From Halpernia frigidisoli (GTDB taxonomy: Bacteria; Bacteroidota; Bacteroidia; Flavobacteriales; Weeksellaceae), in the NCBI RefSeq assembly GCF_900113805.1, contig NZ_FOQT01000002.1, forward strand, positions 434,001 to 498,000: 64,000 nt of DNA. The letters run 5' to 3'. Below are positions 1 through 64,000 of the stretch, piece after piece. Under the pieces are notes generated by a model that searched no databases, was not told the origin of the DNA, and saw only the letters and a program-made list of their open reading frames with translations. The translations under genes and the position numbers were made by a program. Positions within the stretch are counted from its first letter, which is position 1, and every line of letters starts with the position of its first letter.

Positions 1-387
1 TGCTTTGTCGGTATCCGTTAAAACTAAAATTCCGGGAGCCGTGTCTGTTGAATTATCTTTACCAATTGCAACTTTTGCCGTTAAATTTTCCTGTAAAGTA
101 TTTTGAATCTTAGTATCAACCACACCTGTTAGATCTGTGGTGTAATCCATCCAGGAACCATTACTTTTAAATTTAATTTTTTTATCAACGATGTCGAAAA
201 TCATTGTGCCATCAACCGCACCGCTTGTTGCTGCAGAAGAAGTAACCCAAGGTAGAATAACGCCTTTATTTGCATTACCAAATTCTAAAGAAACGGAACT
301 GTTTGTGGTTGAATTTTTTCCGATTGCGACCTGCGAAAATGTGGAAATACTAAATAGCACGGCCAGTAGAACAATATTATTTTTCAT
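1..387 (-). CDS. Secreted protein of unknown function, N-terminal part (runs off the left edge)
   Basis: The first 129 codons are visible; the 3' part lies outside the window. The protein starts with a signal peptide (MKNNIVLLAVLFSISTFSQ) followed by VAIGKNST and a segment, LEFGNANKGVILPWV. That segment resembles the 'L.V...NKGvLlPR' signature near the N-terminus of many secreted Bacteroidota proteins with repetitive or fibre-like bodies. A second VAIGKDNST occurs near residue 113, so the protein may be repetitive. Start ATG at 385-387 has a TACCTTTG promoter element 52 nt upstream. It follows rplL on the same strand but a terminator separates them. The export call is firm; the function is unknown. 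Confidence 0.7.
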   Translation of the reverse strand, partial: MKNNIVLLAVLFSISTFSQVAIGKNSTTNSSVSLEFGNANKGVILPWVTSSAATSGAVDGTMIFDIVDKKIKFKSNGSWMDYTTDLTGVVDTKIQNTLQENLTAKVAIGKDNSTDTAPGILVLTDTDKA

Positions 388-428
388 CAAATTGTGTTTA
401 AGTCGTTGATTTGTGTTGTTGACCCGAA

Positions 429-447
429 ATTTCGGACTGCAAAGGTA
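429..447 (-). promoter_or_regulatory. Promoter -7 element (TACCTTTG) and start region of the secreted-protein gene
   Basis: Read on the minus strand, TACCTTTG fits the Bacteroidota TAnnTTTG box. The 15 nt starting inside it, TTTGCAGTCCGAAAT, are identical to those at the rplK promoter. No TTG is seen 19 nt upstream, so the -33 part is weak. A CCGAAATTTCGG palindrome (424-435) overlaps the likely transcript start. Confidence 0.5.
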
Positions 448-583
448 AATATAAATAATCAATAAATATGCTATTATTATTATGAATTTTATAAATCGCA
501 GTCTTATGACTTACAAGCCAAAATCCATATACGAAAAAAATGAAATATAGTTTTAAAATCATTATTTTTAAAATAAAAGACAT

Positions 584-616
584 AAAAAAACCTTTTCTTT
601 CGAAAAGGTTTTTTTT
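584..616 (-). terminator. Intrinsic terminator after rplL
   Basis: AACCTTTTC/GAAAAGGTT stem with a 4-nt loop, flanked by A and T runs, so it can work in both directions. It lies 20 nt past the rplL stop and closes the rplKAJL unit. Confidence 0.85.
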
Positions 617-635
617 AGTAAAGTGTGAAAAGAAA

Positions 636-1004
636 TTATTTAATCTCTACTTCAGCACCTGCTTCTTCTAATTGTTTTTTCAATGCTTCTGCAGCATCTT
701 TAGGAATTCCTTCTTTAATTGCTGTTGGAGCAGAATCAACCATGTCTTTAGCTTCTTTCAAGCCTGCACCGGTTAAGTCTTTTACCAATTTCACAACTGC
801 TAATTTAGAAGCACCTGCAGCTTTAAGAATTACATCGAATTCTGTTTTTTCTTCAGCAGTTTCAGCACCTCCGCCTGCACCTGCAACAACAGTTGCAGCA
901 GCTGGTTCGATACCATATTCATCCTTAAGGATAGTTGCTAATTCATTTACGTCTTTTACTGTTAAGTTTACTAGCGATTCCGCTAAAGTTTTTAAATCTG
1001 ACAT
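636..1004 (-). CDS. rplL: 50S ribosomal protein L7/L12
   Basis: 122 aa, the usual family length. It forms the dimeric stalk of the large subunit that recruits translation GTPases. Visible are the N-terminal dimerisation segment (about 1-35), an Ala/Gly-rich hinge (about 36-52, [14 protein letters not shown]) and the globular C-terminal domain with [20 protein letters not shown]. It is the last gene of rplK-rplA-rplJ-rplL and lies 51 nt after rplJ. In most bacteria rpoB and rpoC follow; here a terminator and a secreted-protein gene follow instead. Confidence 0.98.
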
Positions 1005-1055
1005 TGTTGTAATGTTTTGTTGTTAAACGATTTATTGATTTTGTTTTGAGTATTT

Positions 1056-1658
1056 TTATTCTGCAGCCGGAGTATCTTCTCCTTTTGCAGGTTCTTCAGT
1101 TGCAGTTTCAGCCGGAGCTTCAACATTTGCCTCTGGTGTAGCTTCAGTTGCTTCTTCAGAAGCAGCATCACCTTTCATTTTGTCTTGATTTTGCAATGCA
1201 GCAATTACATTTCTAATTGGAGACTGTAGTAATCCGATGATCTCACCAAGCATTTCTTCTTTCGATTTAATGTTTGCAAGAGTCTCAAGATTTTCATCAC
1301 CAACGTAAACTGTACCGTCTAATATTGCAGATTTCAAAGAAGGAAAATCTCCTTTTTTTCTAACTGTTTTAATTAGTTTTGCCGGTGCATTTGCAATATC
1401 AGAAATTAATAATGCAGAATTTCCTTTAAATGTTTCAAACATTTCAGAATAATCTACACCTTCTGTCTGCTCCATTGCTTTTTGAAGTAAAGTATTTTTT
1501 ACAACTTTCAGCGTGATATCATTTTTAAAAGCCTGTCTTCTGAAATCTGAAGTTACAGCAGCGTTCAAACCATTAAGGTTAGCCACATAAACATTCTTTG
1601 CGCCCTTTAACAAATCTTTTATTTCCTGTATCGCAGTTACTTTATTTTCTTTAGTCAT
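1056..1658 (-). CDS. rplJ: 50S ribosomal protein L10
   Basis: 200 aa. It anchors the L7/L12 dimers to the 23S rRNA stalk base and in many bacteria autoregulates rplJL translation. The N-terminal rRNA-binding domain is typical (NVYVANLNGL, LKVVKNTLLQKAM). The usual length is about 165-175 aa; here the last 35 or so residues form an acidic, Ala/Pro/Thr/Glu-rich tail (ATEATPEANVEAPAE and on), beyond the helix that binds L12. Such tails occur in Bacteroidota L10 and are probably disordered. It lies 13 nt after rplA. Confidence 0.97.
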   Translation of the reverse strand: MTKENKVTAIQEIKDLLKGAKNVYVANLNGLNAAVTSDFRRQAFKNDITLKVVKNTLLQKAMEQTEGVDYSEMFETFKGNSALLISDIANAPAKLIKTVRKKGDFPSLKSAILDGTVYVGDENLETLANIKSKEEMLGEIIGLLQSPIRNVIAALQNQDKMKGDAASEEATEATPEANVEAPAETATEEPAKGEDTPAAE

Positions 1659-1671
1659 TGTTTCTCAGGTA

Positions 1672-2361
1672 TTAGTTTGTTTTAGTATCAATTGCAATTC
1701 CCGGGCTCATTGTAGAAGACAAATAAATGCTTTTTACATAAACACCTTTCGCAGCAGTTGGTTTCAATTTATTTAAAGTCTGGATCAATTCGATTGCATT
1801 CTCTTTGATTTTCTGAGCATCAAAAGATACTTTTCCAATCGCAGCATGAATGATACCGTATTTGTCAACTTTAAAATCAATTTTACCAGCTTTTACTTCA
1901 GCAACAGCTTTTCCGATATCCATAGTTACAGTTCCGGATTTAGGATTTGGCATTAAACCTCTTGGGCCTAAAATTCTACCCAAAGGTCCTAATTTACCCA
2001 TAACAGCAGGCATAGTAACAATAACGTCAACGTCCGTCCAGCCTTCTTTTATTTTCTGTAAATATTCATCTAAACCTACGTAATCAGCACCAGCTTCTTT
2101 TGCTTCTGCTTCTTTCTCTGGAGTTACCAAGGCTAAAACTTTTACGTCTTTCCCAGTTCCGTGAGGTAAAGAAACTACACCACGTACCATTTGATTTGCT
2201 TTTCTTGGATCTACACCCAATCTTACAGCAATATCAACAGACGCGTCAAATTTCGTCGTATTTATTTCTTTCACTAAAGAAGAAGCCTCATCTATATTAT
2301 AGATTTTATTTGCATCAACTTTGCTTAAAGCTTCTTTTTGCTTTTTTGTAATTTTTGCCAT
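1672..2361 (-). CDS. rplA: 50S ribosomal protein L1
   Basis: 229 aa, normal length. It binds 23S rRNA at the L1 stalk, which helps move deacylated tRNA out of the E site, and is also a translational repressor of its own operon in other bacteria. The signature [15 protein letters not shown] is present near residue 130. It lies 11 nt downstream of rplK and 13 nt upstream of rplJ, so the genes are almost certainly cotranscribed. Confidence 0.98.
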
Positions 2362-2372
2362 TTCTATTAGTT

Positions 2373-2816
2373 TTAAGCGTTAGTTGGTTTAGTTCCTGAT
2401 ACTTTTAAACCCATAGATCTTGCAGTTCCTGCTACCATTGTAAGCGCAGAATCCATTGTAAAGCAATTAAGATCTGCCATTTTATCCTCAGCAATTTTTT
2501 GAATTTGTGCCCAGGAAACAGTTCCAACTTTAAGACGATTTGGTTCACCAGAACCTTTCTTTTGTTTTGAAGCTTCTAACAACTGAATCGCTGCTGGAGG
2601 CGTTTTAATTACAAATTCGAAAGATTTATCCTCGTAAACTGTAATAGAAACCGGTAAAACCTGTCCGGCTTTATCCTGAGTTCTAGCATTAAATTGTTTA
2701 CAAAATTCCATGATGTTCACACCTGCAGAACCCAAAGCTGGGCCAACTGGTGGAGAAGGATTGGCAGCGCCACCTTTCACCTGGAGTTTCACCATTTTAA
2801 AGACTTTTTTAGCCAT
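2373..2816 (-). CDS. rplK: 50S ribosomal protein L11
   Basis: 147 aa, first gene of the L11-L1-L10-L12 unit. It forms the GTPase-associated centre with the 23S rRNA and is needed for stringent-response sensing by RelA-type enzymes. The N-terminal Pro-rich signature [15 protein letters not shown] (about 15-29) and the C-terminal rRNA-binding domain are intact. A promoter lies about 95 nt upstream, which fits independent transcription now that nusG is 4.1 kb away. Confidence 0.98.
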
Positions 2817-2900
2817 TTTCTTTTTTTTAAAAAAATTAATAATTTATGAATGTGGAAGCATTTATAAATCTGCAGTTTACCTTGCATTTGGTAACTCTAC

Positions 2901-2941
2901 ATTTCGGACTGCAAAATTAAGAATCTTTTTGGATTATGCAA
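2901..2941 (-). promoter_or_regulatory. Promoter of rplKAJL
   Basis: On the minus strand TTG (2939-2941), 19 nt, then TAATTTTG (2912-2919) matches the Bacteroidota consensus. Its position gives a leader of about 90 nt before rplK, long enough to hold a control element. The start region carries TTTGCAGTCCGAAAT, shared with the promoter near 440. Confidence 0.7.
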
Positions 2942-3068
2942 GATATAATTGCTTCAAATTTTGAGTTTACTTTAAAAAGTAAAATCTTATTCCACTGAAT
3001 TTCATATTTTTAAATTTTGATGAGAAAACTCTGAGTAATTTTTATATTTTAGAAGATTATTAAAACAA

Positions 3069-4061
3069 ATGCTCAAGCAAAATCTTAAAAAACTAAACAA
3101 ATTCATTCCTTTTCAGGCTAAATTTCCTTTGCCGTTTGTAATTCCTTTGTATCATTGCATTTCTGATGAACATTTACCACATTTAAAACAAGTTATCAAT
3201 TATAAAAACACCAAAGAATTTGAAAAAGATCTGGATGAAATGTCGAAAAAATTTGATTTTGTAGAATGGGATTTTTTTAAAGAAAATTACAACAAAAGCC
3301 ATAAAAAGCCTATTGCTATGTTGACTTTTGACGATGGTTTAATTGAATTCAAAGACGTTGTTTTACCTGTTTTAAAAAGAAAAGGAATTTATGCTATCAA
3401 TTTTGTAAATCCCGCATTTGTAGATAATTCTGAAATGATGTTTCGTTTTAAAGCAAGTTTAATTCTGGAAAAATTTAAAAACAATAATTACAAAGTTTCA
3501 CCAAGCATTCAAAAGTTTTTAAACTTAACTAAAAATACGCGCGAAGAAATCACGGGAAAAGTTCAATCTATTTCCTATTTAGAAAAAGAAAAATTAGATA
3601 TTCTTTCTGTTTACTCTGAACTAAATTTTAAAGATTATCAGTCGAAAAACAAAATTTACATGAGTTTAGAAGATTTACAACTTGTTAAAAATGACGGCTT
3701 TGGAATTGCCGCACACAGTTGGGATCATCCTTATTATTTTGAACTTTCTCTGGAACAACAACTTGAAAATACCCAAAAATCGTTAGATTTTATGACTGAA
3801 AACAATTTTGTTAATGATGCTTTTGCTTTTCCTTTTACCGATCATAAAGTGTCAAAATATTTTTTTCAAAAACTTTTTGACCACAATGAAAATTTGAAAT
3901 TAACTTTTGGAATCTCCGGAATTAAAATCGATGAATTCCCTAAAAATCTACACAGAATTCCCATGGAAAATGGCTTTTCTGCGAAAGAAGAAATTTCATT
4001 TGAGAAAAATTATTATCAGATCAAGAACTTACTAAATAAAAATATACTTCAGCGATCATGA
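3069..4061 (+). CDS. Polysaccharide deacetylase (NodB/CE4-like) family protein
   Basis: 330 aa. The NodB homology motifs are visible: TFDDG at 86-90 supplies the catalytic and metal-binding Asp pair, and HSWDH at 216-220 the two metal-binding His residues of the H(S/T)xxH motif. Such enzymes remove N- or O-acetyl groups from cell-wall or exopolysaccharide sugars. There is no clear signal peptide, so it may act in the cytoplasm or at the inner membrane face. It overlaps the next gene by 4 nt (ATGA), so the two are translationally coupled. The substrate cannot be read from the sequence. Confidence 0.8.
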   Translation: MLKQNLKKLNKFIPFQAKFPLPFVIPLYHCISDEHLPHLKQVINYKNTKEFEKDLDEMSKKFDFVEWDFFKENYNKSHKKPIAMLTFDDGLIEFKDVVLPVLKRKGIYAINFVNPAFVDNSEMMFRFKASLILEKFKNNNYKVSPSIQKFLNLTKNTREEITGKVQSISYLEKEKLDILSVYSELNFKDYQSKNKIYMSLEDLQLVKNDGFGIAAHSWDHPYYFELSLEQQLENTQKSLDFMTENNFVNDAFAFPFTDHKVSKYFFQKLFDHNENLKLTFGISGIKIDEFPKNLHRIPMENGFSAKEEISFEKNYYQIKNLLNKNILQRS

Positions 4062-5134
4062 TAGAATTGAAAACTTTTAATAAAACAGAATTAGAAAGCC
4101 TCATAAAATCTGATGATTTTAAGAATTTTCCCTTCAAACCAATCACAATTCATCGCGCCGTTTCTCACATTAATAATCCACGTGCAAAAGAAGATCAGAC
4201 ACTTTTAATCCTGGCTTTCAGTGAAAATAAATTGGCCGGATATATCGGTATTTTACCGGATGAAATTTATAAAAATCAACAGTTATTTGCTTGCGGTTGG
4301 CTTAGCACGTTATGGATCGATCCCAATTTTAGAGGAAAAAAAATTGCGCAACAACTTTTATCAAAAGCCTGCGATGAATACAGCGGCCATATTTTAATTA
4401 CAGAATTTACGCCTGAAGCCGAAAATATGTACAAAAAAAGTGGCTATTTTGATTATCAGGATTCACTAAAAGGCCGTTCCTATCATCTTCTTTCAAATTT
4501 AAAAAACATTCTTCCGCATAAAAATAAGAAATGGCAAACTGTTTATCCACTTTTAAATATTTTCGATTTCAGTGTTAACTCAATCATAAAAGCTGCAAAT
4601 AATTTTAAAGAAAATAACAGATTAAATTTTAAAACTGAAAGCCATTTAAATAAAGAATCTGAAGATTTTATTAAATTAAATTCAGAAAAAAACAGCTTTA
4701 ACACAGATTTAAGAGAAATAAACTGGATCACAAATTATCCCTGGATCTTATCTTCAAAGCAAAAGGACGAAAACTATCATTTCTCAGATTATTGCGAAAA
4801 TTTTGAGTATGTACTTTTAAAAATTTATAATTCAGGTAAACTGGAAAGTATTTTTATTATTTCAATCCGCGACAAAAACGCTAAACTTCATTTCGTTTTT
4901 GGCAAGCAAAATGGAACATCATCAAAAATTTTACTTCACTATTTAAGAAAGAATAATGTATCTAATTTTATTTCCTTTGAAAAAACTTTGAATGAATTTT
5001 TGGATAAAAATATTTTCTTTTATAAAAAAGAGCGTAATCGAAAATTTTTGATGCATAAAACTCTGAAAAGTGAACTTGGACAAGATTTTAAATTTCAGAT
5101 TTCAGCTGGTGACAGCGATGCGGTTTTTACGTAA
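4058..5134 (+). CDS. GNAT family N-acetyltransferase with a long C-terminal extension
   Basis: 358 aa. The N-terminal ~150 residues are a GNAT fold: acyl-CoA-binding motif A near 87-101 (WIDPNFRGKKIAQQLL), followed by the typical ENMYKKSGYFDY end. The remaining ~200 residues are Lys/Asn-rich and may be a second, degenerate acyltransferase half; I do not recognise them. The overlap with the deacetylase gene suggests both act on one glycan or glycolipid, one removing and one adding an acyl group, but that is inference. Confidence 0.7.
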   Translation: MIELKTFNKTELESLIKSDDFKNFPFKPITIHRAVSHINNPRAKEDQTLLILAFSENKLAGYIGILPDEIYKNQQLFACGWLSTLWIDPNFRGKKIAQQLLSKACDEYSGHILITEFTPEAENMYKKSGYFDYQDSLKGRSYHLLSNLKNILPHKNKKWQTVYPLLNIFDFSVNSIIKAANNFKENNRLNFKTESHLNKESEDFIKLNSEKNSFNTDLREINWITNYPWILSSKQKDENYHFSDYCENFEYVLLKIYNSGKLESIFIISIRDKNAKLHFVFGKQNGTSSKILLHYLRKNNVSNFISFEKTLNEFLDKNIFFYKKERNRKFLMHKTLKSELGQDFKFQISAGDSDAVFT

Positions 5135-5229
5135 TAGATTTTACAAATGTTTGATAATTTCCTAAAAAATAAAAATTGGTAACATCTTTGTTTAACGAAA
5201 TAAAGAATATTAATATTTAAAAAAATAAA

Positions 5230-5640
5230 ATGAAAAGAACTGCAACAGCCATTTGGAATGGTACTATCAAAGAAGGAAAAGGAAATATCACGACTTCCAG
5301 TAAAGTTTTAGACGAAGTGCCTTATTCCTACACTTCAAGATTTAAAGATGGTCCGGGAACAAATCCTGAGGAATTGATCGCGTCTGCGCACGCCGGATGT
5401 TTCACAATGAAAGTGAGCGGCGATTTAGCTGAAGCTGGTTTCACACCTACAAAATTAGAAACTACTTCTGAGGTAACTTTAGAAGATGGAAAAATTTCTA
5501 AATCTGAGTTGACATTAACCGCAACAATTGAAGGGATTTCTGAAGAAAAATTTCAGGAATTAGTGGAAAATTCTAAAGAAACATGTCCTGTTAGTCAGGC
5601 CTTGAATATGGATATTACTTTGAAGGCGACTTTAAATTAA
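5230..5640 (+). CDS. osmC: OsmC/Ohr family peroxiredoxin-like protein
   Basis: 136 aa, a typical OsmC length. These proteins reduce organic hydroperoxides with two redox cysteines. Cys57 (SAHAGCFTM) and Cys119 (ETCPVSQAL) match the peroxidatic and resolving positions. Arg37 and Glu48 are at the places expected of the catalytic Arg and Glu. The N-terminus (TATAIWNGTIKEGKG) is of the OsmC rather than the Ohr type. Monocistronic: 95 nt from the gene before it and closed by a terminator. Confidence 0.9.
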   Translation: MKRTATAIWNGTIKEGKGNITTSSKVLDEVPYSYTSRFKDGPGTNPEELIASAHAGCFTMKVSGDLAEAGFTPTKLETTSEVTLEDGKISKSELTLTATIEGISEEKFQELVENSKETCPVSQALNMDITLKATLN

Positions 5641-5659
5641 AATTATATTTTTAAAATAA

Positions 5660-5694
5660 AAACAGCAAAGATCTTAATCTCTGCTGTTTTTTTA
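5660..5694 (+). terminator. Terminator after osmC
   Basis: Imperfect stem AACAGC...GCTGTT with a T run of seven, 20 nt beyond the stop codon. It may also serve the converging oxidoreductase gene. Confidence 0.75.
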
Positions 5695-5734
5695 TGTTCT
5701 ATTTTCAATTATTTAAAAAGCTGGTATAATATTT

Positions 5735-6748
5735 TTAAAATTTTAAAACCACCTTACCAATTGTTTTTCCCGATTCTAAAAGTGCATGTGCCTCCTTTAA
5801 ATTTTCTACAGAAAAACCTTTTATTGTCTTATTTAAAGTAGATTTTAAAGTTCCGTCATCTAGTAACTTAGAAATAATATTTAAAATTTCATGTTGTCTG
5901 ATCATATCTTCAGTTTGAAACATGGCGCGCGTAAACATCAGCTCCCAGTGAAAACTCACACTTTTACCTTTTAACTGTTTTAAGTTGACTGGTTCTGTAG
6001 GATCGCTGATTGATCCAATTTTTCCCTGCGGTTTTATAAGTTGTACGAAAGCATCCCAATATTCATTAACATCAACAAAATCCAGGATAAAATCTACTTC
6101 TTTAAATTCTGCATTTTTAACTTCCTCAACAAGATTTTTATGATTTACCACGAAATCTGCACCTAAATTTTTACACCAATCTTCGGTTTCTTCGCGGGAA
6201 GCAGTTGCAATTACCTTTAAATCTAAAAGTTTTTTAGCCAATTGAATTGCTACAGAGCCAACGCCGCCGGCACCGCCAATTATTAAAATTGATTTTCCGG
6301 CATCTTTTTCCTTTGATAAACGTAATCTGTCAAACAGAATTTCATAAGCGGTTAATGAAGTTAAAGGCATTGCAGCAGATTCTTCAGTAGAAATATTTTT
6401 TGGCGCAAAACCGACAATTCTTTCATCTACTAATTGATATTCCTGATTAGAACCAGGTCTTGTAATATCTCCGGCGTAGAAAACTTTATCACCTTTTTTA
6501 AATAATTCTGCTTCATTTCCAACTTCTTCCACAATTCCTGTTGCATCCCAACCAATAATTTTTGGTTTATCCTGAACTTTGTCTTTAAAACTGTTTTGCC
6601 GGATTTTATAATCTACGGGATTTACGGAAATTGCTTCGATTTTTACCAGTAAATCTTTTCCATTTGGTTTTGGTTTTTCAATTTCAAATTCTATAAAACT
6701 GCCTGCATCCTTTATTGGTAATGAAGTTTTAAATCCTATCGCTTTCAT
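5735..6748 (-). CDS. Zinc-type alcohol dehydrogenase-like NAD(P)-dependent oxidoreductase (quinone reductase/ZADH family)
   Basis: 337 aa medium-chain dehydrogenase/reductase. The N-terminal GroES-like domain contains GWDATGIVEEVG and KKGDKVFY; the Rossmann domain has IIGGAGGVGSVAIQLAKKL for NADP(H). The structural-zinc cysteines of true alcohol dehydrogenases are absent, which fits the zinc-independent quinone/enone reductase branch. It is converging with osmC and lies on the same strand downstream of nusG, whose terminator separates them. The substrate is unknown; a detoxifying role next to OsmC is plausible. Confidence 0.88.
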   Translation of the reverse strand: MKAIGFKTSLPIKDAGSFIEFEIEKPKPNGKDLLVKIEAISVNPVDYKIRQNSFKDKVQDKPKIIGWDATGIVEEVGNEAELFKKGDKVFYAGDITRPGSNQEYQLVDERIVGFAPKNISTEESAAMPLTSLTAYEILFDRLRLSKEKDAGKSILIIGGAGGVGSVAIQLAKKLLDLKVIATASREETEDWCKNLGADFVVNHKNLVEEVKNAEFKEVDFILDFVDVNEYWDAFVQLIKPQGKIGSISDPTEPVNLKQLKGKSVSFHWELMFTRAMFQTEDMIRQHEILNIISKLLDDGTLKSTLNKTIKGFSVENLKEAHALLESGKTIGKVVLKF

Positions 6749-6909
6749 TTATTTAAATTTAATTAATACGAATATACTGCTGTTTTTGAAATTTTCACTT
6801 TAAAAATGATACAAATTCCTAGTTTTAAATATTTGAAAAATGTAAATATTTAAATATTGATTAATGTAAGATTTTTAAACATTAAATAAATATAATGATG
6901 AAATTTAAG

Positions 6910-6946
6910 ACAAAAAAAAACCATCTAAAAAAAGATGGTTTTATAT
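6910..6946 (-). terminator. Terminator after nusG
   Basis: AAAACCATCT/AGATGGTTTT stem with A and T runs on both sides, 14 nt past the nusG stop. It ends the secE-nusG transcript before the accessory insertion and shows that rplK is not read from this unit. Confidence 0.85.
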
Positions 6947-6959
6947 AATTTTAAAGTAA

Positions 6960-7502
6960 TTAAACTTTTTCTACCTGCATGAAACTCAGTTCCATTGGTG
7001 TTTTTCTTCCGAAAATCATTACTGAAACTTCTATTTTTTTCTTCTCTTCATGAATTTTTTCTACAGTTCCATTGAAACCATTGAAAGGACCGTCTGTTAC
7101 TTTTACGCTGTCACCAACTATGAATGGAATTTCCATATCAACTGCAAATTCAGAAAGTTCATCCATTCTGCCAAGCATTCTGTTTACTTCAGATTTACGC
7201 ATTGGAACTGGATCACCACCTTTTGTTAAACTCAAAAAAGAAATAACACCAGGAATATTCTTAATAATGTGAGGAATTTCACCGTGAAGATTAGATTCCA
7301 CCATTAAATAACCAGGATAATACGGCTTTTCGCGTGGTGTTTTCTTACCATTCCGCATCTGGATCACTTTTTCCATCGGAATAACAACCTGAGTAACATC
7401 ATTCTCGAAACCCAGCCTTTTCATTTCATTCTCAATATAGGCTTTCACCTTATTTTCTTGCCCGCTAATGGATTTTAGGACGTACCAGTTAATTTCACTC
7501 AT
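6960..7502 (-). CDS. nusG: Transcription termination/antitermination protein NusG
   Basis: 180 aa. It binds RNA polymerase and couples transcription to Rho or to the ribosome. The N-terminal NGN domain begins INWYVLKSISGQENKVKAY, and a C-terminal KOW domain lies at about 125-180 (VTDGPFNGFNGTVEKI). It lies 21 nt after secE, the conserved arrangement. The usual next gene, rplK, is 4.1 kb away. Confidence 0.97.
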   Translation of the reverse strand: MSEINWYVLKSISGQENKVKAYIENEMKRLGFENDVTQVVIPMEKVIQMRNGKKTPREKPYYPGYLMVESNLHGEIPHIIKNIPGVISFLSLTKGGDPVPMRKSEVNRMLGRMDELSEFAVDMEIPFIVGDSVKVTDGPFNGFNGTVEKIHEEKKKIEVSVMIFGRKTPMELSFMQVEKV

Positions 7503-7523
7503 CTCTTTTGGAAAATAATATTT

Positions 7524-7730
7524 TTAATGAAACAGGTTAATTAAGCTACCTACCACGTTTTTGATCGACGTGCTAAATGCTGAATCGACTCCAAATGTAA
7601 ATAATGCTAAAAGCACCGAAGTCACAGCAACTACAGTTGTAGAAGACTGCAGCTCCGACCATTTCGGCCACTCTACTTTTTGTGTAAATTCTGTATAAGA
7701 ACCTTTTAAAAATTCTACTAATGAACTCAT
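7524..7730 (-). CDS. secE: Preprotein translocase subunit SecE
   Basis: 68 aa, the short single-span form of SecE that clamps SecY in the inner membrane. A cytoplasmic amphipathic segment (EFTQKVEWPKWSELQ, the conserved W-P-K/W motif) is followed by one transmembrane helix (about 32-55). ATG at 7728-7730 (MSSLVEFLKGS) was chosen because any longer frame would run into the tRNA-Trp gene just upstream. Confidence 0.95.
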   Translation of the reverse strand: MSSLVEFLKGSYTEFTQKVEWPKWSELQSSTTVVAVTSVLLALFTFGVDSAFSTSIKNVVGSLINLFH

Positions 7731-7742
7731 AATAATATTTTG

Positions 7743-7813
7743 CACGGGCACTAGGATTCGAACCCAGATCAACGGTTTTGGAGACCGGTATCCTACCATT
7801 GGACGATGCCCGT
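7743..7813 (-). tRNA. trnW: tRNA-Trp (anticodon CCA)
   Basis: Full cloverleaf: acceptor ACGGGCA/TGCCCGT, anticodon loop CTCCAAA on a CCGGT stem, T arm GGTTCGAATCC, discriminator G, no encoded CCA. It lies 12 nt upstream of secE, the conserved tuf-trnW-secE arrangement. Confidence 0.97.
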
Positions 7814-7817
7814 AGAT

Positions 7818-7856
7818 TAAAAAAATTCCGCAAGTTTCCCTGCGGAATTTTTTAAT
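7818..7856 (-). terminator. Hairpin between tuf and tRNA-Trp
   Basis: AAATTCCGCA...TGCGGAATTT stem with A and T runs, between the tuf stop and the tRNA. It looks like a tuf terminator, so tRNA-Trp/secE/nusG probably depend on read-through; it may equally be a processing site. Confidence 0.7.
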
Positions 7857-7866
7857 TTAATGTAAA

Positions 7867-9054
7867 TTAGTCTAGGATTTCAGTAACCTGTCCTGCACCA
7901 ACTGTTCTACCACCTTCTCTAATTGCAAATCTAAGACCTACGTTAAGAGCGATTGGTTGTAACAATTCAACAGTAATAGTTAAGTTATCTCCCGGCATTA
8001 CCATTTCTACACCTTCTGGTAAGAAAATCTCACCTGTAACGTCTGTAGTTCTTACATAAAACTGTGGACGGTATTTGTTGTGGAATGGAGTGTGACGACC
8101 ACCTTCTTCTTTTGAAAGAACGTAAACCTCAGCTTTGAATTTTTTGTGTGGTTTTACTGAACCTGATTTTACGATAACCATACCTCTTTTAATGTCTGTT
8201 TTTTCAACACCTCTTAAAAGGATACCAACGTTATCACCAGCTTCACCTCTATCTAATATTTTACGGAACATTTCTACTCCTGTTACAGTTGATGTTAATT
8301 TTTCATCACCCATACCTACGATATCTACACCATCTCCAGTGTTGATAACACCTGCTTCAATTCTACCTGTTGCAACAGTACCACGACCTGTAATAGAGAA
8401 TACATCTTCAATAGGCATTAAGAATGGTTTGTCAACATCTCTGGTTGGCAATTCAATCCAAGTATCAACAGCATCCATCAATTCTTCGATTTTCGCTACC
8501 CATTTTGGATCTCCATTAAGACCACCTAAAGCAGATCCTTGAATAACTGGTGAGTTATCACCATCATATTCGTAAGAAGAAAGAAGATCTCTTACTTCCA
8601 TTTCTACTAATTCTAATAATTCTTCATCATCTACCATATCCACTTTATTCATGAATACAAGTACATTAGGTACATTTACCTGACGACAAAGTAAAATATG
8701 CTCTCTTGTTTGTGGCATTGGTCCGTCAGTAGCCGCAACTACTAAAATTGCTCCGTCCATTTGAGCAGCACCAGTTACCATGTTTTTTACATAATCCGCG
8801 TGACCTGGACAGTCAACGTGAGCATAATGTCTATTTGCAGTTTCATACTCGATGTGAGCAGTATTGATTGTAATACCTCTTTCTTTTTCTTCTGGTGCAG
8901 AATCGATAGAAGAGAAATCTCTTGCTGTTCCGAATCCTTTATCAGATAATACTTTACTGATTGCTGCAGTAAGTGTTGTTTTACCATGGTCAACGTGACC
9001 AATAGTACCAATGTTCAAGTGGGGTTTGTTACGATTAAACGTTTCCTTTGCCAT
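7867..9054 (-). CDS. tuf: Elongation factor Tu
   Basis: 395 aa, full length. It delivers aminoacyl-tRNA to the ribosome with GTP. The GTPase motifs GHVDHGKTT (P loop), DCPGHADY and NKVD are visible in domain I, followed by intact domains II and III ending in [10 protein letters not shown]. Codon use is strongly biased, as expected for a top-expressed gene. It lies between the tRNA cluster and tRNA-Trp, as in the ancestral order. Confidence 0.99.
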
Positions 9055-9389
9055 GATTTTAAATATTTATTTTGATTTTACTTAATTGATTTTTCAGTGC
9101 GCAAATATAGTGAAATTTTGAATAAAAAAAATTATTTGATTTAATTTAATAACTTTTTGTATTCAAATTTAAAATGTTTTGCACCTAAAGAAAAATTTGA
9201 AGTGCAAAAGTACAAAAATTTTTAAAAATATGAAAACATAGTCCTTATAGTATTTAATCGATTTCTGATGATTTATTTTCACTAAAAACAAATAATCTAT
9301 ATATATTGTGAAAAACTAAATCCATAATTTGAACTATTCCGCAAATAATGTTTAATCGAAATTTATTATTCACTTTAATTAAGAAAACT
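9055..9389. promoter_or_regulatory. Divergent intergenic region with tuf promoter(s)
   Basis: On the minus strand TATATTTG (9102-9109) lies 47 nt before tuf, and a second box, TACTTTTG (9205-9212), lies further upstream. The inverted repeat TTTTGCAC/GTGCAAAA (9177-9184, 9202-9209) overlaps the second box. Clear -33 elements are missing. No gene was seen here, and no convincing plus-strand promoter for the lipoprotein gene was found. Confidence 0.5.
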
Positions 9390-10907
9390 ATGAAAAATTT
9401 ATTTAAAACCTGCCTTGCAGCTTTTGTACTCGTCTCGGCATTATCATGTCAAAACAACGACATGAACGAAATGATCCCTGCAGAAATTCCTGCGAGCGTG
9501 GGTCCAAACACTTTAGTTTACGGCCTTACGCAAACCAACGAGCTTGTTTTGTTTAACGCTAATAAACCATCAGTTTTTACATCAAAAACTGCAATAATCG
9601 GTGTAACAGCTGGAGAAAAAATTCTAAGTATTGATTTTAGACCTGCAACAGGTGAACTTTATGGAGTTTCGGATGCTAGCAAATTTTATATTATCAATAC
9701 ATCTACAGCCGCTGCAAGATTAGTAAGCGCAACTCCATTCGTTCCTGCAATTTCCGGAACGATCGCATCAATTGACTTTAACCCAACGGTTGATCGTGTG
9801 AGATTAGTTACCAATACAGGTCAAAATCTTCGTTTAAATCCTGAAAATGGTGTAATCGCTGCGGTTGACACAAACATAAATGGTGGTGCATCACCTTCAA
9901 TCTCAGGTGTTGCTTACACAAATAGTGTTTCTGGCGCATCTGCAACAGTATTGTATGATTTAGATGCAACAACCGGAAAACTGTACAAACAGGATCCACC
10001 AAATAATGGTGCTTTAGTAGAAGTTGGTGCTCTAGGATTTACATTTACAGGACAGGCTGCTTTTGATATCAGTCCTGATAACGGCGCAGCAATCGTTGCA
10101 GCAACAACCGGCATGACCAACAGACTTTACACTATTGATCTAAATACTGGTAAAAGCACAAATATTGGAGATCTTACACAAAAAATTATTGATGTAGCGT
10201 TACCAACAAATCCAGTTGCATACTCAGTAACTATGGGTAATGCATTGCAGATATTTAATCCAAATAACCCAGCAGCTCCAGTTTCAAAAGCGATCACAGG
10301 TTTACAAGCTGGTGAAAATGTTTTAGGTATTGATTTTAGACCTTTAAATGGTCAATTATATGCCTTAGGAAGCTCAAGTAGAATCTACACACTGAATTTA
10401 GGAACTGGCGCTGCAACAGTAGTTGGAGGTCAGTTGACAACATTATTAAACGGAACTGATTTCGGTTTTGATTTTAATCCAACTGTTGACAGAATTAGAG
10501 TGGTAAGTAATACAGGACAAAATTTACGTTTAAATCCTATTGACGGAACTTTGACTGTTGACGGATCGATCAATCCAGGAACGCCGTCACTTAGCTCCGC
10601 AGCTTATACTAATAATTTTGCCGGTGCTACAACTACAACATTATTTGTAATTGATGCAGTTACAGGAAGATTATACCAACAAAATCCAGCAAATAGCGGA
10701 ACTTTAGTTGATGTTGGCGCTTTAGGCATTACCATTACAGCAACAAACGGTTTTGATATCGGAAGCACAAGCCAAAAAGCTTATTTGATGGCAACTGTAG
10801 GTATTGACACAAAATTATACACGGTAAATACTGCGACTGGCGCATCAACTGTATTATCAAGTTTTCCTAACATTGTAAGAGGATTCTCTGTAGGTTTAGG
10901 ATTTTAA
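9390..10907 (+). CDS. Lipoprotein with two DUF4394 domains
   Basis: 505 aa from the ATG at 9390, chosen because it opens a lipoprotein signal (MKNLFKTCLAAFVLVSALSC, lipobox Cys at residue 20); an upstream ATG at 9348 only adds 14 non-signal residues. Two similar halves each contain IDFRP..G.LYG/A..., then FNPTVDR and TNTGQNLRLNP, the DUF4394 pattern, probably a beta-propeller-like surface domain of unknown function. Base composition is richer in GC and Ala/Thr than its neighbours, as is common for exported proteins. It sits alone, opposite in direction, inside the tRNA-tuf locus. Confidence 0.88.
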   Translation: MKNLFKTCLAAFVLVSALSCQNNDMNEMIPAEIPASVGPNTLVYGLTQTNELVLFNANKPSVFTSKTAIIGVTAGEKILSIDFRPATGELYGVSDASKFYIINTSTAAARLVSATPFVPAISGTIASIDFNPTVDRVRLVTNTGQNLRLNPENGVIAAVDTNINGGASPSISGVAYTNSVSGASATVLYDLDATTGKLYKQDPPNNGALVEVGALGFTFTGQAAFDISPDNGAAIVAATTGMTNRLYTIDLNTGKSTNIGDLTQKIIDVALPTNPVAYSVTMGNALQIFNPNNPAAPVSKAITGLQAGENVLGIDFRPLNGQLYALGSSSRIYTLNLGTGAATVVGGQLTTLLNGTDFGFDFNPTVDRIRVVSNTGQNLRLNPIDGTLTVDGSINPGTPSLSSAAYTNNFAGATTTTLFVIDAVTGRLYQQNPANSGTLVDVGALGITITATNGFDIGSTSQKAYLMATVGIDTKLYTVNTATGASTVLSSFPNIVRGFSVGLGF

Positions 10908-10925
10908 TTCATATCAAATTTTCAT

Positions 10926-10970
10926 TAAAAAAGATTCGGAATATTAATTTATTCCGGATTTTTTATTTTT
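10926..10970. terminator. Terminator after the DUF4394 gene
   Basis: ATTCGGAATA/TATTCCGGAT stem with A and T runs at both ends, 26 nt past the stop. It can also end the tRNA transcript that comes from the other side. Confidence 0.75.
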
Positions 10971-11026
10971 AAAAATTAAATGAATTAAATAAAAAAAATC
11001 CCTCAAAAGTGAGAGATTAACAAGTG

Positions 11027-11098
11027 AGCCAACTACGGGAATTGAACCCGTGACCTCTTCCTTACCAAGGAAGCACTCTACCGCTGAGCTAAGTCGGC
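11027..11098 (-). tRNA. tRNA-Thr (anticodon GGT)
   Basis: Acceptor GCCGACT/AGTTGGC, anticodon loop TTGGTAA on a CTTCC/GGAAG stem, T arm GGGTTCAATTCCC, no encoded CCA. Last of a four-tRNA cluster; corresponds to E. coli thrT. Confidence 0.97.
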
Positions 11099-11106
11099 AA
11101 AAAATA

Positions 11107-11143
11107 AAAAAATCACAAATGAACAAACTTTTGTGATTTTTTT
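11107..11143 (-). terminator. Hairpin between tRNA-Gly and tRNA-Thr(GGT)
   Basis: AAATCACAAA/TTTGTGATTT stem with flanking A and T runs. It looks like an intrinsic terminator inside the tRNA cluster and could lower expression of the last tRNA or mark processing. Confidence 0.6.
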
Positions 11144-11144
11144 G

Positions 11145-11217
11145 AGCGAAAGACGAGGGTCGAACTCGCGACATTCAGCTTGGAAGGCTGACGCTCTACC
11201 AACTGAGCTACTTTCGC
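11145..11217 (-). tRNA. tRNA-Gly (anticodon TCC)
   Basis: Acceptor GCGAAAG/CTTTCGC, anticodon loop CTTCCAA on a TCAGC/GCTGA stem, T arm GAGTTCGACCCTC. Corresponds to E. coli glyT in the same relative position. Confidence 0.97.
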
Positions 11218-11289
11218 AATTTTTGTTTCCAAAAATGATGGTAAACGTTTCGCAAACGCTATAAATAAAACTTCTTATAAAAAAAAATG

Positions 11290-11370
11290 TGGGGAGAGCA
11301 GGATTCGAACCTGCGAAGTTTACACAACTGAGTTACAGTCAGTCCTCGTTGGCCGCTTGAGTATCTCCCC
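11290..11370 (-). tRNA. tRNA-Tyr (anticodon GTA)
   Basis: 81 nt with a long variable arm, as in bacterial tRNA-Tyr. Acceptor GGGGAGA/TCTCCCC, anticodon GTA within GACTGTAACTC, T arm AGGTTCGAATCCT, discriminator A. Confidence 0.97.
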
Positions 11371-11390
11371 AATATCTTTTTTCTAAACAG

Positions 11391-11464
11391 AGCCTCCAGA
11401 GGGACTCGAACCCACGACCTGCTGATTACAAATCAGCTGCTCTAGCCAGCTGAGCTACGGAGGC
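11391..11464 (-). tRNA. tRNA-Thr (anticodon TGT)
   Basis: Acceptor GCCTCCG/TGGAGGC, anticodon loop TTTGTAA on a GCTGA/TCAGC stem, T arm GGGTTCGAGTCCC. First tRNA of the cluster; corresponds to E. coli thrU. Confidence 0.97.
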
Positions 11465-11502
11465 AAAGATTTTAAAGAACTACTTAACTGTTTTTGCGAG
11501 TG

Positions 11503-11535
11503 CAAATATAACATAGTTTTTTTTAAATCTACAAA
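11503..11535 (-). promoter_or_regulatory. Promoter of the tRNA cluster
   Basis: Minus strand TTTG (11532-11535), 21 nt, then TATATTTG (11503-11510), about 39 nt before the first tRNA. Confidence 0.65.
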
Positions 11536-11564
11536 TATTTTTTAGCTTTTTTTTATATTTTTTT

Positions 11565-11855
11565 TTAAGCTAATTCTTTCTTCTTGATTAGCAGTTTTTT
11601 AGCTACCTCAGTACAAAGATCTAAACTTTCCTCAAAGCTTGCGCTGGTCTTTTTTACGACGATATCTTCACCCGGAACGCCCAATATGATCTCTGCTGTT
11701 TTGTTTTCTTTATCAGAATTATTTTCAACCTTTAAAAAAACTTTACAATCTATTATTTTATCATAATAAGTGTCTAGTTTATTTAATTTTTTTTCTAAAT
11801 GTTCCTCAAGCGGTGCATGCGGCGTTAATCCGATGGATTTTACGTGTATTTTCAT
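11565..11855 (-). CDS. hpf: Ribosome hibernation-promoting factor, short form (HPF/RaiA family)
   Basis: 96 aa, the short form without the C-terminal dimerisation domain. It binds the 30S decoding centre in stationary phase and silences ribosomes. The beta-alpha-beta start MKIHVKSIGLTPHAPLEEHLEKK..., followed by EIILGVPGEDIVVKKTSASFEESLDLCTE, fits the family. It lies 115 nt downstream of xerC, in the rpsU-xerC-hpf-tRNA-tuf arrangement common in Bacteroidota. Confidence 0.93.
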   Translation of the reverse strand: MKIHVKSIGLTPHAPLEEHLEKKLNKLDTYYDKIIDCKVFLKVENNSDKENKTAEIILGVPGEDIVVKKTSASFEESLDLCTEVAKKLLIKKKELA

Positions 11856-11970
11856 ATTAAAATTTTTGTTGTTTTATCTGGTAATTGGTTTATCGCTTTT
11901 CTTCAACTATTTTTTAGAAAATTTATAAATAGCGATCTTATTTTAGTAAATTTTGATTAAGATTAAATTA

Positions 11971-12852
11971 TTATTCTTTTTTACTTGCCCTCGGATGCGA
12001 AGCATTTAAAACTTTTTTTAACTGCTCAATATTTGCCGAAGTGTAAACCTGTGTAGAAGCCAAACTGCTGTGCCCCATTATTTTTTTTATTTTGCTTATC
12101 TCCGCACCATTCTCTAAAATATGAGTTGCGAACGTGTGCCGTAATATATGTGGACTTTTTTTCTTCTTCAGAGTTACAAGACTAAGATAGGAATTAACAA
12201 CCGAATAGACAAATTTTTCATTTAATTTACGGCCTTTTTTAGACACAAAAAGATACATCTCACTATCTTTCAATGCTTTTCTTTCCTCTTTAAAATAAAC
12301 TAAAAGCTTTGAAGCAAGATTTTCAGAAATAGGAATAATTCTTTCTTTATTGCCTTTTCCTACAACTGTAATTTCAAAGTTTTCGAAATTTACATTTTTG
12401 TTTAAAATGCTGCATAACTCGGCTTTTCGGATGCCGGTCTGATAAAGCACTTCCACAAGACATTCTCCAAGTAAATCTGATTTATCATCGAAAATCCGTT
12501 CCAGATCATCCATTTCATCTGTTGACATTGGGATCTGTTTTTCGGGGTAAAATTTTAAAGCTGAAAGGCTTTCAGCAGGATCAATATCAATTTCCCTGAT
12601 TTTTAAAAGGAAAAGATAGAACGATTTTAAACACGAAATTTTTCGGTTAAGACTTCTTTTAGAATAATTTTTTAACGACAGATCAACAATAAAGTTGCGA
12701 AGCACCAATTTTTGAGCTTTTACGATATCATCCATTGCCTCTGTTTCCAAAACAAATTTTTGAAAATCATATAAATCTTTGGCATAGCTTTTCACGGTAT
12801 TTACAGAATACCGTTTTTCAATTTCTAAATATTCTAAAAACTTTTGGATCAT
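11971..12852 (-). CDS. xerC: Site-specific tyrosine recombinase XerC/XerD
   Basis: 293 aa, normal length. It resolves chromosome dimers at dif together with a partner recombinase. The N-terminal SAM-like core-binding domain (1-90) and the catalytic residues are all present: Arg142 (TGIRKAEL), Lys166 (VVGKGNKER), His235-x-x-Arg238 (HILRHTFATH), His261 (MGHSSL) and nucleophile Tyr270. It sits in a conserved housekeeping context and not beside cargo genes, so it is not a mobile-element integrase. XerC versus XerD cannot be settled from this alone. Confidence 0.93.
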   Translation of the reverse strand: MIQKFLEYLEIEKRYSVNTVKSYAKDLYDFQKFVLETEAMDDIVKAQKLVLRNFIVDLSLKNYSKRSLNRKISCLKSFYLFLLKIREIDIDPAESLSALKFYPEKQIPMSTDEMDDLERIFDDKSDLLGECLVEVLYQTGIRKAELCSILNKNVNFENFEITVVGKGNKERIIPISENLASKLLVYFKEERKALKDSEMYLFVSKKGRKLNEKFVYSVVNSYLSLVTLKKKKSPHILRHTFATHILENGAEISKIKKIMGHSSLASTQVYTSANIEQLKKVLNASHPRASKKE

Positions 12853-12856
12853 AAGT

Positions 12857-12902
12857 AAAAAAAATCACCTCTCAAATATACGTATTTAAGAAGTGATTTA
12901 TA
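12857..12902 (-). terminator. Terminator after rpsU
   Basis: AAATCACTTCTTAAATA paired with TATTTGAGAGGTGATTT and followed on the minus strand by eight T. It ends the rpsU transcript just before the xerC start. Confidence 0.85.
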
Positions 12903-12926
12903 ATGAAAAGGTAAAAACCTCGGATC

Positions 12927-13124
12927 TTATCCTTGTTCTTCCTTACTGATTAATCTTTGTTTGTATGACGCTTTTAAGTTCGCTTGTCTTTTAACAACAC
13001 TAGGTTTATTAAATTGTTGACGACCTCTTAAGGCTCTTACAGTTCCCGTTTTATCAAATTTACGTTTGTATTTTTTAAGGGCTCTGTCGATAGCTTCGCC
13101 ATCTTTTACTGGAATTATTAACAT
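12927..13124 (-). CDS. rpsU: 30S ribosomal protein S21
   Basis: 65 aa, basic, ending in YKQRLISKEEQG. S21 helps the 30S subunit pair with the mRNA Shine-Dalgarno region; in Bacteroidota it is one of the proteins that hide the anti-SD sequence, which fits the weak SD signals in this window. Signature VKDGEAIDRALKKYKRKFDKTG. It has its own good promoter and terminator. Confidence 0.97.
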   Translation of the reverse strand: MLIIPVKDGEAIDRALKKYKRKFDKTGTVRALRGRQQFNKPSVVKRQANLKASYKQRLISKEEQG

Positions 13125-13147
13125 AGTTTACATCTCATTTTGGATTG

Positions 13148-13177
13148 CAAAAATACACATATTTTTTAATTCTGCAA
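13148..13177 (-). promoter_or_regulatory. Promoter of rpsU
   Basis: Minus strand TTG (13175-13177), exactly 19 nt, TATTTTTG (13148-13155). The start region TTTGCAATCCAAAAT resembles that of rplK (12 of 15 identical). Confidence 0.75.
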
Positions 13178-13183
13178 TTAATT

Positions 13184-14536
13184 TTAAAACAATCTTTCAT
13201 GAAAATCTTCTATTTTATTCACCACTTCCACTACGATTCCCAATTTTTTCTTGGCAATTTTATTTAAACCCGAAACAAAAATTTTATCATAACCCAATTT
13301 TTCCGCTTCAGAAATCCGTTGTTCGATCTGTGGAACCGGCCGGATTTCACCACTCAAACCAATTTCACCCGCAAAACAAAACTTTTCAGAGATCGCGACA
13401 TCTTCCGTGCTTGATAAAATTGCCGCAATAACTGCCAAATCTAAAGCCGGATCATCTGTTTTTATTCCGCCCGTAATATTTAAAAAAACATCTTTTGCAC
13501 CGAGCATAAAACCTGCTCTTTTCTCTAAAACAGCCAAAAGCATATTCAATCTTTTACCATCAAAACCCGTCGAACTTCTCTGCGGCGTACCATAAACAGC
13601 CGAACTTACCAAAGCCTGAATTTCCAGCAACATTGGGCGATTTCCTTCCAAAGTTACTGCGACTGCGTTCCCGGAAAGTTCCTCAAATTTCTTCGTAATC
13701 AAAAGTTCTGACGGATTTTTCACTTCCCGTAAACCCTGCGCCACCATTTCATAAATCCCAATTTCAGCCGTAGATCCAAACCTATTTTTATTTGCGCGAA
13801 GCAATCTGAACATGTGGTTTCTGTCGCCATCAAAATTTAAAACGACATCTACCATATGTTCCAAAACTTTCGGTCCGGCAATTTGTCCATCTTTTGTAAT
13901 ATGTCCAACTAAAAAAACCGGCGTTCCCGTGTCTTTTGCGAATTTTATGATTTCCGAAGAGCATTCTCGGATTTGTGAAACTGTTCCAGGCGAACTTTCG
14001 ATCACTTGACTTTGCAAAGTTTGGATAGAATCAATGATCACAAAATCTGGCTTCAGTTTTTTCGCTTCCGTCAAAATCTTTTCAACCGAAGTTTCTGTAT
14101 AAAGATAACAGTGTTCCTGATGAATTTCGGTCAAACGATCCGCACGCAATTTTATCTGCGACGCACTTTCTTCACCGGAAACATAAAGGACTTTTTTTCG
14201 CATTTTTAAAGCAATTTGCAATAAAAGCGTCGACTTCCCAATTCCCGGTTCACCACCAATTAATGTGACAGAACCCAAAACAATTCCGCCGCCTAAAACG
14301 CGGTTCAGTTCTTCCGAAGGTGTAGAAATCCGTTGTTCATTTCCGGTTTCAACATCGATTATATTGACGATTTTCTGCTTTCCGGAACCTAAAATATCAT
14401 AAGTAGAGCGCGGCGATTTCTCTACGATTTCTTCTACCAGAGTGTTCCATTCGCCACAGGCTTTGCATTGTCCGAGCCATTGCGAGTAATTTGTACCGCA
14501 ATTTTGACAGATGAAAGCCGTTTTTATTTTTGCCAT
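13184..14536 (-). CDS. radA: DNA repair protein RadA
   Basis: 450 aa, normal length. A RecA-like, DnaB-type ATPase that drives branch migration in recombinational repair. The N-terminal zinc finger has Cys10, 13, 24 and 27 (CQNC...CKAC). Then come the Walker A motif GGEPGIGKST, the family motif KNRFG and a C-terminal Lon-like domain. It reads toward rpsU but ends 36 nt before the rpsU promoter; repeat R1 lies just upstream. Confidence 0.97.
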   Translation of the reverse strand: MAKIKTAFICQNCGTNYSQWLGQCKACGEWNTLVEEIVEKSPRSTYDILGSGKQKIVNIIDVETGNEQRISTPSEELNRVLGGGIVLGSVTLIGGEPGIGKSTLLLQIALKMRKKVLYVSGEESASQIKLRADRLTEIHQEHCYLYTETSVEKILTEAKKLKPDFVIIDSIQTLQSQVIESSPGTVSQIRECSSEIIKFAKDTGTPVFLVGHITKDGQIAGPKVLEHMVDVVLNFDGDRNHMFRLLRANKNRFGSTAEIGIYEMVAQGLREVKNPSELLITKKFEELSGNAVAVTLEGNRPMLLEIQALVSSAVYGTPQRSSTGFDGKRLNMLLAVLEKRAGFMLGAKDVFLNITGGIKTDDPALDLAVIAAILSSTEDVAISEKFCFAGEIGLSGEIRPVPQIEQRISEAEKLGYDKIFVSGLNKIAKKKLGIVVEVVNKIEDFHERLF

Positions 14537-14583
14537 AGTTTACAAATTTCCTGATTTTTTTTTAAAGAAAATAATTAATTTTT

Positions 14584-14722
14584 AGAAGCAACAAGATTTT
14601 GCCATTTCCGAAGATGGTTCCGGCTATCCATTACAATCTTTTTTGCAAGAACGCGCCAAAAGGCAAGCTCTTACAAAAAGGATTTCCATTTCTATCCGGG
14701 CTATAAAGACGGGCTTTTTATA
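14584..14722 (+). repeat. Dispersed repeat R1 (type A)
   Basis: Left arm with GGCTATCCATTACAATCTTTT, a variable core (TTTTTGCAAGA...TCTTACAAAAA can pair with one G-U) and a right arm AAAAAGGATTTCCATTTC, then TATCCGGGCTA and AAGACGGGC. Same architecture as R2, R3 and R5. It lies between the lipoprotein gene and radA; no coding potential seen. Confidence 0.85.
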
Positions 14723-14739
14723 TTTCCAATTGATGAAAT

Positions 14740-15177
14740 TTACTTTAAATACTCAGACAAAGTAATCACGACGCTTTCAGTAATACTTTTCTGTTTGTAA
14801 TATTTTGCCCGGCAAAAATCAGAACTGAAGGTATAATTTCCTTTATCGATCAAAATAAAATTTTTATCATTCTTATAAATAGGAAGCAGATAATTTTTAG
14901 CACCTAAAATTCTCACAACAATATTACAATTTGTCGTATTTTCTATCGTAATTGCCGCAGATTTATCGCTGGGTTTTTCATTGATCAACTGACTTACAAC
15001 TTCCCCATTTCGCTGGGTTTTTCCGATCTTATCCTTTTCCATTAATCTTTCAAACTCGTTTGTAGAAGTCGGAATTGTTTTAGAAACACGAACACCATTT
15101 CTGATAACGCGATAATTGGTAGATTCGCAACCAACAAAAGTAATAAGCATTAAATAAAACAGAGCAAAATTTTTCAT
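14740..15177 (-). CDS. Putative lipoprotein of unknown function
   Basis: 145 aa. N-terminal signal MKNFALFYLMLITFVGC puts a lipobox Cys at residue 17. The body has ITIENTTNCNIVVRILG..., a short beta-rich segment, and a C-terminal FSSDFCRAKYYKQKSITESVVITL with one Cys. It resembles small Chryseobacterium proteins of the DUF6759 type, but I am not certain of that name. The gene is alone, with an AT-rich upstream region and repeat R1 downstream. Confidence 0.65.
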   Translation of the reverse strand: MKNFALFYLMLITFVGCESTNYRVIRNGVRVSKTIPTSTNEFERLMEKDKIGKTQRNGEVVSQLINEKPSDKSAAITIENTTNCNIVVRILGAKNYLLPIYKNDKNFILIDKGNYTFSSDFCRAKYYKQKSITESVVITLSEYLK

Positions 15178-15306
15178 TCAATAAATTTTACATAAATCTA
15201 AAAAAAATTTCAACAACACAATTATAGTAAGATTCGATTATAAATTATAACATTTAGTAAACTTTTAAAGAATATCTTTACACTACTAATTTTAAAAATA
15301 CTTTTT

Positions 15307-16050
15307 ATGAAACTTTCATTATCACTAATAACAATGCTAATGGCAATTCAATTCACAGTTGCACAGACCTTAAAGCCAGTTCAATATAAAGATGGCGAGC
15401 AAAAACTCAACGGATTTGTGACTTCAAATACAGGTAAAAAATTACCAGGCGTTTTAGTACTTCCAGCATGGCAGGGAATTGATAAAGAAGCAAAAAATGC
15501 CGCTCTAGAATTACAAAAAGCAGGTTATATTGCTTTTGTTGCAGATATTTATGGTGAAGGAAATGTTCCAACTGACAACGCTTCAGCAGGAAAAATTGCC
15601 GGAAAATATAAAGAGGACTATAAAGCCTACCAAAAAAGAATTTCTTTGGCTTTAGATCAATTAAAAAAAGCAGGTGCGAATGTTGATAAAATCGCGGTAA
15701 TTGGATACTGTTTCGGTGGAACAGGCGTTTTAGAAGTGGCAAGAGCGAATTTTCCAGTTGTTGGTGTAGTTTCAATTCATGGCGGATTGGCTAAAGATCC
15801 GGCGAGAGAAAACATGCCAATCAAAACCAAAGTTTTGGTGGAAAATGGTGCAGATGACGGCGGCGTTACTCCCGAAGTTGTTGCGGCTTTAACCAAAGAA
15901 TTAAATGTTGGGAAAACGGACTGGCAAATGATCACTTATTCTAATTCAAAACACACTTTCACAAATCCAGAAAGTCCGGATTATAATGATGTAATGTCAA
16001 AAAGAGCGTGGGATCACACGATGATGTTTTTAGCGGAAATTTTGAAATAA
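15307..16050 (+). CDS. Exported dienelactone hydrolase family protein
   Basis: 247 aa with a signal peptide (MKLSLSLITMLMAIQFTVAQ). The alpha/beta-hydrolase fold uses Cys135 as nucleophile in VIGYCFGGTG, as in dienelactone hydrolases. An Asp near ENGADDGG and the His in NSKHTFT complete the triad. These enzymes cut lactone or ester bonds; the real substrate is unknown. Export to the periplasm is unusual for classic chlorocatechol-pathway DLH but common in Bacteroidota paralogues. Confidence 0.85.
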   Translation: MKLSLSLITMLMAIQFTVAQTLKPVQYKDGEQKLNGFVTSNTGKKLPGVLVLPAWQGIDKEAKNAALELQKAGYIAFVADIYGEGNVPTDNASAGKIAGKYKEDYKAYQKRISLALDQLKKAGANVDKIAVIGYCFGGTGVLEVARANFPVVGVVSIHGGLAKDPARENMPIKTKVLVENGADDGGVTPEVVAALTKELNVGKTDWQMITYSNSKHTFTNPESPDYNDVMSKRAWDHTMMFLAEILK

Positions 16051-16085
16051 GATTTTGAAAATATTCAACAGAATTTTTTTGAAAC

Positions 16086-16162
16086 TCTCGCAGATTTTGC
16101 GGAATTAGCAGATTTTTTAAAACCATTTTTTCCAATCTGCGTCATCTGAAAAATCTGCGAGA
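16086..16162. repeat. 'Ctgcgag' inverted repeat
   Basis: TCTCGCAGATTTT (16086-16098) and AAAATCTGCGAGA (16150-16162) form a perfect 13-bp inverted repeat. The 51-nt interior carries further AGCAGATT and AATCTGCG fragments. It belongs to a type of short 'aatctgcg' palindromic repeat common between flavobacterial genes. Confidence 0.7.
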
Positions 16163-16215
16163 AATAAATTGAAAGATTTACATCTCTCAATTTCAAAAAT
16201 TATTAAAGGAAATAT

Positions 16216-16252
16216 TAAACTTCTATAATCGAAATATTATAGAAGTTTTTTT
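16216..16252 (+). terminator. Terminator after the dienelactone hydrolase gene
   Basis: AAACTTCTATAAT/ATTATAGAAGTTT, a perfect 13-bp stem with a 6-nt loop, followed by a T run. Strong, although 166 nt from the stop. Confidence 0.8.
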
Positions 16253-16279
16253 ATGATTAAATTTTATTTTACGCAAACT

Positions 16280-16435
16280 TTGCAAAAGGGATGGAAGCGT
16301 CATCCTTTTTTTTGTTGACAAATTTTCAATCTTTAAAATAAACTTCGGCAAAAAAAAGATATAGCGGACAGCCCGACCCGAGAAAGGGGAAATGCCGCTG
16401 CGAGGGATTTGCCAAAAACATTTATTCGAATCTTT
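16280..16435 (-). repeat. Dispersed repeat R7 (type B)
   Basis: Reads on the minus strand as GGCAAATCCCTCGC..., CGGGTCGGGCTGTCCGCTA, TATCTTTTTTTTGCC, a variable core, then AAAAAAAAGGATGACGCTTC and CATCCCTTTTGC. Close relative of R8. It lies between the hydrolase and pyrG, ending just upstream of the pyrG promoter. Confidence 0.85.
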
Positions 16436-16465
16436 GTAATAACTTTAAATTAAATCCGGTTGAGA

Positions 16466-16496
16466 TTTGCCAGTCAAACGAGATAGTTTAACTTTG
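16466..16496 (+). promoter_or_regulatory. Promoter of pyrG
   Basis: TTTG (16466-16469), 19 nt, TAACTTTG (16489-16496). It overlaps the start of the longer open frame at 16467 and therefore supports the later pyrG start at 16512. Confidence 0.8.
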
Positions 16497-16511
16497 CGCA
16501 AACCTAAACTA

Positions 16512-18119
16512 ATGAGCAAAAAACAAACGAAATACATCTTCGTAACCGGCGGTGTAACTTCTTCTTTAGGAAAAGGAATCGTTTCCGCTTCTCTCGGACT
16601 TCTATTAAAACAACGCGGTTTTAATGTCACAATTCAAAAACTTGACCCGTATATCAACATCGATCCAGGCACGCTAAATCCCTATGAACACGGCGAATGC
16701 TACGTGACGGAAGATGGCGCGGAAACCGATCTGGATCTTGGACATTACGAAAGATTTTTAAATTCCCCGACTTCACAAAATAATAATGTAACAACCGGAA
16801 AAATCTACCAAACCGTGATTGAAAAAGAACGAAAAGGTGATTTTTTAGGAAAAACTGTGCAGGTTATTCCGCATATTACAAATGAAATTAAGCGGCGGAT
16901 TAAGATTTTAGGAAATAAAAATTACGATATTATCATTACTGAAATTGGCGGAACTGTGGGCGATATTGAATCGCTTCCTTATATAGAATCTGTGCGCCAG
17001 TTGAAATGGGAATTGGGCGAGCATAATTCTATGGTAATCCATTTAACTTTGTTACCTTTTTTGGCTGCAAGCGGTGAATTAAAGACAAAACCTTCGCAAC
17101 ATTCTGTGCGTCAATTAATGGAAAGTGGGATTCAAGCTGATGTTTTGGTTTGCAGAACTGAACACAAAATTCCAAAGGAACAGCGCGCAAAATTGGCTCA
17201 GTTTTGTAATGTGTCGCTGGATAATGTGATCGAATGTATGGATCTGGACACGATCTACGAAGTGCCAATCTATCTTCAAAAACAAAATTTTGATGATGTT
17301 GTTTTAAAGGTTTTAGATCTGAAAAATGAAAAAGAAGCCGATCTTAAAAACTGGAAAGAATTTTTAAAAAAATACCGCCATCCGAAAAAAAGTGTAGAAA
17401 TCGCTTTAATTGGAAAATATGTGAGTCTTCAGGATTCTTATAAATCTATTTCTGAATCTTTTATTCACGCAGGTGCAGCGCAGGAAATTGAAGTGAAGGT
17501 TCGCTGGGTTTATTCCGGTGAACTAACTTCTGAAAATGTGGAAGAGCAATTGAAAGGCGTCGATGGAATGTTGATCGCGCCGGGTTTTGGTGACAGAGGA
17601 ATTGAAGGTAAAATTTTGGCTGCAAAGTATGCACGTGAAAATAAAATTCCGATGCTTGGAATTTGTCTGGGAATGCAGATTATGACCATAGAATTTGCCA
17701 GAAACGTTTTAAATTTAACTAAAGCGAATAGCGTAGAATTTGACACGGGAACTGAAGAACCCGTAATTGCTTTGATGGAGGAACAGAAAAATGTAGTAGA
17801 GAAAGGCGGCACAATGCGTCTTGGCGCCTGGAAATGTACTTTAAAAAGTGGTTCAAAATTGCAGGAAATTTATGGGACAAGAAATATTTCCGAGCGTCAC
17901 CGGCACCGTTATGAATTTAATGGTGATTACAAAACTGAATTTGAAAAAAACGGTTTTATCGCTTCCGGAATAAATCCGGATACAGAATTAGTAGAAACTC
18001 TGGAATTAAAAGACCATCCATTTTACGTCGGCGTACAATATCATCCTGAATATAAAAGTACGGTTGCCAATCCGCATCCTTTATTTTTGGCTTTTATAAA
18101 GGCGGTGAGCGGAAAGTAA
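16512..18119 (+). CDS. pyrG: CTP synthase
   Basis: 535 aa. It makes CTP from UTP, ATP and glutamine. The N-terminal amidoligase domain starts MSKKQTKYIFVTGGVTSSLGKG with the ATP-binding loop. The C-terminal class I glutamine amidotransferase has the nucleophile Cys in LGICLGMQ and the HPEY His-Glu pair. The frame is open from 16467, but those codons overlap the promoter, so ATG 16512 is the start, 15 nt past the -7 box. Confidence 0.98.
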   Translation: MSKKQTKYIFVTGGVTSSLGKGIVSASLGLLLKQRGFNVTIQKLDPYINIDPGTLNPYEHGECYVTEDGAETDLDLGHYERFLNSPTSQNNNVTTGKIYQTVIEKERKGDFLGKTVQVIPHITNEIKRRIKILGNKNYDIIITEIGGTVGDIESLPYIESVRQLKWELGEHNSMVIHLTLLPFLAASGELKTKPSQHSVRQLMESGIQADVLVCRTEHKIPKEQRAKLAQFCNVSLDNVIECMDLDTIYEVPIYLQKQNFDDVVLKVLDLKNEKEADLKNWKEFLKKYRHPKKSVEIALIGKYVSLQDSYKSISESFIHAGAAQEIEVKVRWVYSGELTSENVEEQLKGVDGMLIAPGFGDRGIEGKILAAKYARENKIPMLGICLGMQIMTIEFARNVLNLTKANSVEFDTGTEEPVIALMEEQKNVVEKGGTMRLGAWKCTLKSGSKLQEIYGTRNISERHRHRYEFNGDYKTEFEKNGFIASGINPDTELVETLELKDHPFYVGVQYHPEYKSTVANPHPLFLAFIKAVSGK

Positions 18120-18192
18120 TTTTTAAATTTATCAAAGATTTAAACTTAAAAAAGTTCAGAATTTCAGCTGCAAAATATTAAAATAAAAATAG

Positions 18193-18200
18193 TAATTTTG
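18193..18200 (+). promoter_or_regulatory. Promoter -7 element of yidC
   Basis: TAATTTTG followed by CAGCC, 65 nt before the yidC start. No clear -33 TTG at 19 nt, so this is a partial match. Confidence 0.5.
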
Positions 18201-18265
18201 CAGCCAAATTTTAAGGGAAAAACCTTGCTTTAAACTGCATAAACTTCCTGATTTAAACAAACAAA

Positions 18266-20053
18266 ATGCAACAAAATAACGGCTTAGACAAAAATCAAAT
18301 TATCAGTTTTGTCTTATTTTCTCTGATATTATTTGGTTTTATGTTTTACTTTCAAGGTAAACAGGCGAAAAAAGAAGCTACAAATCCCCAACAGAAAGCA
18401 CAAACGGAACTGGTTACGGCAAAACCAGTTGCGGAAGTACAGAATTTAAATCCTGCAATTACTCAAAATTCCATTAAAACTGTTAGTTTAAAAAATGACC
18501 TTTTGGATGTGCAGTTTTCAAGTTTGGGTGGACAAATTTCATCAGTGGAATTAGTAAAATTTAAAGCCTACAACCAAAAAGCCGATAAAGATACCGATCC
18601 ACTTTATTTATTTAATAAAAATAATGCGTCTTACGGTTTTCAGTTTAAAGACAAAACCGGAAAAGTTTTTAACACAAAAGATTTGGTTTTTAGTCCGACT
18701 GTAAATGGAAATACAGTAACGATGCAATCCAATGTAAATGGTGCTATTATTCAGTTTCTTTATACTTTAAACGAAAAATATGAGGTTGGTTTTAAAGTAA
18801 AAACACAAGGTTTAGCGCAGATCGTAAATGATGGAAAAGCAAACTTTTTGTGGAATTACGATATTCGTGGGAAAGAAAAAGGACGCGCGCAGGAAGCGAC
18901 ACACACTGAATTTTCTTACGGATTTAATGATTATAAATCTTTCGATTACGATGGAAGAACTACGATGGATGAGCCGGAGGAAACCCTAAACTGGATTGGC
19001 GTTAAACAGCAATTTTTTGGCGCTGTAATTGAGGCGAACGGTGGTTTTACAAATTCTAAAGGAAATCAGGATCAGCCAAAAGACGGTGAAATTCTAAAGA
19101 AATTCACATTTGATGGCGAAGTTAAAATGGCCGGTAACGAATTAAACCAGGATTTCACCTGGTATTTTATGCCTTTAGATCTTAAATTACTAAAATCTTA
19201 CAATAAAAACTTTGATGAAATTTTACCTTTAGGTTGGTCTTTCATTGGATCTTTAAACAGACATTTTTTTATTCCTATTTATAATTTATTGACTTCATGG
19301 GGAATTGCGGCAGGTTGGGTGATTTTCTTAATGACGATCATTACAAAAATTATTTTATCGCCGGTAATGTTTAAACAGCACAAACTAAGTGCAATGATGC
19401 GTGTGATTCGTCCGGAAATAGACGAAGTTAATGCGAAATTTAAAGATGCAGATGCGATGAAAAAACAGCAGGCGACAATGGCTGTTTACAAAAAGGCGGG
19501 CGTCAATCAGATGGCGGGCTGTCTCCCCGCGGTTCTACAGATCCCCATATTTTATGCGCTGTTTCGATTTTTTCCGAATAACCTAGATCTTCGGGGACAA
19601 AGTTTTTGGTTTGCAAAAGATTTAACGGCTTACGATGATGTTATCAAATTGCCGTGGAACATACCATTTTTAGGAGAACATTTAAGTATTTTCGCCATTG
19701 CGTGTACTATTGTTATTTTAATTTACACGATCATGACTTCCGGAAATATGCAGCAACCGCAACAACCCGGAATGCCGAATATGAAAGTGTTGATGTACAT
19801 TTTCCCGGTGACGTTTTTATTCTTTTTAAATACATCTGCATCAGGCCTTTCCTGGTATTATTTTGTATCCAATGCTTTGAATATCGTCATTATTCTGATC
19901 ATTAAATACTGGATTTTGGATGAGAAAAAAATCCACGCACAAATTCAGGCAAACAAAGAAAAAGAGCCGAAAAAAGAAGGGAAATTTAGTAAGAAAATGC
20001 GTGAAATGATGGAAAAAGCGCAAGAACAACAAAAAGTACAAGGCAAGAAATAA
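18266..20053 (+). CDS. yidC: Membrane protein insertase YidC
   Basis: 595 aa, usual for Bacteroidota. It inserts and folds inner-membrane proteins, alone or with SecYEG. An N-terminal anchor (about 12-28) precedes a large periplasmic beta domain. The conserved C-terminal core starts near 340 (SWGIAAGWVIFLMTIITKII) and includes a MAGCLPAVLQIPIFYALF segment and several further helices. A basic tail ends in KKMREMMEKAQEQQKVQGKK. It follows pyrG by 146 nt with its own promoter-like box. Confidence 0.97.
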   Translation: MQQNNGLDKNQIISFVLFSLILFGFMFYFQGKQAKKEATNPQQKAQTELVTAKPVAEVQNLNPAITQNSIKTVSLKNDLLDVQFSSLGGQISSVELVKFKAYNQKADKDTDPLYLFNKNNASYGFQFKDKTGKVFNTKDLVFSPTVNGNTVTMQSNVNGAIIQFLYTLNEKYEVGFKVKTQGLAQIVNDGKANFLWNYDIRGKEKGRAQEATHTEFSYGFNDYKSFDYDGRTTMDEPEETLNWIGVKQQFFGAVIEANGGFTNSKGNQDQPKDGEILKKFTFDGEVKMAGNELNQDFTWYFMPLDLKLLKSYNKNFDEILPLGWSFIGSLNRHFFIPIYNLLTSWGIAAGWVIFLMTIITKIILSPVMFKQHKLSAMMRVIRPEIDEVNAKFKDADAMKKQQATMAVYKKAGVNQMAGCLPAVLQIPIFYALFRFFPNNLDLRGQSFWFAKDLTAYDDVIKLPWNIPFLGEHLSIFAIACTIVILIYTIMTSGNMQQPQQPGMPNMKVLMYIFPVTFLFFLNTSASGLSWYYFVSNALNIVIILIIKYWILDEKKIHAQIQANKEKEPKKEGKFSKKMREMMEKAQEQQKVQGKK

Positions 20054-20101
20054 TTTTAAATTTTGGATTATAAATTTTAAATTCATTTAACTTATATAAA
20101 A

Positions 20102-20144
20102 TCAAAACCGTCCTGACATTAATTGTTAGGACGGTTTTTTTCGC
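20102..20144 (+). terminator. Terminator after yidC
   Basis: AAAACCGTCCTGACA/TGTTAGGACGGTTTT stem with a T run of seven, about 50 nt past the stop. Confidence 0.9.
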
Positions 20145-20196
20145 TTTATTTTCAATTCTTAATTCAAAATCCAACATCTAAAATTTAAAAATTCTC

Positions 20197-20204
20197 TATC
20201 TTTG
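20197..20204 (+). promoter_or_regulatory. Promoter -7 element of rnpB
   Basis: TATCTTTG ends 5 nt before the first base of the P1 helix of the RNase P RNA, which fixes the transcript start near 20209 and calibrates the box-to-start distance in this organism. Confidence 0.7.
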
Positions 20205-20208
20205 CCGT

Positions 20209-20537
20209 CCACGAGAAAAACAGCCTGTTGTCTTGAATTTATTCAAGGAGGAAAGTCCGGACACCACAGAGCAGCAAAGCGGTTAACAGCCGTCGGTCGC
20301 GAGATCAGGACAAGTGCAACAGAAAGTATGTATATTAATTTATAGTGAAACCAGGTAAACTCTTTGCGGTGCAATGTTAAGTACATCGATTCTTTTAGAT
20401 TTATCTAAAATAGGCGTTGCTGGCGCTGAAAATCGAGGGGTAAACAGCTAAAATCCTGCAGCAATGCAGGATGTAGATAAATAACAGGCGTTCAATTTAT
20501 TTTGAAAACAGAATCCGGCTTATCGTTTTTCTCGTGG
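20209..20537 (+). ncRNA. rnpB: RNase P RNA (class A)
   Basis: About 329 nt. The conserved P4 segment GAGGAAAGTCCGGACACCA is at about 20249. The 3' counterpart AGAATCCGGCTTAT lies near 20511, and ACAGAAAGTA (CR IV region) and GGGTAAAC-like elements lie between. P1 is formed by CCACGAGAAAAAC (20209-20221) and GTTTTTCTCGTGG (20525-20537) and is followed directly by a T run, so P1 may also help terminate. It processes pre-tRNA 5' ends. The 3' end overlaps the last 46 nt of the convergent CPBP gene. Confidence 0.95.
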
Positions 20538-21273
20538 TTTTTTTCTTTTACTTCTCCGTTCAACAAATTAATGCCTATATACATTAATATAATTCCGAAT
20601 GTATAAAAAAATAAATATTTAATTCCGAATAAATTGTCATTTAAAAATTTTGGCAATATCCATTTTACTTGAAATACTAAGGAAGATAAATTATACAAAA
20701 AATGCAATATTATTGGATAAATAATACTTTTAGTTTTATAAAAAATGTAAGCACATAAAATTCCTAAAATTAAAGTTGGTAAAATATTTCCATAATTTGG
20801 AAGATGTATTAATGAAAAGCAAATGCTGGAAATGATAATTGATTTAAATAATCTGTTTGATCTTCGAAGATTCTTAAAAATAAATCCCCTAAAAAATAAT
20901 TCTTCACCAATAGGAGCAACTATCAAAGCTGCTATCCAGTAGCAAATAAAATCAATGTCAAATTTGAATTTATGTACATCTCTATACTTGATCAGGTCAT
21001 TATAATGGAATAGAAAATTATAAATATTAAAAAATAATAGGTTAAAACATCTAAGTCCAAAAGCAATAATTAATATATAAAAAACAAAATCCCAATTAAT
21101 GACTTGTGAGTTATTTAGACTGAGAAAACGATTTTCGAAAGCAATTGCAAACCTGAATAGAATTTTAAATCCTCAATCAAATTTAATTCAAAAGGGGAAA
21201 CAAAAATTAGATAAATTACTGCATCACATGAAATGAAAATAATTGTAAATAAGAGCGCTTTCCATAAATTCAT
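20492..21273 (-). pseudogene. CPBP (CaaX protease/bacteriocin-processing) intramembrane metalloprotease, frameshifted
   Basis: From ATG 21271-21273 the reading frame (MNLWKALLFTIIFISCDAVI...) runs about 52 codons and stops. The rest of the protein continues in another frame, starting near ...FAIAFENRFLSLNN. That second part, ending at 20492, has the CPBP motifs EELFFRG (EExxxR), an HLPNYGN motif and HFLYN, plus several membrane helices. No ATG or GTG opens the second frame before the conserved motif, so a one-base indel around 21150-21180 best explains it. It could be a true pseudogene, a sequencing error or a programmed frameshift. It starts 2 nt past the PPK2 stop, and its end overlaps rnpB in antisense. 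Confidence 0.7.
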
Positions 21274-21274
21274 T

Positions 21275-22144
21275 TTATTCTTTTTCCAAAGTCAATTTTA
21301 CAGCTTCCAATTCACCAAGATCTTCGTTGGATAAAACAGGAAATTTTAAATCCATTTCTTCTAAATTTTCTATAATGATCTGCAATGCCGCCAATCTTGT
21401 GAACCATTTACTATCTGCCGGCAAAATATACCAGGGCGCGTGATCTTTCGATGTTTCATTGATCGCTTCTTCATAAACCTTTTGATAATCGTCCCAAAGC
21501 GCACGTTCTTTCATATCACCGAAACCAAATTTCCAGTTTTTATCTTCTTCATTGATACGGTCTAAAAATCTTTGCTTCTGCTCTTCTTTAGACACATTAA
21601 GAAATAATTTTATAATTTTTGTTCCATTCTCTACTAAATGCTTTTCAAAATTTCTAATACTTTCATAGCGGTTTTTCCAAAAATCATCATCAAAATCTGA
21701 GACATCATCCCAAACTTTTTCACTTAAATTAAATTCAGGATGAACTTTGCAGATCAAAACACTTTCGTAATGCGAACGGTTAAAAATCCCAATTTTCCCT
21801 TTTTCCGGTAAGGCCAGATAATGGCGCCAAAGAAAATCGTGACTGTAATCTTTTGAAGAAGGCGTTTTAAATGAAGTCACTGCGCAACCCTGCGGATTAA
21901 TACCACCAAAAACATGTTCTATCAAAGAATCTTTTCCCGCCGCATCCATAGCCTGGATCACAATTAAAAGCGATTGACTTCCGTCTGCGTAGAGTTTTTC
22001 CTGCAAGAGACGAAGCATTTTTTGTTCGTCTTCCAGCATTTTTTTACCGTCTTTCTTTGAAATTGAACCGTTATATTTTGTCTCAGATTTTGATATTTTA
22101 AACTTATCCTCTGCACGAAAATCTTTTGAAAAACTGTAACTCAT
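21275..22144 (-). CDS. ppk2: Polyphosphate kinase 2 family protein (polyphosphate:nucleotide phosphotransferase)
   Basis: 289 aa single-domain PPK2. It transfers phosphate from polyphosphate to nucleoside mono- or diphosphates. The Walker A-like AMDAAGKDS, the GGINPQGCAVTSFKTPSS lid region and the Walker B-like GIFNRSHYESVL are all present. ATG 22144 (MSYSFSKDF) is chosen; upstream residues are an AT-rich leader next to a terminator. Length and motifs suggest the short PPK2 class; class assignment is uncertain. Confidence 0.92.
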   Translation of the reverse strand: MSYSFSKDFRAEDKFKISKSETKYNGSISKKDGKKMLEDEQKMLRLLQEKLYADGSQSLLIVIQAMDAAGKDSLIEHVFGGINPQGCAVTSFKTPSSKDYSHDFLWRHYLALPEKGKIGIFNRSHYESVLICKVHPEFNLSEKVWDDVSDFDDDFWKNRYESIRNFEKHLVENGTKIIKLFLNVSKEEQKQRFLDRINEEDKNWKFGFGDMKERALWDDYQKVYEEAINETSKDHAPWYILPADSKWFTRLAALQIIIENLEEMDLKFPVLSNEDLGELEAVKLTLEKE

Positions 22145-22172
22145 AATTTTAATTTTTAATAAATATACCAAA

Positions 22173-22204
22173 AAAAACCGTCCCAAATAACTGGAACGGT
22201 TTCT
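22173..22204 (-). terminator. Terminator after the DUF1573 gene
   Basis: Minus strand AAACCGTTCCAGTTATTTGG followed by GACGGTTTT and a T run, 20 nt past the DUF1573 stop and upstream of ppk2. Confidence 0.85.
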
Positions 22205-22223
22205 ATTTTTTAAACTTTTAAGT

Positions 22224-22685
22224 TTAGTTTTTAACTTTTGTCTGCGCTTTCAAAGCAGTCATTTGTTTTTTTGCAGGCATTAATTCAACTGATGTACTTG
22301 CAGTTGCCGACATTGTTGCCTCAGGAGTTACGGTTCCTTTGATATAAAGTACAGATCTACTATTCTTAGGGTCATTGGAATAAACCTCGATCATTTTCTG
22401 AAAAGGATTTACCAGTTGCGTATTATAACCTACATCAATTTTTGAAGTTTTTCCCGGCATAATCGGATTAGAATCCCATTTCGGCGTAGTACAACCACAA
22501 GAAGGCTGAACTTTGCTAATAATTAAAGGCTTATCACCAGTATTTGTTACCGTGAAAAAAGTTTGACCGTTTGCACCTTTTGCAATCGTTCCGTAATCGT
22601 GAGTCGTTTCATTAAAAGAAATAGTTTGAGCTGAAGCAACTGCAAATGATGCAGTTAAGAACAAACCAGCTAAGATATTTTTCAT
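22224..22685 (-). CDS. DUF1573 domain exported protein
   Basis: 153 aa with signal peptide MKNILAGLFLTASFAVASAQ. The DUF1573 Ig-like domain (related to ASPM-SPD2-Hydin domains) is clear: FNETTHDYGTIAKG, FTVTNTGDKPLII and VQPSCGCTTPKW with its CGC pair. It is very common in Bacteroidota, probably periplasmic, with no known biochemical role. The C-terminal ~35 residues are low complexity. Monocistronic, with a TAACTTTG box at 22717-22724. Confidence 0.92.
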   Translation of the reverse strand: MKNILAGLFLTASFAVASAQTISFNETTHDYGTIAKGANGQTFFTVTNTGDKPLIISKVQPSCGCTTPKWDSNPIMPGKTSKIDVGYNTQLVNPFQKMIEVYSNDPKNSRSVLYIKGTVTPEATMSATASTSVELMPAKKQMTALKAQTKVKN

Positions 22686-22716
22686 TTTGATTATTTTAAT
22701 TTGAATTAATATAAAG

Positions 22717-22724
22717 CAAAGTTA
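22717..22724 (-). promoter_or_regulatory. Promoter -7 element of the DUF1573 gene
   Basis: TAACTTTG followed by C on the minus strand, 31 nt before the start codon. The -33 element is not clear. Confidence 0.5.
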
Positions 22725-22765
22725 AATATTATTTAATAAATAGAACATATAATTTTTGATTATCT

Positions 22766-22773
22766 TATTTTTG
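22766..22773 (+). promoter_or_regulatory. Promoter -7 element of valS
   Basis: TATTTTTG followed by CAGACATT, 29 nt before the valS ATG. The -33 element is weak. Confidence 0.5.
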
Positions 22774-22802
22774 CAGACATTACGTTTTTAGATATAAATT
22801 TT

Positions 22803-25424
22803 ATGCAGATTTCAGAAAAATATAACCCGACCGAAACCGAAAATAAATGGTACAAATACTGGCTTGAAAATAATTATTTTCACTCTGTTCCAGACGAAAG
22901 ACCGGCTTATACCATTGTCATTCCGCCGCCTAATGTGACGGGAATTCTTCACATGGGACATATGCTAAACAATACTATTCAGGATGTTTTGGTTCGTCGT
23001 GCGAGAATGCAGGGTTTTAATGCTTGTTGGGTTCCTGGAACTGATCACGCCTCGATTGCGACAGAAGCAAAAGTGGTTGCCAAATTAGAATCAGAAGGCA
23101 TAAAAAAAGAAACTTTAACGCGTGAAGAATTTTTAAAACACGCCTGGAAATGGACCGATCAATATGGCGGAACTATTTTAAAGCAATTAAAAAAACTCGG
23201 TTGCTCTTGTGATTGGGAACGCACAAAATTTACTTTAGAAGATAATTTGTCTAAACAAGTTATAAAATCTTTTGTTGATTTATTTAATAAAGGTTTAATT
23301 TACCGCGGTTTCAGAATGGTAAACTGGGATCCAAAAGCCAAAACCAATATTTCTGATGAAGAAGTCATTCACAAAGAATTAAACGGAAAACTTTATTTTT
23401 TAAAATATAAAATAGAAGGTTCGGAAGAATTTATGACCGTTGCTACTACCCGACCTGAAACGATTTTCGGCGATGTAGCGGTTTGTATCAATCCAAATGA
23501 TGCAAAATATGTTCATTTAAAAGGTAAAAATGTCATTGTTCCAATTGTGAACAGAGTTGTTCCAATTATTGAGGATGAATATGTGGATATTGAATTTGGA
23601 ACTGGTGCTTTAAAAATTACGCCAGCGCACGATATTAATGATTACGAGATTGGAAAAAAACACAATCTTCAAATTATTGATGCTTTAGATGATGATGGAA
23701 ATTTAAATGAACACGGACTTCATTATAATGGACAAGATCGATTTGTCGTAAGAAAACAAATCGCCAAAGAACTTGAAGAAAAAGGTTTGCTTTTAAAAGC
23801 CGAAGATTACGTCAATAAAGTAGGAACTTCAGAAAGAACAGGTGAAATTATTGAGCCGAAACTTTCTGTTCAATGGTTTTTAAAAATGGAAGATCTTGCA
23901 AAACCTGCGCTGGATGTCGTAATGAACGAAGACATCAAATTCTTCCCGGAAAAATTTAAAAACACCTATAAACATTGGATGGAAAACATCCGCGATTGGA
24001 ATATTTCCCGCCAATTGTGGTGGGGACAAAGAATTCCGGCGTTTTTCTATGGCGATGGTCAGAACGATTTTGTTGTAGCAGAAAATATTGAAGATGCCTT
24101 AATTTTAGCAAAAGAAAAGACTGACAACCAACAACTGACGACCGACAACTTGAAGCAAGAAGAAGACGCTCTCGACACATGGTTTTCTTCGTGGTTATGG
24201 CCAATGTCCGTTTTTGATGGTATAAACAATCCCGATAATGAGGAAATAAATTATTATTATCCGACTGCAGATTTAGTAACTGGTCCGGATATTATTTTCT
24301 TTTGGGTCGCAAGAATGGTAATGGCAGGTTTAGAATTTCGAAATGAAATTCCTTTTAAAAATGTTTATTTCACCGGAATTGTGCGAGATAAACAGCGCAG
24401 AAAGATGTCTAAACAACTTGGAAATTCGCCAGACCCTATTGAATTAATTGAAAAATACGGCGCAGATGGCGTTAGAGTTGGGATTTTATTAAGCGCGCCG
24501 GCTGGAAATGATTTGCTTTTTGATGAAGAATTAATGCTTCAAGGCAGAAATTTTGCCACAAAAATATGGAACGCTTTCCGTTTGGTTCAAAACTGGGAAA
24601 AATCTGGCGATATTGAAGCAAATAATGCTGATCAACAAGCCATTGAATGGTTTGAAAATCAAATTAATAAAACAATTATTGAAGTCGCGGATCAGTTTGA
24701 AAAATTCAGGATTTCTGATGCTTTACATTTGATTTATAAATTAATTTGGGACGATTTCTGCTCTTGGTATTTAGAAATTATTAAACCAAATTATGGCGAT
24801 CCAATTTCAGCGGAAGTTTATACCAAAACCATTTATTTCTTTGAGGAATTAATGAAATTGGTGCATCCTTTTATGCCGTTTTTATCCGAAGAATTGTGGC
24901 AACAAATGGGCGAAAGAAACACAAAAGAAGCATTGGTTATTTCTCAGCACCCGAAAGCAGAAAATTTCAATGAAGATTTGGTTAAAAGTTTTGATTTTAC
25001 AAAGGAAATAATTTCCGGGATTAGAAATTACCGACAATCCAAAGGTATTTCTCCGAGAGAAACTATTGAGATTTTCACAAACTCAGATTCATTTAAAAAT
25101 GAAGAAATCATCAAGAAATTAGGAAATTTCGAGCAGGTTAATTTTAACCAAAAAACAGAAAAACCTTCGTTCACATTTTTAGTTGGCGGCACAGAAATCT
25201 CAATTCCATTAAGTGAAAACTTAGATTTAGCGGAAGAAAAAACAAAAACTGAAGAAGAATTAAAATATTTAAAAGGCTTTTTAATTTCCGTAGAAAAGAA
25301 ATTATCTAATGAAAAATTTGTTGCCGGCGCGCCAAAACAAGTTTTAGAAAACGAGCAAAACAAGAAGAAAGATGCGGAAGATAAAATCAAATTACTGGAA
25401 GAAAAACTGACAAGTTTATCATGA
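22803..25424 (+). CDS. valS: Valyl-tRNA synthetase
   Basis: 873 aa, usual for Bacteroidota. It charges tRNA-Val and edits mischarged threonine. HMGH at 50-53 (the HIGH motif) and KMSKQ at 534-538 (the KMSKS loop) are present, as are the CP1 editing domain and a C-terminal coiled coil (about 810-873). Around residues 440-450 the sequence [17 protein letters not shown] is encoded by a TGACAACCAACAACTGACGA-like low-complexity stretch, though the length matches the family. It overlaps the next gene by 4 nt. Confidence 0.98.
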
Positions 25425-26056
25425 AACACATCGAAAATTTAACCAAATTATTCAGTCAAAATCTAGCAGATAATATCTTAATCGATACTTTTGAAGCTGA
25501 AGATTTACACATTTCTTCTGGACAAATAATCGCCTGCGATCCTGTGATCACAAACGATAAAGTGCCTTTTTTAACACAATTTCCAGTTGGTGATTTTCCT
25601 GTTTTAATTCACAAAGAAAAAGAAAGCAACTGCATTGCTTACGTAGAAGTGACTTTTTCTAAAAATAGTATTAAAAAATGGGAACTTGCAGTTTGTGAAG
25701 ATCAAAAAATATCATCGCTTAAAGAAGGTGAAATTTTCGGATATCCTGTAGAAAGTGGAATGGGATGTTTTATGGATTTAGAAACGCAAACTGCTTTAAA
25801 TCAGCTTGAAGTAAAACTTTACGTAAGAAAAGGTGAAGACTTTATGGGCATCTACGAAGAATTTTTCCATCCTTTTTTTTACGATACTGATGGGTTGGTT
25901 AATCAATTTGCAACCTTAAAACCTGATTCAGAAAAAGAAGAAAATTTAATTGCCTTTGAAACTGGTTACGGCGAAGGATTTTATGCCAGTTATATTGCTT
26001 TCGATGCAGAAGATAAGCCAGTGAAAATTATCTCGGAATTTATAGAAATGGCGTAA
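25421..26056 (+). CDS. DUF4241 domain protein
   Basis: 211 aa, cytoplasmic by sequence. The DUF4241 pattern is visible: [10 protein letters not shown] near the middle of the first half, then [16 protein letters not shown], and at the end [25 protein letters not shown]. The function is unknown; the family occurs in immunity-like and housekeeping settings. Here the start overlaps the valS stop (ATGA), so the two are translationally coupled, and ribokinase follows 35 nt later. Confidence 0.85.
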
Positions 26057-26091
26057 TTTTAGATTGCAAATAAAGATTAATTAGTAACAAA

Positions 26092-27000
26092 ATGGATTTT
26101 CGCAGCATCAATTTCAATGAAAACTTCTCGCCAAAAATAGTTGTCGTAGGCAGCTGTTCTATTGATTTAGTCTTAAATACTTCAAAAATGCCTCAGGCAA
26201 ATGAAACTGTTTTGGCAGATCAGTCGCAAAGTTTTTTTGGCGGAAAAGGCGCAAATCAGGCTGTTGCCACGTCAAGATTAGGCGCAAGCGTTTATTTTGT
26301 GGGCGCGGTTGGTGCAGATCCGCACGGACAGCAAATTTTAAGAAATCTTCGTGACGAAAATATTAATATTGGCTTTGTAGCAGAAAAATCTCAAAGTTCT
26401 ACAGGCACTGCTTTTGTAACGGCAGCAGAAGGCAAAAATGCTATTGTCGTTGTTCCTGCGGCTAACAATTTGCTTTCACCAATGGACATTGAGGCAGCTG
26501 ATAAAGCGATTTCTCAAGCTGACCTTGTTCTTACTCAACTTGAAATTCCTCTGGAAGCTGTAGAATATCTTTACAAAAAATGTGAAAAACACAATGTGAA
26601 AATTGCACTTTACGCTTCACCCGCGAAAAAACTTTCACAAAAAATCATTGATCAGTCAGAATTTATACTTGCGAAAACGGCTGATCTTGCTGAAATTTTC
26701 GGTCCTGAAAGTCGCGAACAAATCATGAAAAGGCTTCCAAATAAGTTATTTGTTAGAGATGATACTAATTCTACCATCTATTTTAACGGCACAGAAATGA
26801 GTTATTATAGAAATGATCCCGCGCAAACTGCCCACAAAATGGGAATGGGTGATGCCTTTACGTCCGGTTTTGCGATCGCTTATTGCCATAAAAATGAAAT
26901 AAAAAACTGCGTGAAATTTGGTAATGATATATCGTTAAAAGTCGCAGAAAACCGCGGTTCACAAAGCGGTTTGCCTTATTTAAAAAACGAATTGGTTTAA
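26092..27000 (+). CDS. rbsK: PfkB-family sugar kinase, ribokinase-like
   Basis: 302 aa. The N-terminal substrate motif is of ribokinase type (VVGSCSIDLVLNTSKMPQAN and GGKGANQAVATSRLGA). The C-terminal GMGDAFTSGFA holds the catalytic Asp. Ribokinase phosphorylates D-ribose at O5. The anion-hole motif reads GMGD rather than GAGD, and the segment before it is shortened, so another sugar is possible. No ribose transporter or other pentose gene is nearby; it seems to be the third gene of valS-DUF4241-kinase. Confidence 0.8.
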   Translation: MDFRSINFNENFSPKIVVVGSCSIDLVLNTSKMPQANETVLADQSQSFFGGKGANQAVATSRLGASVYFVGAVGADPHGQQILRNLRDENINIGFVAEKSQSSTGTAFVTAAEGKNAIVVVPAANNLLSPMDIEAADKAISQADLVLTQLEIPLEAVEYLYKKCEKHNVKIALYASPAKKLSQKIIDQSEFILAKTADLAEIFGPESREQIMKRLPNKLFVRDDTNSTIYFNGTEMSYYRNDPAQTAHKMGMGDAFTSGFAIAYCHKNEIKNCVKFGNDISLKVAENRGSQSGLPYLKNELV

Positions 27001-27060
27001 AATTTTAAGCTTATTTTAATCAAAGAGAATTTCAATTTTGAAGTTCTCTTTTTTATTTTG

Positions 27061-27222
27061 AAGCAAGAAAATCCTGCATTTTCCGAAAATTTGTCCGGCT
27101 ATCCATTACAATCTGTCATTGCGAGGCACGAAGCAATCCGGTGAGCAGATTGCTTCGTGCCTCGCAATGACAGGATTTCCATTTCTATCCGGGCTAAAAA
27201 GACGGGAATTTCTTTTTTTGAA
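27061..27222 (+). repeat. Dispersed repeat R2 (type A) with a 25-bp perfect hairpin core
   Basis: Arms as in R1 (AAGCAAGAAAATC..., GGCTATCCATTACAATC, then GGATTTCCATTTCTATCCGG, AAGACGGGAATTTC). The core 27114-27172 is a perfect 25-bp inverted repeat, TGTCATTGCGAGGCACGAAG and on, with a 9-nt loop (27139-27147). It sits between the kinase and hydrolase genes. Confidence 0.9.
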
Positions 27223-27295
27223 ACGATGTATCGAATTGCAAATAATCTGAAAACTATTTATAAAAAGTTTATCTTTAATTTCTTGTAAATATTTA

Positions 27296-28141
27296 ATGAA
27301 AGAACTAAAATTAAATAATAATTTAGACCAACCCATTTTCGCGACGCTTTTCGAGCCTGAAAATTCAAATGGGAAACTAACTTTAATTAATTCTGCAACC
27401 GGCGTAAAACAGCAGGTTTACTTTAAAATTTCACAATATTTTGCAGAAAATGGTTTCACGGTTTTAAATTACGATTATTCCGGAATTGGACTTTCTAAAC
27501 CGAAAGATTTAAAAAAATCTGAAAGTAGCATGCGAAGTTGGGGCGTTTCAGATTACAAAACTTTGACCGATTTTATAAAAATTAATTATCCAGATTTTGA
27601 AAAATATTTGATCGGACATTCTGTTGGCGCATTAATTTTAGGAATGAATGAAGATTCGAAACTATTCAAAAGTTTTGTTTTTATCAGCACACAAAAAGCA
27701 TTTGTCGGACATTTAAAATCAAAAATAAAAATTTTAGGCTATTTAGGATTTGGAATTGTTCAACCATTAACAACAAAACTATTCGGTTATTTTCCGGCGC
27801 ACAGATTTGGTTTGGGCGAAAGTTTACCAAAAAATGTGGCTTTTGACTGGCGAAAATTAATTTTAAATAAAAAATCAACAAACGCTCTTTTAGAAAAAGT
27901 TGTGCAAAATTATTCTAAAGATTTAAGCCAGAAAGTATTGGTTTTTCGCGCAGAAGACGATGAATGGCTTACTAAAAAAGGTGTAGAAAATTTATTGGTA
28001 GAAACTTTTCCTAATTTAAAACCAACGTATAAAACTTTAAAAATATCAGATTCACCAAAAATGGAAATCGGACATATTAATTTTTTCAGAAGTTACAATA
28101 AACCTTTGTGGAACGTGGTTTTGGAGGAATTTGAAAAGTAA
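27296..28141 (+). CDS. Alpha/beta hydrolase
   Basis: 281 aa, no signal peptide. The nucleophile elbow IGHSVGAL places Ser109, the acid is probably in FRAEDDEWL, and the His in MEIGHINFF. The N-terminal beta strands include YDYSGIGLSKP. It fits the serine aminopeptidase/monoglyceride-lipase-like group; the substrate is unknown. Repeat R2 separates it from the kinase gene. It converges with the toxin-antitoxin pair, whose end lies 2 nt past its stop. Confidence 0.85.
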   Translation: MKELKLNNNLDQPIFATLFEPENSNGKLTLINSATGVKQQVYFKISQYFAENGFTVLNYDYSGIGLSKPKDLKKSESSMRSWGVSDYKTLTDFIKINYPDFEKYLIGHSVGALILGMNEDSKLFKSFVFISTQKAFVGHLKSKIKILGYLGFGIVQPLTTKLFGYFPAHRFGLGESLPKNVAFDWRKLILNKKSTNALLEKVVQNYSKDLSQKVLVFRAEDDEWLTKKGVENLLVETFPNLKPTYKTLKISDSPKMEIGHINFFRSYNKPLWNVVLEEFEK

Positions 28142-28142
28142 A

Positions 28143-28421
28143 TTATTTAAAAAATCTTTTAGTGTGAAAAACTCTTAAAACAAAAATGTTTTCTTTTTCA
28201 ATAATATAATGTATTCCGTAAGGAAATGTAGCTGCAAAAGCAATCCTCACATTCCTATAACGAACTTGATGATGTAGCGGATTTTGCGCAAGTCTGTCAA
28301 TTGTGTTTAAAATATCTGTGATGCATTTTTTTGCGAGAATTTTGTCAATATCTGCATAATATTTTTTAGCATCTTTAATATCTAATTTTGCCTCGTCTGA
28401 AATATTTAGTTGATAATTCAT
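28143..28421 (-). CDS. RelE/ParE-family toxin
   Basis: 92 aa, the typical size. The family pattern is clear: N-terminal LNISDEAKLDIKDAKKYYADI, central LAQNPLHHQVRYRNVRIAF, and C-terminal YGIHYIIEKENIFVLRVFHTKR. ParE-type proteins poison gyrase and RelE-type proteins cut mRNA; this sequence looks nearer ParE. It overlaps the antitoxin gene by 4 nt, with the antitoxin first, the standard order. Confidence 0.88.
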   Translation of the reverse strand: MNYQLNISDEAKLDIKDAKKYYADIDKILAKKCITDILNTIDRLAQNPLHHQVRYRNVRIAFAATFPYGIHYIIEKENIFVLRVFHTKRFFK

Positions 28422-28666
28422 TCAGAAATTTCAACTTTAAAATCATCCCAGGAAGAATATTTAATTTTTTTGTTTTGATGTTTTTCCAACATATCATCAA
28501 TCAAAGATTTATATTCATCAGTCAGTTCAAAATTATTTGCCTTTTCATTGAGAATAGATTCCATGTAATTTTTAAGTTTTCTACCTTCCTTATCTGCCTG
28601 CAATTGCAAAATTGCCAAAGTTTGGTTATCTAAAGAAATTTCTTTTCTATTTTTAGTTTGTAGCAT
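28418..28666 (-). CDS. Antitoxin of the ParE-type pair
   Basis: 82 aa. The first half (ISLDNQTLAILQLQADKEGRKLKNYMESIL) looks like a ribbon-helix-helix DNA-binding segment. The second half is acidic and ends in YSSWDDFKVEISE, as expected for a toxin-wrapping tail. It probably represses its own promoter; a TATATTTA-like box lies in the AT-rich stretch just upstream, but I would not call it firmly. Confidence 0.82.
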   Translation of the reverse strand: MLQTKNRKEISLDNQTLAILQLQADKEGRKLKNYMESILNEKANNFELTDEYKSLIDDMLEKHQNKKIKYSSWDDFKVEISE

Positions 28667-28716
28667 ATCTATTTATTTACGGTAAATATACGTATAACTT
28701 ACGAGCAAATTTCACA

Positions 28717-29289
28717 TTAAAATTTAGAATTAATTTCTAAAATATGCGCTTCTAATTCCGGGAAAAATAAGTCGAATTTTTCTTGTAAAAAATCTTTATT
28801 TTTAAGAAAAACATCAATTATTGGAATGTCTTTTTCTAAATATTTTGCTTTGTTTAAAACGTTTTGAAAACTGTATTTTATGCCCCAGTCAAATTTGTAA
28901 TTATAAAGCCAATTGTCTTTTTCCATGCCATTCAAACGGTTATCAAAACTGATCGGAAAAAAATGCTGGTATTTTCGCAAAGCCAAATAAACGTGATCGG
29001 TGTGAAATTTTAAATCACTTTCAGACAAACTGTTCGCTAAAAAATAATCTAAACTAACATCAACAAAAGCGCCCGAATAAAGCCGAACTAACGGTTGATA
29101 AATGACTTTTGCTTCAGAAATTATCGGATGAGAATCGGTAAATGTGTCGATGGCGCGATGCAAAATGATGCCTTGCTGTATTTCTTCCGGCAGATTACCA
29201 CGCTGGTTATTTTTGACATAATCTTCCAAAAACTGACCAACAATTTGCTGTTCAGAAAAGGCCAGAAAAGAATGTGCTAAATAATTCAT
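28717..29289 (-). CDS. acpH: Acyl carrier protein phosphodiesterase (AcpH family)
   Basis: 190 aa, an HD-type hydrolase family that removes the 4'-phosphopantetheine arm of acyl carrier protein. The N-terminus MNYLAHSFLAF, the G-(N/Q)F-(L/I)-x-D segment VGQFLEDYVK, then GIILHRAIDTFTDSHP and the DVSLDYFLA motif fit AcpH. Predicted metal ligands (His in LAH, LHRAID, Asp in DYF) are present. It is probably monocistronic, downstream of yceI on the same strand but behind a terminator. Confidence 0.88.
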   Translation of the reverse strand: MNYLAHSFLAFSEQQIVGQFLEDYVKNNQRGNLPEEIQQGIILHRAIDTFTDSHPIISEAKVIYQPLVRLYSGAFVDVSLDYFLANSLSESDLKFHTDHVYLALRKYQHFFPISFDNRLNGMEKDNWLYNYKFDWGIKYSFQNVLNKAKYLEKDIPIIDVFLKNKDFLQEKFDLFFPELEAHILEINSKF

Positions 29290-29314
29290 TAAAGTAAAAG
29301 TAGGTAAAAATTAA

Positions 29315-29352
29315 AAAAATTCCATGATTTAATAAAAAATCATGGAATTTAA
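29315..29352 (-). terminator. Terminator after the yceI-like gene
   Basis: AAATTCCATGATTT/AAATCATGGAATTT perfect 14-bp stem, T run on the minus strand side. Confidence 0.88.
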
Positions 29353-29371
29353 TTATATAAAGAATTGTGTT

Positions 29372-29884
29372 TTACGCTTGTTTGATAAACTGCAAATCAC
29401 CAGAGATTTTTACCTCATCGCTTACCATTACGCCACCGGTTTCCAACGCTGCATTCCAAACTAAACCGAAGTCTTTTCTGTTAATTTTTCCGTCAAAAGA
29501 AAAACCAGCTTTCGTCTGCCCGTAAGGATCTACGTTGATACCACCAAAATCTACATCCAACTGTATTGGTTTTGTTACGCCATTTAAAGTAAGATGTCCT
29601 GTGATTTCATCGTTAAGAGAATCTGTGCTGAAAGTGATCGTTGGGTTTGCTTCAGCATCAAAAAAATCCGCCCCTTTTAAATGTTGATCTCTATCAGAAT
29701 TATTTGTGTAAACTGAATCCGTTTGGATCGTCGCAGTAGTTTTAGCATTTTTAAAAGAATCATCTTCTGACTGAACTTCTGCATCAAAAGTTTGAAAATT
29801 ACCTTTTACATTTGAGATCATCATGTGTTTTACTTTAAAAGTAATTTCACTGTGCGCGGGATCTAATTTCCATGTTGTAGCCAT
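29372..29884 (-). CDS. YceI family protein
   Basis: 170 aa, lipocalin-like beta barrel that binds long isoprenoid or lipid molecules. WKLDPAHSEITFKVKHMMISNVKG at the N-terminus and the central GADFFDAEANPTITF are diagnostic. No signal peptide is present, so unlike E. coli YceI this copy is cytoplasmic, which is common in Flavobacteriia. Its own terminator follows. Confidence 0.93.
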   Translation of the reverse strand: MATTWKLDPAHSEITFKVKHMMISNVKGNFQTFDAEVQSEDDSFKNAKTTATIQTDSVYTNNSDRDQHLKGADFFDAEANPTITFSTDSLNDEITGHLTLNGVTKPIQLDVDFGGINVDPYGQTKAGFSFDGKINRKDFGLVWNAALETGGVMVSDEVKISGDLQFIKQA

Positions 29885-29964
29885 AATATTTATTTTTTTG
29901 TGGTTAATTATGATGCAAATTTAGCATCATTTCAAACTTCATTCCCTTGACTTAAGGTAAGAAA

Positions 29965-32421
29965 TTAGAAAGTTTTAATTAATTTTAAACTAATATTTCT
30001 GCCCATATTAAAAATCCCTAAACGACCGTTCGGTGAAGCAGAATAGTCTTCAAAATATTTTAAACGACTTAAATGATCCTGATAAGCGACATCGAAAATA
30101 TTATTAGCCAAAACATAAACATCGACAATATTATTTCCGTTTTTGTTTAAAAGAGAAGTTCCGAGACCTAAATTAAATAATGTGTAACCCTGAGTTGCCG
30201 TTTCTGTATCATCGTAACTGTAAACTCTGTTTTGCGTTGCAGTGTATTGTAACTGTGCTTTAACAAAAGCTTTTGAAAACATTTTTGAATTTTCACCCAA
30301 ATCATAACGCAATTCTGAAAGCAATCTAAACGGTGGCATCTGAGGAACGTATTTATTGTCGTTATTTCTTTCCGCACCAGTAAAACTTTCATTATTTCCA
30401 TAAATTAAAGAAGCAGAATTTTCAAAATGTAAATTTTTAACAATATGAAAATCAATATTTCCTTCTAAACCGTAAAGCAAAACTTTGCCTTGTTTAAATT
30501 GATAAGTTGGATATTGCTGACCGCCACTTTCGCTTAAAACATCATTGCCATCCGCATCCTGCAAACGGGTATTATAAATGTAATTGTTGATATGATTTGC
30601 AAATAAACTAAGACCCGCATTTACAAATTGCGAAGAATAAGTGCCTCCAAAATCAGCCTGATTACTGAATTCGGGTTTAAAAGTTGAACTTCCTATCTGG
30701 AAAAAACCAGTTCCGGGATGAACACCATCCGCCGAAATCTCCGAAACATTTGGTGCTCTGTAGCCGCGTGCTAAATTTGCTTTTATCGCCCATTGTTTAT
30801 TAAAGGCATAAGTGGCGCCCAAACTTCCCGTAACGCCATCATAATTTGTAGAATAATCATTAAAAGGTTGATCTGCTCCTACTCTGTCATTTCCATAAAC
30901 CGGCTCATCAAAACCACTTTCAGAATTGGGTTTTGTGTATAATGCATCATTTTTAAAATGACGAAGATCATATCTTATTCCTCCCGCTAAAGTAAATTTG
31001 TTCCAGTCTTTTTTCACCGTTGCGAAAGCACCCAGGTCAAATTGATTGTAAGATGGGATCACAAATTCGGTACCTCCAAGAACGTTATTATTTTGACTCA
31101 TACCATTTACGCCGACTACAATCGCCCATTTATCAAATTCCGGTAAATAATATTTTAGATCATAATTAAAGGTTTTTAGTTTAAGATCTAAACCCGGCAC
31201 ATCTTGATAAGGATTTTCCGGATGACTAAATTCTCTTCTCTGACTGCTTTGAAAGGCAAAATTAGCATCAAGTCGGCTGTCACCCAAATAGAAACTGTTG
31301 CGTAAAAAAGCTCTATAGTGCTGAACCCTTTGATGAATTACAGCAATTTTATAAGAATTTAGATCCTGATCGCTCACGATTGGTCGAAATAAATCATCTT
31401 CAGTAATTTGATTGGTGAATTTTCTGGAAAGTGAATCTCTACTTCCGTCCGGAATTTCTTGGGTATCATCAAAAAGCGATACATTCAAATGGCTAAAACC
31501 CCATTTTTTATGAATTCCAAAAAAAGCATCGGCTCCAGTTTGTCTAAAACCTGTATTGTAAACTCTGCCGTCAATTTTATTTTTATAATCTTTGGCAAAT
31601 TGTTGTGAAATTCTTCCCCCGTATTCAAAACCATTATTATTTCCCGTTAAAAATAAAGAACCGCCAAGCATTCCGTTATTGCTTTGATATTCAGTTGTTG
31701 CAGAACCTGAAATTTTTCCTTCGGGTCCAGTTTCCGTGGGAATCAAATTGACAACTCCGGCCAAAGCATCAGAACCATACATTAAACTTGCCGGTCCTTT
31801 GATCACTTCAATTCTATCAACTCCATAATTATCGACCTCGATCCCATGTTCATCACCCCATTGTTGTCCTTCCTGCCGAACACCGTTATATAAAGTCAAA
31901 ATTCTGTTAAAACCCAAACCTCTGATATAAGGTTTTGAAATATTCGGACCAGTTGTTACTGCCGTGACACCTGGAATTTTTGAAATGGCATCGATCACAT
32001 TTGTCGATAAATTTGTTTTGAGATAAGCCTGACTTATACTCACGATCGGCAAAGGTGATTTTTTTATCTGCGTAGCTTTTGATGAGCCTGTGATAACCAC
32101 TTCGGCGATTTCTGTAGAACTTTTATCTAAATTAAAATCGATCACAGTTTCACCTTTTACATTTACCGTTTGTGATGTGGCCTTATAATCGGGAACTGTA
32201 GCGGTCACTAAATATTCTGAGGACGGGATATCCATAAATTTAAAGTTACCTGAAGCATCACTTTGAGTAGAATTATGCAGATCTGAAATCGTAATTTTCG
32301 CATTTGCGATCGGCGTATTGGTTGTAATATCAATGACTTTACCAGATAAAGTATTTTGAGAATAGCCTAAAACGCTAAGAAATAAACCTAATATAAGGCT
32401 TAGTATATTTTTAAAATTCAT
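29965..32421 (-). CDS. TonB-dependent receptor with CarboxypepD-like N-terminal domain
   Basis: 818 aa. Signal peptide MNFKNILSLILGLFLSVLGYSQ (22 residues), then a CarboxypepD_reg-like domain (NTLSGKVIDITTNTPIANAK). The plug contains GLGFNRILTLYNGVRQEG and RIEVIKGPASLMYGSDALAG. A 22-strand-type barrel ends in the aromatic-rich MGRNISLKLIKTF. It imports a ligand across the outer membrane using TonB energy. The gene before it codes for a small His- and Cys-containing exported protein, a setting often linked to metal uptake; the ligand is not known. Confidence 0.93.
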   Translation of the reverse strand: MNFKNILSLILGLFLSVLGYSQNTLSGKVIDITTNTPIANAKITISDLHNSTQSDASGNFKFMDIPSSEYLVTATVPDYKATSQTVNVKGETVIDFNLDKSSTEIAEVVITGSSKATQIKKSPLPIVSISQAYLKTNLSTNVIDAISKIPGVTAVTTGPNISKPYIRGLGFNRILTLYNGVRQEGQQWGDEHGIEVDNYGVDRIEVIKGPASLMYGSDALAGVVNLIPTETGPEGKISGSATTEYQSNNGMLGGSLFLTGNNNGFEYGGRISQQFAKDYKNKIDGRVYNTGFRQTGADAFFGIHKKWGFSHLNVSLFDDTQEIPDGSRDSLSRKFTNQITEDDLFRPIVSDQDLNSYKIAVIHQRVQHYRAFLRNSFYLGDSRLDANFAFQSSQRREFSHPENPYQDVPGLDLKLKTFNYDLKYYLPEFDKWAIVVGVNGMSQNNNVLGGTEFVIPSYNQFDLGAFATVKKDWNKFTLAGGIRYDLRHFKNDALYTKPNSESGFDEPVYGNDRVGADQPFNDYSTNYDGVTGSLGATYAFNKQWAIKANLARGYRAPNVSEISADGVHPGTGFFQIGSSTFKPEFSNQADFGGTYSSQFVNAGLSLFANHINNYIYNTRLQDADGNDVLSESGGQQYPTYQFKQGKVLLYGLEGNIDFHIVKNLHFENSASLIYGNNESFTGAERNNDNKYVPQMPPFRLLSELRYDLGENSKMFSKAFVKAQLQYTATQNRVYSYDDTETATQGYTLFNLGLGTSLLNKNGNNIVDVYVLANNIFDVAYQDHLSRLKYFEDYSASPNGRLGIFNMGRNISLKLIKTF

Positions 32422-32595
32422 TTTTTTTATTTAAAATTATTCAGGCAAAATTGAATTATTTGCCAAAAGGTTGCTGGAAATTCCACAATAAATATTATTA
32501 GGAATAACTAATAAATTTTGTGCAGTATCAATAATAAATGAAACAGAATCCAGAAAAATTCAGGAAACTATTACTTAGATAAAATCGATCAAATT

Positions 32596-32949
32596 TTAAA
32601 TAAAATTGTTGGGCGGACCTCGAAGAAAGAAGTTGAAATAAGAAGCAAAAGTCTTTTCCGCACAAGATAGCACAGGAACAGAACTTTTAAAAAACGACTT
32701 TGTAATAGAAAAATTTGCCGAAGTTGGCAATAGAGAAGATGTTGATGCAAAATGACAGGACAAACAATCATCGTTGTTATTTACCGTATTTTGCTTACTG
32801 AATTTTGACGATGAACCTTTAAAATTATAATCTTTGTAAAAGTACCCGCCATTGTGATTGTGAATATTTGAAGCAAACAAAAAAGCAAAAAGATAGATGC
32901 CCGTAAAAAGCACCGAGAGATATTTTTTGAAATTTTTATTGCGTATCAC
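32596..32949 (-). CDS. Small exported His/Cys protein upstream of a TonB receptor
   Basis: 117 aa from a GTG start at 32949; there is no Met in the first 30 residues of the frame. N-terminal membrane or signal segment KYLSVLFTGIYLFAFLFAS, then SNIHNHNGG and DDCLSCHFA (a CxxCH motif), and a C-terminal FFLRGPPNNFI. Small proteins with HxH, CxxC and a terminal RGPP precede TonB receptors in other flavobacteria, possibly for copper or zinc. The GTG lies 4 nt after a TAACTTTG box (32954-32961). Function is inferred from context only. Confidence 0.65.
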   Translation of the reverse strand: MIRNKNFKKYLSVLFTGIYLFAFLFASNIHNHNGGYFYKDYNFKGSSSKFSKQNTVNNNDDCLSCHFASTSSLLPTSANFSITKSFFKSSVPVLSCAEKTFASYFNFFLRGPPNNFI

Positions 32950-33015
32950 TTTGCAAAGTTATTAAATAAATCGAAACATTAATTTTTATTCATTATTAAT
33001 TAAAAGTGAATTTTG

Positions 33016-33023
33016 TAAATTTG
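33016..33023 (+). promoter_or_regulatory. Promoter -7 element of pfkA
   Basis: TAAATTTG followed by CACTG, 17 nt before the pfkA ATG. It probably drives pfkA-gapA. The -33 element is unclear. Confidence 0.55.
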
Positions 33024-33040
33024 CACTGAAAAAATATTAT

Positions 33041-34027
33041 ATGGCAGAGAGCGCGGTGAAAAAGATTGCAGTTTTTACTTCCGGTGGAGATTCTCCCGGG
33101 ATGAATGCAGCGATTCGGGCAGTGGTGAGAACAGCAAATCATTTTGATATTGACTGCTATGGAGTTTGGGAAGGTTACAACGGTTTAATAAAAGGTGAGT
33201 TCATAAAAATGGGTGCACGATCCGTAAAAAATATTATTAACCGCGGCGGCACTATTTTGAAGTCCGCACGTTCTCAGGAATTCAGAACAAAAGAAGGTCG
33301 ACAAAAGGCCTACGATAACTGTCTGAAAGAAGGAATTGATGCTTTGGTCTGCATCGGTGGTGATGGTACTTTTACCGGCGCTACAATTTTTAACGAAGAA
33401 TTTGGCATAAAAACAATCGGTATTCCGGGAACTATTGATAACGATATTTTTGGTTCTGATAATACGGTTGGTTACGACACCGCCTTAAATACAGCGATGG
33501 ACGCTATCGATAAAATTCGAGATACGGCGACATCGCATAATCGTGTATTTTTCGTGGAAGTGATGGGTCGTGATGCCGGATTTATTGCTTTAAACAGCGG
33601 AATCGCTGTTGGCGCATTGGATATCATTATTCCAGAAACGCGTGACAGCATCGAAGATCTTTTTGAAACTTTTAACAAAGCACAAAAATCTGGAAAATCA
33701 TCCAGTATTATTGTCGTTGCAGAAGATGAAAAACTGGGAAGTATCTACAGTTTAGCGGAAGCGACAAAAGCAAAATTTCCTCATTATGATATTCGGGTGG
33801 CAATATTGGGTCACATTCAGCGGGGCGGTTCACCATCTTGTGCAGATCGTGTTTTAGCAAGCAGACTGGGATATGGCGCTGTGATTGGTCTAATGGATGG
33901 AAAAACCAATGTGATGGCAGGTTTGCAGGCGAATAAATTAGTTTTCACACCTTTCAGAGAGGCGATCAAAAAGCACAACACTATTGATGAAGATCTTTTA
34001 AAAATCTCAGAAATATTAGCAATTTAA
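33041..34027 (+). CDS. pfkA: ATP-dependent 6-phosphofructokinase
   Basis: 328 aa. It phosphorylates fructose 6-phosphate, the committed glycolytic step. The ATP-binding TSGGDSPGMNAAIRA, the GGDGTFTGA and the catalytic PGTIDND motifs are intact. The GGDGT (Gly after Asp) points to ATP rather than pyrophosphate use. gapA follows 32 nt downstream without a terminator, so the two glycolytic genes are cotranscribed. Confidence 0.97.
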   Translation: MAESAVKKIAVFTSGGDSPGMNAAIRAVVRTANHFDIDCYGVWEGYNGLIKGEFIKMGARSVKNIINRGGTILKSARSQEFRTKEGRQKAYDNCLKEGIDALVCIGGDGTFTGATIFNEEFGIKTIGIPGTIDNDIFGSDNTVGYDTALNTAMDAIDKIRDTATSHNRVFFVEVMGRDAGFIALNSGIAVGALDIIIPETRDSIEDLFETFNKAQKSGKSSSIIVVAEDEKLGSIYSLAEATKAKFPHYDIRVAILGHIQRGGSPSCADRVLASRLGYGAVIGLMDGKTNVMAGLQANKLVFTPFREAIKKHNTIDEDLLKISEILAI

Positions 34028-34056
34028 ATTAACTAAATTATAATTATAAATAATAA

Positions 34057-35064
<1,008 letters not shown>

Positions 35065-35082
35065 GGAATTTTTAAATAAAAC

Positions 35083-35118
35083 GAAAACCTCTGAATTCAT
35101 TTTCAGAGGTTTTTTTAT
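35083..35118 (+). terminator. Terminator after gapA
   Basis: AAAACCTCTGAA/TTCAGAGGTTTT stem, T run of seven, 20 nt past the stop. Confidence 0.92.
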
Positions 35119-35126
35119 TTTAATTT

Positions 35127-35274
35127 TTTGGGCAAATCCCTCGCCAATGCTTTTCCAGCCGCTTGGGTCGGGCTATCCGCTATATCTTTTTTTGCCGACG
35201 CTTATTTTTTAAATAGAAAATTTCCCACAGCAAAAAAAGGATGCCGCTTCTATCCCTTTTGCAATAGAATGATA
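35127..35274 (+). repeat. Dispersed repeat R8 (type B)
   Basis: GGCAAATCCCTCGCC, GGGTCGGGCTATCCGCTATA, TCTTTTTTTGC, a 30-nt AT-rich core, GCAAAAAAAGGATGCCGC and TTCTATCCCTTTTGCAA. Nearly the same as R7 read in reverse. It separates gapA from the YoeB pair. Confidence 0.88.
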
Positions 35275-35282
35275 TTTTGAAG

Positions 35283-35312
35283 TTGCAAATCATAAATAAT
35301 TATCTAACTTTG
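35283..35312 (+). promoter_or_regulatory. Promoter of the YoeB-type toxin-antitoxin pair
   Basis: TTG (35283-35285), 19 nt, TAACTTTG (35305-35312). It places the antitoxin start at 35325 and rules out the upstream in-frame ATG at 35277. Confidence 0.8.
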
Positions 35313-35324
35313 ATAAAAAAGAAA

Positions 35325-35531
35325 ATGGAAAACTTAATAGTCATTCCTAAAAATGAAAAACAACTTTCTCTTTTAAAATCTTTGTTGCAAGAAATGAAAA
35401 TTCAGTTTAAAAGTGAAAATCTAAAAGATCCGGATCCAGAACTCACAAAAAAAATTCAGAAAGCAAGAAAGGAAAAAGAAAATGGTGAATTAATAACCAT
35501 TGATGCGGAGAATTTGTGGGAGAGTATATAA
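35325..35531 (+). CDS. Antitoxin of the YoeB-type pair
   Basis: 68 aa from ATG 35325 (MENLIVIPKNEKQLSLLKSL). A short N-terminal strand and helix precede a charged linker (LTKKIQKARKEKENGE) and the C-terminal ITIDAENLWESI that should bind the toxin. It does not show a clear Phd/YefM fold; antitoxins of this short type are common next to YoeB in Flavobacteriia. The gene overlaps the toxin gene by 16 nt. Confidence 0.8.
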   Translation: MENLIVIPKNEKQLSLLKSLLQEMKIQFKSENLKDPDPELTKKIQKARKEKENGELITIDAENLWESI

Positions 35532-35797
35532 TTCGCCTATCAAAAATCGCACTTAAAGATTTACAAAAAATTAAGAAATCCGGTAGAAAACTGGATATTT
35601 TAAAAATTGAAAAAATCTTTATAGAGTTGAAAAATTTGCCGCGTGAAGGCTTAGGATCACCTGAACATTTGAAATACTATGACGGCGAAGTTTGGAGTAG
35701 ACAGCTTAATAAAAAAGACCGAATAGTTTACGAAATTTTTGAAGAAGAGACTTTAATTATCGTTATTCAGGCGCTTGGTCATTATAATGATAAATAA
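35516..35797 (+). CDS. Txe/YoeB-type toxin
   Basis: 93 aa. The family signature is visible as GLGSPEHLKYYDGEVWSRQL followed by NKKDRIVYEIFEE and the C-terminal IIVIQALGHYNDK. The last part contains GHYND where YoeB has CRYHY, so the catalytic His and Tyr are kept. YoeB cuts mRNA in the ribosomal A site. The gene begins inside the antitoxin gene, so translation is coupled. Confidence 0.88.
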   Translation: MGEYIIRLSKIALKDLQKIKKSGRKLDILKIEKIFIELKNLPREGLGSPEHLKYYDGEVWSRQLNKKDRIVYEIFEEETLIIVIQALGHYNDK

Positions 35798-35818
35798 TTT
35801 TAAAAAAAAAAAAATATT

Positions 35819-36100
35819 ATGAAAGCAATTTGGAACGGCGAAACAATCGCCGAAAGTAATGACACAATTGTTGTAGAAAACAATCATTATTTCCCCGAAA
35901 ATTCTATCAAAAAAGAATTCTATAAATCATCAACTTACAAAACAAACTGCCCGTGGAAAGGTTGGGCAAGTTATTACACTTTAGAAGTTGATGGAAAAAC
36001 CAATGAAAATGCCGCCTGGTTTTATGCAGAACCTTCCGATAAAGCAAAAAATATTAAAAATTATGTTGCTTTTTGGAAAGGTGTAGAAGTAAAACCATAA
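35819..36100 (+). CDS. DUF427 domain protein
   Basis: 93 aa single DUF427 domain: MKAIWNGETIAESNDTIVVENNHYFP at the start, then CPWKGWASYYTLEVDG and AAWFYAEPSDKAKNIKNYVAFWKGVEV. The fold is a small beta-tent; the function is unproven. It lies 21 nt after the toxin and converges with the MscS gene (4-nt gap), so it may be cotranscribed with the toxin pair or read from a weak promoter of its own. Confidence 0.93.
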   Translation: MKAIWNGETIAESNDTIVVENNHYFPENSIKKEFYKSSTYKTNCPWKGWASYYTLEVDGKTNENAAWFYAEPSDKAKNIKNYVAFWKGVEVKP

Positions 36101-36104
36101 AATA

Positions 36105-36944
36105 TTAAGTAGCAGCAGTCATATTCTGAAGCGGATTTACCATTGAGATTCCCTCTTTATCCAACCTCGACTTCAATTGCACGTACGCTTCACTTCTTAC
36201 TTTAAGGAAACTTCCGCCGGTTTCCATCCAAAAACGAACGTCAATATAATAAACTCCCAAACTTTGTTTTACTACAATGATCTGGGTTTCTTCAGGTTTT
36301 TGAGAACCTTCTAATTTTGAAACCTCATCAGCTAAGGCCTCTTTTACTTTCGTAAGATTTTCGGTGTTTGGAATTTCTAAACTGATGTAAATTTTTCGTC
36401 CGTCGGAGGCCGTTGTATTGACAAATGGCGCAGAAAATATCAGCTGATTTGGAATAAAAATTTTCCGCCCATCATCTGCAGAAACTTTCGTCGTTAAAAA
36501 ACCAATTTCCAAAACAGTGCCGGAAACACCATCGATAGTCACATAATCTCCAACTTTAAAGGCTTTATCAACTCCAACCAACATTCCGGAAAATATACTT
36601 GAAACCAGATCTTTCAACGCTACACCGGCAATTACACCGGCAACTCCCAAACTTCCTAAAAATTTAAAAACAAACCCGCCCAATCCCATTATTTCCAGAG
36701 AAATGAAAACACCGATCAAAAGGATCAAAAATTTAAAAACACCAAGTAAAGTTGTGACCGTTTCTACTTTTTTACTTTTTGGATAGAATTTATGAAGTAT
36801 TTTTAAGAAAACTTTACTCAAATAAGTATTTAAAGCAAAAATGATCAGAAATACAACAAGACCAACCACAAGGCGCGGCGTAAAAGCGGCAAATTCTGAG
36901 GTCCATCTTTGCAGAACGGAATAAACGGTATCGATATAATTCAT
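36105..36944 (-). CDS. Small-conductance mechanosensitive channel (MscS family)
   Basis: 279 aa. It opens under membrane tension to release solutes after osmotic downshock. Three N-terminal helices lie at about 18-125; the third, pore-lining one contains GSLGVAGVIAGVALKDLVSS, close to the MscS TM3 Gly/Ala pattern. The beta domain follows (GDYVTIDGVSGTVLEIGFLTT, FIPNQLI) and then a C-terminal alpha/beta part. A TAAATTTG box (36964-36971) lies 19 nt upstream. Confidence 0.93.
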   Translation of the reverse strand: MNYIDTVYSVLQRWTSEFAAFTPRLVVGLVVFLIIFALNTYLSKVFLKILHKFYPKSKKVETVTTLLGVFKFLILLIGVFISLEIMGLGGFVFKFLGSLGVAGVIAGVALKDLVSSIFSGMLVGVDKAFKVGDYVTIDGVSGTVLEIGFLTTKVSADDGRKIFIPNQLIFSAPFVNTTASDGRKIYISLEIPNTENLTKVKEALADEVSKLEGSQKPEETQIIVVKQSLGVYYIDVRFWMETGGSFLKVRSEAYVQLKSRLDKEGISMVNPLQNMTAAT

Positions 36945-36976
36945 TTTGAAATAATTAATTGTGCAAATTTAAGTAA

Positions 36977-37020
36977 ATAAAAAAGGGTTGAAAACTTCTT
37001 CGCTTTCAACCCTTTTAAAA
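36977..37020 (-). terminator. Terminator after the outer-membrane protein gene
   Basis: AAAAGGGTTGAAA/TTTCAACCCTTTT perfect stem, with the minus-strand T run toward the MscS gene. Confidence 0.9.
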
Positions 37021-37036
37021 CTTAAGATACTTAATA

Positions 37037-37624
37037 TTACATTTCAGATTTTACATTTGCAGGCACTTTTGACGGCAAATAAATACTGAATCCGACATTA
37101 ATTGAAAGATTAGACGTTAAACCTTCATTTCCAAAACCTGTGATTCCGTTGTATTTTAATAAACCTTCAATACCGATATTTGGTGTAATAAAATAAGAAT
37201 AACCTGGTCCGAAACCGAAATCTAATCCAGTTGTGTTTGTACCACCTTTGGTATTTTGTCCACCAACACCCACATTTCCTTCCATGAAGAAACGCCCGTG
37301 TTTCAGTAAATTGTCAATGCCCTGCTCACCTGGAGAAACATAATATCTACCTAAACCACCAACTGCGTAAGTAAATTTTGTTCCGCTATCTTTTGTGATT
37401 TTGCTTGTACCAAGTGTAACATATCCACCTAAAGCAATATTATCCTCAATAAAATAGGCAGCTCTTGGTTGTAAAGAAATGTCATAACCAGCATCTGTAT
37501 TCAAACCAAAGTTACTTGTTAATAATGATGCACCCACCAATGTATTTCCTTTTTGAATTTGAGCATTTGCAGTAGAAACTAATCCAGCAGCTGCAAAAGT
37601 AATGCCCAATACTAATTTTTTCAT
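37037..37624 (-). CDS. Outer-membrane beta-barrel protein
   Basis: 195 aa with signal peptide MKKLVLGITFAAAGLVSTANA. The body has alternating hydrophobic residues of eight or more strands (LVGASLLTSNFGLN, YFIEDNIALGGYVTLG, GRFFMEGNVGVGGQ, GYSYFITPNIGIEGLLKY), and the last strand region reads LSINVGFSIYL. It is of the OmpA-barrel/OMP_b-brl type, without a peptidoglycan-binding domain. The gene is alone. Confidence 0.85.
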   Translation of the reverse strand: MKKLVLGITFAAAGLVSTANAQIQKGNTLVGASLLTSNFGLNTDAGYDISLQPRAAYFIEDNIALGGYVTLGTSKITKDSGTKFTYAVGGLGRYYVSPGEQGIDNLLKHGRFFMEGNVGVGGQNTKGGTNTTGLDFGFGPGYSYFITPNIGIEGLLKYNGITGFGNEGLTSNLSINVGFSIYLPSKVPANVKSEM

Positions 37625-37729
37625 AATGTTAATATTTTAATAATGTTAAATTTAATATTCTTCAAAACTCAATTTTTGTGCCATTTTACCACCTATATGA
37701 CAATTATCATTTAGTTAAAATAAAAAAAT

Positions 37730-38248
37730 TTAAGAAAGATAAATTAAAATTACACTTAAAATTAATCCCGCTGCGGTGTATAACATTCCCCGTCTGAATG
37801 CTTTAGATTTTACATTAAACATCCAAAAACTGGACAGTACAAAGAAAAATAAAGAAATTCCAAAGAAAACGTTCAGTAATGACAGTCGGTCTTTGGACTG
37901 CGCTTTATGCAGATTTGTCATCTTTTTTAAAATTAAAGGCAATTCTTTTTTGGTATATTTTACATCTCCACTTTCACTATTATAAACGCCTTCTTTAAAA
38001 GACAGAATGTTTCCTTCTGTTTTTAAAACTTCCATATTCTTGATTTTCAGCTCTTTTCCTAAATCTTTATCTGACAAATTTTTGCCTATATTTTTCTCGA
38101 TAATGCTTTCCTTCTTTAAAAAATCGGAATCTCTGTAAATTAATAAAATTCCGCTGATGGAATACATCGCCATGATCCCTGCCATAAAAAATCCTAAATA
38201 ACGATGCGTCACGCGCATAAAACTTTTTGTGTTTTTAATTTCTGCCAT
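37730..38248 (-). CDS. PepSY-type membrane protein next to the siderophore receptor
   Basis: 172 aa from ATG 38248. The N-terminus FMRVTHRYLGFFMAGIMAMY is the typical first helix of PepSY-associated membrane proteins. A periplasmic part of about 70 residues (PepSY-like, KNMEVLKTEGNILSFKEGVY) and two C-terminal helices follow. His residues in the first and second membrane segments suit haem or iron handling. Downstream of the siderophore receptor gene by 75 nt, it may reduce ferric siderophores. It is shorter than four-helix PepSY reductases. Confidence 0.75.
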   Translation of the reverse strand: MAEIKNTKSFMRVTHRYLGFFMAGIMAMYSISGILLIYRDSDFLKKESIIEKNIGKNLSDKDLGKELKIKNMEVLKTEGNILSFKEGVYNSESGDVKYTKKELPLILKKMTNLHKAQSKDRLSLLNVFFGISLFFFVLSSFWMFNVKSKAFRRGMLYTAAGLILSVILIYLS

Positions 38249-38323
38249 AATTTTTTGTTTTAAAATATGAAATGGCAGCAACCGAAATTGCCGCCTGAAA
38301 AAATCTAATATAAATGAAAAATA

Positions 38324-40639
38324 TTAAAGTTTGTAAGTTAAAGTAAAATAAAAGTTTCTTGGTGTGATTGGGTTGACGGAATAATTTTCATGAACATTAT
38401 AATTGACAACATCAAATAAATTTCCCACTTTTCCCTGAATCGAAAATTTCTTCCAATCGTAACCTGCAGATAAACTTATCGTCGTGTAATCATTTACATC
38501 AAAACTTCTGGTAACTCCTTTTCTACTGATATTTGTAGATTTAGAGTCATTCCAGCCGGCAATTCTGTCACCGATAAAATAAGCGCCGATTCCAACATTT
38601 AAACCACTTAATCCATAATCTGTAAATTTATAAAAAACTGACGCATTTGCTGTGGTAGCAGGTGTTCTTACTAATCTTTGATTTTCAACATAACCTTTCT
38701 CCGGCGTGTCGACGTAAACAGAATTGTTATAAGAAAAACCACCAATTATAGAAATATTCTTATTAGGATTTCCCGTAATATCAACTTCAAAACCACGACT
38801 TCTCAATTTTCCGGCAAACTCTTTTAAATTAGAATCCGGCGTTTGAATGGAACCTGCTGCATCAACGTAAAAATAATTCTGATAAAAATTATTATATAAA
38901 ATTTGGTATAAAGTTACATTTAGAGCAACTGCATTATTCCAGAAATTTTTCTTTCCACCAACTTCATATTGATCAACAGTTGTAGGATTAATTCCACTTT
39001 TAGACAAATTATTCACGCGATCTAAAATCTGGGCTGCCGTTCCTGTTGTGTTTAAATTACTAATGCCATCAGAAGTATAACCGGCGTTGCTTGCAAACGA
39101 ATTGGTGTAAGTCGCAAAAGCTGACAGATTCTCATTCGGCATATAAACCAAACCTAATTTTGGCGAAAAAGCCTGATCGGAAGTTCCTGTATTATTAAGT
39201 TGTGTTTTTATATTTGTTCTAAACTTTGTATTTAAGGTTGCTAAATTTTCAATGTAAGACCAGCGAAGTCCTGCAATTACCTTAAATTCTTTAGTTAAAC
39301 TGATGTAATCCTGCACAAATGCGCCAAATCTTCTTGTGCTGATTCTATTTTTTTCTAATTTTTGAGAATTTGGAATCGCTCCCGAAGCCCATGAAGAAGG
39401 ATCATCCAAATAAACGGTTCCGTTTGCGCTGCCGTTTGTGCCGTAAAAATAACTGGTTCCAAATGTTTTATTACTATCAGGATTAAAATAAGTGTAAGAA
39501 TCTGACTGACTGTAATCTGCATCACTGCCAATCAATATTTTGTGGTTAATTTTCCCTGTGTTAAATTCCCCATTAATGTTGACTTGTGCAGAACCGTAAT
39601 TTTGTTCATTATAAGTTCTGTTTAAAGGTCGGTTCCAGTTTAGACGGTTATTATTGTCAAAAGCCCATTGCGTGCGTTCTGTAGAAAAATAATCTTTCGT
39701 GTAATTCTGGTAGGAAACAACAGAATTTAAAGACCATTTATCATTAAATTTATGATTAACGATTATGTCAGACGTTGCTTGTTGCACATTTTGATATTGC
39801 CAGTTTGCGCCCACAAAATCGCTTCTTTTTAAAAGATCATTGATCCTGTAACTACCGTCTTTATTGGTAATACTACCAATACCAAAATCAGGTGTGAAAT
39901 CATTTTTTAAATAATCACCTTCCACGATGATCTGCGTTTTTTCTCCCAAATTAAGGACAAAAGAAGGATTAAAATAATATTTTTTGTTGGTCACGACATC
40001 CCGAAAACTTTCCGCATATTCATATGCGCCATTCACACGAAATGCAATATTTTTTGAAAGTGGTCCGTAAAGATCTACCGTTGGTTTATAATTATTCCAG
40101 CTTCCTGCATTTAAAGAGACACTTCCACCCTGCTCAAAACGTGGTTTTTTTGTAATTAAATTCACGATTCCGCCTGCAGCAGTATTTCCATAAAGCATAG
40201 CATTGCTTCCCTTTAAAACTTCCACGCGTTCTAAACCTGAAACTTCTGGAAAAACACCGCTGTTTACACGCGCGCCATTTTTAAAAATATTATCATTTCC
40301 AAAATTAAATCCTCTTCCACCAAAACTGTCCTGCGAACTTCCACGAGAAGAAGTAACGTAAAGACCGTTCACATTTTGTAAAACCTCACTTAACTGTTTT
40401 GATTGTTGCTGCTCAATAATTTCGTGTGTGACGATGGAAATTGCTTGCGGCGTTTCCATTGCTGTAAGTTGAGATTTTCCGCTTTGAACTTTCGCTTTGT
40501 TAGGATTTCCGGATTTATGAAGTTGCACATCTTCAATTTCCTGAATTTTTAACGTATCGCTCACTAATTCAAATCTCATCTGCGCGCCTGCGAATCCACT
40601 TAAACTGAGCATTCCAAGGCATATAATTGTTTTTTTCAT
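38324..40639 (-). CDS. TonB-dependent siderophore receptor
   Basis: 771 aa from ATG 40639, chosen because it opens the signal peptide MKKTIICLGMLSLSGFAGA. The plug is of the FhuA/FecA-like siderophore type: QAISIVTHEIIEQQQSKQLS, LQNVNGLYVTSSRG, FGGRGFNFGND and LERVEVLKGSNAMLYGN, then GGIVNLITKKP. The C-terminal strand ends NFYFTLTYKL. It takes up ferric siderophores through the outer membrane. The downstream PepSY gene supports iron use. No Fur box could be assigned with confidence. Confidence 0.92.
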   Translation of the reverse strand: MKKTIICLGMLSLSGFAGAQMRFELVSDTLKIQEIEDVQLHKSGNPNKAKVQSGKSQLTAMETPQAISIVTHEIIEQQQSKQLSEVLQNVNGLYVTSSRGSSQDSFGGRGFNFGNDNIFKNGARVNSGVFPEVSGLERVEVLKGSNAMLYGNTAAGGIVNLITKKPRFEQGGSVSLNAGSWNNYKPTVDLYGPLSKNIAFRVNGAYEYAESFRDVVTNKKYYFNPSFVLNLGEKTQIIVEGDYLKNDFTPDFGIGSITNKDGSYRINDLLKRSDFVGANWQYQNVQQATSDIIVNHKFNDKWSLNSVVSYQNYTKDYFSTERTQWAFDNNNRLNWNRPLNRTYNEQNYGSAQVNINGEFNTGKINHKILIGSDADYSQSDSYTYFNPDSNKTFGTSYFYGTNGSANGTVYLDDPSSWASGAIPNSQKLEKNRISTRRFGAFVQDYISLTKEFKVIAGLRWSYIENLATLNTKFRTNIKTQLNNTGTSDQAFSPKLGLVYMPNENLSAFATYTNSFASNAGYTSDGISNLNTTGTAAQILDRVNNLSKSGINPTTVDQYEVGGKKNFWNNAVALNVTLYQILYNNFYQNYFYVDAAGSIQTPDSNLKEFAGKLRSRGFEVDITGNPNKNISIIGGFSYNNSVYVDTPEKGYVENQRLVRTPATTANASVFYKFTDYGLSGLNVGIGAYFIGDRIAGWNDSKSTNISRKGVTRSFDVNDYTTISLSAGYDWKKFSIQGKVGNLFDVVNYNVHENYSVNPITPRNFYFTLTYKL

Positions 40640-40847
40640 GGTTTTATTTAGAATAGTTTTAAATAACACTGCAAAAATAAATTTTAAATTGATTTGAACA
40701 AAGTTTATTTAGAACAATTAAAAACAATAAAAGAAATAATTTTTAATCAATTGATTTACAATTAATTAATAAGTTATGATTTTAATCACTTTTTCTGATT
40801 TAAATTATATTAGAACAAAATTTAAAGATTTGAAATGAATTTACCGC

Positions 40848-40884
40848 AAAAAAAAAATCCTCTGAAAAATTCCAGAAGATTAAT
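40848..40884 (-). terminator. Terminator after the ABC-F gene
   Basis: Minus strand AATCTTCTGGAA/TTTTTCAGAGGATT stem followed by a T run of ten, 22 nt past the ABC-F stop. Confidence 0.8.
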
Positions 40885-40905
40885 TTATTTTAAAAAATTT
40901 TGCAA

Positions 40906-42798
40906 TTATTCCTGCAATTCCAGCCAGCGCAATTCCATTTCATCCAAATCATCAGACAATTTTTGCAACTCATCAGACAATTTTGAAATAACGTCATAAT
41001 CAGTTTCGTTGTTTAATAATTTCGAAAGTTCCTCGCGTTTTGTTTCAAATTCCGGGATTTCATTTGTTAATTTATCTAATTCAGACTTTTCCTTAAAAGA
41101 TAATTTTCTCGAAGCAACTTCGACTTTTTTCTCAATTGGTTTTGGTTCTTCTTTTTTTTCAGGCTCAATTACTTTTTCAATTTTCACCTCTTTTCCTTCT
41201 GAAACCTGCTTCTTATCAAATTCACGGTATTCCGAAAAAGTACCGACAAAATCTTTAATTTTTCCTTCACCTTCGAAAGCCAAACAATGCTCAACAATTC
41301 TGTCCATGAAATATCTGTCGTGAGAAACAATAATTAATGTCCCTTGAAATTGCTGTAAAAAGTTTTCTAAAACTGTTAATGTTGGCAAATCTAAATCATT
41401 CGTTGGTTCATCAAAAATCAAGAAATTTGGATTTTGATACAATACATACATCAGATGCAAACGTCTTTTTTCACCGCCTGAAAGTTTTGAGATCGGCGAA
41501 TATTGTGTTTGGTCTTCAAATAAAAATAAACGTAAAAACTGTGATGCAGAAATCGTTCGTCCATTTGCGATCGGGAAATTTTCTGAAATATCTTTTATAA
41601 AATCAATCACACGTTGATCTTCTTTATATTTCAAACCTTTCTGTGAGAAATACCCAAATTTTATCGTTTCTCCTGTCTCAATTTCGCCAGAATCATACTT
41701 TTCTAAACCTTGAATAATATTTAATAAAGTTGATTTTCCCGCGCCATTTTTACCAATAATTCCTACTTTTTCCCCTCGCTGAAATTGGTAAGAAAAATCT
41801 TTTAGCAATAATTTATCACCATAAGATTTTGATATTTTATGTAGTTCTAAAATTTTTGAACCCAAACGTTTCATTTCGAATTCAAGTTCCAGACTTTGTT
41901 TTCGAGTGTCCATTTTGGCCACTTTTTCAGTTTCATAAAAATCGTCCTGTCGGCTTTTTGATTTTGTCGTTCGCGCTTTTGGTTGGCGGCGCATCCATTC
42001 CAATTCCTTTCGGTAAAGATTATTTGCCTTATCAATTGTCGAATTTAAATTATCTTCACGGATCATTTTATTTTCCAAGTATGTGTCGTACGCACCATTG
42101 TGAAAATACATTTTATGATCTTCCATTTCCCAGATAATATTACAAACTGCATCCAGAAAATACCTGTCGTGGGTTACCAAAAGCAATGTCACACGCGCTT
42201 TGCCTAAATAATTTTCCAGCCATTCCACCATATCAACATCAAGGTGATTGGTCGGCTCATCCATTATCAAAAGTGTGTGTTTGTGCTCTGCTCTGGTTTC
42301 TACCAACAATTTTGCAAGAGCCACACGTTTAATTTGTCCACCAGATAAAGTGCGCATTTTTGCGTCAAGATCTGTAATTTTTAACTGCGAAAGAATATTA
42401 GCCATTTCATTTTCAAGATCCCAGGCTTTGTGAATTTCCATTTCCGCCAAAGCATTTTCCATGTCATCCGGATTTTCGGAATGCAAAGCAGAATGGTAAT
42501 TTTTTAAAGCCATAATCGGCGCAGAACTTAAAGTCATCATAAATTCATCGATGGAAAGTTCGCCTTCAAAGTCAATTTCCTGGTCAAATAACACAACCTG
42601 AATATCTTTATTAATGATCACATTTCCACTATCTGCAATTTCTTTTCCCATCAAAATCTTCAATAAAGTAGATTTTCCGGTACCGTTTTTGGCAACAATG
42701 GCAATTTTATCACCTTCATTGACGTTGAAAGTAATATTTTTAAAAAGTGTTTTTACACCGTAAGATTTCGTGAGATTTTCTGCCGTAACGTAATTCAT
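40906..42798 (-). CDS. ABC-F family ATP-binding protein (Uup-like)
   Basis: 630 aa with two ABC domains and no membrane helices. Walker A motifs AKNGTGKSTLL and GKNGAGKSTLL, signatures LSGGQIKRVALAK and LSGGEKRRLHLMY, Walker B MDEPTNHLD and FDEPTNDLD. The interdomain linker (about 240-310) and a C-terminal coiled coil (about 565-630) resemble Uup. ABC-F proteins act on the ribosome. This housekeeping-type member is unlikely to be a resistance factor. A TATTTTTG box lies 36 nt upstream. Confidence 0.93.
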   Translation of the reverse strand: MNYVTAENLTKSYGVKTLFKNITFNVNEGDKIAIVAKNGTGKSTLLKILMGKEIADSGNVIINKDIQVVLFDQEIDFEGELSIDEFMMTLSSAPIMALKNYHSALHSENPDDMENALAEMEIHKAWDLENEMANILSQLKITDLDAKMRTLSGGQIKRVALAKLLVETRAEHKHTLLIMDEPTNHLDVDMVEWLENYLGKARVTLLLVTHDRYFLDAVCNIIWEMEDHKMYFHNGAYDTYLENKMIREDNLNSTIDKANNLYRKELEWMRRQPKARTTKSKSRQDDFYETEKVAKMDTRKQSLELEFEMKRLGSKILELHKISKSYGDKLLLKDFSYQFQRGEKVGIIGKNGAGKSTLLNIIQGLEKYDSGEIETGETIKFGYFSQKGLKYKEDQRVIDFIKDISENFPIANGRTISASQFLRLFLFEDQTQYSPISKLSGGEKRRLHLMYVLYQNPNFLIFDEPTNDLDLPTLTVLENFLQQFQGTLIIVSHDRYFMDRIVEHCLAFEGEGKIKDFVGTFSEYREFDKKQVSEGKEVKIEKVIEPEKKEEPKPIEKKVEVASRKLSFKEKSELDKLTNEIPEFETKREELSKLLNNETDYDVISKLSDELQKLSDDLDEMELRWLELQE

Positions 42799-42834
42799 AA
42801 AAAAAGAAATAGAAAGTTGAATATTTGAAGCGGC

Positions 42835-42842
42835 AAAAATAC
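42835..42842 (-). promoter_or_regulatory. Promoter -7 element of the ABC-F gene
   Basis: TATTTTTG followed by C on the minus strand, 36 nt before the ATG; divergent from the TATATTTG at 42901. Confidence 0.5.
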
Positions 42843-42900
42843 GAAATATATAAGCGGTATTTTGATTTTAAAAAACTGAGATTTTCGCCTTTAAAATAAT

Positions 42901-42908
42901 TATATTTG
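42901..42908 (+). promoter_or_regulatory. Promoter -7 element 3 nt before the acyltransferase ATG
   Basis: TATATTTG followed by AAA and then ATG (42912). If active, the transcript would start at or near the ATG (leaderless). The -33 region reads TTTTCG, not TTTG. Confidence 0.45.
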
Positions 42909-42911
42909 AAA

Positions 42912-44039
42912 ATGAACTTTCGCACGGAATTAATTTTAAATGCCAATGAATTACCTTCAAAGTGGAACTCAATTGTTGCGAAAAATAGCATTCTTCTTTC
43001 TACCAAATTTCTAAAAGCCTTGCAGGAAAGTCAGCCAAAAAATATGCAGAATTATTTTGCGGCGTTTTATAAAGATGAAATTTTAATTGGCGGCGCACTT
43101 TTGCAATATTTAGATTTTAAAAAACATGAGATTTTCAGGAAATCTTCTTTTTTAAATTTAAATAATCTGACAGTGAAATTTTTTGCAAATTCTGTTTTAA
43201 TTGTCGGCAATAATTTGGTCACGGGACAAAATGGATTTTACTTTGATTTAAATCTAATTTCAAAAATTGAAGCTATAAAATTACTGGAAGAATCAACAAA
43301 TCTTATTCAGCAAAAAATTAAAAAATCCAGTTTAATTTTATTAAAAGATTATGAAAAGGAACTTTCTGAAACTATAAAAAGTAATTTAATGAAAGATTTT
43401 AACTCATTTTCTGTGCAACCGAATATGATCTTGGAATTAAAACAAAACTGGAAAACATTCGATGATTATTTGGAAAATTTCACAACGAAATATAGAACAA
43501 GAGCAAAGTCAGCAATAAAGAAATTAGGCAAAATTGAAAAGAAAGAATTGACTTTAGCGGAAATAAAAGAAAATCAAAAAATCTTATATCTACTCTATTT
43601 GAATGTCGCGAACGACGCAGATTTTAATACTTTTATAATTCCGGAAAATCATTTTTTTACTGTAAAAAAGCATTTAAAAGACAATTTTAAAGTTTTTGCT
43701 TATTTCGAAAACGGTGAAATTCTTTCTTTTTACACACTTTTCATTAACCACGAAGATGTCGATACTTATTTTTTAGGTTATGATAAAATTTATCAGAAGT
43801 CAAAACAACTTTATCTAAATATGCTTTTAGATATGGTGAATTTTGGAATTTTAAACCAAAAGAAAAATATCATTTTCGGAAGAACAGCGCTTGAAATAAA
43901 ATCTACAATCGGCGCAAAACCGCAGCAAATTTTCGGCATCGTAAAACACCAAAATTCATTTTTAAATTTAATTTTGGCAAAATCGATCTCAAATTTAAAT
44001 CCATCAAAACCCTGGATCGCGAGACAACCTTTTAAATAA
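42912..44039 (+). CDS. FemAB/GNAT-like acyltransferase of unknown substrate
   Basis: 375 aa. No close family could be named with certainty. The layout (two GNAT-like halves; LENFTTKYRTRAKSAIKKLG in the middle and YFLGYDKIYQKSKQLYLNML near the end) resembles FemAB-like peptidyl or N-acyl transferases, where a Lys-rich helix precedes the active half. The conserved end IIFGRTALEIKSTIGAKPQQ is typical of such acetyltransferase-6 domains. No membrane segment is visible. ATG 42912 is chosen over the TTG at 42906, which is part of the promoter element. Confidence 0.65.
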   Translation: MNFRTELILNANELPSKWNSIVAKNSILLSTKFLKALQESQPKNMQNYFAAFYKDEILIGGALLQYLDFKKHEIFRKSSFLNLNNLTVKFFANSVLIVGNNLVTGQNGFYFDLNLISKIEAIKLLEESTNLIQQKIKKSSLILLKDYEKELSETIKSNLMKDFNSFSVQPNMILELKQNWKTFDDYLENFTTKYRTRAKSAIKKLGKIEKKELTLAEIKENQKILYLLYLNVANDADFNTFIIPENHFFTVKKHLKDNFKVFAYFENGEILSFYTLFINHEDVDTYFLGYDKIYQKSKQLYLNMLLDMVNFGILNQKKNIIFGRTALEIKSTIGAKPQQIFGIVKHQNSFLNLILAKSISNLNPSKPWIARQPFK

Positions 44040-44095
44040 AAAAATTATTTAAACATAAAAAATCAAGAAAATTATTACTTTTATGCTTTGAAAAA

Positions 44096-44884
44096 ATGAA
44101 AAAACTATCACTTTTATTTCTTCTGATACTTTTATGTTCCTGCGCAAATCCTGCGTCTGAAAAAGTATTGGGTACGATAGATCAAAATTTAAAAGGTAAG
44201 TTTCTACACTTGAAAGATGCAGATATTTATTACGAAGTTTATGGCAAAGGAAAACCATTATTTTTACTGCACGGAAACGGCGGAAGTATGAGCGCGTTTG
44301 CAAAGGAAATCCCGGAATTATCCAAACATTTTATGGTGATCGCGATGGACACGCGGGCGCAAGGACGAAGCACGGATTTATCTACAGAACCTTTATCTTA
44401 CATAAAATTTGCTGATGACGTGAAAGCACTCGCCGATTTTTTAAACTTAAAAAAAATAAATATTTTCGGCTGGAGCGACGGTGGAAATACAGCGATCGAA
44501 TTTGCCATAAAATACTCTAAAACATTACGAAAATTTATCACAAGCGGTGCCAATGTTTATCCTTTAGGCGTTGGAAATGAAGAAGTTGAAAACATGAAAA
44601 GAGATGTTTCGAAAATGAAGGCAGAAAATCAACCACAAAAAGACATCCGATTGTTACAATTAATGATTGATGAACCAAAAATCACGCAACAACAATTGAT
44701 GAATATAAAAAGTAAAGCGTTGATTATTGCAGGCGATCACGATGTAATTCTTCGGCCTCACACGAAATTGATCGCGAAAGAAATCCCAAAAGCCAAGATG
44801 AAAATTTACAAAGATGCAACGCATTCAATCCCGATTGAGCATTCTGAAGAATTGATAAAAGATATTATCTCATTTTTAAAATAA
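44096..44884 (+). CDS. Alpha/beta hydrolase lipoprotein
   Basis: 262 aa. MKKLSLLFLLILLCSC is a lipoprotein signal with Cys16. The hydrolase has the oxyanion loop LLHGNGGSM, the nucleophile elbow FGWSDGGNTA, the acid in IAGDHDVIL and His in ATHSIPIEHS. It probably sits on the inner or outer membrane facing the periplasm. Converges with the lysozyme gene, 1 nt apart from its stop. Substrate unknown. Confidence 0.88.
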   Translation: MKKLSLLFLLILLCSCANPASEKVLGTIDQNLKGKFLHLKDADIYYEVYGKGKPLFLLHGNGGSMSAFAKEIPELSKHFMVIAMDTRAQGRSTDLSTEPLSYIKFADDVKALADFLNLKKINIFGWSDGGNTAIEFAIKYSKTLRKFITSGANVYPLGVGNEEVENMKRDVSKMKAENQPQKDIRLLQLMIDEPKITQQQLMNIKSKALIIAGDHDVILRPHTKLIAKEIPKAKMKIYKDATHSIPIEHSEELIKDIISFLK

Positions 44885-44885
44885 G

Positions 44886-45749
44886 TCAGTCAATCGTCAT
44901 ATTTCTCAGACTCCACAATCCGCCATTGTAGACATTGATATCTACTTTTGTATTGATTCCGTACACAATTCCTTTTTCAGAAAACTGCCAAAAATCCCAT
45001 TTATTCTCCGGGTTTGGTGCCGGAACATCATTGTAATTCGCCAACCAAAGCGGATAATCTCCGAAATCTTCAGCTAAAAAATCTTTGTAAAAATAATAGT
45101 ACGTGTAAATAATTGGTTTTTTACCATAAGCTTCTTCCACAATTTTTAACCAGACTTTTAAATCTTCCTTTAATTTTTCGTTGGTTTTACGTCGCGGAAT
45201 TTTTTCAATATCCAAAACAGGTGGTAAATCACCACTTTCCAGTTTTACATTTTCCAGAAAATTATTCGCCTGTTTTACCGGATCTTCGTCTGCGCGGTAA
45301 AAATGATAAGCGCCTCTGATCAAGTTATTTTTTTTAGACAGTTCCCAAAATTCCTGAAAATGTTTGTCAGCATTTCGATTTCCCATGGTAGCACGCAGCA
45401 GAACAAACTTCAACGGAATACTTTGGTTTGCCAAACTTAAACTGTCCCATTTAATATCTTCTTTTCTTTGGTAATGGGACACATCAAAACCGAAAACTTT
45501 ATCTGTATTTTCACCAATTATTTTGGTAATCCTTTGAGTTTCAAATTCGTCGTTTGTCAGTTTTTTGTGATCATTTCTATTAAAATACATCGCAAAGTAA
45601 AACCCGATCTTCTCCTTTAAGTAAAAACCGGTTCCCAACAAAATAAAGGCAAAAACCACCAATAAAATTTCGCGTCTAAACCAAAAACTTCTTTTTCGTT
45701 TTTTGTGGATCTTTTTCCGGGTTTTTTTTTGATAATTTATTTTTGCCAT
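44886..45749 (-). CDS. Glycoside hydrolase family 25 lysozyme, membrane anchored
   Basis: 287 aa. A Lys/Arg-rich N-terminus (KKTRKKIHKKRKRSFWFRRE) and one transmembrane helix (about 28-45) anchor it in the inner membrane with the enzyme outside. GH25 motifs: FGFDVSHYQ, FVLLRATMG, GAYHFYRADEDPVKQAN, the catalytic DIEK in LPPVLDIEK and the final WDFWQFSEKG. It cuts the MurNAc-GlcNAc bond of peptidoglycan; a role in wall remodelling is likely. A TAGTTTTG box lies 8 nt before the ATG. Confidence 0.92.
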   Translation of the reverse strand: MAKINYQKKTRKKIHKKRKRSFWFRREILLVVFAFILLGTGFYLKEKIGFYFAMYFNRNDHKKLTNDEFETQRITKIIGENTDKVFGFDVSHYQRKEDIKWDSLSLANQSIPLKFVLLRATMGNRNADKHFQEFWELSKKNNLIRGAYHFYRADEDPVKQANNFLENVKLESGDLPPVLDIEKIPRRKTNEKLKEDLKVWLKIVEEAYGKKPIIYTYYYFYKDFLAEDFGDYPLWLANYNDVPAPNPENKWDFWQFSEKGIVYGINTKVDINVYNGGLWSLRNMTID

Positions 45750-45781
45750 TGAAGTTGCAAAACTAAACTTTTGATTTTTAA

Positions 45782-45814
45782 AACAAAAAAAATCCTTTCA
45801 AATTGAAAGGATTT
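45782..45814 (-). terminator. Terminator after the CsgG-like gene
   Basis: AAATCCTTTCAA/TTGAAAGGATTT stem with eight T on the minus strand; lies 21 nt past the stop. Confidence 0.88.
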
Positions 45815-45833
45815 GGGTTGATATTTAGTCATT

Positions 45834-46469
45834 TTATTTATTGTCGTAAGGAAAATTTCTTGAAACTTTTCTCATCATATGTTCAACTACATCATCAGTT
45901 GATGTCATAATATTATCATCCAAAGTTTTGAAAAATCTCCAAAGCAAATCTCCGCTTTGTCCATCATTAATTGTTAAAGTTAAAGTTCCGGTTCCAGTCT
46001 TTCCACCAAAACCGCCTAAAAGCACGGCGGAAGCAATTGCTCCAGCTTCTGATTTCGTTTGCTCAATCTCATATTTACCACCAATAACCGCATCAACGCC
46101 TAAAGCCTTTGCGATTTCATCTTTCGTGGATTCATCAATTTTGTCCATTAATCCTGCTTTTTTAAGCAAAATATTTGTTTTATCTACATCCTGAAAAGTC
46201 ACAGAATACTTATCTTTTTTTCTTAACAGAAATGTGTACATACTACTTTGAATATTTTTTGACATTTTTATCTCCTGCGCGTCATTTTCCTCTTTATCAA
46301 AGTTTTTTGGGATTTTTTTGTATGTAATCGTTACATCAAAAGGTAAAATGGCAACTGTTTTTTCTTCCTTTATTTTTTCCTGAAGATTTGTTGCTTCAAA
46401 AATTTGTTTTTGCGCAGCAGTTTTAACCGCAGTAAGCATTAAGATTGCAAATAATAAATATTTTTTCAT
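45834..46469 (-). CDS. CsgG-like exported protein
   Basis: 211 aa from ATG 46469 with signal peptide MKKYLLFAILMLTAVKTAAQ. KTVAILPFDVTITYKKIP and the later LGVDAVIGGKYEIEQTKS, with LTINDGQSGDLLWRF, match the periplasmic domain shared by CsgG and TolB-N-like proteins. It lacks a lipobox and the barrel part of true CsgG, so it is unlikely to be a curli exporter. The TATATTTG box at 46485-46492 supports the chosen start over the ATG at 46487. Confidence 0.8.
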   Translation of the reverse strand: MKKYLLFAILMLTAVKTAAQKQIFEATNLQEKIKEEKTVAILPFDVTITYKKIPKNFDKEENDAQEIKMSKNIQSSMYTFLLRKKDKYSVTFQDVDKTNILLKKAGLMDKIDESTKDEIAKALGVDAVIGGKYEIEQTKSEAGAIASAVLLGGFGGKTGTGTLTLTINDGQSGDLLWRFFKTLDDNIMTSTDDVVEHMMRKVSRNFPYDNK

Positions 46470-46484
46470 AGTTTTTAATTTGGG

Positions 46485-46492
46485 CAAATATA
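46485..46492 (-). promoter_or_regulatory. Promoter -7 element of the CsgG-like gene
   Basis: TATATTTG followed by CCC on the minus strand, 15 nt before the ATG. Confidence 0.5.
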
Positions 46493-46522
46493 TATTTTTT
46501 ATTTTTAGATTTCACCCAAAAA

Positions 46523-47041
46523 CTATTTTTCAGAAATTTCTTTCAGTTTTGCTAAACCTTCGCCATAGGATTTATCCATTTGTCCGTTCAAAAATATCTT
46601 CATTAAATTTTTCGGATATTCCAATTCACAATCCATCGTCCAGGTTACTTTTGTTTGATTTCCATTCGGCGACAATAAAATGTCAGAAGTTGCAATACTT
46701 TCAAACGGCTTTAAAAAAGTCATTTTCGTGCTTTGTTTTTGGTTCGGAGCAAGAGCCGTAATTTCCTGACAACCTTCGCCAACCTGATCATTTCCTTTCC
46801 AACAATATTTATCACCTACCTCTCCAGGATTTCCTGAATATTGTAATTTTAAATTTGGATCCATTTTCATCCAGGGATTCCATAGGTTTATTTTCTTTGA
46901 AGAATTCACCTGTCCGTACACTTTTTCCGCAGGCGCATTGATGACAATAGATTTTTCAAAATGGTATTTTTCACCAATTGCAAACATGGCGATTACAATA
47001 ATAACAATAAGTGCTAAAAAGATCTTTAAAATAGTTTTCAT
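46523..47041 (-). CDS. SRPBCC (polyketide cyclase/START-like) family protein with N-terminal membrane helix
   Basis: 172 aa. One N-terminal helix (MKTILKIFLALIVIIVIAMF), then an SRPBCC fold: KSIVINAPAEKVYGQVNSS, IWNPW-like NLWNPWMKMDP, and TWTMDCELEYP before a long C-terminal helix. Such domains bind hydrophobic ligands; the function is unknown. It sits upstream of the CsgG-like gene on the same strand (31-nt gap), but that gene has its own promoter-like box. Confidence 0.88.
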   Translation of the reverse strand: MKTILKIFLALIVIIVIAMFAIGEKYHFEKSIVINAPAEKVYGQVNSSKKINLWNPWMKMDPNLKLQYSGNPGEVGDKYCWKGNDQVGEGCQEITALAPNQKQSTKMTFLKPFESIATSDILLSPNGNQTKVTWTMDCELEYPKNLMKIFLNGQMDKSYGEGLAKLKEISEK

Positions 47042-47182
47042 GATAATTTTTTTTAATGTTTATCAAATTTAAATAAACTTTAATTAATTTAAATAAATCA
47101 TTGAACTTTATTACATACTTAATAATTTAAATTTGTATTACAAAACCATTTTTTTAAAAACACATCTTAAAATATGGAACGA

Positions 47183-47216
47183 TTTGTCACAAATCAGCGT
47201 AAAGGCATTAATTTTG
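47183..47216 (+). promoter_or_regulatory. Promoter of the M3 peptidase gene
   Basis: TTTG (47183-47186), 22 nt, TAATTTTG (47209-47216), 33 nt before the ATG. Confidence 0.6.
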
Positions 47217-47249
47217 ACTTTTTTATTTAGTTAAAAAATACCTTTACAA

Positions 47250-49262
47250 ATGACAAATCCACTTTTAGAAAAATTCCATACGCCGCATGAAACTGCACCT
47301 TTCAACGAAATTACCGAGCAGGATTTTGTGCCGGCTTTTAAACAATTAATTGACGAAAGTTTAGCAGAAATTGACGAAATAGTTTCAAATACAGAAGCAC
47401 CAACATTTAAAAATGTCATTGAAGAACTTGCTTTTTCAGGCGAACAATTAGATCGTGTTTCTAATTTATTTTTTAATTTGAATTCAGCGGAAACCAACGA
47501 CGAAATCCAAAAAATCGCGCAGGAAGTTTCGCCCTTACTGACAGAATTTTCATCTAAAATTTCTCAAAACGAAAAATTGTTTACTAAGATAAAATCGGTA
47601 TACAGTCAAAAAAATAGGGATTTAAATGATGAGCAAAAGATGCTTTTAGAAGAAACTTACAAAGGTTTTGTAAGAAGTGGCGCTAATTTAGACGACGAAA
47701 AAAAGCAGGAATTAGAAAAAATAAACGTTGAATTATCATCTAAAACTTTAAAATTTGGCGAAAATGTTTTGGCTTCAACCAATCAATATTTTAAACATAT
47801 TTTAGTTAAAAATGAATTAGAAGGAATTCCCGATGCAATTTTAGAACAATATTCGCACGATGCGAAAGAACGAGATTTGGCTGGTTATGTGATTACTTTG
47901 CAATATCCAAGTTATATTCCCGCGATGACTTATGCTAAAAATAGAGAATTGCGAAAAGAACTGGCGTTGGCAAATGGAAAAAAATCTTTTGCGAATGATG
48001 AGTTTGACAATCAAAATTTGATCAAAGATATTCTAAAATTGAAGCAGGAGAAAGCAAAGATTTTAGGTTATAAATCCTACGCAGATTATGTCTTGGAAGA
48101 AAGAATGGCAAAATCGCCAGAAAAAGTTTTAGACTTTTTAGAAGAACTTTTAACCAAAGCAAAACCTTACGCACAAAAAGAAATTGATGAATTAAAAACT
48201 TTGGCAAAAAAAGATGGCATTGAAGATCTGCAATCTTACGATCATTCTTATTATGCAGAAAAACTTCGTAAAGAAAAATATGATTTAAATGACGAAGAAT
48301 TAAAACCATATTTCTGTTTGGAAGAAGTGCAATCTGCAGTTTTTGATTTGGCTGAAAAGTTATTTAGTTTAACTTTTAAAGAAGTTACCGATGTTCAAAA
48401 ATACCATCCGGAAATAAAAACTTATGAAGTTTTGGAAGATGGTGAATTCAAAGCCGTTTTATACGCCGATTATTTCCCACGCAAAGGAAAAAGAGCCGGC
48501 GCCTGGATGACAAGTTTTAGAAGTCAATCCATAAAAGACAGAGAAAATAGTCGTCCGCACATTTCTGTGGTTTGTAATTTTTCTAAACCCACTTCTGAAA
48601 CCCCCAGTTTATTGACTTTTACGGAAGTCACCACTTTATTCCACGAGTTTGGACACGCGATTCACGGGATTTTGGCTAATACAGAATATCCGACACTTTC
48701 CGGAACTTCTGTGAAATGGGATTTTGTAGAATTGCCTTCCCAGTTTTTAGAAAATTTCTGCTATGAACCGGAATTTTTGAAAACTTTTGCAAAACATTAT
48801 AAAACCGGCGAAGTTTTACCAGACGAAAAAATTCAGAAATTATCGGATTCCAAAAACTTTATGGAAGGTTACCAAACGATGCGGCAAATTGGCTTAGGAT
48901 TGCTCGATATGTCTTATCACAAAACTTTGGAACCAATTGAAAATGTCAAAGAATTTGAAGATCTGCAAACAAAAGAAACCCAACTTTATCCGATGAATAA
49001 AGAAACCGCGATGAGTCCGAGTTTTTCACATATTTTTCAGGGCGGTTATTCTGCAGGCTATTATTCCTATAAATGGGCGGAAGTTTTGGATGCAGACGCA
49101 TTCCAATTTTTCAAGAAAAACGGAATTTTCAATAAAGAAATAGCGGCAAAATATAAAGTATTATTGTCTTCCGGCGGCACAAAAGATCCGATGGAATTGT
49201 TTAAAAATTTCCGTGGAAGTGAGCCGAAAGTAGAAAGTTTGCTGAAGAGAGCATTTGGATAA
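47250..49262 (+). CDS. M3 family metallopeptidase (oligopeptidase A / peptidyl-dipeptidase Dcp type)
   Basis: 670 aa, full length. The zinc motif HEFGHAIHG near residue 468 and the third ligand Glu about 25 residues later (SQFLENFCYEPEFL) are present. N-terminal NPLLEKFHTPHETAPFNEI and the GYSAGYYSYKWAEVLDAD segment near the end are typical of OpdA/Dcp. It digests short peptides in the cytoplasm, including signal-peptide fragments; no signal peptide is seen. Repeats R3 and R4 follow. Confidence 0.95.
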   Translation: MTNPLLEKFHTPHETAPFNEITEQDFVPAFKQLIDESLAEIDEIVSNTEAPTFKNVIEELAFSGEQLDRVSNLFFNLNSAETNDEIQKIAQEVSPLLTEFSSKISQNEKLFTKIKSVYSQKNRDLNDEQKMLLEETYKGFVRSGANLDDEKKQELEKINVELSSKTLKFGENVLASTNQYFKHILVKNELEGIPDAILEQYSHDAKERDLAGYVITLQYPSYIPAMTYAKNRELRKELALANGKKSFANDEFDNQNLIKDILKLKQEKAKILGYKSYADYVLEERMAKSPEKVLDFLEELLTKAKPYAQKEIDELKTLAKKDGIEDLQSYDHSYYAEKLRKEKYDLNDEELKPYFCLEEVQSAVFDLAEKLFSLTFKEVTDVQKYHPEIKTYEVLEDGEFKAVLYADYFPRKGKRAGAWMTSFRSQSIKDRENSRPHISVVCNFSKPTSETPSLLTFTEVTTLFHEFGHAIHGILANTEYPTLSGTSVKWDFVELPSQFLENFCYEPEFLKTFAKHYKTGEVLPDEKIQKLSDSKNFMEGYQTMRQIGLGLLDMSYHKTLEPIENVKEFEDLQTKETQLYPMNKETAMSPSFSHIFQGGYSAGYYSYKWAEVLDADAFQFFKKNGIFNKEIAAKYKVLLSSGGTKDPMELFKNFRGSEPKVESLLKRAFG

Positions 49263-49266
49263 TTTG

Positions 49267-49400
49267 GAGCAAGAAGATTTTCGCTTTTTCCGAAAAGTCT
49301 TCCCGCTGTTCATTCCAATCTTTTTTATCCGCCGCGGCGGACAAAAAAGGATTTCCATTTCCATCGCGGCTAGAAATTCGGGAATTTCTTTTTTTCGAAA
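49267..49400 (+). repeat. Dispersed repeat R3 (type A)
   Basis: AGCAAGAAGATTTTCGCTTT, TTCCGAAAAGTCTTCCCGCT, ATTCCAATCTTTTTTATCCG, core CCGCGG, CGGACAAAAAAGGATTTCCA, then TCGCGGCTAGAAATTCGGGA. The core is a 14-bp stem centred on CCGCGG (TTTTTTATCCGCCG/CGGCGGACAAAAAA). Confidence 0.88.
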
Positions 49401-49419
49401 GATCTCATTAAATATTTAA

Positions 49420-49456
49420 AACCATTCAGACTTTAAAGTCTGAATAGTTTTTTTTG
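49420..49456 (+). terminator. Terminator between the converging M3 and YbhN-like genes
   Basis: CTATTCAGACTTTAAAGTCT-type palindrome (CATTCAGACTTTAAAGTCTG) with a T run of eight on the plus strand. It lies between the facing repeats R3 and R4. Confidence 0.8.
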
Positions 49457-49477
49457 CATTAAGAATCATTTGAAATA

Positions 49478-49650
49478 AAAAACGAAACGTCGAAAATAGC
49501 CCCGATTGCAGTGGAAATCCTGACATTGCGTGCTGAAATCTTCAAAGGATTGCTTCGTGCCTCGCAATGACAGATTGCAACGGAAAGCGGGAAGACTTTT
49601 CGGAAAAAGCGAAAATCGTCTTGCTTCTAATTTTGAACGCGCCAAAAGCA
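49478..49650 (-). repeat. Dispersed repeat R4 (type A, reverse)
   Basis: Reverse complement of the type A layout: GAAGCAAGACGATTTTCGC, GCTTTTTCCGAAAAGTCTTC, CCCGCTTTCCGTTGCAATCT, core with TGTCATTGCGAGGCACGAAG as in R2 but a decayed second half, then GGATTTCCACTGCAATCGGG. Its outer arm matches R3 for about 27 nt. It ends just outside the YbhN-like stop codon. Confidence 0.85.
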
Positions 49651-49655
49651 CTTTC

Positions 49656-50681
49656 TTACTTTTTACGGGCTTTTGCAAGCATTGGAATGGAAATTAAGCC
49701 CATCACCAACATGATCAGAATCTGCAACGGAAGCGAAATAAATGAATAAGTTAGTCCGATTTCGCCGCCTGCTTCTGGATTTTTGCCCATTGACAGAAAT
49801 AGCGCCATAAATCCCAGTTTCATCGCATAATTAAACGCACCAATGCCGCCGGATGCGGGAACCATCATTCCCAAAGTGCCGACAACGATAATGAAAAAAC
49901 CGTCTGCGATAGTGAAATTTGCCGTTTCCGGAAGTGCAAAACAAACCAGATAAGAGGCGAAAAAATAGCAGATCCAAATGGCTAACGAAAGAATGATAAA
50001 TTTGACTTTCTGTTTTAAATGTAAAATAGATTTTAATCCTGTTAAAATCCCTTTGCCGAAATTCGTAATTTTTTTGTAGAAAGAATGCGCCTCAATTTTG
50101 GATTTAAAAATAAAATAAAGCAAGATAACTGAAATAATTATTGCGCCTAAAATAAAATATAAAGTTGAGGATGTTGAAGTTGAAGTTGAGGATTTTTGAG
50201 CCGTTGCAAATGTGTAAAAAGAAGAAATTGCTTTAAATTTAAATATTAAAGCAAGTGCTAAAAACAAAAACATGCACAATAGATCGACGATCCTTTCTAA
50301 AATAATGGTGCCGAAAGAATTTTCTACTGGTACTTTTTCTACGCCGTAAAGTGCGGTTGCACGCGCTACTTCACCACTTCTGGGAATCGTTAAATTCATT
50401 AAATAACCAAAAGAAAGCGACCAAAGTGCGTTGGAATTTGAAATTTTATAATTCATTGGTTCGAGCAATAAATTCCAGCGGATTGCACGGAACCAGTAAG
50501 CGCCCAAACCAAAAAGCATGGCGGCAAAAACCCAAAAATAATTGGCATTTTTCAGAGAATTTAAAATTTTATCTTTTTCCAAACCCCGAAGTGCAAGCCA
50601 CAAAAAAAGAGCAGCGATGCCGATCGATAAAACAATTGTAATAAGAGTTTTAACCGGATTTTTCTTCTGATCTTCTACCAT
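49656..50681 (-). CDS. YbhN/LPG-synthase-like membrane flippase domain protein
   Basis: 341 aa with about eight transmembrane helices, of the UPF0104/lysylphosphatidylglycerol synthase TM family. FGAYWFRAIRWNLLLEPM, LTIPRSGEVARATALYGVEKVPVENSFGTIILERIVDL (the family core) and MMVPASGGIGAFNYAMKLGF are diagnostic. It lacks the cytoplasmic MprF synthetase domain, so a lipid-transport role is likely. It begins 3 nt after the panD stop, so the two form an operon. Confidence 0.9.
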   Translation of the reverse strand: MVEDQKKNPVKTLITIVLSIGIAALFLWLALRGLEKDKILNSLKNANYFWVFAAMLFGLGAYWFRAIRWNLLLEPMNYKISNSNALWSLSFGYLMNLTIPRSGEVARATALYGVEKVPVENSFGTIILERIVDLLCMFLFLALALIFKFKAISSFYTFATAQKSSTSTSTSSTLYFILGAIIISVILLYFIFKSKIEAHSFYKKITNFGKGILTGLKSILHLKQKVKFIILSLAIWICYFFASYLVCFALPETANFTIADGFFIIVVGTLGMMVPASGGIGAFNYAMKLGFMALFLSMGKNPEAGGEIGLTYSFISLPLQILIMLVMGLISIPMLAKARKK

Positions 50682-50684
50682 ATT

Positions 50685-51035
50685 TTAGGTTAAAAGATTG
50701 GTATTTTCATTTGGGAAAACTATTTTCGGCTGAAATGTCTTGGCTTCTTCCGGTGTCATTTGAGCGTAAGCGATGATGATAATGACATCGCCTTTTTGCA
50801 CTTTTCTGGCAGCCGGACCGTTCAAGCAAACTTCTCCAGATTTTCTTTTTCCCTTGATCGTGTACGTGTCGAAGCGCTCGCCGTTATTGACATTGACAAT
50901 ATAAACACGCTCACCAACTAAAATTCCGGCAGCGTCTAAAAGATCTTCATCGATTGTGATGCTTCCAATATAATTGAGATCCGACTCCGTTACTTTTACA
51001 CGGTGAATCTTAGATTTGAATAATTCTATTAACAT
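50685..51035 (-). CDS. panD: Aspartate 1-decarboxylase
   Basis: 116 aa. It makes beta-alanine for pantothenate and coenzyme A. The self-cleavage site Gly24-Ser25 is in [15 protein letters not shown], giving the pyruvoyl group, and [30 protein letters not shown] are conserved. The ATG lies only 4 nt after a TAAATTTG box (51040-51047). First gene of an operon with the YbhN-like gene. Confidence 0.97.
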
Positions 51036-51039
51036 GGCG

Positions 51040-51072
51040 CAAATTTAATCAAATTTGTGATTTAAAAAACAA
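51040..51072 (-). promoter_or_regulatory. Promoter of panD, close to the start codon
   Basis: Minus strand TTG (51070-51072), 22 nt, TAAATTTG (51040-51047), then GCGC and the panD ATG. It predicts a leaderless or nearly leaderless mRNA. The rest of the 356-nt gap up to HU holds only the HU promoter and AT-rich DNA. Confidence 0.55.
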
Positions 51073-51320
51073 CGAAACATTAAGAAGAAAATAAATGTAT
51101 TAAAAAAAATTTGTCGAAAAATATCGAATTTATAAATAGTAAAAATTGCGAATTTGATAATAGCAAAATTCGCTTTTAAAAACAGATTTTGTTTAGAGAC
51201 GACGGCACTTTATTAACAATAAAAACGTGGCAAAGTCTTTGTTAATAAAAATGATCAAATTATGATTTTCTATCTATTTATTAACTATATATAAACTTTT
51301 TATTATAAATCTTAAAAAAA

Positions 51321-51351
51321 TTTGCTTATTATTAAAATTGTTTTATATTTG
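51321..51351 (+). promoter_or_regulatory. Promoter of the HU gene
   Basis: TTTG (51321-51324), 19 nt, TATATTTG (51344-51351): the best consensus match in the window, 40 nt before the ATG, as suits a highly expressed gene. Confidence 0.85.
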
Positions 51352-51391
51352 CTTAATATCAATTAATAATTAACTCTAACAACTTATCATT

Positions 51392-51709
51392 ATGAACAAA
51401 TCTGAATTAATCGATGCGATGGCAGCTGATGCAGACATCACTAAAGTAGCAGCGAAGAAAGCATTAGAATCTTTTGTATCAAACGTTACAGACGCCTTGA
51501 AATCGGCAGATGGTAAGGTTTCATTAGTGGGTTTTGGTACTTTTTCCGTAGCGCACCGTGCTGCAAGACAAGGAATTAATCCTGCAACGAAAAAACCAAT
51601 TTCTATCGCTGCAAAAAATGTAGCAAAATTTAAAGCTGGATCTGATTTATCTACAGCTGTTATGGGCGCAAAAGCTGCTCCTAAAAAAGCACCTGCTAAA
51701 AAGAAATAA
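51392..51709 (+). CDS. hup: HU-family nucleoid protein
   Basis: 105 aa. MNKSELIDAMAADADITKVA, then a DNA-binding arm with FGTFSVAHRAARQGINPATK and PISIAAKNVAKFKAG. The last 15 residues are an Ala/Lys/Pro-rich tail (KAAPKKAPAKKK), longer than E. coli HU and like some flavobacterial HU proteins. It compacts DNA. Strong promoter and terminator suggest a monocistronic mRNA. Confidence 0.96.
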   Translation: MNKSELIDAMAADADITKVAAKKALESFVSNVTDALKSADGKVSLVGFGTFSVAHRAARQGINPATKKPISIAAKNVAKFKAGSDLSTAVMGAKAAPKKAPAKKK

Positions 51710-51724
51710 TTTTTTTTTAAAATA

Positions 51725-51756
51725 TAAATGCCGCATTTCCTGCGGCATTTTTTTAT
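51725..51756. terminator. Shared bidirectional terminator of HU and pdxH
   Basis: AAATGCCGCA/TGCGGCATTT stem with A and T runs on both sides. The last bases of the pdxH gene (stop at 51753) lie inside it, so it can end both converging genes. Confidence 0.9.
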
Positions 51757-52397
51757 GGTGCTAAACGGGAAATATCCCAGTTTTCTTCTGACATTTTCTT
51801 GTACACAATCCTATCGTGCAAACGATTTGGGCGACCTTGCCAAAATTCTATCTCGTAAGGTTTTGCGATAAAACCGCCCCAATTTACTGGACGATCTATA
51901 TCTTTTCCTTCAAATTCTTTCTCTAAATCTTCTAATCTATTTTCTAAAAAATCACGGTTCGGGATTTCTGAACTTTGTGGAGAAACTACTGCGCCTAACT
52001 GACTTCCACGTGGACGGGAATGAAAATAATTTTCTGAATTTTCTTCAGATACTTTTGCAATATTTGCTTTAATGGAAATCTGACGCTCTAAACTTGGCCA
52101 AAAAAAATGAAGGCAAATCTTACCGGTTTCAGCAATTGCTTTTCCTTTTTGGCTATTGTAATTGGTGTAAAAAACAAAGCCACTTTCATCGTATTCTTTC
52201 AGCAAAACCACGCGCGTTCGTGGGCAACCGTCTTCATCAACTGTTGAAATTGACATAGCATTGGGCTCTGAAATTTCGGGCGAATTTTCTGCATCTTTAA
52301 ACCAGATTTTAAATTGTTCTAAAGGTGAACTTTTAATTTCTGATTCTAAAAGTTCTGCTTTTTCGTAACTTTTTCTTTTGTCATGCAGGTTTTCCAT
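51753..52397 (-). CDS. pdxH: Pyridoxamine 5'-phosphate oxidase
   Basis: 214 aa. FMN-dependent enzyme making pyridoxal phosphate. Motifs include AMSISTVDEDGCPRTRVVLL, FVFYTNYNSQKGKAI, FHSRPRGSQLGAVVSPQS and the C-terminal EFWQGRPNRLHDRIVY ending in RLAP, the family C-terminus. Two nearby proteins (the class IV aminotransferase homologue and others) would be PLP-linked, but they are not cotranscribed with it. It diverges from yqgE with a 22-nt gap. Confidence 0.97.
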   Translation of the reverse strand: MENLHDKRKSYEKAELLESEIKSSPLEQFKIWFKDAENSPEISEPNAMSISTVDEDGCPRTRVVLLKEYDESGFVFYTNYNSQKGKAIAETGKICLHFFWPSLERQISIKANIAKVSEENSENYFHSRPRGSQLGAVVSPQSSEIPNRDFLENRLEDLEKEFEGKDIDRPVNWGGFIAKPYEIEFWQGRPNRLHDRIVYKKMSEENWDISRLAP

Positions 52398-52408
52398 AGA
52401 AAATTTAT

Positions 52409-52416
52409 TAATTTTG
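52409..52416 (+). promoter_or_regulatory. Promoter -7 element 3 nt before the yqgE ATG
   Basis: TAATTTTG, then AAT, then ATG (52420). No clear -33 TTG at 19-22 nt, so this is only a partial match. Confidence 0.4.
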
Positions 52417-52419
52417 AAT

Positions 52420-52968
52420 ATGAATTATTCTTGCAAAGGTAAAATTTTAATTTCCACACCCGATATTTCCGGTGACATATTTTCACGATCTGTTGTTTTA
52501 GTTGTAGAACATAATGATAACGGCGCTTTTGGATTGATTTTAAATAAAAAAAACGATCAGGCTTCGCAAAAGTTACTTCATTTATTTGGCTTTCCTGTCG
52601 ATGTTTATGATGGCGGACCTGTGGAAAATTTTAAAACATTTTTTATTGTAAATGGATTGAAGGTTTCTGAAATTTCAGTTGAGATCAATGAAAATTACCA
52701 TTTAACTGAAGATCAGGATTCGGTTATTGAAGCGCTTTCTTCGGGAAAGTTATTACAGGAAAATGTGAAAATATTTAGCGGATATTCCGGTTGGGCTGCT
52801 TTACAGTTGGAGACAGAACTTAAAGCAAAAATGTGGACGATTGTAGAAGTTTATAACTTGGATTACACTTCGCCAAATGATCAAAATCTTTGGAAAAATA
52901 TCATGCAAAATCTTGGTGGTGAATATTTGCTTTGGGCAAACGCGCCGGAAGATGTGAGCATGAATTAA
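52420..52968 (+). CDS. yqgE: YqgE/AlgH family protein
   Basis: 182 aa from ATG 52420. The conserved parts are KGKILISTPDISGDIFSRSV and the NDNGAFGLILNK turn, FGGPV-like VYDGGPVENF, and FSGYSGWAALQLETEL. A regulator-like fold of unproven biochemistry, called AlgH for a link to alginate in Pseudomonas. The frame is open upstream to 52378, but the start at 52420 keeps the family N-terminus and fits the nearby box. Confidence 0.92.
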   Translation: MNYSCKGKILISTPDISGDIFSRSVVLVVEHNDNGAFGLILNKKNDQASQKLLHLFGFPVDVYDGGPVENFKTFFIVNGLKVSEISVEINENYHLTEDQDSVIEALSSGKLLQENVKIFSGYSGWAALQLETELKAKMWTIVEVYNLDYTSPNDQNLWKNIMQNLGGEYLLWANAPEDVSMN

Positions 52969-53123
52969 TTTAACAAAACTTTATTATTCTCTTAAATAAT
53001 TTTTAAGATTGGTCTTCCGTTTTAAAGATACTAAAACAAATATTCAGAATTTATTTCGAAAATATTTAACTCATAAAACTCGGTAAAAAACTATTAAACT
53101 GGTTGTTTCCCGGGTTTGTCAAT

Positions 53124-53909
53124 TTAAACCAAGCTTAATTTCCAGTTGTTGAGCAATTCTGAAAACCTTTTATTTTCAAAATTTCTATTTCGGATTTTGT
53201 CAACAGAAAAAATTCCTTTTGCTTCCGAAATTATTAAAATTTCTTCAGATTTTTGAGATTCGAAAGCCATCATTTCTACCTCTTCAATTTTTAAAGTATT
53301 GCTTTTATGCAAATAGGTGACAAATGCTTCCATCAAAGGCGAAATATAAGCGCCTTCAGTTTGCTTCGGAATTTTAACAGAATTTTCAGAAAGAAATAAT
53401 AAATTTCCAAAAATACTTCTTGCGATTCTCTTTTGCGGATTAAGAAAAATAACATCGTCTAAATCATTTTCTTTCGCATAAATTTCGCCATAAATATTTT
53501 CCGGTGAATTTGTATAAATATTGCTAAATAAATTATTATTAACGTTTATTTCTTTAATTAAATCTATCTCAATATTTTTTTCAATATTTAAAATATCCTG
53601 TTTGGCTATAAATTCAAAATAATGAGAAACACCAGATTTTGCTAAATTTTCATTGTCAGAATTCCGATAAACCATCATTCTAATAATTCCTTCCTGAGAA
53701 TCATTATCAATAAAATCATATTGAAAAATATTTTGAAAATATTCTAAAGTATAATCTGCCGGAATATTCATCCGCATTTTTCGCATGGAAGACATTAAGA
53801 AAAAATAGCATTCTTCCTCTAAAAAAAGCGCGCCATTTCTCACATAAAAAGACACCCAAACCGCATCACCAAATAAAAAGGCTCTGTTTTGCAAGTCAGA
53901 AATACTCAT
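53124..53909 (-). CDS. Class IV aminotransferase homologue lacking the PLP lysine
   Basis: 261 aa. The fold is that of branched-chain aminotransferase/aminodeoxychorismate lyase proteins: AFLFGDAVWVSFYVRNGALF, the GIIRMMVYR strand and DDVIFLN. Where family members read LKTxNK, this one reads NIYTNSPEN: the Schiff-base Lys aligns with Tyr132. The E-x-SNGN motif is replaced by ARSIFGN (Ala163). It therefore is probably a non-catalytic or altered protein. Lies next to the START-like gene on the same strand, 60 nt apart. Confidence 0.75.
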   Translation of the reverse strand: MSISDLQNRAFLFGDAVWVSFYVRNGALFLEEECYFFLMSSMRKMRMNIPADYTLEYFQNIFQYDFIDNDSQEGIIRMMVYRNSDNENLAKSGVSHYFEFIAKQDILNIEKNIEIDLIKEINVNNNLFSNIYTNSPENIYGEIYAKENDLDDVIFLNPQKRIARSIFGNLLFLSENSVKIPKQTEGAYISPLMEAFVTYLHKSNTLKIEEVEMMAFESQKSEEILIISEAKGIFSVDKIRNRNFENKRFSELLNNWKLSLV

Positions 53910-53929
53910 TAAAAATAATTTAAAATTGA

Positions 53930-53965
53930 TATAAAAAAAGAAAGTGATAAAAAATTACCACTTTT
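53930..53965 (-). terminator. Terminator between the START-like and aminotransferase-like genes
   Basis: Minus strand AAGTGGTAA/TTATCACTT stem with a T run of seven, 5 nt past the START-like stop. The aminotransferase-like gene then needs read-through or its own promoter. Confidence 0.7.
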
Positions 53966-53969
53966 AAAC

Positions 53970-54356
53970 TTATGAAGCGCCTAATTTCAGGCGAAGATTT
54001 TCAATTAGATTTTCCCAATATAATTTATTTTCTTCCCGATCGTCTTCTTCACAAAAATCTGTAATATTTAAAGATAAATCATCTGTGATTTCGTCTATAG
54101 TAATAACCAATTCAAAGTAATATTTTGTTCCTTCATCTTCTTCCCAACGAAAACGTACGAAACTCTCTGGTTTATAACGTATTAGAGTGGCCCTTTCTTC
54201 GCCACCACCTTCCCAGGTGAAATAAAAATCGTCTCCTCTTTCGTCTACTTCATCTGCGAACCATTCAGAAAGCCCTTCCGCACTCGCCATATATTCATAC
54301 AAAATCTCTGAAAGGCAGTGCATTGTATATTCATATTGCACTTTTACTTTGGTCAT
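53970..54356 (-). CDS. START-like (AHSA1/SRPBCC) domain protein
   Basis: 128 aa from ATG 54356 (MTKVKVQYEYTMHCLSEILY). Very acidic. LYEYMASAEGLSEWFADEVD and YFTWEGGGEERATLIRYKP fit the START-like domain family of Bacteroidota. It probably binds a small hydrophobic ligand; the function is unknown. The family is widespread and often next to a class IV aminotransferase gene, as here. Confidence 0.85.
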   Translation of the reverse strand: MTKVKVQYEYTMHCLSEILYEYMASAEGLSEWFADEVDERGDDFYFTWEGGGEERATLIRYKPESFVRFRWEEDEGTKYYFELVITIDEITDDLSLNITDFCEEDDREENKLYWENLIENLRLKLGAS

Positions 54357-54479
54357 ACTCGTCCTATTAATTGCCCGCAATATATAAATTAAATTTAGAT
54401 TTAAAAAAAAATTGCCTAAAATTCAAAGTATTTTTTAGTGAGATTTCGCAGGTTTTAAAAAAGTGATTTTGAAAATGAT

Positions 54480-55019
54480 TTATGACTTATCTAAAAAGTG
54501 ATTTTTAAAAATAAGTTCTTCTTTTTTTCCCTTTAATTGAAATTTTTTGAATAAAAGATTTCGCGCTAATATTCTGCTAAATGCTTCTTTATCAATCATT
54601 TTCCAATAAGAATCTTTGTGAATTTCTTTTGGTTTTCGAATTTCAAAAAACTCAGTTTCCCAGGAATCTGGATTGTGATAAAACTCTATAATGCCGCAGT
54701 GCAAAGGAATATTTTCAATATCGACCATTCCCATTGGCAGTAAAAAACTAAAATTATTACAAACATAATCGCCACAACTGATTTTATCGTGCTTTAGAAA
54801 TTTCTCACCCGTTTTTTCATTGGTGTAAGATTTCTTAAAATCATTTTTAAAATCTGCTTTTGATAATTTTATTTCAATTTCATGACTAAAACCTTCTTTG
54901 TCAATTATTAAAATATCGGCTTCCCAATCCGTGTGAAAGTGATTTGATAAAATTAAATGATGTTCAAAATCACATTTTTGAGAAATGTAAGCGTGTGTTA
55001 ATTCTTCTACTTTGATCAT
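54480..55019 (-). CDS. PD-(D/E)XK nuclease-like protein of unknown role
   Basis: 179 aa. I do not recognise the family, but DWEADILIIDKEGFSHEIEI followed by KLSKADF has the pattern of a PD-(D/E)xK core: Asp35 on a strand, then Glu49-x-Lys51, with His46 near. It resembles the MmcB-like group of repair nucleases, which is a guess. The second half (CGDYVCNNFSFLLPMGM, HCGIIEFYHNP) is Cys- and aromatic-rich. Follows the LuxE-like gene by 4 nt, last in a tight operon. Confidence 0.6.
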   Translation of the reverse strand: MIKVEELTHAYISQKCDFEHHLILSNHFHTDWEADILIIDKEGFSHEIEIKLSKADFKNDFKKSYTNEKTGEKFLKHDKISCGDYVCNNFSFLLPMGMVDIENIPLHCGIIEFYHNPDSWETEFFEIRKPKEIHKDSYWKMIDKEAFSRILARNLLFKKFQLKGKKEELIFKNHFLDKS

Positions 55020-55023
55020 TTTT

Positions 55024-56028
55024 TTAACTAACTAATAAACTACAACCACGAATATCTGAATGGTCAATTCTTCCCAAAACCTGAAATTGAAGATTATTTT
55101 CCGCTTTATTTTCAATTAATTTTCCCAAATCCTGTGTCGCAATAAAACTACAAGTATGAAGATTTGCCAGATCAATAATGTTTAAAGCACCGGTTTTTCC
55201 TGCAATTTCATAAGAAAATGGATCTTCTACATTTCTTATCAAAATCCGCATCCAATTTGGGCAATTATAAGTGTTATTTCCCAAAGAATAGGCCTGAGAA
55301 AGCAATTCTGTCATAGAATATTCGGAATAAATTTTTTCTGTTTTAAAACCATTTTGCAGGATTTTCAATAATTCATCTTTGGTGATTTCTTGTTTTCTTC
55401 CTTTCATTCCGCCAGTTTCAATGATTGTTAATTGCTTTGAAACTTCAATTTTCTGTTCGGAACTTTCTATAAAATCAAGAAAATCTAATAACGCAAACGA
55501 AACGCCGAATAAAATCACTTTCTTGTTTTCATTAGACAATTTTTTAAGCAAATCAAACAATTCCTGGTGGTTGTAAAGAAAATAGCCGTTTTCTGGTTTT
55601 CCTGATTTTTTCATCAGAAAATCAACCATATATATTAAGGACGAATGTTCGTTTTCTGAATAGTTTGGTAAAAGTCCTAGAAAAATGTAATCTTCAGTTT
55701 TTCCAATAAATTGCTCGAAACTTTTAACAATACTTTCTTGATATAAATTTTCATCAGCAATATAATTTTTAGAGCGCGTTTGCAAAGTCGTGCCAGAACT
55801 TTGAAAATAAAGATCCGCAGTTTTATTTTTATCTAAAATATGGTGATTTTTAAACATTTCAATTGGCAGAAATGGAATTTTTTCAACCTCATCAACTGTT
55901 GAAATATCAATGTTTAAAAAATCTACGAATTTTTGGTAAACTTCTACGTTTTCATATTGATAACGGAAAATTTCCAGGCATTTTTGCTGGAATTCTGATT
56001 CGGTTTCTATGTTAAAAATATCTTTCAA
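55024..56028 (-). CDS. LuxE-like acyl-protein synthetase/acyltransferase
   Basis: 334 aa, of the LuxE/PaaK-like adenylate-forming superfamily. FQSSGTTLQTRSKNYI is the phosphate-binding loop, and the middle IETGGMKGRKQEITKDEL and the end VLGRIDHSDIRGCSLLV fit LuxE domains. LuxE activates fatty acids as acyl-AMP and hands them on as an acyl-thioester. No other lux genes exist nearby, so it is not for light; loading of an acyl chain for lipids or surface sugars is likelier. It overlaps the gene before it by 4 nt. Confidence 0.85.
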   Translation of the reverse strand: MKDIFNIETESEFQQKCLEIFRYQYENVEVYQKFVDFLNIDISTVDEVEKIPFLPIEMFKNHHILDKNKTADLYFQSSGTTLQTRSKNYIADENLYQESIVKSFEQFIGKTEDYIFLGLLPNYSENEHSSLIYMVDFLMKKSGKPENGYFLYNHQELFDLLKKLSNENKKVILFGVSFALLDFLDFIESSEQKIEVSKQLTIIETGGMKGRKQEITKDELLKILQNGFKTEKIYSEYSMTELLSQAYSLGNNTYNCPNWMRILIRNVEDPFSYEIAGKTGALNIIDLANLHTCSFIATQDLGKLIENKAENNLQFQVLGRIDHSDIRGCSLLVS

Positions 56029-56501
56029 TTTTGGTTAAATCCTTTTTTATTTAAAATTCTTTTTACTTCATCGTATTTTAAAAAATAATCATCTAACGAC
56101 TCCCCTTCAAATCCAGTCATAGAAATTGATGATGTTTTATTTAAATTTTGTTTATTATATAACATATAAAGATTAATCAAGACTCTTTTTTCATTTGTGA
56201 ATTTTACAAATTTTTTTCCTATTTTAAAATCTTGAATATTTTCCCAAGGTAAAAAAGAGGATTTAATTAAACCTTTAATTTTAATTCCTTTTTCCGTGAC
56301 TTGCCAATAAGAAGAATTTGGGAAAACAATTTGTATTAAAGAAATTATTGTACCCAATCCAAAGAAAATTACGCAACACAAACCAATAGATCCTCTATTC
56401 TCAAAAATAAAAAAACAAGAAATTAAAAATGTTAAACTAATTATAAAAGTGGAATACACTTTTATTTTACTTGGATAGAAAATGATTGGAACTTCTTCCA
56501 T
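56025..56501 (-). CDS. STM3941-like membrane protein with a PH-like domain
   Basis: 158 aa. A short N-terminal segment and two transmembrane helices (about 13-60) precede a cytoplasmic PH-like domain (YWQVTEKGIKIKGLIKSSFL, PWENIQDFKIGKKFVKFTN). This matches the STM3941 family layout; function unknown. It overlaps lpxH by 1 nt and the LuxE-like gene by 4 nt, so it is cotranslated with both. Confidence 0.75.
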   Translation of the reverse strand: MEEVPIIFYPSKIKVYSTFIISLTFLISCFFIFENRGSIGLCCVIFFGLGTIISLIQIVFPNSSYWQVTEKGIKIKGLIKSSFLPWENIQDFKIGKKFVKFTNEKRVLINLYMLYNKQNLNKTSSISMTGFEGESLDDYFLKYDEVKRILNKKGFNQN

Positions 56502-57271
56502 TATTTTTTTAAACTTTTCAATTCAAAACCTTCACCATCAAATTCACCATAAGTGAAATAAGAAATCCAGTCGCCAAGATTGATGTATTTTGCTCTTCCA
56601 TTTTCTAAATCTAAAACCATCGGCAAATGGCGGTGTCCGTAAATAAAGAAATCAATTTTTTCAGTTTTTAGTTTTTCTTTGGAATAAATAATTAAAAATT
56701 CTTTGTCTTCGCCTAAAAACGACTTGTCTTCATCGCCAGAGATTAATTTATTTTTAGTGGAAAGATAAATGGCCATTTTCATAGCAATATCTGGATGCAA
56801 CCATTTGAAAAACCATTGTGCAAAAGGATTTGTAAAGATTTTTTTCATCCTTTTATAACCTTTATCGCCGGGACCAAGTCCGTCGCCATGCGCTAAAAGA
56901 AAGTTTTTGCCGTTGATTTCAAAATATTGTTTTTCAAAGAAAATAGCGGCACCGATTTCTTGTTCGAGGTAATCTTTCATCCAAAGATCATGGTTTCCGA
57001 CGAAGAAATAAATGTCAATTCCCGCATCTTTTATCTCGGCCAATTTTCCCAAAACACGCACAAAACCTTTTGGAATAACGTGTTTCCATTCATGCCAAAA
57101 ATCAAAAAGATCGCCCATTAAAAATAAAACCTGTGCGTCTTTTTTAATCTCGTCGAGCCATAAAATGAATTTAGTTTCTCGAATCTTACTTTCAGCAGGA
57201 TTTGGCGCACCAAAATGCTGATCGGAAGCGAAGTAGATTTTTTTATTTTTCTGTAAATCGATTTTTATCAT
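56501..57271 (-). CDS. lpxH: UDP-2,3-diacylglucosamine diphosphatase (LpxH-like)
   Basis: 256 aa calcineurin-like phosphoesterase. Metal ligands in YFASDQHFGAP, FLMGDLFDFWHEW, FVGNHDLWM, LAHGDGLGPGDKGYK and FIYGHRHLPM. The DxFDFWHEW pattern is the LpxH signature; LpxH hydrolyses UDP-diacyl-GlcN to lipid X for lipid A synthesis. The sequence lacks a clear membrane helix, as usual. First gene of a four-gene overlapping operon. Confidence 0.93.
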   Translation of the reverse strand: MIKIDLQKNKKIYFASDQHFGAPNPAESKIRETKFILWLDEIKKDAQVLFLMGDLFDFWHEWKHVIPKGFVRVLGKLAEIKDAGIDIYFFVGNHDLWMKDYLEQEIGAAIFFEKQYFEINGKNFLLAHGDGLGPGDKGYKRMKKIFTNPFAQWFFKWLHPDIAMKMAIYLSTKNKLISGDEDKSFLGEDKEFLIIYSKEKLKTEKIDFFIYGHRHLPMVLDLENGRAKYINLGDWISYFTYGEFDGEGFELKSLKK

Positions 57272-57402
57272 TGGTGAATTTTAACCATAAAAGGAACAAA
57301 AGTTTTAAGAATTTTAAAGTTTATGTTTTTGCTTTTTAAAGTGAAAATAAGAAAATTTTACAGTATTTAATTTTCAAATTACCTCATCAACAAATTTTCA
57401 AA

Positions 57403-57849
57403 TTAAATTTGGTCTTCTGCAAACCATTCGCCGTAAGAATTTTCAGTTTCATTTAACTTTAAATAAGCCAATTGAATTTCTGAAGGTAAATTATTTTTAA
57501 TTTTTGAGGCGATTTCGTAAAGCATATTTTCGCAAGTCGGTTGAAAATCGCAATAAATAACTTTATGACCGTCTTTTTCTAAAGTTTCGCCTAAAATTTT
57601 GTGTGGCGAATTACCATTTAACATCACCGCATGATCCCATTCATTAACGATCTGAGAGTTTACGATCGCTTTTAAATCACCAAAGTCCATCACCATTCCA
57701 TTTTTAGTATCGTCTAAATTATTGATGGGATTTCCTTTAACAGTCACAAAAAGTTTGTAGGAATGTCCGTGCATATTTTTGCATTTTCCGTCGTAATTGT
57801 AAAGGACGTGCGCTGTTTCAAAAGTGAAAATTTTAGTAATCCTGATCAT
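57403..57849 (-). CDS. queD: 6-carboxy-5,6,7,8-tetrahydropterin synthase (QueD)
   Basis: 148 aa. It converts dihydroneopterin triphosphate to the queuosine precursor. The zinc site has His14 (TAHVLYN) and His27, His29 in HGHSYK, with catalytic Cys23 in GKCKNMHGHS, the CxxxHGH pattern that separates QueD from eukaryotic PTPS. PTCENMLYEIASKI near the end is also conserved. ATG 57849 lies 4 nt after a TATCTTTG box (57854-57861). No other que genes are adjacent. Confidence 0.95.
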   Translation of the reverse strand: MIRITKIFTFETAHVLYNYDGKCKNMHGHSYKLFVTVKGNPINNLDDTKNGMVMDFGDLKAIVNSQIVNEWDHAVMLNGNSPHKILGETLEKDGHKVIYCDFQPTCENMLYEIASKIKNNLPSEIQLAYLKLNETENSYGEWFAEDQI

Positions 57850-57853
57850 TTTG

Positions 57854-57861
57854 CAAAGATA
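57854..57861 (-). promoter_or_regulatory. Promoter -7 element 4 nt before the queD ATG
   Basis: TATCTTTG, then CAAA, then ATG on the minus strand. If active, queD mRNA is leaderless. No preQ1 riboswitch-like structure is seen between box and gene; there is no room for one. Confidence 0.45.
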
Positions 57862-57877
57862 AGTGAAATTTTAAACT

Positions 57878-57990
57878 GAGTGCGTTTTGCGTGAGCGATA
57901 GTAGTGAAAATCCTTTTTTGCTGTAGCAAAGCGGAAGTAGAAAAGATTGCAACGGATAGCGCGGTTTTTTTGAAGGGGCAATTGCGGTGG
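57878..57990 (-). repeat. Dispersed repeat R6 (divergent copy)
   Basis: Reading the minus strand: GCGCTATCCGTTGCAATCTT, a core with CTTCCGCTTTGCTACAGC, then AAAAAAGGATTTTCACTACT and ATCGCTCACG. It keeps the two anchors of the family but the outer arms differ. It lies between the diverging queD and comF genes. Confidence 0.7.
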
Positions 57991-58061
57991 CGAAAAACAT
58001 GCCCTCAATATTATAAGGCAAATTAGATTTTTTGTTTTAAATTTATTTAAAAGTTTATAAT

Positions 58062-58715
58062 TTGTTTACAGATTTCTTTTTCCCAGATCGGTGTTTGAAT
58101 TGCAATACGATTATTGCGGCAAATGTTTTTGTGTGTGAAATCTGCATTAGCCAGATAAAATTTACAACAGATTCTTTTGAAAGTGAAAATATCGTCAAAG
58201 AGAAATGTAAAAGTTTATTTCCCGTAGAAAATGCTTTTGCTTTGATGGAATTTCAAAAAGAAGGTCTTTCCAGAGAATTAATGCATAATTTAAAATATAA
58301 AGGCCGGGAAAATATCGGAAATTTATTTGCAGAATGGACCATTGAACGTTTGCATTTTAAAGAAAAACCAGATTTAATAATCACAGTTCCGCTTCACAAA
58401 AGGAAACAGAAAAAACGCGGATACAACCAACTTCAACTTTACGCTGACAATATTTCTAAACATTACGCCATTTCTTACGACAAAGATATAATGCGCAGAA
58501 ATTTTCACACTAAAGCACAAGCACTGAAAGTTTTCTCAAAACGTGTGGTTACTAAAAATTTATTTTCATTAAATAAATCGATTTCCGGGAAACATGTTTT
58601 GTTAATAGACGATGTTTTTACCACGGGAAACACGATGAGCACGATGGCTTGGGAAATTTTAAAAAATAAAAATAATAAAATAAGTGTTTTAGTAATGGCG
58701 AATGACGAAGGTTAA
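58062..58715 (+). CDS. comF: ComF family phosphoribosyltransferase-like protein
   Basis: 217 aa. An N-terminal zinc ribbon (Cys11, Cys14, Cys25, Cys28: CLNC...CEIC) precedes a type I phosphoribosyltransferase domain with the PRPP loop VLLIDDVFTTGNTMS. ComF proteins work in DNA uptake with PriA; the KRKQKKRGYNQLQLYADNIS segment is typical. The start is taken as TTG 58062: the frame is closed by a stop at 58038 and no ATG or GTG precedes the zinc ribbon. It is followed directly by DUF4290. Confidence 0.9.
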   Translation: MFTDFFFPDRCLNCNTIIAANVFVCEICISQIKFTTDSFESENIVKEKCKSLFPVENAFALMEFQKEGLSRELMHNLKYKGRENIGNLFAEWTIERLHFKEKPDLIITVPLHKRKQKKRGYNQLQLYADNISKHYAISYDKDIMRRNFHTKAQALKVFSKRVVTKNLFSLNKSISGKHVLLIDDVFTTGNTMSTMAWEILKNKNNKISVLVMANDEG

Positions 58716-58754
58716 AAACTCATTTTCAGAATTAAAATTTAGCATCCAAATTAG

Positions 58755-58762
58755 TATATTTG
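58755..58762 (+). promoter_or_regulatory. Promoter -7 element 5 nt before the DUF4290 ATG
   Basis: TATATTTG, then CATTT and ATG (58768). Partial match, no clear -33. It lies just past the comF stop. Confidence 0.5.
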
Positions 58763-58767
58763 CATTT

Positions 58768-59415
58768 ATGGAATATAATACAGACAGAACACACCTAAAT
58801 ATGCCAGAATATGGCAGAATTATACAGATTTTAGTAGAAAGATGCAAAACACTTGCGACGAAAGAGGAAAGAAATGAAATGGCAAATGCGATCGTTGATT
58901 TTATGGGGCAAAGAAACCCGCAACTTCGCGATGAAGAAAATTACAAACACAAATTGTGGGATCATCTTTTTATATTGGCAAGTTTTGACTTAGATGTAGA
59001 TTCACCTTATCCGATTACGAGCCAGGAAGAACTTCACACGCCACCAAAAAGAATGGATTACCCGAAGCTACAGGGTGATTTTAAATTTTATGGTAAAAGT
59101 ATATTAACCTTAATCGAAAAAGCAATAGAATTAGAACCCGGCGAAGAAAAAGAGGCTTTAATAGAAGTGATTGCAAATAATATGAAGAAATCATACAATG
59201 TTTACAATAAAGAGCACGTTCATGATGATGTTATTTTTAGACATTTAAAAGAACTTTCTGAAAACCGTTTGGACTTGACCAACATTGAAAGTTTAGATAA
59301 AAGCAAAATTTACTACGCCACAAACAAGAATAACAGCAATAATAAAAACAGAAATTACACCAATAACAACCAGAATAAAAGACGTAGTTTCAATCCAAAA
59401 AATAACAGAAACTAA
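58768..59415 (+). CDS. DUF4290 domain protein
   Basis: 215 aa from ATG 58768, chosen over an in-frame start at 58702 that overlaps comF and adds non-conserved residues. MEYNTDRTHLNMPEYGRIIQ, EERNEMANAIVDFMGQRNP and LRDEENYKHKLWDHLFILA are the DUF4290 pattern, a Bacteroidota family of unknown function. The last ~30 residues are an Asn/Lys/Arg-rich tail (KNNSNNKNRNYTNNNQNKRR), probably disordered. Its stop overlaps the murA start by 1 nt. Confidence 0.88.
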   Translation: MEYNTDRTHLNMPEYGRIIQILVERCKTLATKEERNEMANAIVDFMGQRNPQLRDEENYKHKLWDHLFILASFDLDVDSPYPITSQEELHTPPKRMDYPKLQGDFKFYGKSILTLIEKAIELEPGEEKEALIEVIANNMKKSYNVYNKEHVHDDVIFRHLKELSENRLDLTNIESLDKSKIYYATNKNNSNNKNRNYTNNNQNKRRSFNPKNNRN

Positions 59416-60722
59416 TGACAGGAGCGTTTGAAATAAGAGGTGGGAAACAATTACATGGTGAAATAACGCCACAAGGCGCAAAAAATGAAGCCTTACAAAT
59501 TCTTTGTGCAGTTTTATTGACAGATGAAGAAGTTAGGATAAAAAACATTCCCGATATTCAGGACGTAAACCGTCTGATAGAAATTTTAGGTGATTTTGGG
59601 GTAAAAGTAACAAAAAACGGTTCTGGAGATTATTCATTTAAAGCCAACGAAATTAATTTCGATTACATAAAATCACCTGAATTTAAAAAAGACGGCGCAA
59701 AACTGCGTGGTTCGATCATGATTTTAGGTCCGATGTTAGCCAGATTTGGTGAAGCTTATATGCCAACTCCAGGTGGTGATAAAATCGGAAGACGTAGATT
59801 AGACACGCATTTCCAGGGATTTGTAGAACTGGGCGCAGAATTTCATTACGATGAAAACGACTATTTCTATACTTTAAAAGCCAAAGAACTTCGTGGTAAA
59901 TTTATTTTATTAGAAGAAGCATCCGTTACAGGAACAGCAAACATTGTGATGGCCGCAGTTTTAGCCAAAGGTGAAACTAAAATTTACAACGCTGCCTGCG
60001 AACCTTATTTGCAGCAACTTTGCAAAATGCTCAACAGAATGGGCGCAAAAATTTCCGGAATTGGTTCAAACTTATTGACCATTGAAGGCGTCAATCATTT
60101 GGGCGGTACAGAGCACACGATGCTTCCGGATATGGTCGAAATCGGTTCGTGGATCGGACTTGCGGCGATGACAAAATCTGCAATCACCATTAAAAATGTT
60201 AATTACGACGAACTTGGCGTCATTCCAAACACATTCAGGAAATTAGGAATAACTTTAGAAAGAAGTGGAGAAGATATTTTCGTTCCCGCACAGGAACATT
60301 ATAAAATTCAGAAATTTATTGACGGCTCTATTTTAACCATCTCAGATGCGCCGTGGCCGGGTTTTACGCCAGATTTGCTGTCGATTATTTTAGTCGTTGC
60401 AACTCAGGCAAAAGGAACTTTGCTCGTTCATCAAAAAATGTTTGAATCCCGTTTATTTTTCGTCGATAAACTCATTGATATGGGCGCGCAGATCATTTTG
60501 TGTGATCCGCACAGAGCAACAGTTGTCGGCTTAAATCACGAATCGCCTTTGCGCGGAACTTCTATGGTTTCGCCCGATATTCGTGCAGGAAATGCCCTTT
60601 TGATCGCAGCACTTTCTGCAGAAGGAAAATCTACCATTCATAATATTGAACAGATCGACCGTGGTTATGAAAACATAGACGGACGATTGAAAGCCTTAGG
60701 CGCGAACATCGTTAGGATTTAA
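59415..60722 (+). CDS. murA: UDP-N-acetylglucosamine 1-carboxyvinyltransferase
   Basis: 435 aa. It adds enolpyruvate from PEP to UDP-GlcNAc, the first step of peptidoglycan synthesis. Lys23 and Asn24 (QGAKNEALQ) match the catalytic pair. The loop that carries Cys115 in E. coli reads MPTPGGDKIGRRRLDTH, so position 122 is Asp, the substitution known to make MurA resistant to fosfomycin. It is coupled to DUF4290 by a 1-nt overlap. Repeat R5 follows. Confidence 0.97.
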   Translation: MTGAFEIRGGKQLHGEITPQGAKNEALQILCAVLLTDEEVRIKNIPDIQDVNRLIEILGDFGVKVTKNGSGDYSFKANEINFDYIKSPEFKKDGAKLRGSIMILGPMLARFGEAYMPTPGGDKIGRRRLDTHFQGFVELGAEFHYDENDYFYTLKAKELRGKFILLEEASVTGTANIVMAAVLAKGETKIYNAACEPYLQQLCKMLNRMGAKISGIGSNLLTIEGVNHLGGTEHTMLPDMVEIGSWIGLAAMTKSAITIKNVNYDELGVIPNTFRKLGITLERSGEDIFVPAQEHYKIQKFIDGSILTISDAPWPGFTPDLLSIILVVATQAKGTLLVHQKMFESRLFFVDKLIDMGAQIILCDPHRATVVGLNHESPLRGTSMVSPDIRAGNALLIAALSAEGKSTIHNIEQIDRGYENIDGRLKALGANIVRI

Positions 60723-60731
60723 TATTTTAAT

Positions 60732-60896
60732 TAGAAGCAAGAAGATTTTAGTTTCTCTGAAGATTATTCCCGCTTTCCACTATATCTTTTTCGTCATTGC
60801 GAGCGAAGTGAAGCAATCTGTTGAACTTTTACACACTCGCAATAACGAAAAAGGATGCCGTTCCAATCGGGGCTACAAAGTCCAGGTATTTTTTTT
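60732..60896 (+). repeat. Dispersed repeat R5 (type A)
   Basis: AGAAGCAAGAAGATTTTAGT, CCCGCTTTCCACTATATCTT, core TTTTTCGTCATTGCGAGCGA ... CTCGCAATAACGAAAAA (17-bp stem with one mismatch), then AAAAAGGATGCCGTTCC and AATCGGGGCTACAAAG. It lies between murA and mobA. The remaining bases to 61045 are AT-rich with nothing further seen. Confidence 0.87.
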
Positions 60897-61045
60897 GTTC
60901 GAAATTTTAAAATCTTTGTAGGAACTTGCCTCTGGCGCGTTCAAAAACAAAAAATAACACATAGATTTCTGTAAAATTAAGAGAGAATTTAAATTGATTC
61001 TAAAGATTTTTATTTAAATTTAGAAACCTTAATGTAATCTTTCCA

Positions 61046-61651
61046 ATGTTCACAATAAAAAAAGATCTGATCGGAATTGTTCTCTGCGGCGGCGAAAGCA
61101 AACGCATGAAAACCGACAAAGCATTATTGGAATATCACGATGACGCTCAGTGGAAAATTGTATCGAAAATGTTGATTCCTTTTTGCAAAGAAGTCGTAAT
61201 TTCAATCAATGAAAACCAATGGAAAAACTGGGCAAAAAATGAAGAAGGAAAGTTTATAATTGACGCTGAAAAGTATAAAAACCACGGACCGATTTCCGGT
61301 GTTTTGAGCGTAATCGAAAAATATTCAAATTCAGGATTTTTCATTGTGGCAACAGATTTTCCTTTATTAAAAAGTGAAAATTTAAAACAATTATTTAATG
61401 AAAGATCTGAAGATTTTCAGACCATTTGTTTTGAAAATGACGGATTTTTACAGCCACTAATTTCAATTATAGAAAAGGAAAGTATTATAAAATTACAGGA
61501 ATTTTTTGTTAAAGGAAATGATTCTTTACGTTATTTTTTAGAGGAAATTAAAACTAGAAGAATAAAAATTGACGGTGAAAATTTTCTTAAAAACATCAAC
61601 ACAGAAGAGGCGTTTTTAGATTTAAAAAATAAAAATGATCAAAGAATTTAA
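61046..61651 (+). CDS. mobA: Molybdenum cofactor guanylyltransferase (MobA-like)
   Basis: 201 aa nucleotidyltransferase. GIVLCGGESKRMKTDKALLE is the GTP-binding LAGGxSxRMGxDKA-type motif, with Asn/Asp sites in HGPISGVLS and VATDFPLL. It attaches GMP to molybdopterin to form the MGD cofactor used by formate dehydrogenases. It overlaps fdhD by 17 nt and is the first gene of the formate-dehydrogenase module. Confidence 0.9.
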   Translation: MFTIKKDLIGIVLCGGESKRMKTDKALLEYHDDAQWKIVSKMLIPFCKEVVISINENQWKNWAKNEEGKFIIDAEKYKNHGPISGVLSVIEKYSNSGFFIVATDFPLLKSENLKQLFNERSEDFQTICFENDGFLQPLISIIEKESIIKLQEFFVKGNDSLRYFLEEIKTRRIKIDGENFLKNINTEEAFLDLKNKNDQRI

Positions 61652-62480
61652 AATAAATAAAGTCGTCGGTTTTGGAAAAGAAAATTTTTCAAAAAACGAC
61701 AATTTAGCCATTGAAGAACCTCTTGAAATCTCATTGAAAATTGCCTCAAAAACAGGAATTCATCCACTTTCTGTTACGATGAGAACGCCGGGAAATGACA
61801 GAGATTTAGCGATTGGTTTTTTATTTACAGAAGGAATTATAAATCAAAAATCCAATCTTTCCGGCAAAATTTCGGCGCAGGTTGAAGAAAATAAATTGAT
61901 TGTCGAATTTTCTTCAGAATTTAATCCAGATCTTCAAAAATTAAAAAGAAATTTTTACACTACGAGCAGTTGTGGCGTTTGCGGTAAAGAAAGCATTGAA
62001 GCCATAAAACAGGTTTGCAAAATCCCAATTTTAAAACCGGAAACTTCAGTAAAAATGGAAACCCTTTTTTCATTGACAGAAAAATTGTTGAACGTCCAAA
62101 AAACTTTTGAATCAACTGGTGGAATTCATGCTTCGGCTCTTTTTGACCTGGAAGGAAATTTGATAAATTATCGTGAAGACGTTGGCCGACATAATGCTTT
62201 AGATAAATTAATTGGTTCAGAACTTTTAAAATATGAAAACGAAGATTTTTCCTTAAAAAACAGAATTGTCCTTTTAAGCGGAAGAGCAAGTTTTGAATTG
62301 ATACAAAAATGTGCAATGGCAGGAGTTCCGATCATTTGCGCGATTGGCGCACCAAGTTCGCTTGCCGTAGAAACTGCAGAAAATTTCGGAATAACTTTGG
62401 TCGGATTTTTAAAAAATGGAAATGCCAATATTTATTGTGGTGCAGACAAATTAGATTTAAACTTAGAAAATGAAAATTAG
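61635..62480 (+). CDS. fdhD: Formate dehydrogenase accessory sulfurtransferase FdhD
   Basis: 281 aa. It moves sulfur from IscS to the molybdenum centre of FdhF-type enzymes. The two active Cys residues are Cys113 and Cys116 in TSSCGVCGKESIEAI. TMRTPGNDRDLAIGFLFTEG and GRASFELIQKCAMAGVPIIC are also typical. It overlaps mobA by 17 nt and the next gene by 11 nt. Confidence 0.96.
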   Translation: MIKEFKINKVVGFGKENFSKNDNLAIEEPLEISLKIASKTGIHPLSVTMRTPGNDRDLAIGFLFTEGIINQKSNLSGKISAQVEENKLIVEFSSEFNPDLQKLKRNFYTTSSCGVCGKESIEAIKQVCKIPILKPETSVKMETLFSLTEKLLNVQKTFESTGGIHASALFDLEGNLINYREDVGRHNALDKLIGSELLKYENEDFSLKNRIVLLSGRASFELIQKCAMAGVPIICAIGAPSSLAVETAENFGITLVGFLKNGNANIYCGADKLDLNLENEN

Positions 62481-62841
62481 AATAAAAGGAAACAGCATCA
62501 GATTGCGCTTGACAAAAACCGACGTAAAAAACCTGAAAAATTTTGGCAAAATTGAAGAAAAAACAGTTTTCAACGATACCAATATTTTTGAATATACTTT
62601 GGAAATTGACGACAATATCTCTGAAATTTCAGCGAGATTTGATCAAAATAAAATAAACGTTTTCTTATCTAAGAAGAATGCTAAAACATTAACTGAAACC
62701 AACGAGATCACAGTTCAGGGAAATCAGGAAAATGGAACAGAAAAAGGACTTTTACTTCTGATAGAGAAAGATCTGGAATGCCTTGATTCTACGACTGAAG
62801 ACCAAAGCGACATGTTTAAAAACACGAAAACAGTTTGCTAA
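62470..62841 (+). CDS. Small protein in the formate-dehydrogenase operon
   Basis: 123 aa, cytoplasmic. MKIRIKGNSIRLRLTKTDVK is followed by acidic strands and a C-terminal KGLLLLIEKDLECLDSTTED with DQSDMFKNTKTVC. It resembles a family (DUF7009, if memory is right) found beside fdhD and fdhF in flavobacteria, perhaps a maturation or partner protein. It overlaps fdhD by 11 nt and precedes fdhF by 32 nt. Confidence 0.65.
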   Translation: MKIRIKGNSIRLRLTKTDVKNLKNFGKIEEKTVFNDTNIFEYTLEIDDNISEISARFDQNKINVFLSKKNAKTLTETNEITVQGNQENGTEKGLLLLIEKDLECLDSTTEDQSDMFKNTKTVC

Positions 62842-62873
62842 TTAATTTGTAATTTACCTAAAAACTCACCGCA

Positions 62874-64000
62874 ATGTCCGAAAATAAAAGCCATCACAAT
62901 CCAAACGCAGAAAATCCTGCAACTTTTACCGATCTAAAATTATCAGAACCAGAAACTTACGCTGCAGGAAAAGAAGCCGTTTTGGTCTCTGCGGAACATA
63001 TTTTAAAGGCGATGAATCCAGTTCGCGGATTTAAAGCATTAAATCAATTGAATGCTTACGACGGTTTTGACTGTCCAAGTTGTGCTTGGCCAGATCCGGA
63101 TGATGATCGAAGCGCAGTTGCAGAATATTGCGAAAATGGTGCAAAAGCAATTTCAGAAGAAGCGACCACAAAAGTAATTTGGGAAGATTTTTTTGCTCTG
63201 CACTCTGTTGAACAATTGTCGAAATTAGATGATTATCACATCGGCAAAAGCGGAAGAATTGGTCGACCGATGTATCTTCCGGAAAACGGGACGCATTACG
63301 AACCAATTTCCTGGGAAAATGCCTTCAAAATAATCGCCGAAAAATTAAACGGTTTAAATTCGCCAGACGAAGCAATTTTTTACAATAGTGGTCGTACAAG
63401 TAATGAAGCAGCGTTTCTTTATCAACTTTTTATAAGAGAATTTGGGACAAATAATATGGCAGATTGTAATAATTTATGCCATAGAAGTAGTGCGATCGCG
63501 CTTGAAGATACCGTCGGGATTGGAAAAGGTTCTACAACTTTACAAGATCTTTACGAAGCCGAAGCGATAATTATTATAGGACAAAATCCTGGAACAAACC
63601 ATCCAAGAATGCTTTCTGCATTGAAAAAAGCACGAGAAAATGATGCTTTAATTATTGCTGTAAATCCATTAAAAGAGGCTGGTTTGCAAAATTTCACCGA
63701 TCCACAATCTATTGCGGGAATTTTAGGTCGGGAAGTTACGATCTCTAATTACTACCTTCAAATCAGAGTTAATGGCGATATGGCTTTGATGCAAGCTATC
63801 GCAAAATTTTGGTTCCAATTTGAAGATGAAAATCCAGGACAAGTTTTAGATCAAAAATTTATTACGGAAGAAACAGCAGGATTCGAAGCCTTTAAAAAAC
63901 ATATTATAGAGCAGGATCTTGACATTTTATCTAAAAAATGCGGTATTCCTTTGGATAAGATAAAAGAAATAGCAGAGAAATTAAAATTTAAAAATAAAAT
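62874..64000 (+). CDS. FdhF/YdeP family molybdopterin oxidoreductase, N-terminal part (runs off the right edge)
   Basis: 375 codons are visible from ATG 62874 (MSENKSHHNPNAENPA). DGFDCPSCAWPDPDD is the YdeP-type N-terminus, followed by FYNSGRTSNEAAFLYQLFIR and NNLCHRSSAIALEDTVGIG of the bis-MGD enzyme core. YdeP relatives are formate dehydrogenase-like proteins linked to acid or redox stress. It needs MGD and sulfur, which the upstream mobA and fdhD supply. The C-terminal half is outside the window. Confidence 0.9.
   Translation, partial: MSENKSHHNPNAENPATFTDLKLSEPETYAAGKEAVLVSAEHILKAMNPVRGFKALNQLNAYDGFDCPSCAWPDPDDDRSAVAEYCENGAKAISEEATTKVIWEDFFALHSVEQLSKLDDYHIGKSGRIGRPMYLPENGTHYEPISWENAFKIIAEKLNGLNSPDEAIFYNSGRTSNEAAFLYQLFIREFGTNNMADCNNLCHRSSAIALEDTVGIGKGSTTLQDLYEAEAIIIIGQNPGTNHPRMLSALKKARENDALIIAVNPLKEAGLQNFTDPQSIAGILGREVTISNYYLQIRVNGDMALMQAIAKFWFQFEDENPGQVLDQKFITEETAGFEAFKKHIIEQDLDILSKKCGIPLDKIKEIAEKLKFKNK

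Follow-up and report, generated by a model that had tools for sequence, protein, structure and literature searches.

What keeps a gene intact when its protein belongs to a PLP-dependent enzyme class and lacks the lysine on which that class depends? The question is raised by a 261-aa protein of Halpernia frigidisoli, whose reading frame (53124..53909, minus strand) starts with ATG and is intact. Positions are those of the window, the whole stretch of 64,000 nucleotides that was analyzed, from a genome of 3.02 Mb that is 99.5% complete. The original prediction had described an intact gene for a class IV aminotransferase homologue without its Schiff-base lysine, probably kept for another use. The family referred to below is the GTDB family of the window genome (the Halpernia/Chryseobacterium group).

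Predicted Fold of the Protein

The Pfam model PF01063 (Aminotran_4) matched the 261-aa protein with an E value of 4.3e-10; its score of 40.3 bits exceeds the cut-off, which is 28.5. The AlphaFold2 model, computed from an alignment of 59 members of the protein's own family, reached a pLDDT of 95.2 and a pTM of 0.91. When this model was compared with the PDB by VIA-align, it proved to have PLP fold type IV: the 50 entries listed (Z 24.0–26.8) were all of aminotransferase or PabC type. The top match was 3lul, a putative PabC of Legionella (Z 26.8, rmsd 2.4 Å, 250 residues), followed by branched-chain aminotransferases, the PabC proteins of Salmonella and Escherichia coli, and D-amino-acid aminotransferases, and Foldseek was concordant. 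The assignment to class IV made in the original prediction was thus sound, and the protein is predicted to retain the class IV fold. This fold is shared over its full length with PabC (TIGR03461; PDB 3lul, 1et0, and 2y4r), and on the NCBIfam equivalog model TIGR03461 itself the window protein scored 45.4 bits, below the cut-off of 176.85. The nearest protein among the 80 named loci that were kept belongs to Halpernia humi (NCBI family Weeksellaceae; 84% identity).

Loss of the PLP Site

We found that the column of the catalytic PLP lysine, as placed by the alignment of the family with its orthologues, is occupied in the window protein by Tyr132 (codon 53514..53516, minus strand), just as had been predicted. 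We read a sample of the matches: 90 of the 115 in the family, plus 40 orthologues belonging to other families of the order and 20 drawn from the class. Lysine stood in this column in 40 of 40 and 20 of 20 of these orthologues, respectively, and was absent from 87 of the 90 family members, whose residues were R (42), N (18), H (8), Y (7), L (6), Q (3), K (3), A (1), S (1), and E (1). Among the 80 named loci the column read R in 71, H in 5, Y in 2, K in 1, and N in 1. The counts in this column exclude L033, which duplicates L001; L031 and L032 had no match there, and L094–L123, second copies of family loci, were unused. The segment ARSIFGN, which had been read as an altered E-x-SNGN motif, corresponds to A163-R164-S-I-F-G-N169, and its Arg164 (codon 53418..53420, minus strand) lies where 38 of the 40 orthologues of the order have Glu. 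Arginine occupies this position in 87 of the 90 family rows and in all 80 named loci. The original prediction was correct about the lysine and the motif and understated the damage, which is family-wide: Phe37 stands in place of the PLP-phosphate Arg, the Glu at N1 is gone, the phosphate-loop Gly has become Ser, and the phosphate site has lost its Thr-Asn pair as well.

According to a structural study of PabC (PMC3174152), residues F27, T29, H43, R46, K140, G199, and R202 of P. aeruginosa PabC are active-site residues identical in four PabC enzymes, the phosphate is held by Arg46 and main-chain amides, and any change of Gly199 would clash with the phosphate. The window protein differs from PabC in having none of these seven strictly conserved residues; the number kept was 0 in 66 of the 90 family rows, 1 in 6, 2 in 17, and 3 in 1, and 0 in 79 of the 80 named loci. 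The Lys-bearing orthologues retain the PabC pattern, with 5–7 residues kept in the 40 from the order and 6–7 in the 20 from the class. We take Glu173 of PabC to be the residue at N1 of PLP. The PabC residues map well onto these orthologues because the spacing is that of PabC (33 from Lys to Glu, 26 from Glu to Gly, and 3 from Gly to Arg), with a difference of one between Arg and Lys.

Could the protein still be a PLP enzyme that binds PLP non-covalently or on another lysine? Two lysines of the family are near-invariant, K160 (87/90) and K119 (82/90), and pdxH, the gene of an enzyme that makes PLP, adjoins the gene in many loci. However, of the 40 orthologues that retain the catalytic lysine, 26 also have lysine at position 119 and 23 at position 160, and therefore both were rejected as substitutes for the catalytic residue. 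The original prediction had named Lys146 as a possible alternative at the catalytic site. That position is lysine in just 30 of the 90 family members, so a relocation of the catalytic lysine to it was rejected as well. Against a surviving PLP enzyme also stands the loss of every contact listed above, from the phosphate Arg to the Thr-Asn pair, and we regard this explanation as barely tenable. Lysine was seen at column 132 in family members L039, L045, L051, and L237, perhaps through drift from Arg to Lys. In the first three the phosphate Arg and the Glu are still replaced, and the three Lys-bearing rows among the 90 carry Phe and Arg, respectively, at these two positions.

For relatives of PLP enzymes presumed to be non-enzymatic, Mycobacterium tuberculosis offers a precedent: PMC12910592 describes PLP-fold proteins of this species for which no enzymic function is presumed. 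The class IV fold of the window protein is shared by a Variovorax paradoxus protein classed as aminotransferase-like (PDB 7z79; mutant N174K, 9j32), which, going by no more than the title given to the mutant entry, may be naturally Lys-less. Our literature search found no paper on this Variovorax protein or on the 261-aa protein, and none that dealt with class IV proteins lacking the lysine or with a displacement of PabC in this group.

Distribution and Selection

The gene was present in 115 of the 120 family genomes (111 of the 112 good ones), and no internal stop occurred among the matches listed. In a tree of 130 rows, all 90 family rows fell on one side of a single branch, with a support of 100/99 and in 100% of 200 bootstrap trees; further changes of the Lys state are required for the three rows with K. 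Because the change is common to the family, which forms one side of one branch, it is not a matter of chance. Two relatives, the family genome G068 (locus L343) and G078 (L345), lack the gene at this locus: START_2 and yqgE are only about 70–80 bases apart there, and no trace of the gene is left; therefore, some relatives manage without it.

Ratios of dN to dS were obtained for 130 pairs by the Nei–Gojobori method with our own script, the first 25 alignment columns being left out and pairs with saturated dS being given no ratio. Where dS was unsaturated, dN/dS of the gene was ~0.03–0.12, and between the window and its nearest relative it was 0.09, compared with 0.085 for yqgE and 0.11 for pdxH. 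The gene is under purifying selection, as the check proposed in the original prediction was meant to reveal. The loss of catalytic residues from a gene that remains under purifying selection is one mark of a pseudoenzyme, and both were found here. Since the lysine is lost and the intact gene is selected, the protein probably has a role without PLP, which agrees with the suggestion that it was kept for another use.

The Lys column now ranks 190 of 247 by entropy and is thus among the more variable ones. A163, Arg164, and Ser190 (ranks 20, 24, and 29) belong to the least variable positions, with residues unlike those of the orthologues; together with F58 and L192 they make up five family-specific near-invariant positions. 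We infer that the former cofactor pocket was rebuilt around Arg164 and Ser190; new residues would hardly have become fixed through decay alone. A decaying relic heading for loss would account for the variable Lys column and for the two genomes in which the gene is missing. Nevertheless, it is hard to reconcile with the retention of the gene across the family, with a dN/dS similar to those of yqgE and pdxH, and with the new near-invariant residues. On dN/dS and distribution we rejected decay, which is very improbable.

PabB and PabC Gene Content

To what enzyme did the Lys-bearing ancestor correspond? Class IV content was obtained by a PF01063 search of 25 genomes (10 family genomes with the gene, the family genome G068 without it, and 14 genomes of other families). 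In each of the 10 family genomes that carry the gene, the search also found a BCAT-length protein and one with an open frame of 195–237 aa, and in three of them one more; G068 likewise has both BCAT-length and 195–237-aa class IV proteins. The short frame, called compact PabC here, stands beside a compact PabB (NF005486) in the same genome and is presumed to be an aminodeoxychorismate lyase. It shares the class IV domain with the window protein, from which it differs in being much shorter, in lying at another locus, and in keeping the catalytic lysine, which is invariant in 11 of 11 rows. In 11 of the 14 genomes from other families, the class IV proteins are limited to the Lys-bearing orthologue and those of BCAT length (two in one of the 11), and the remaining 3 have an extra class IV protein of 304–337 aa.

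The PabB content was divided in the same way. A long PabB (291–330 bits on the pabB model, frames of 424–473 aa) was found in all 14 genomes of other families and in none of the 11 family genomes, and these 11 have a compact PabB instead (158–187 bits, 319–364 aa). A third match to the pabB model in most genomes of both groups (204–240 bits, usually 466–501 aa) is presumably TrpE. The compact PabB of the window genome scores 424 bits on NF005486 against a cut-off of 275, and compact PabB overlaps compact PabC in 10 of the 11 family loci fetched. Among 246 genomes of the order, compact PabC was found in 39 of 39 family genomes (236–300 bits) and at high score in 0 of 207 others, of which 13 gave weak matches (26–34 bits); the list of genomes without a match begins with other families.

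The class gave a wider view of this exclusion. Of its 197 genomes, 17 have compact PabC (E up to 1e-10), 2 of them from the family and 15 from eight other families. Against the profile of the Lys-bearing orthologues (E up to 1e-20), 11 of these 15 gave no match and 4 gave a weak one (6e-25 to 2e-31). Among the 180 class genomes without compact PabC, 152 match that profile and 28 show neither gene. One family, f36, has both conditions, with three genomes carrying the Lys-bearing gene and one carrying compact PabC. Outside the Halpernia/Chryseobacterium family, therefore, the two types of PabC are largely alternatives, which is the main evidence that the old gene was a PabC; that family is the exception, carrying both genes, the old one without its site. 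The coincidence of the two events within the family is not open to a statistical test, since the swap there is one event.

Alternatively, the Lys-bearing ancestor might have been some class IV enzyme other than PabC, for example a D-amino-acid or branched-chain transaminase, and its coincidence with the compact PabB–PabC pair would then be an accident. When five Lys-bearing orthologues were compared with NCBIfam, TIGR03461 was the best match for four and a BCAT subfamily model for one, all below cut-off (134.6–149.4 bits on TIGR03461, against 176.85), and the closest PDB chains by profile were archaeal BCATs. The compact-PabC genomes outside the family also often have another class IV protein of about 300 aa (281–342 aa in 8 of 15; the other 7 have compact PabC alone, with or without a BCAT-length protein), and the 4 weak profile matches point in the same direction. 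On the other hand, 11 of 14 genomes, all with PabB, have no class IV gene but the Lys-bearing one and those of BCAT-length proteins, and outside the family no genome searched combines a strong match to it with compact PabC. We therefore consider a different ancestor improbable. The original prediction had recognized the enzyme's loss of its lysine and missed this probable PabC ancestry, with a successor elsewhere in the genome.

Proposed Fate of the Old PabC

Based on these distributions, we hypothesized that the gene is a displaced pabC turned into a PLP-free pseudoenzyme throughout the family and retained under selection, and this reading is likely. The ancestral gene would have encoded the original PabC of Flavobacteriales, a 4-amino-4-deoxychorismate lyase. 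In the family's ancestor, the compact PabB–PabC pair, found in the family today, would have taken over the synthesis of para-aminobenzoate. Afterwards the PLP site of the old PabC (catalytic Lys, phosphate Arg, motif Glu, and phosphate-loop Gly) would have been lost, likely because the compact pair was present in the family instead, with the fold kept according to the model and purifying selection continuing. Today the protein, a probable pseudo-PabC, would most likely be PLP-free and non-catalytic, a binding protein whose rebuilt pocket is suggested by the new near-invariance of Arg164 and Ser190. The pocket might, for instance, bind another ligand, perhaps an anionic compound of the chorismate or folate pathway, and the protein might act across the family as a PLP-free small-molecule sensor that signals to START_2 or another partner. 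We regard such a sensor as rather unlikely.

The gene seems to offer a clean natural example in which a compact relative displaces a biosynthetic enzyme that is nevertheless retained, throughout a bacterial family, for another role. Its Lys-bearing orthologues, its dead forms, and its natural absences at one locus provide comparison sets for a pseudoenzyme gaining a role. The family proteins pass the Pfam class IV cut-off, and a metabolic model should treat them neither as transaminases nor as PabC.

START_2 and the Neighboring Genes

Directly upstream of the Lys-less gene lies the gene of a START_2 protein (PF19569; 53970..54380, minus strand). On the other side are the convergent yqgE (YqgE/AlgH, DUF179; 52378..52968, plus strand), which stands beside the orthologue in many other families, and pdxH (pyridoxamine 5'-phosphate oxidase; 51753..52397, minus strand), identified by Pfam and NCBIfam. 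Both yqgE and pdxH adjoin the gene in many members of the family and of the Lys-bearing group alike.

By adjacency, START_2, to which the original prediction had suggested a link as regulator or partner, is the most plausible single partner, a proposal that we hold only tentatively. The Lys-less protein would then be its dedicated partner or regulator, the genes staying together because the proteins form a complex in which START_2 binds a hydrophobic ligand. START_2 was found upstream in 58 of the 59 family loci of at least 6.9 kb, even though yqgE was found in 37 and pdxH in 40 of them, and 18 of the longer family loci have START_2 with neither. A START_2 frame is present in all 80 named loci, and its dN is low in the family. 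However, the pairing predates the loss of the lysine, for it was also found in 9 of the 36 longer loci from outside the family. START_2 is present in all 14 of the searched compact-PabC genomes outside the family, it stays where the Lys-less gene is missing, and in one family member (L047, G003) it is located elsewhere. START_2 as an obligate partner is thus weakened by its presence in genomes without the gene, including G068 and G078, and by a hairpin between the two genes. No relatives of the START protein were found in viral contigs.

This hairpin, terminator-like by folding and followed by a T-run, lies at 53933..53964 on the minus strand (−9.1 kcal/mol, z −5.7). Downstream of START_2, a hairpin with a T-run was seen in 150 of 169 family pairs and in 8 of 10 other pairs, compared with 197 of 845 mononucleotide shuffles; these counts give no probability because the rows are related. 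When four stretches were folded, only L010, which begins inside the hairpin, was without a stable stem. A consensus terminator scan of 52900–54600, which needs at least three G-C pairs, listed nothing; the stem of the hairpin has two. The hairpin sits immediately ahead of the gene's start codon; its stem varies among genera, but a hairpin recurs, also beside Lys-bearing orthologues. Such recurrence hints at attenuation or at a separate START_2 transcript.

Farther upstream, a 179-aa reading frame (54480–55019, minus strand) gave no Pfam or NCBIfam match up to an E value of 1; it also occurs beside the locus in a genome of the same genus. It is followed by a homologue of LuxE-like acyl-protein synthetases (55024–56028, minus strand), which scores above the Pfam cut-off and far below the NCBIfam cut-off for LuxE.
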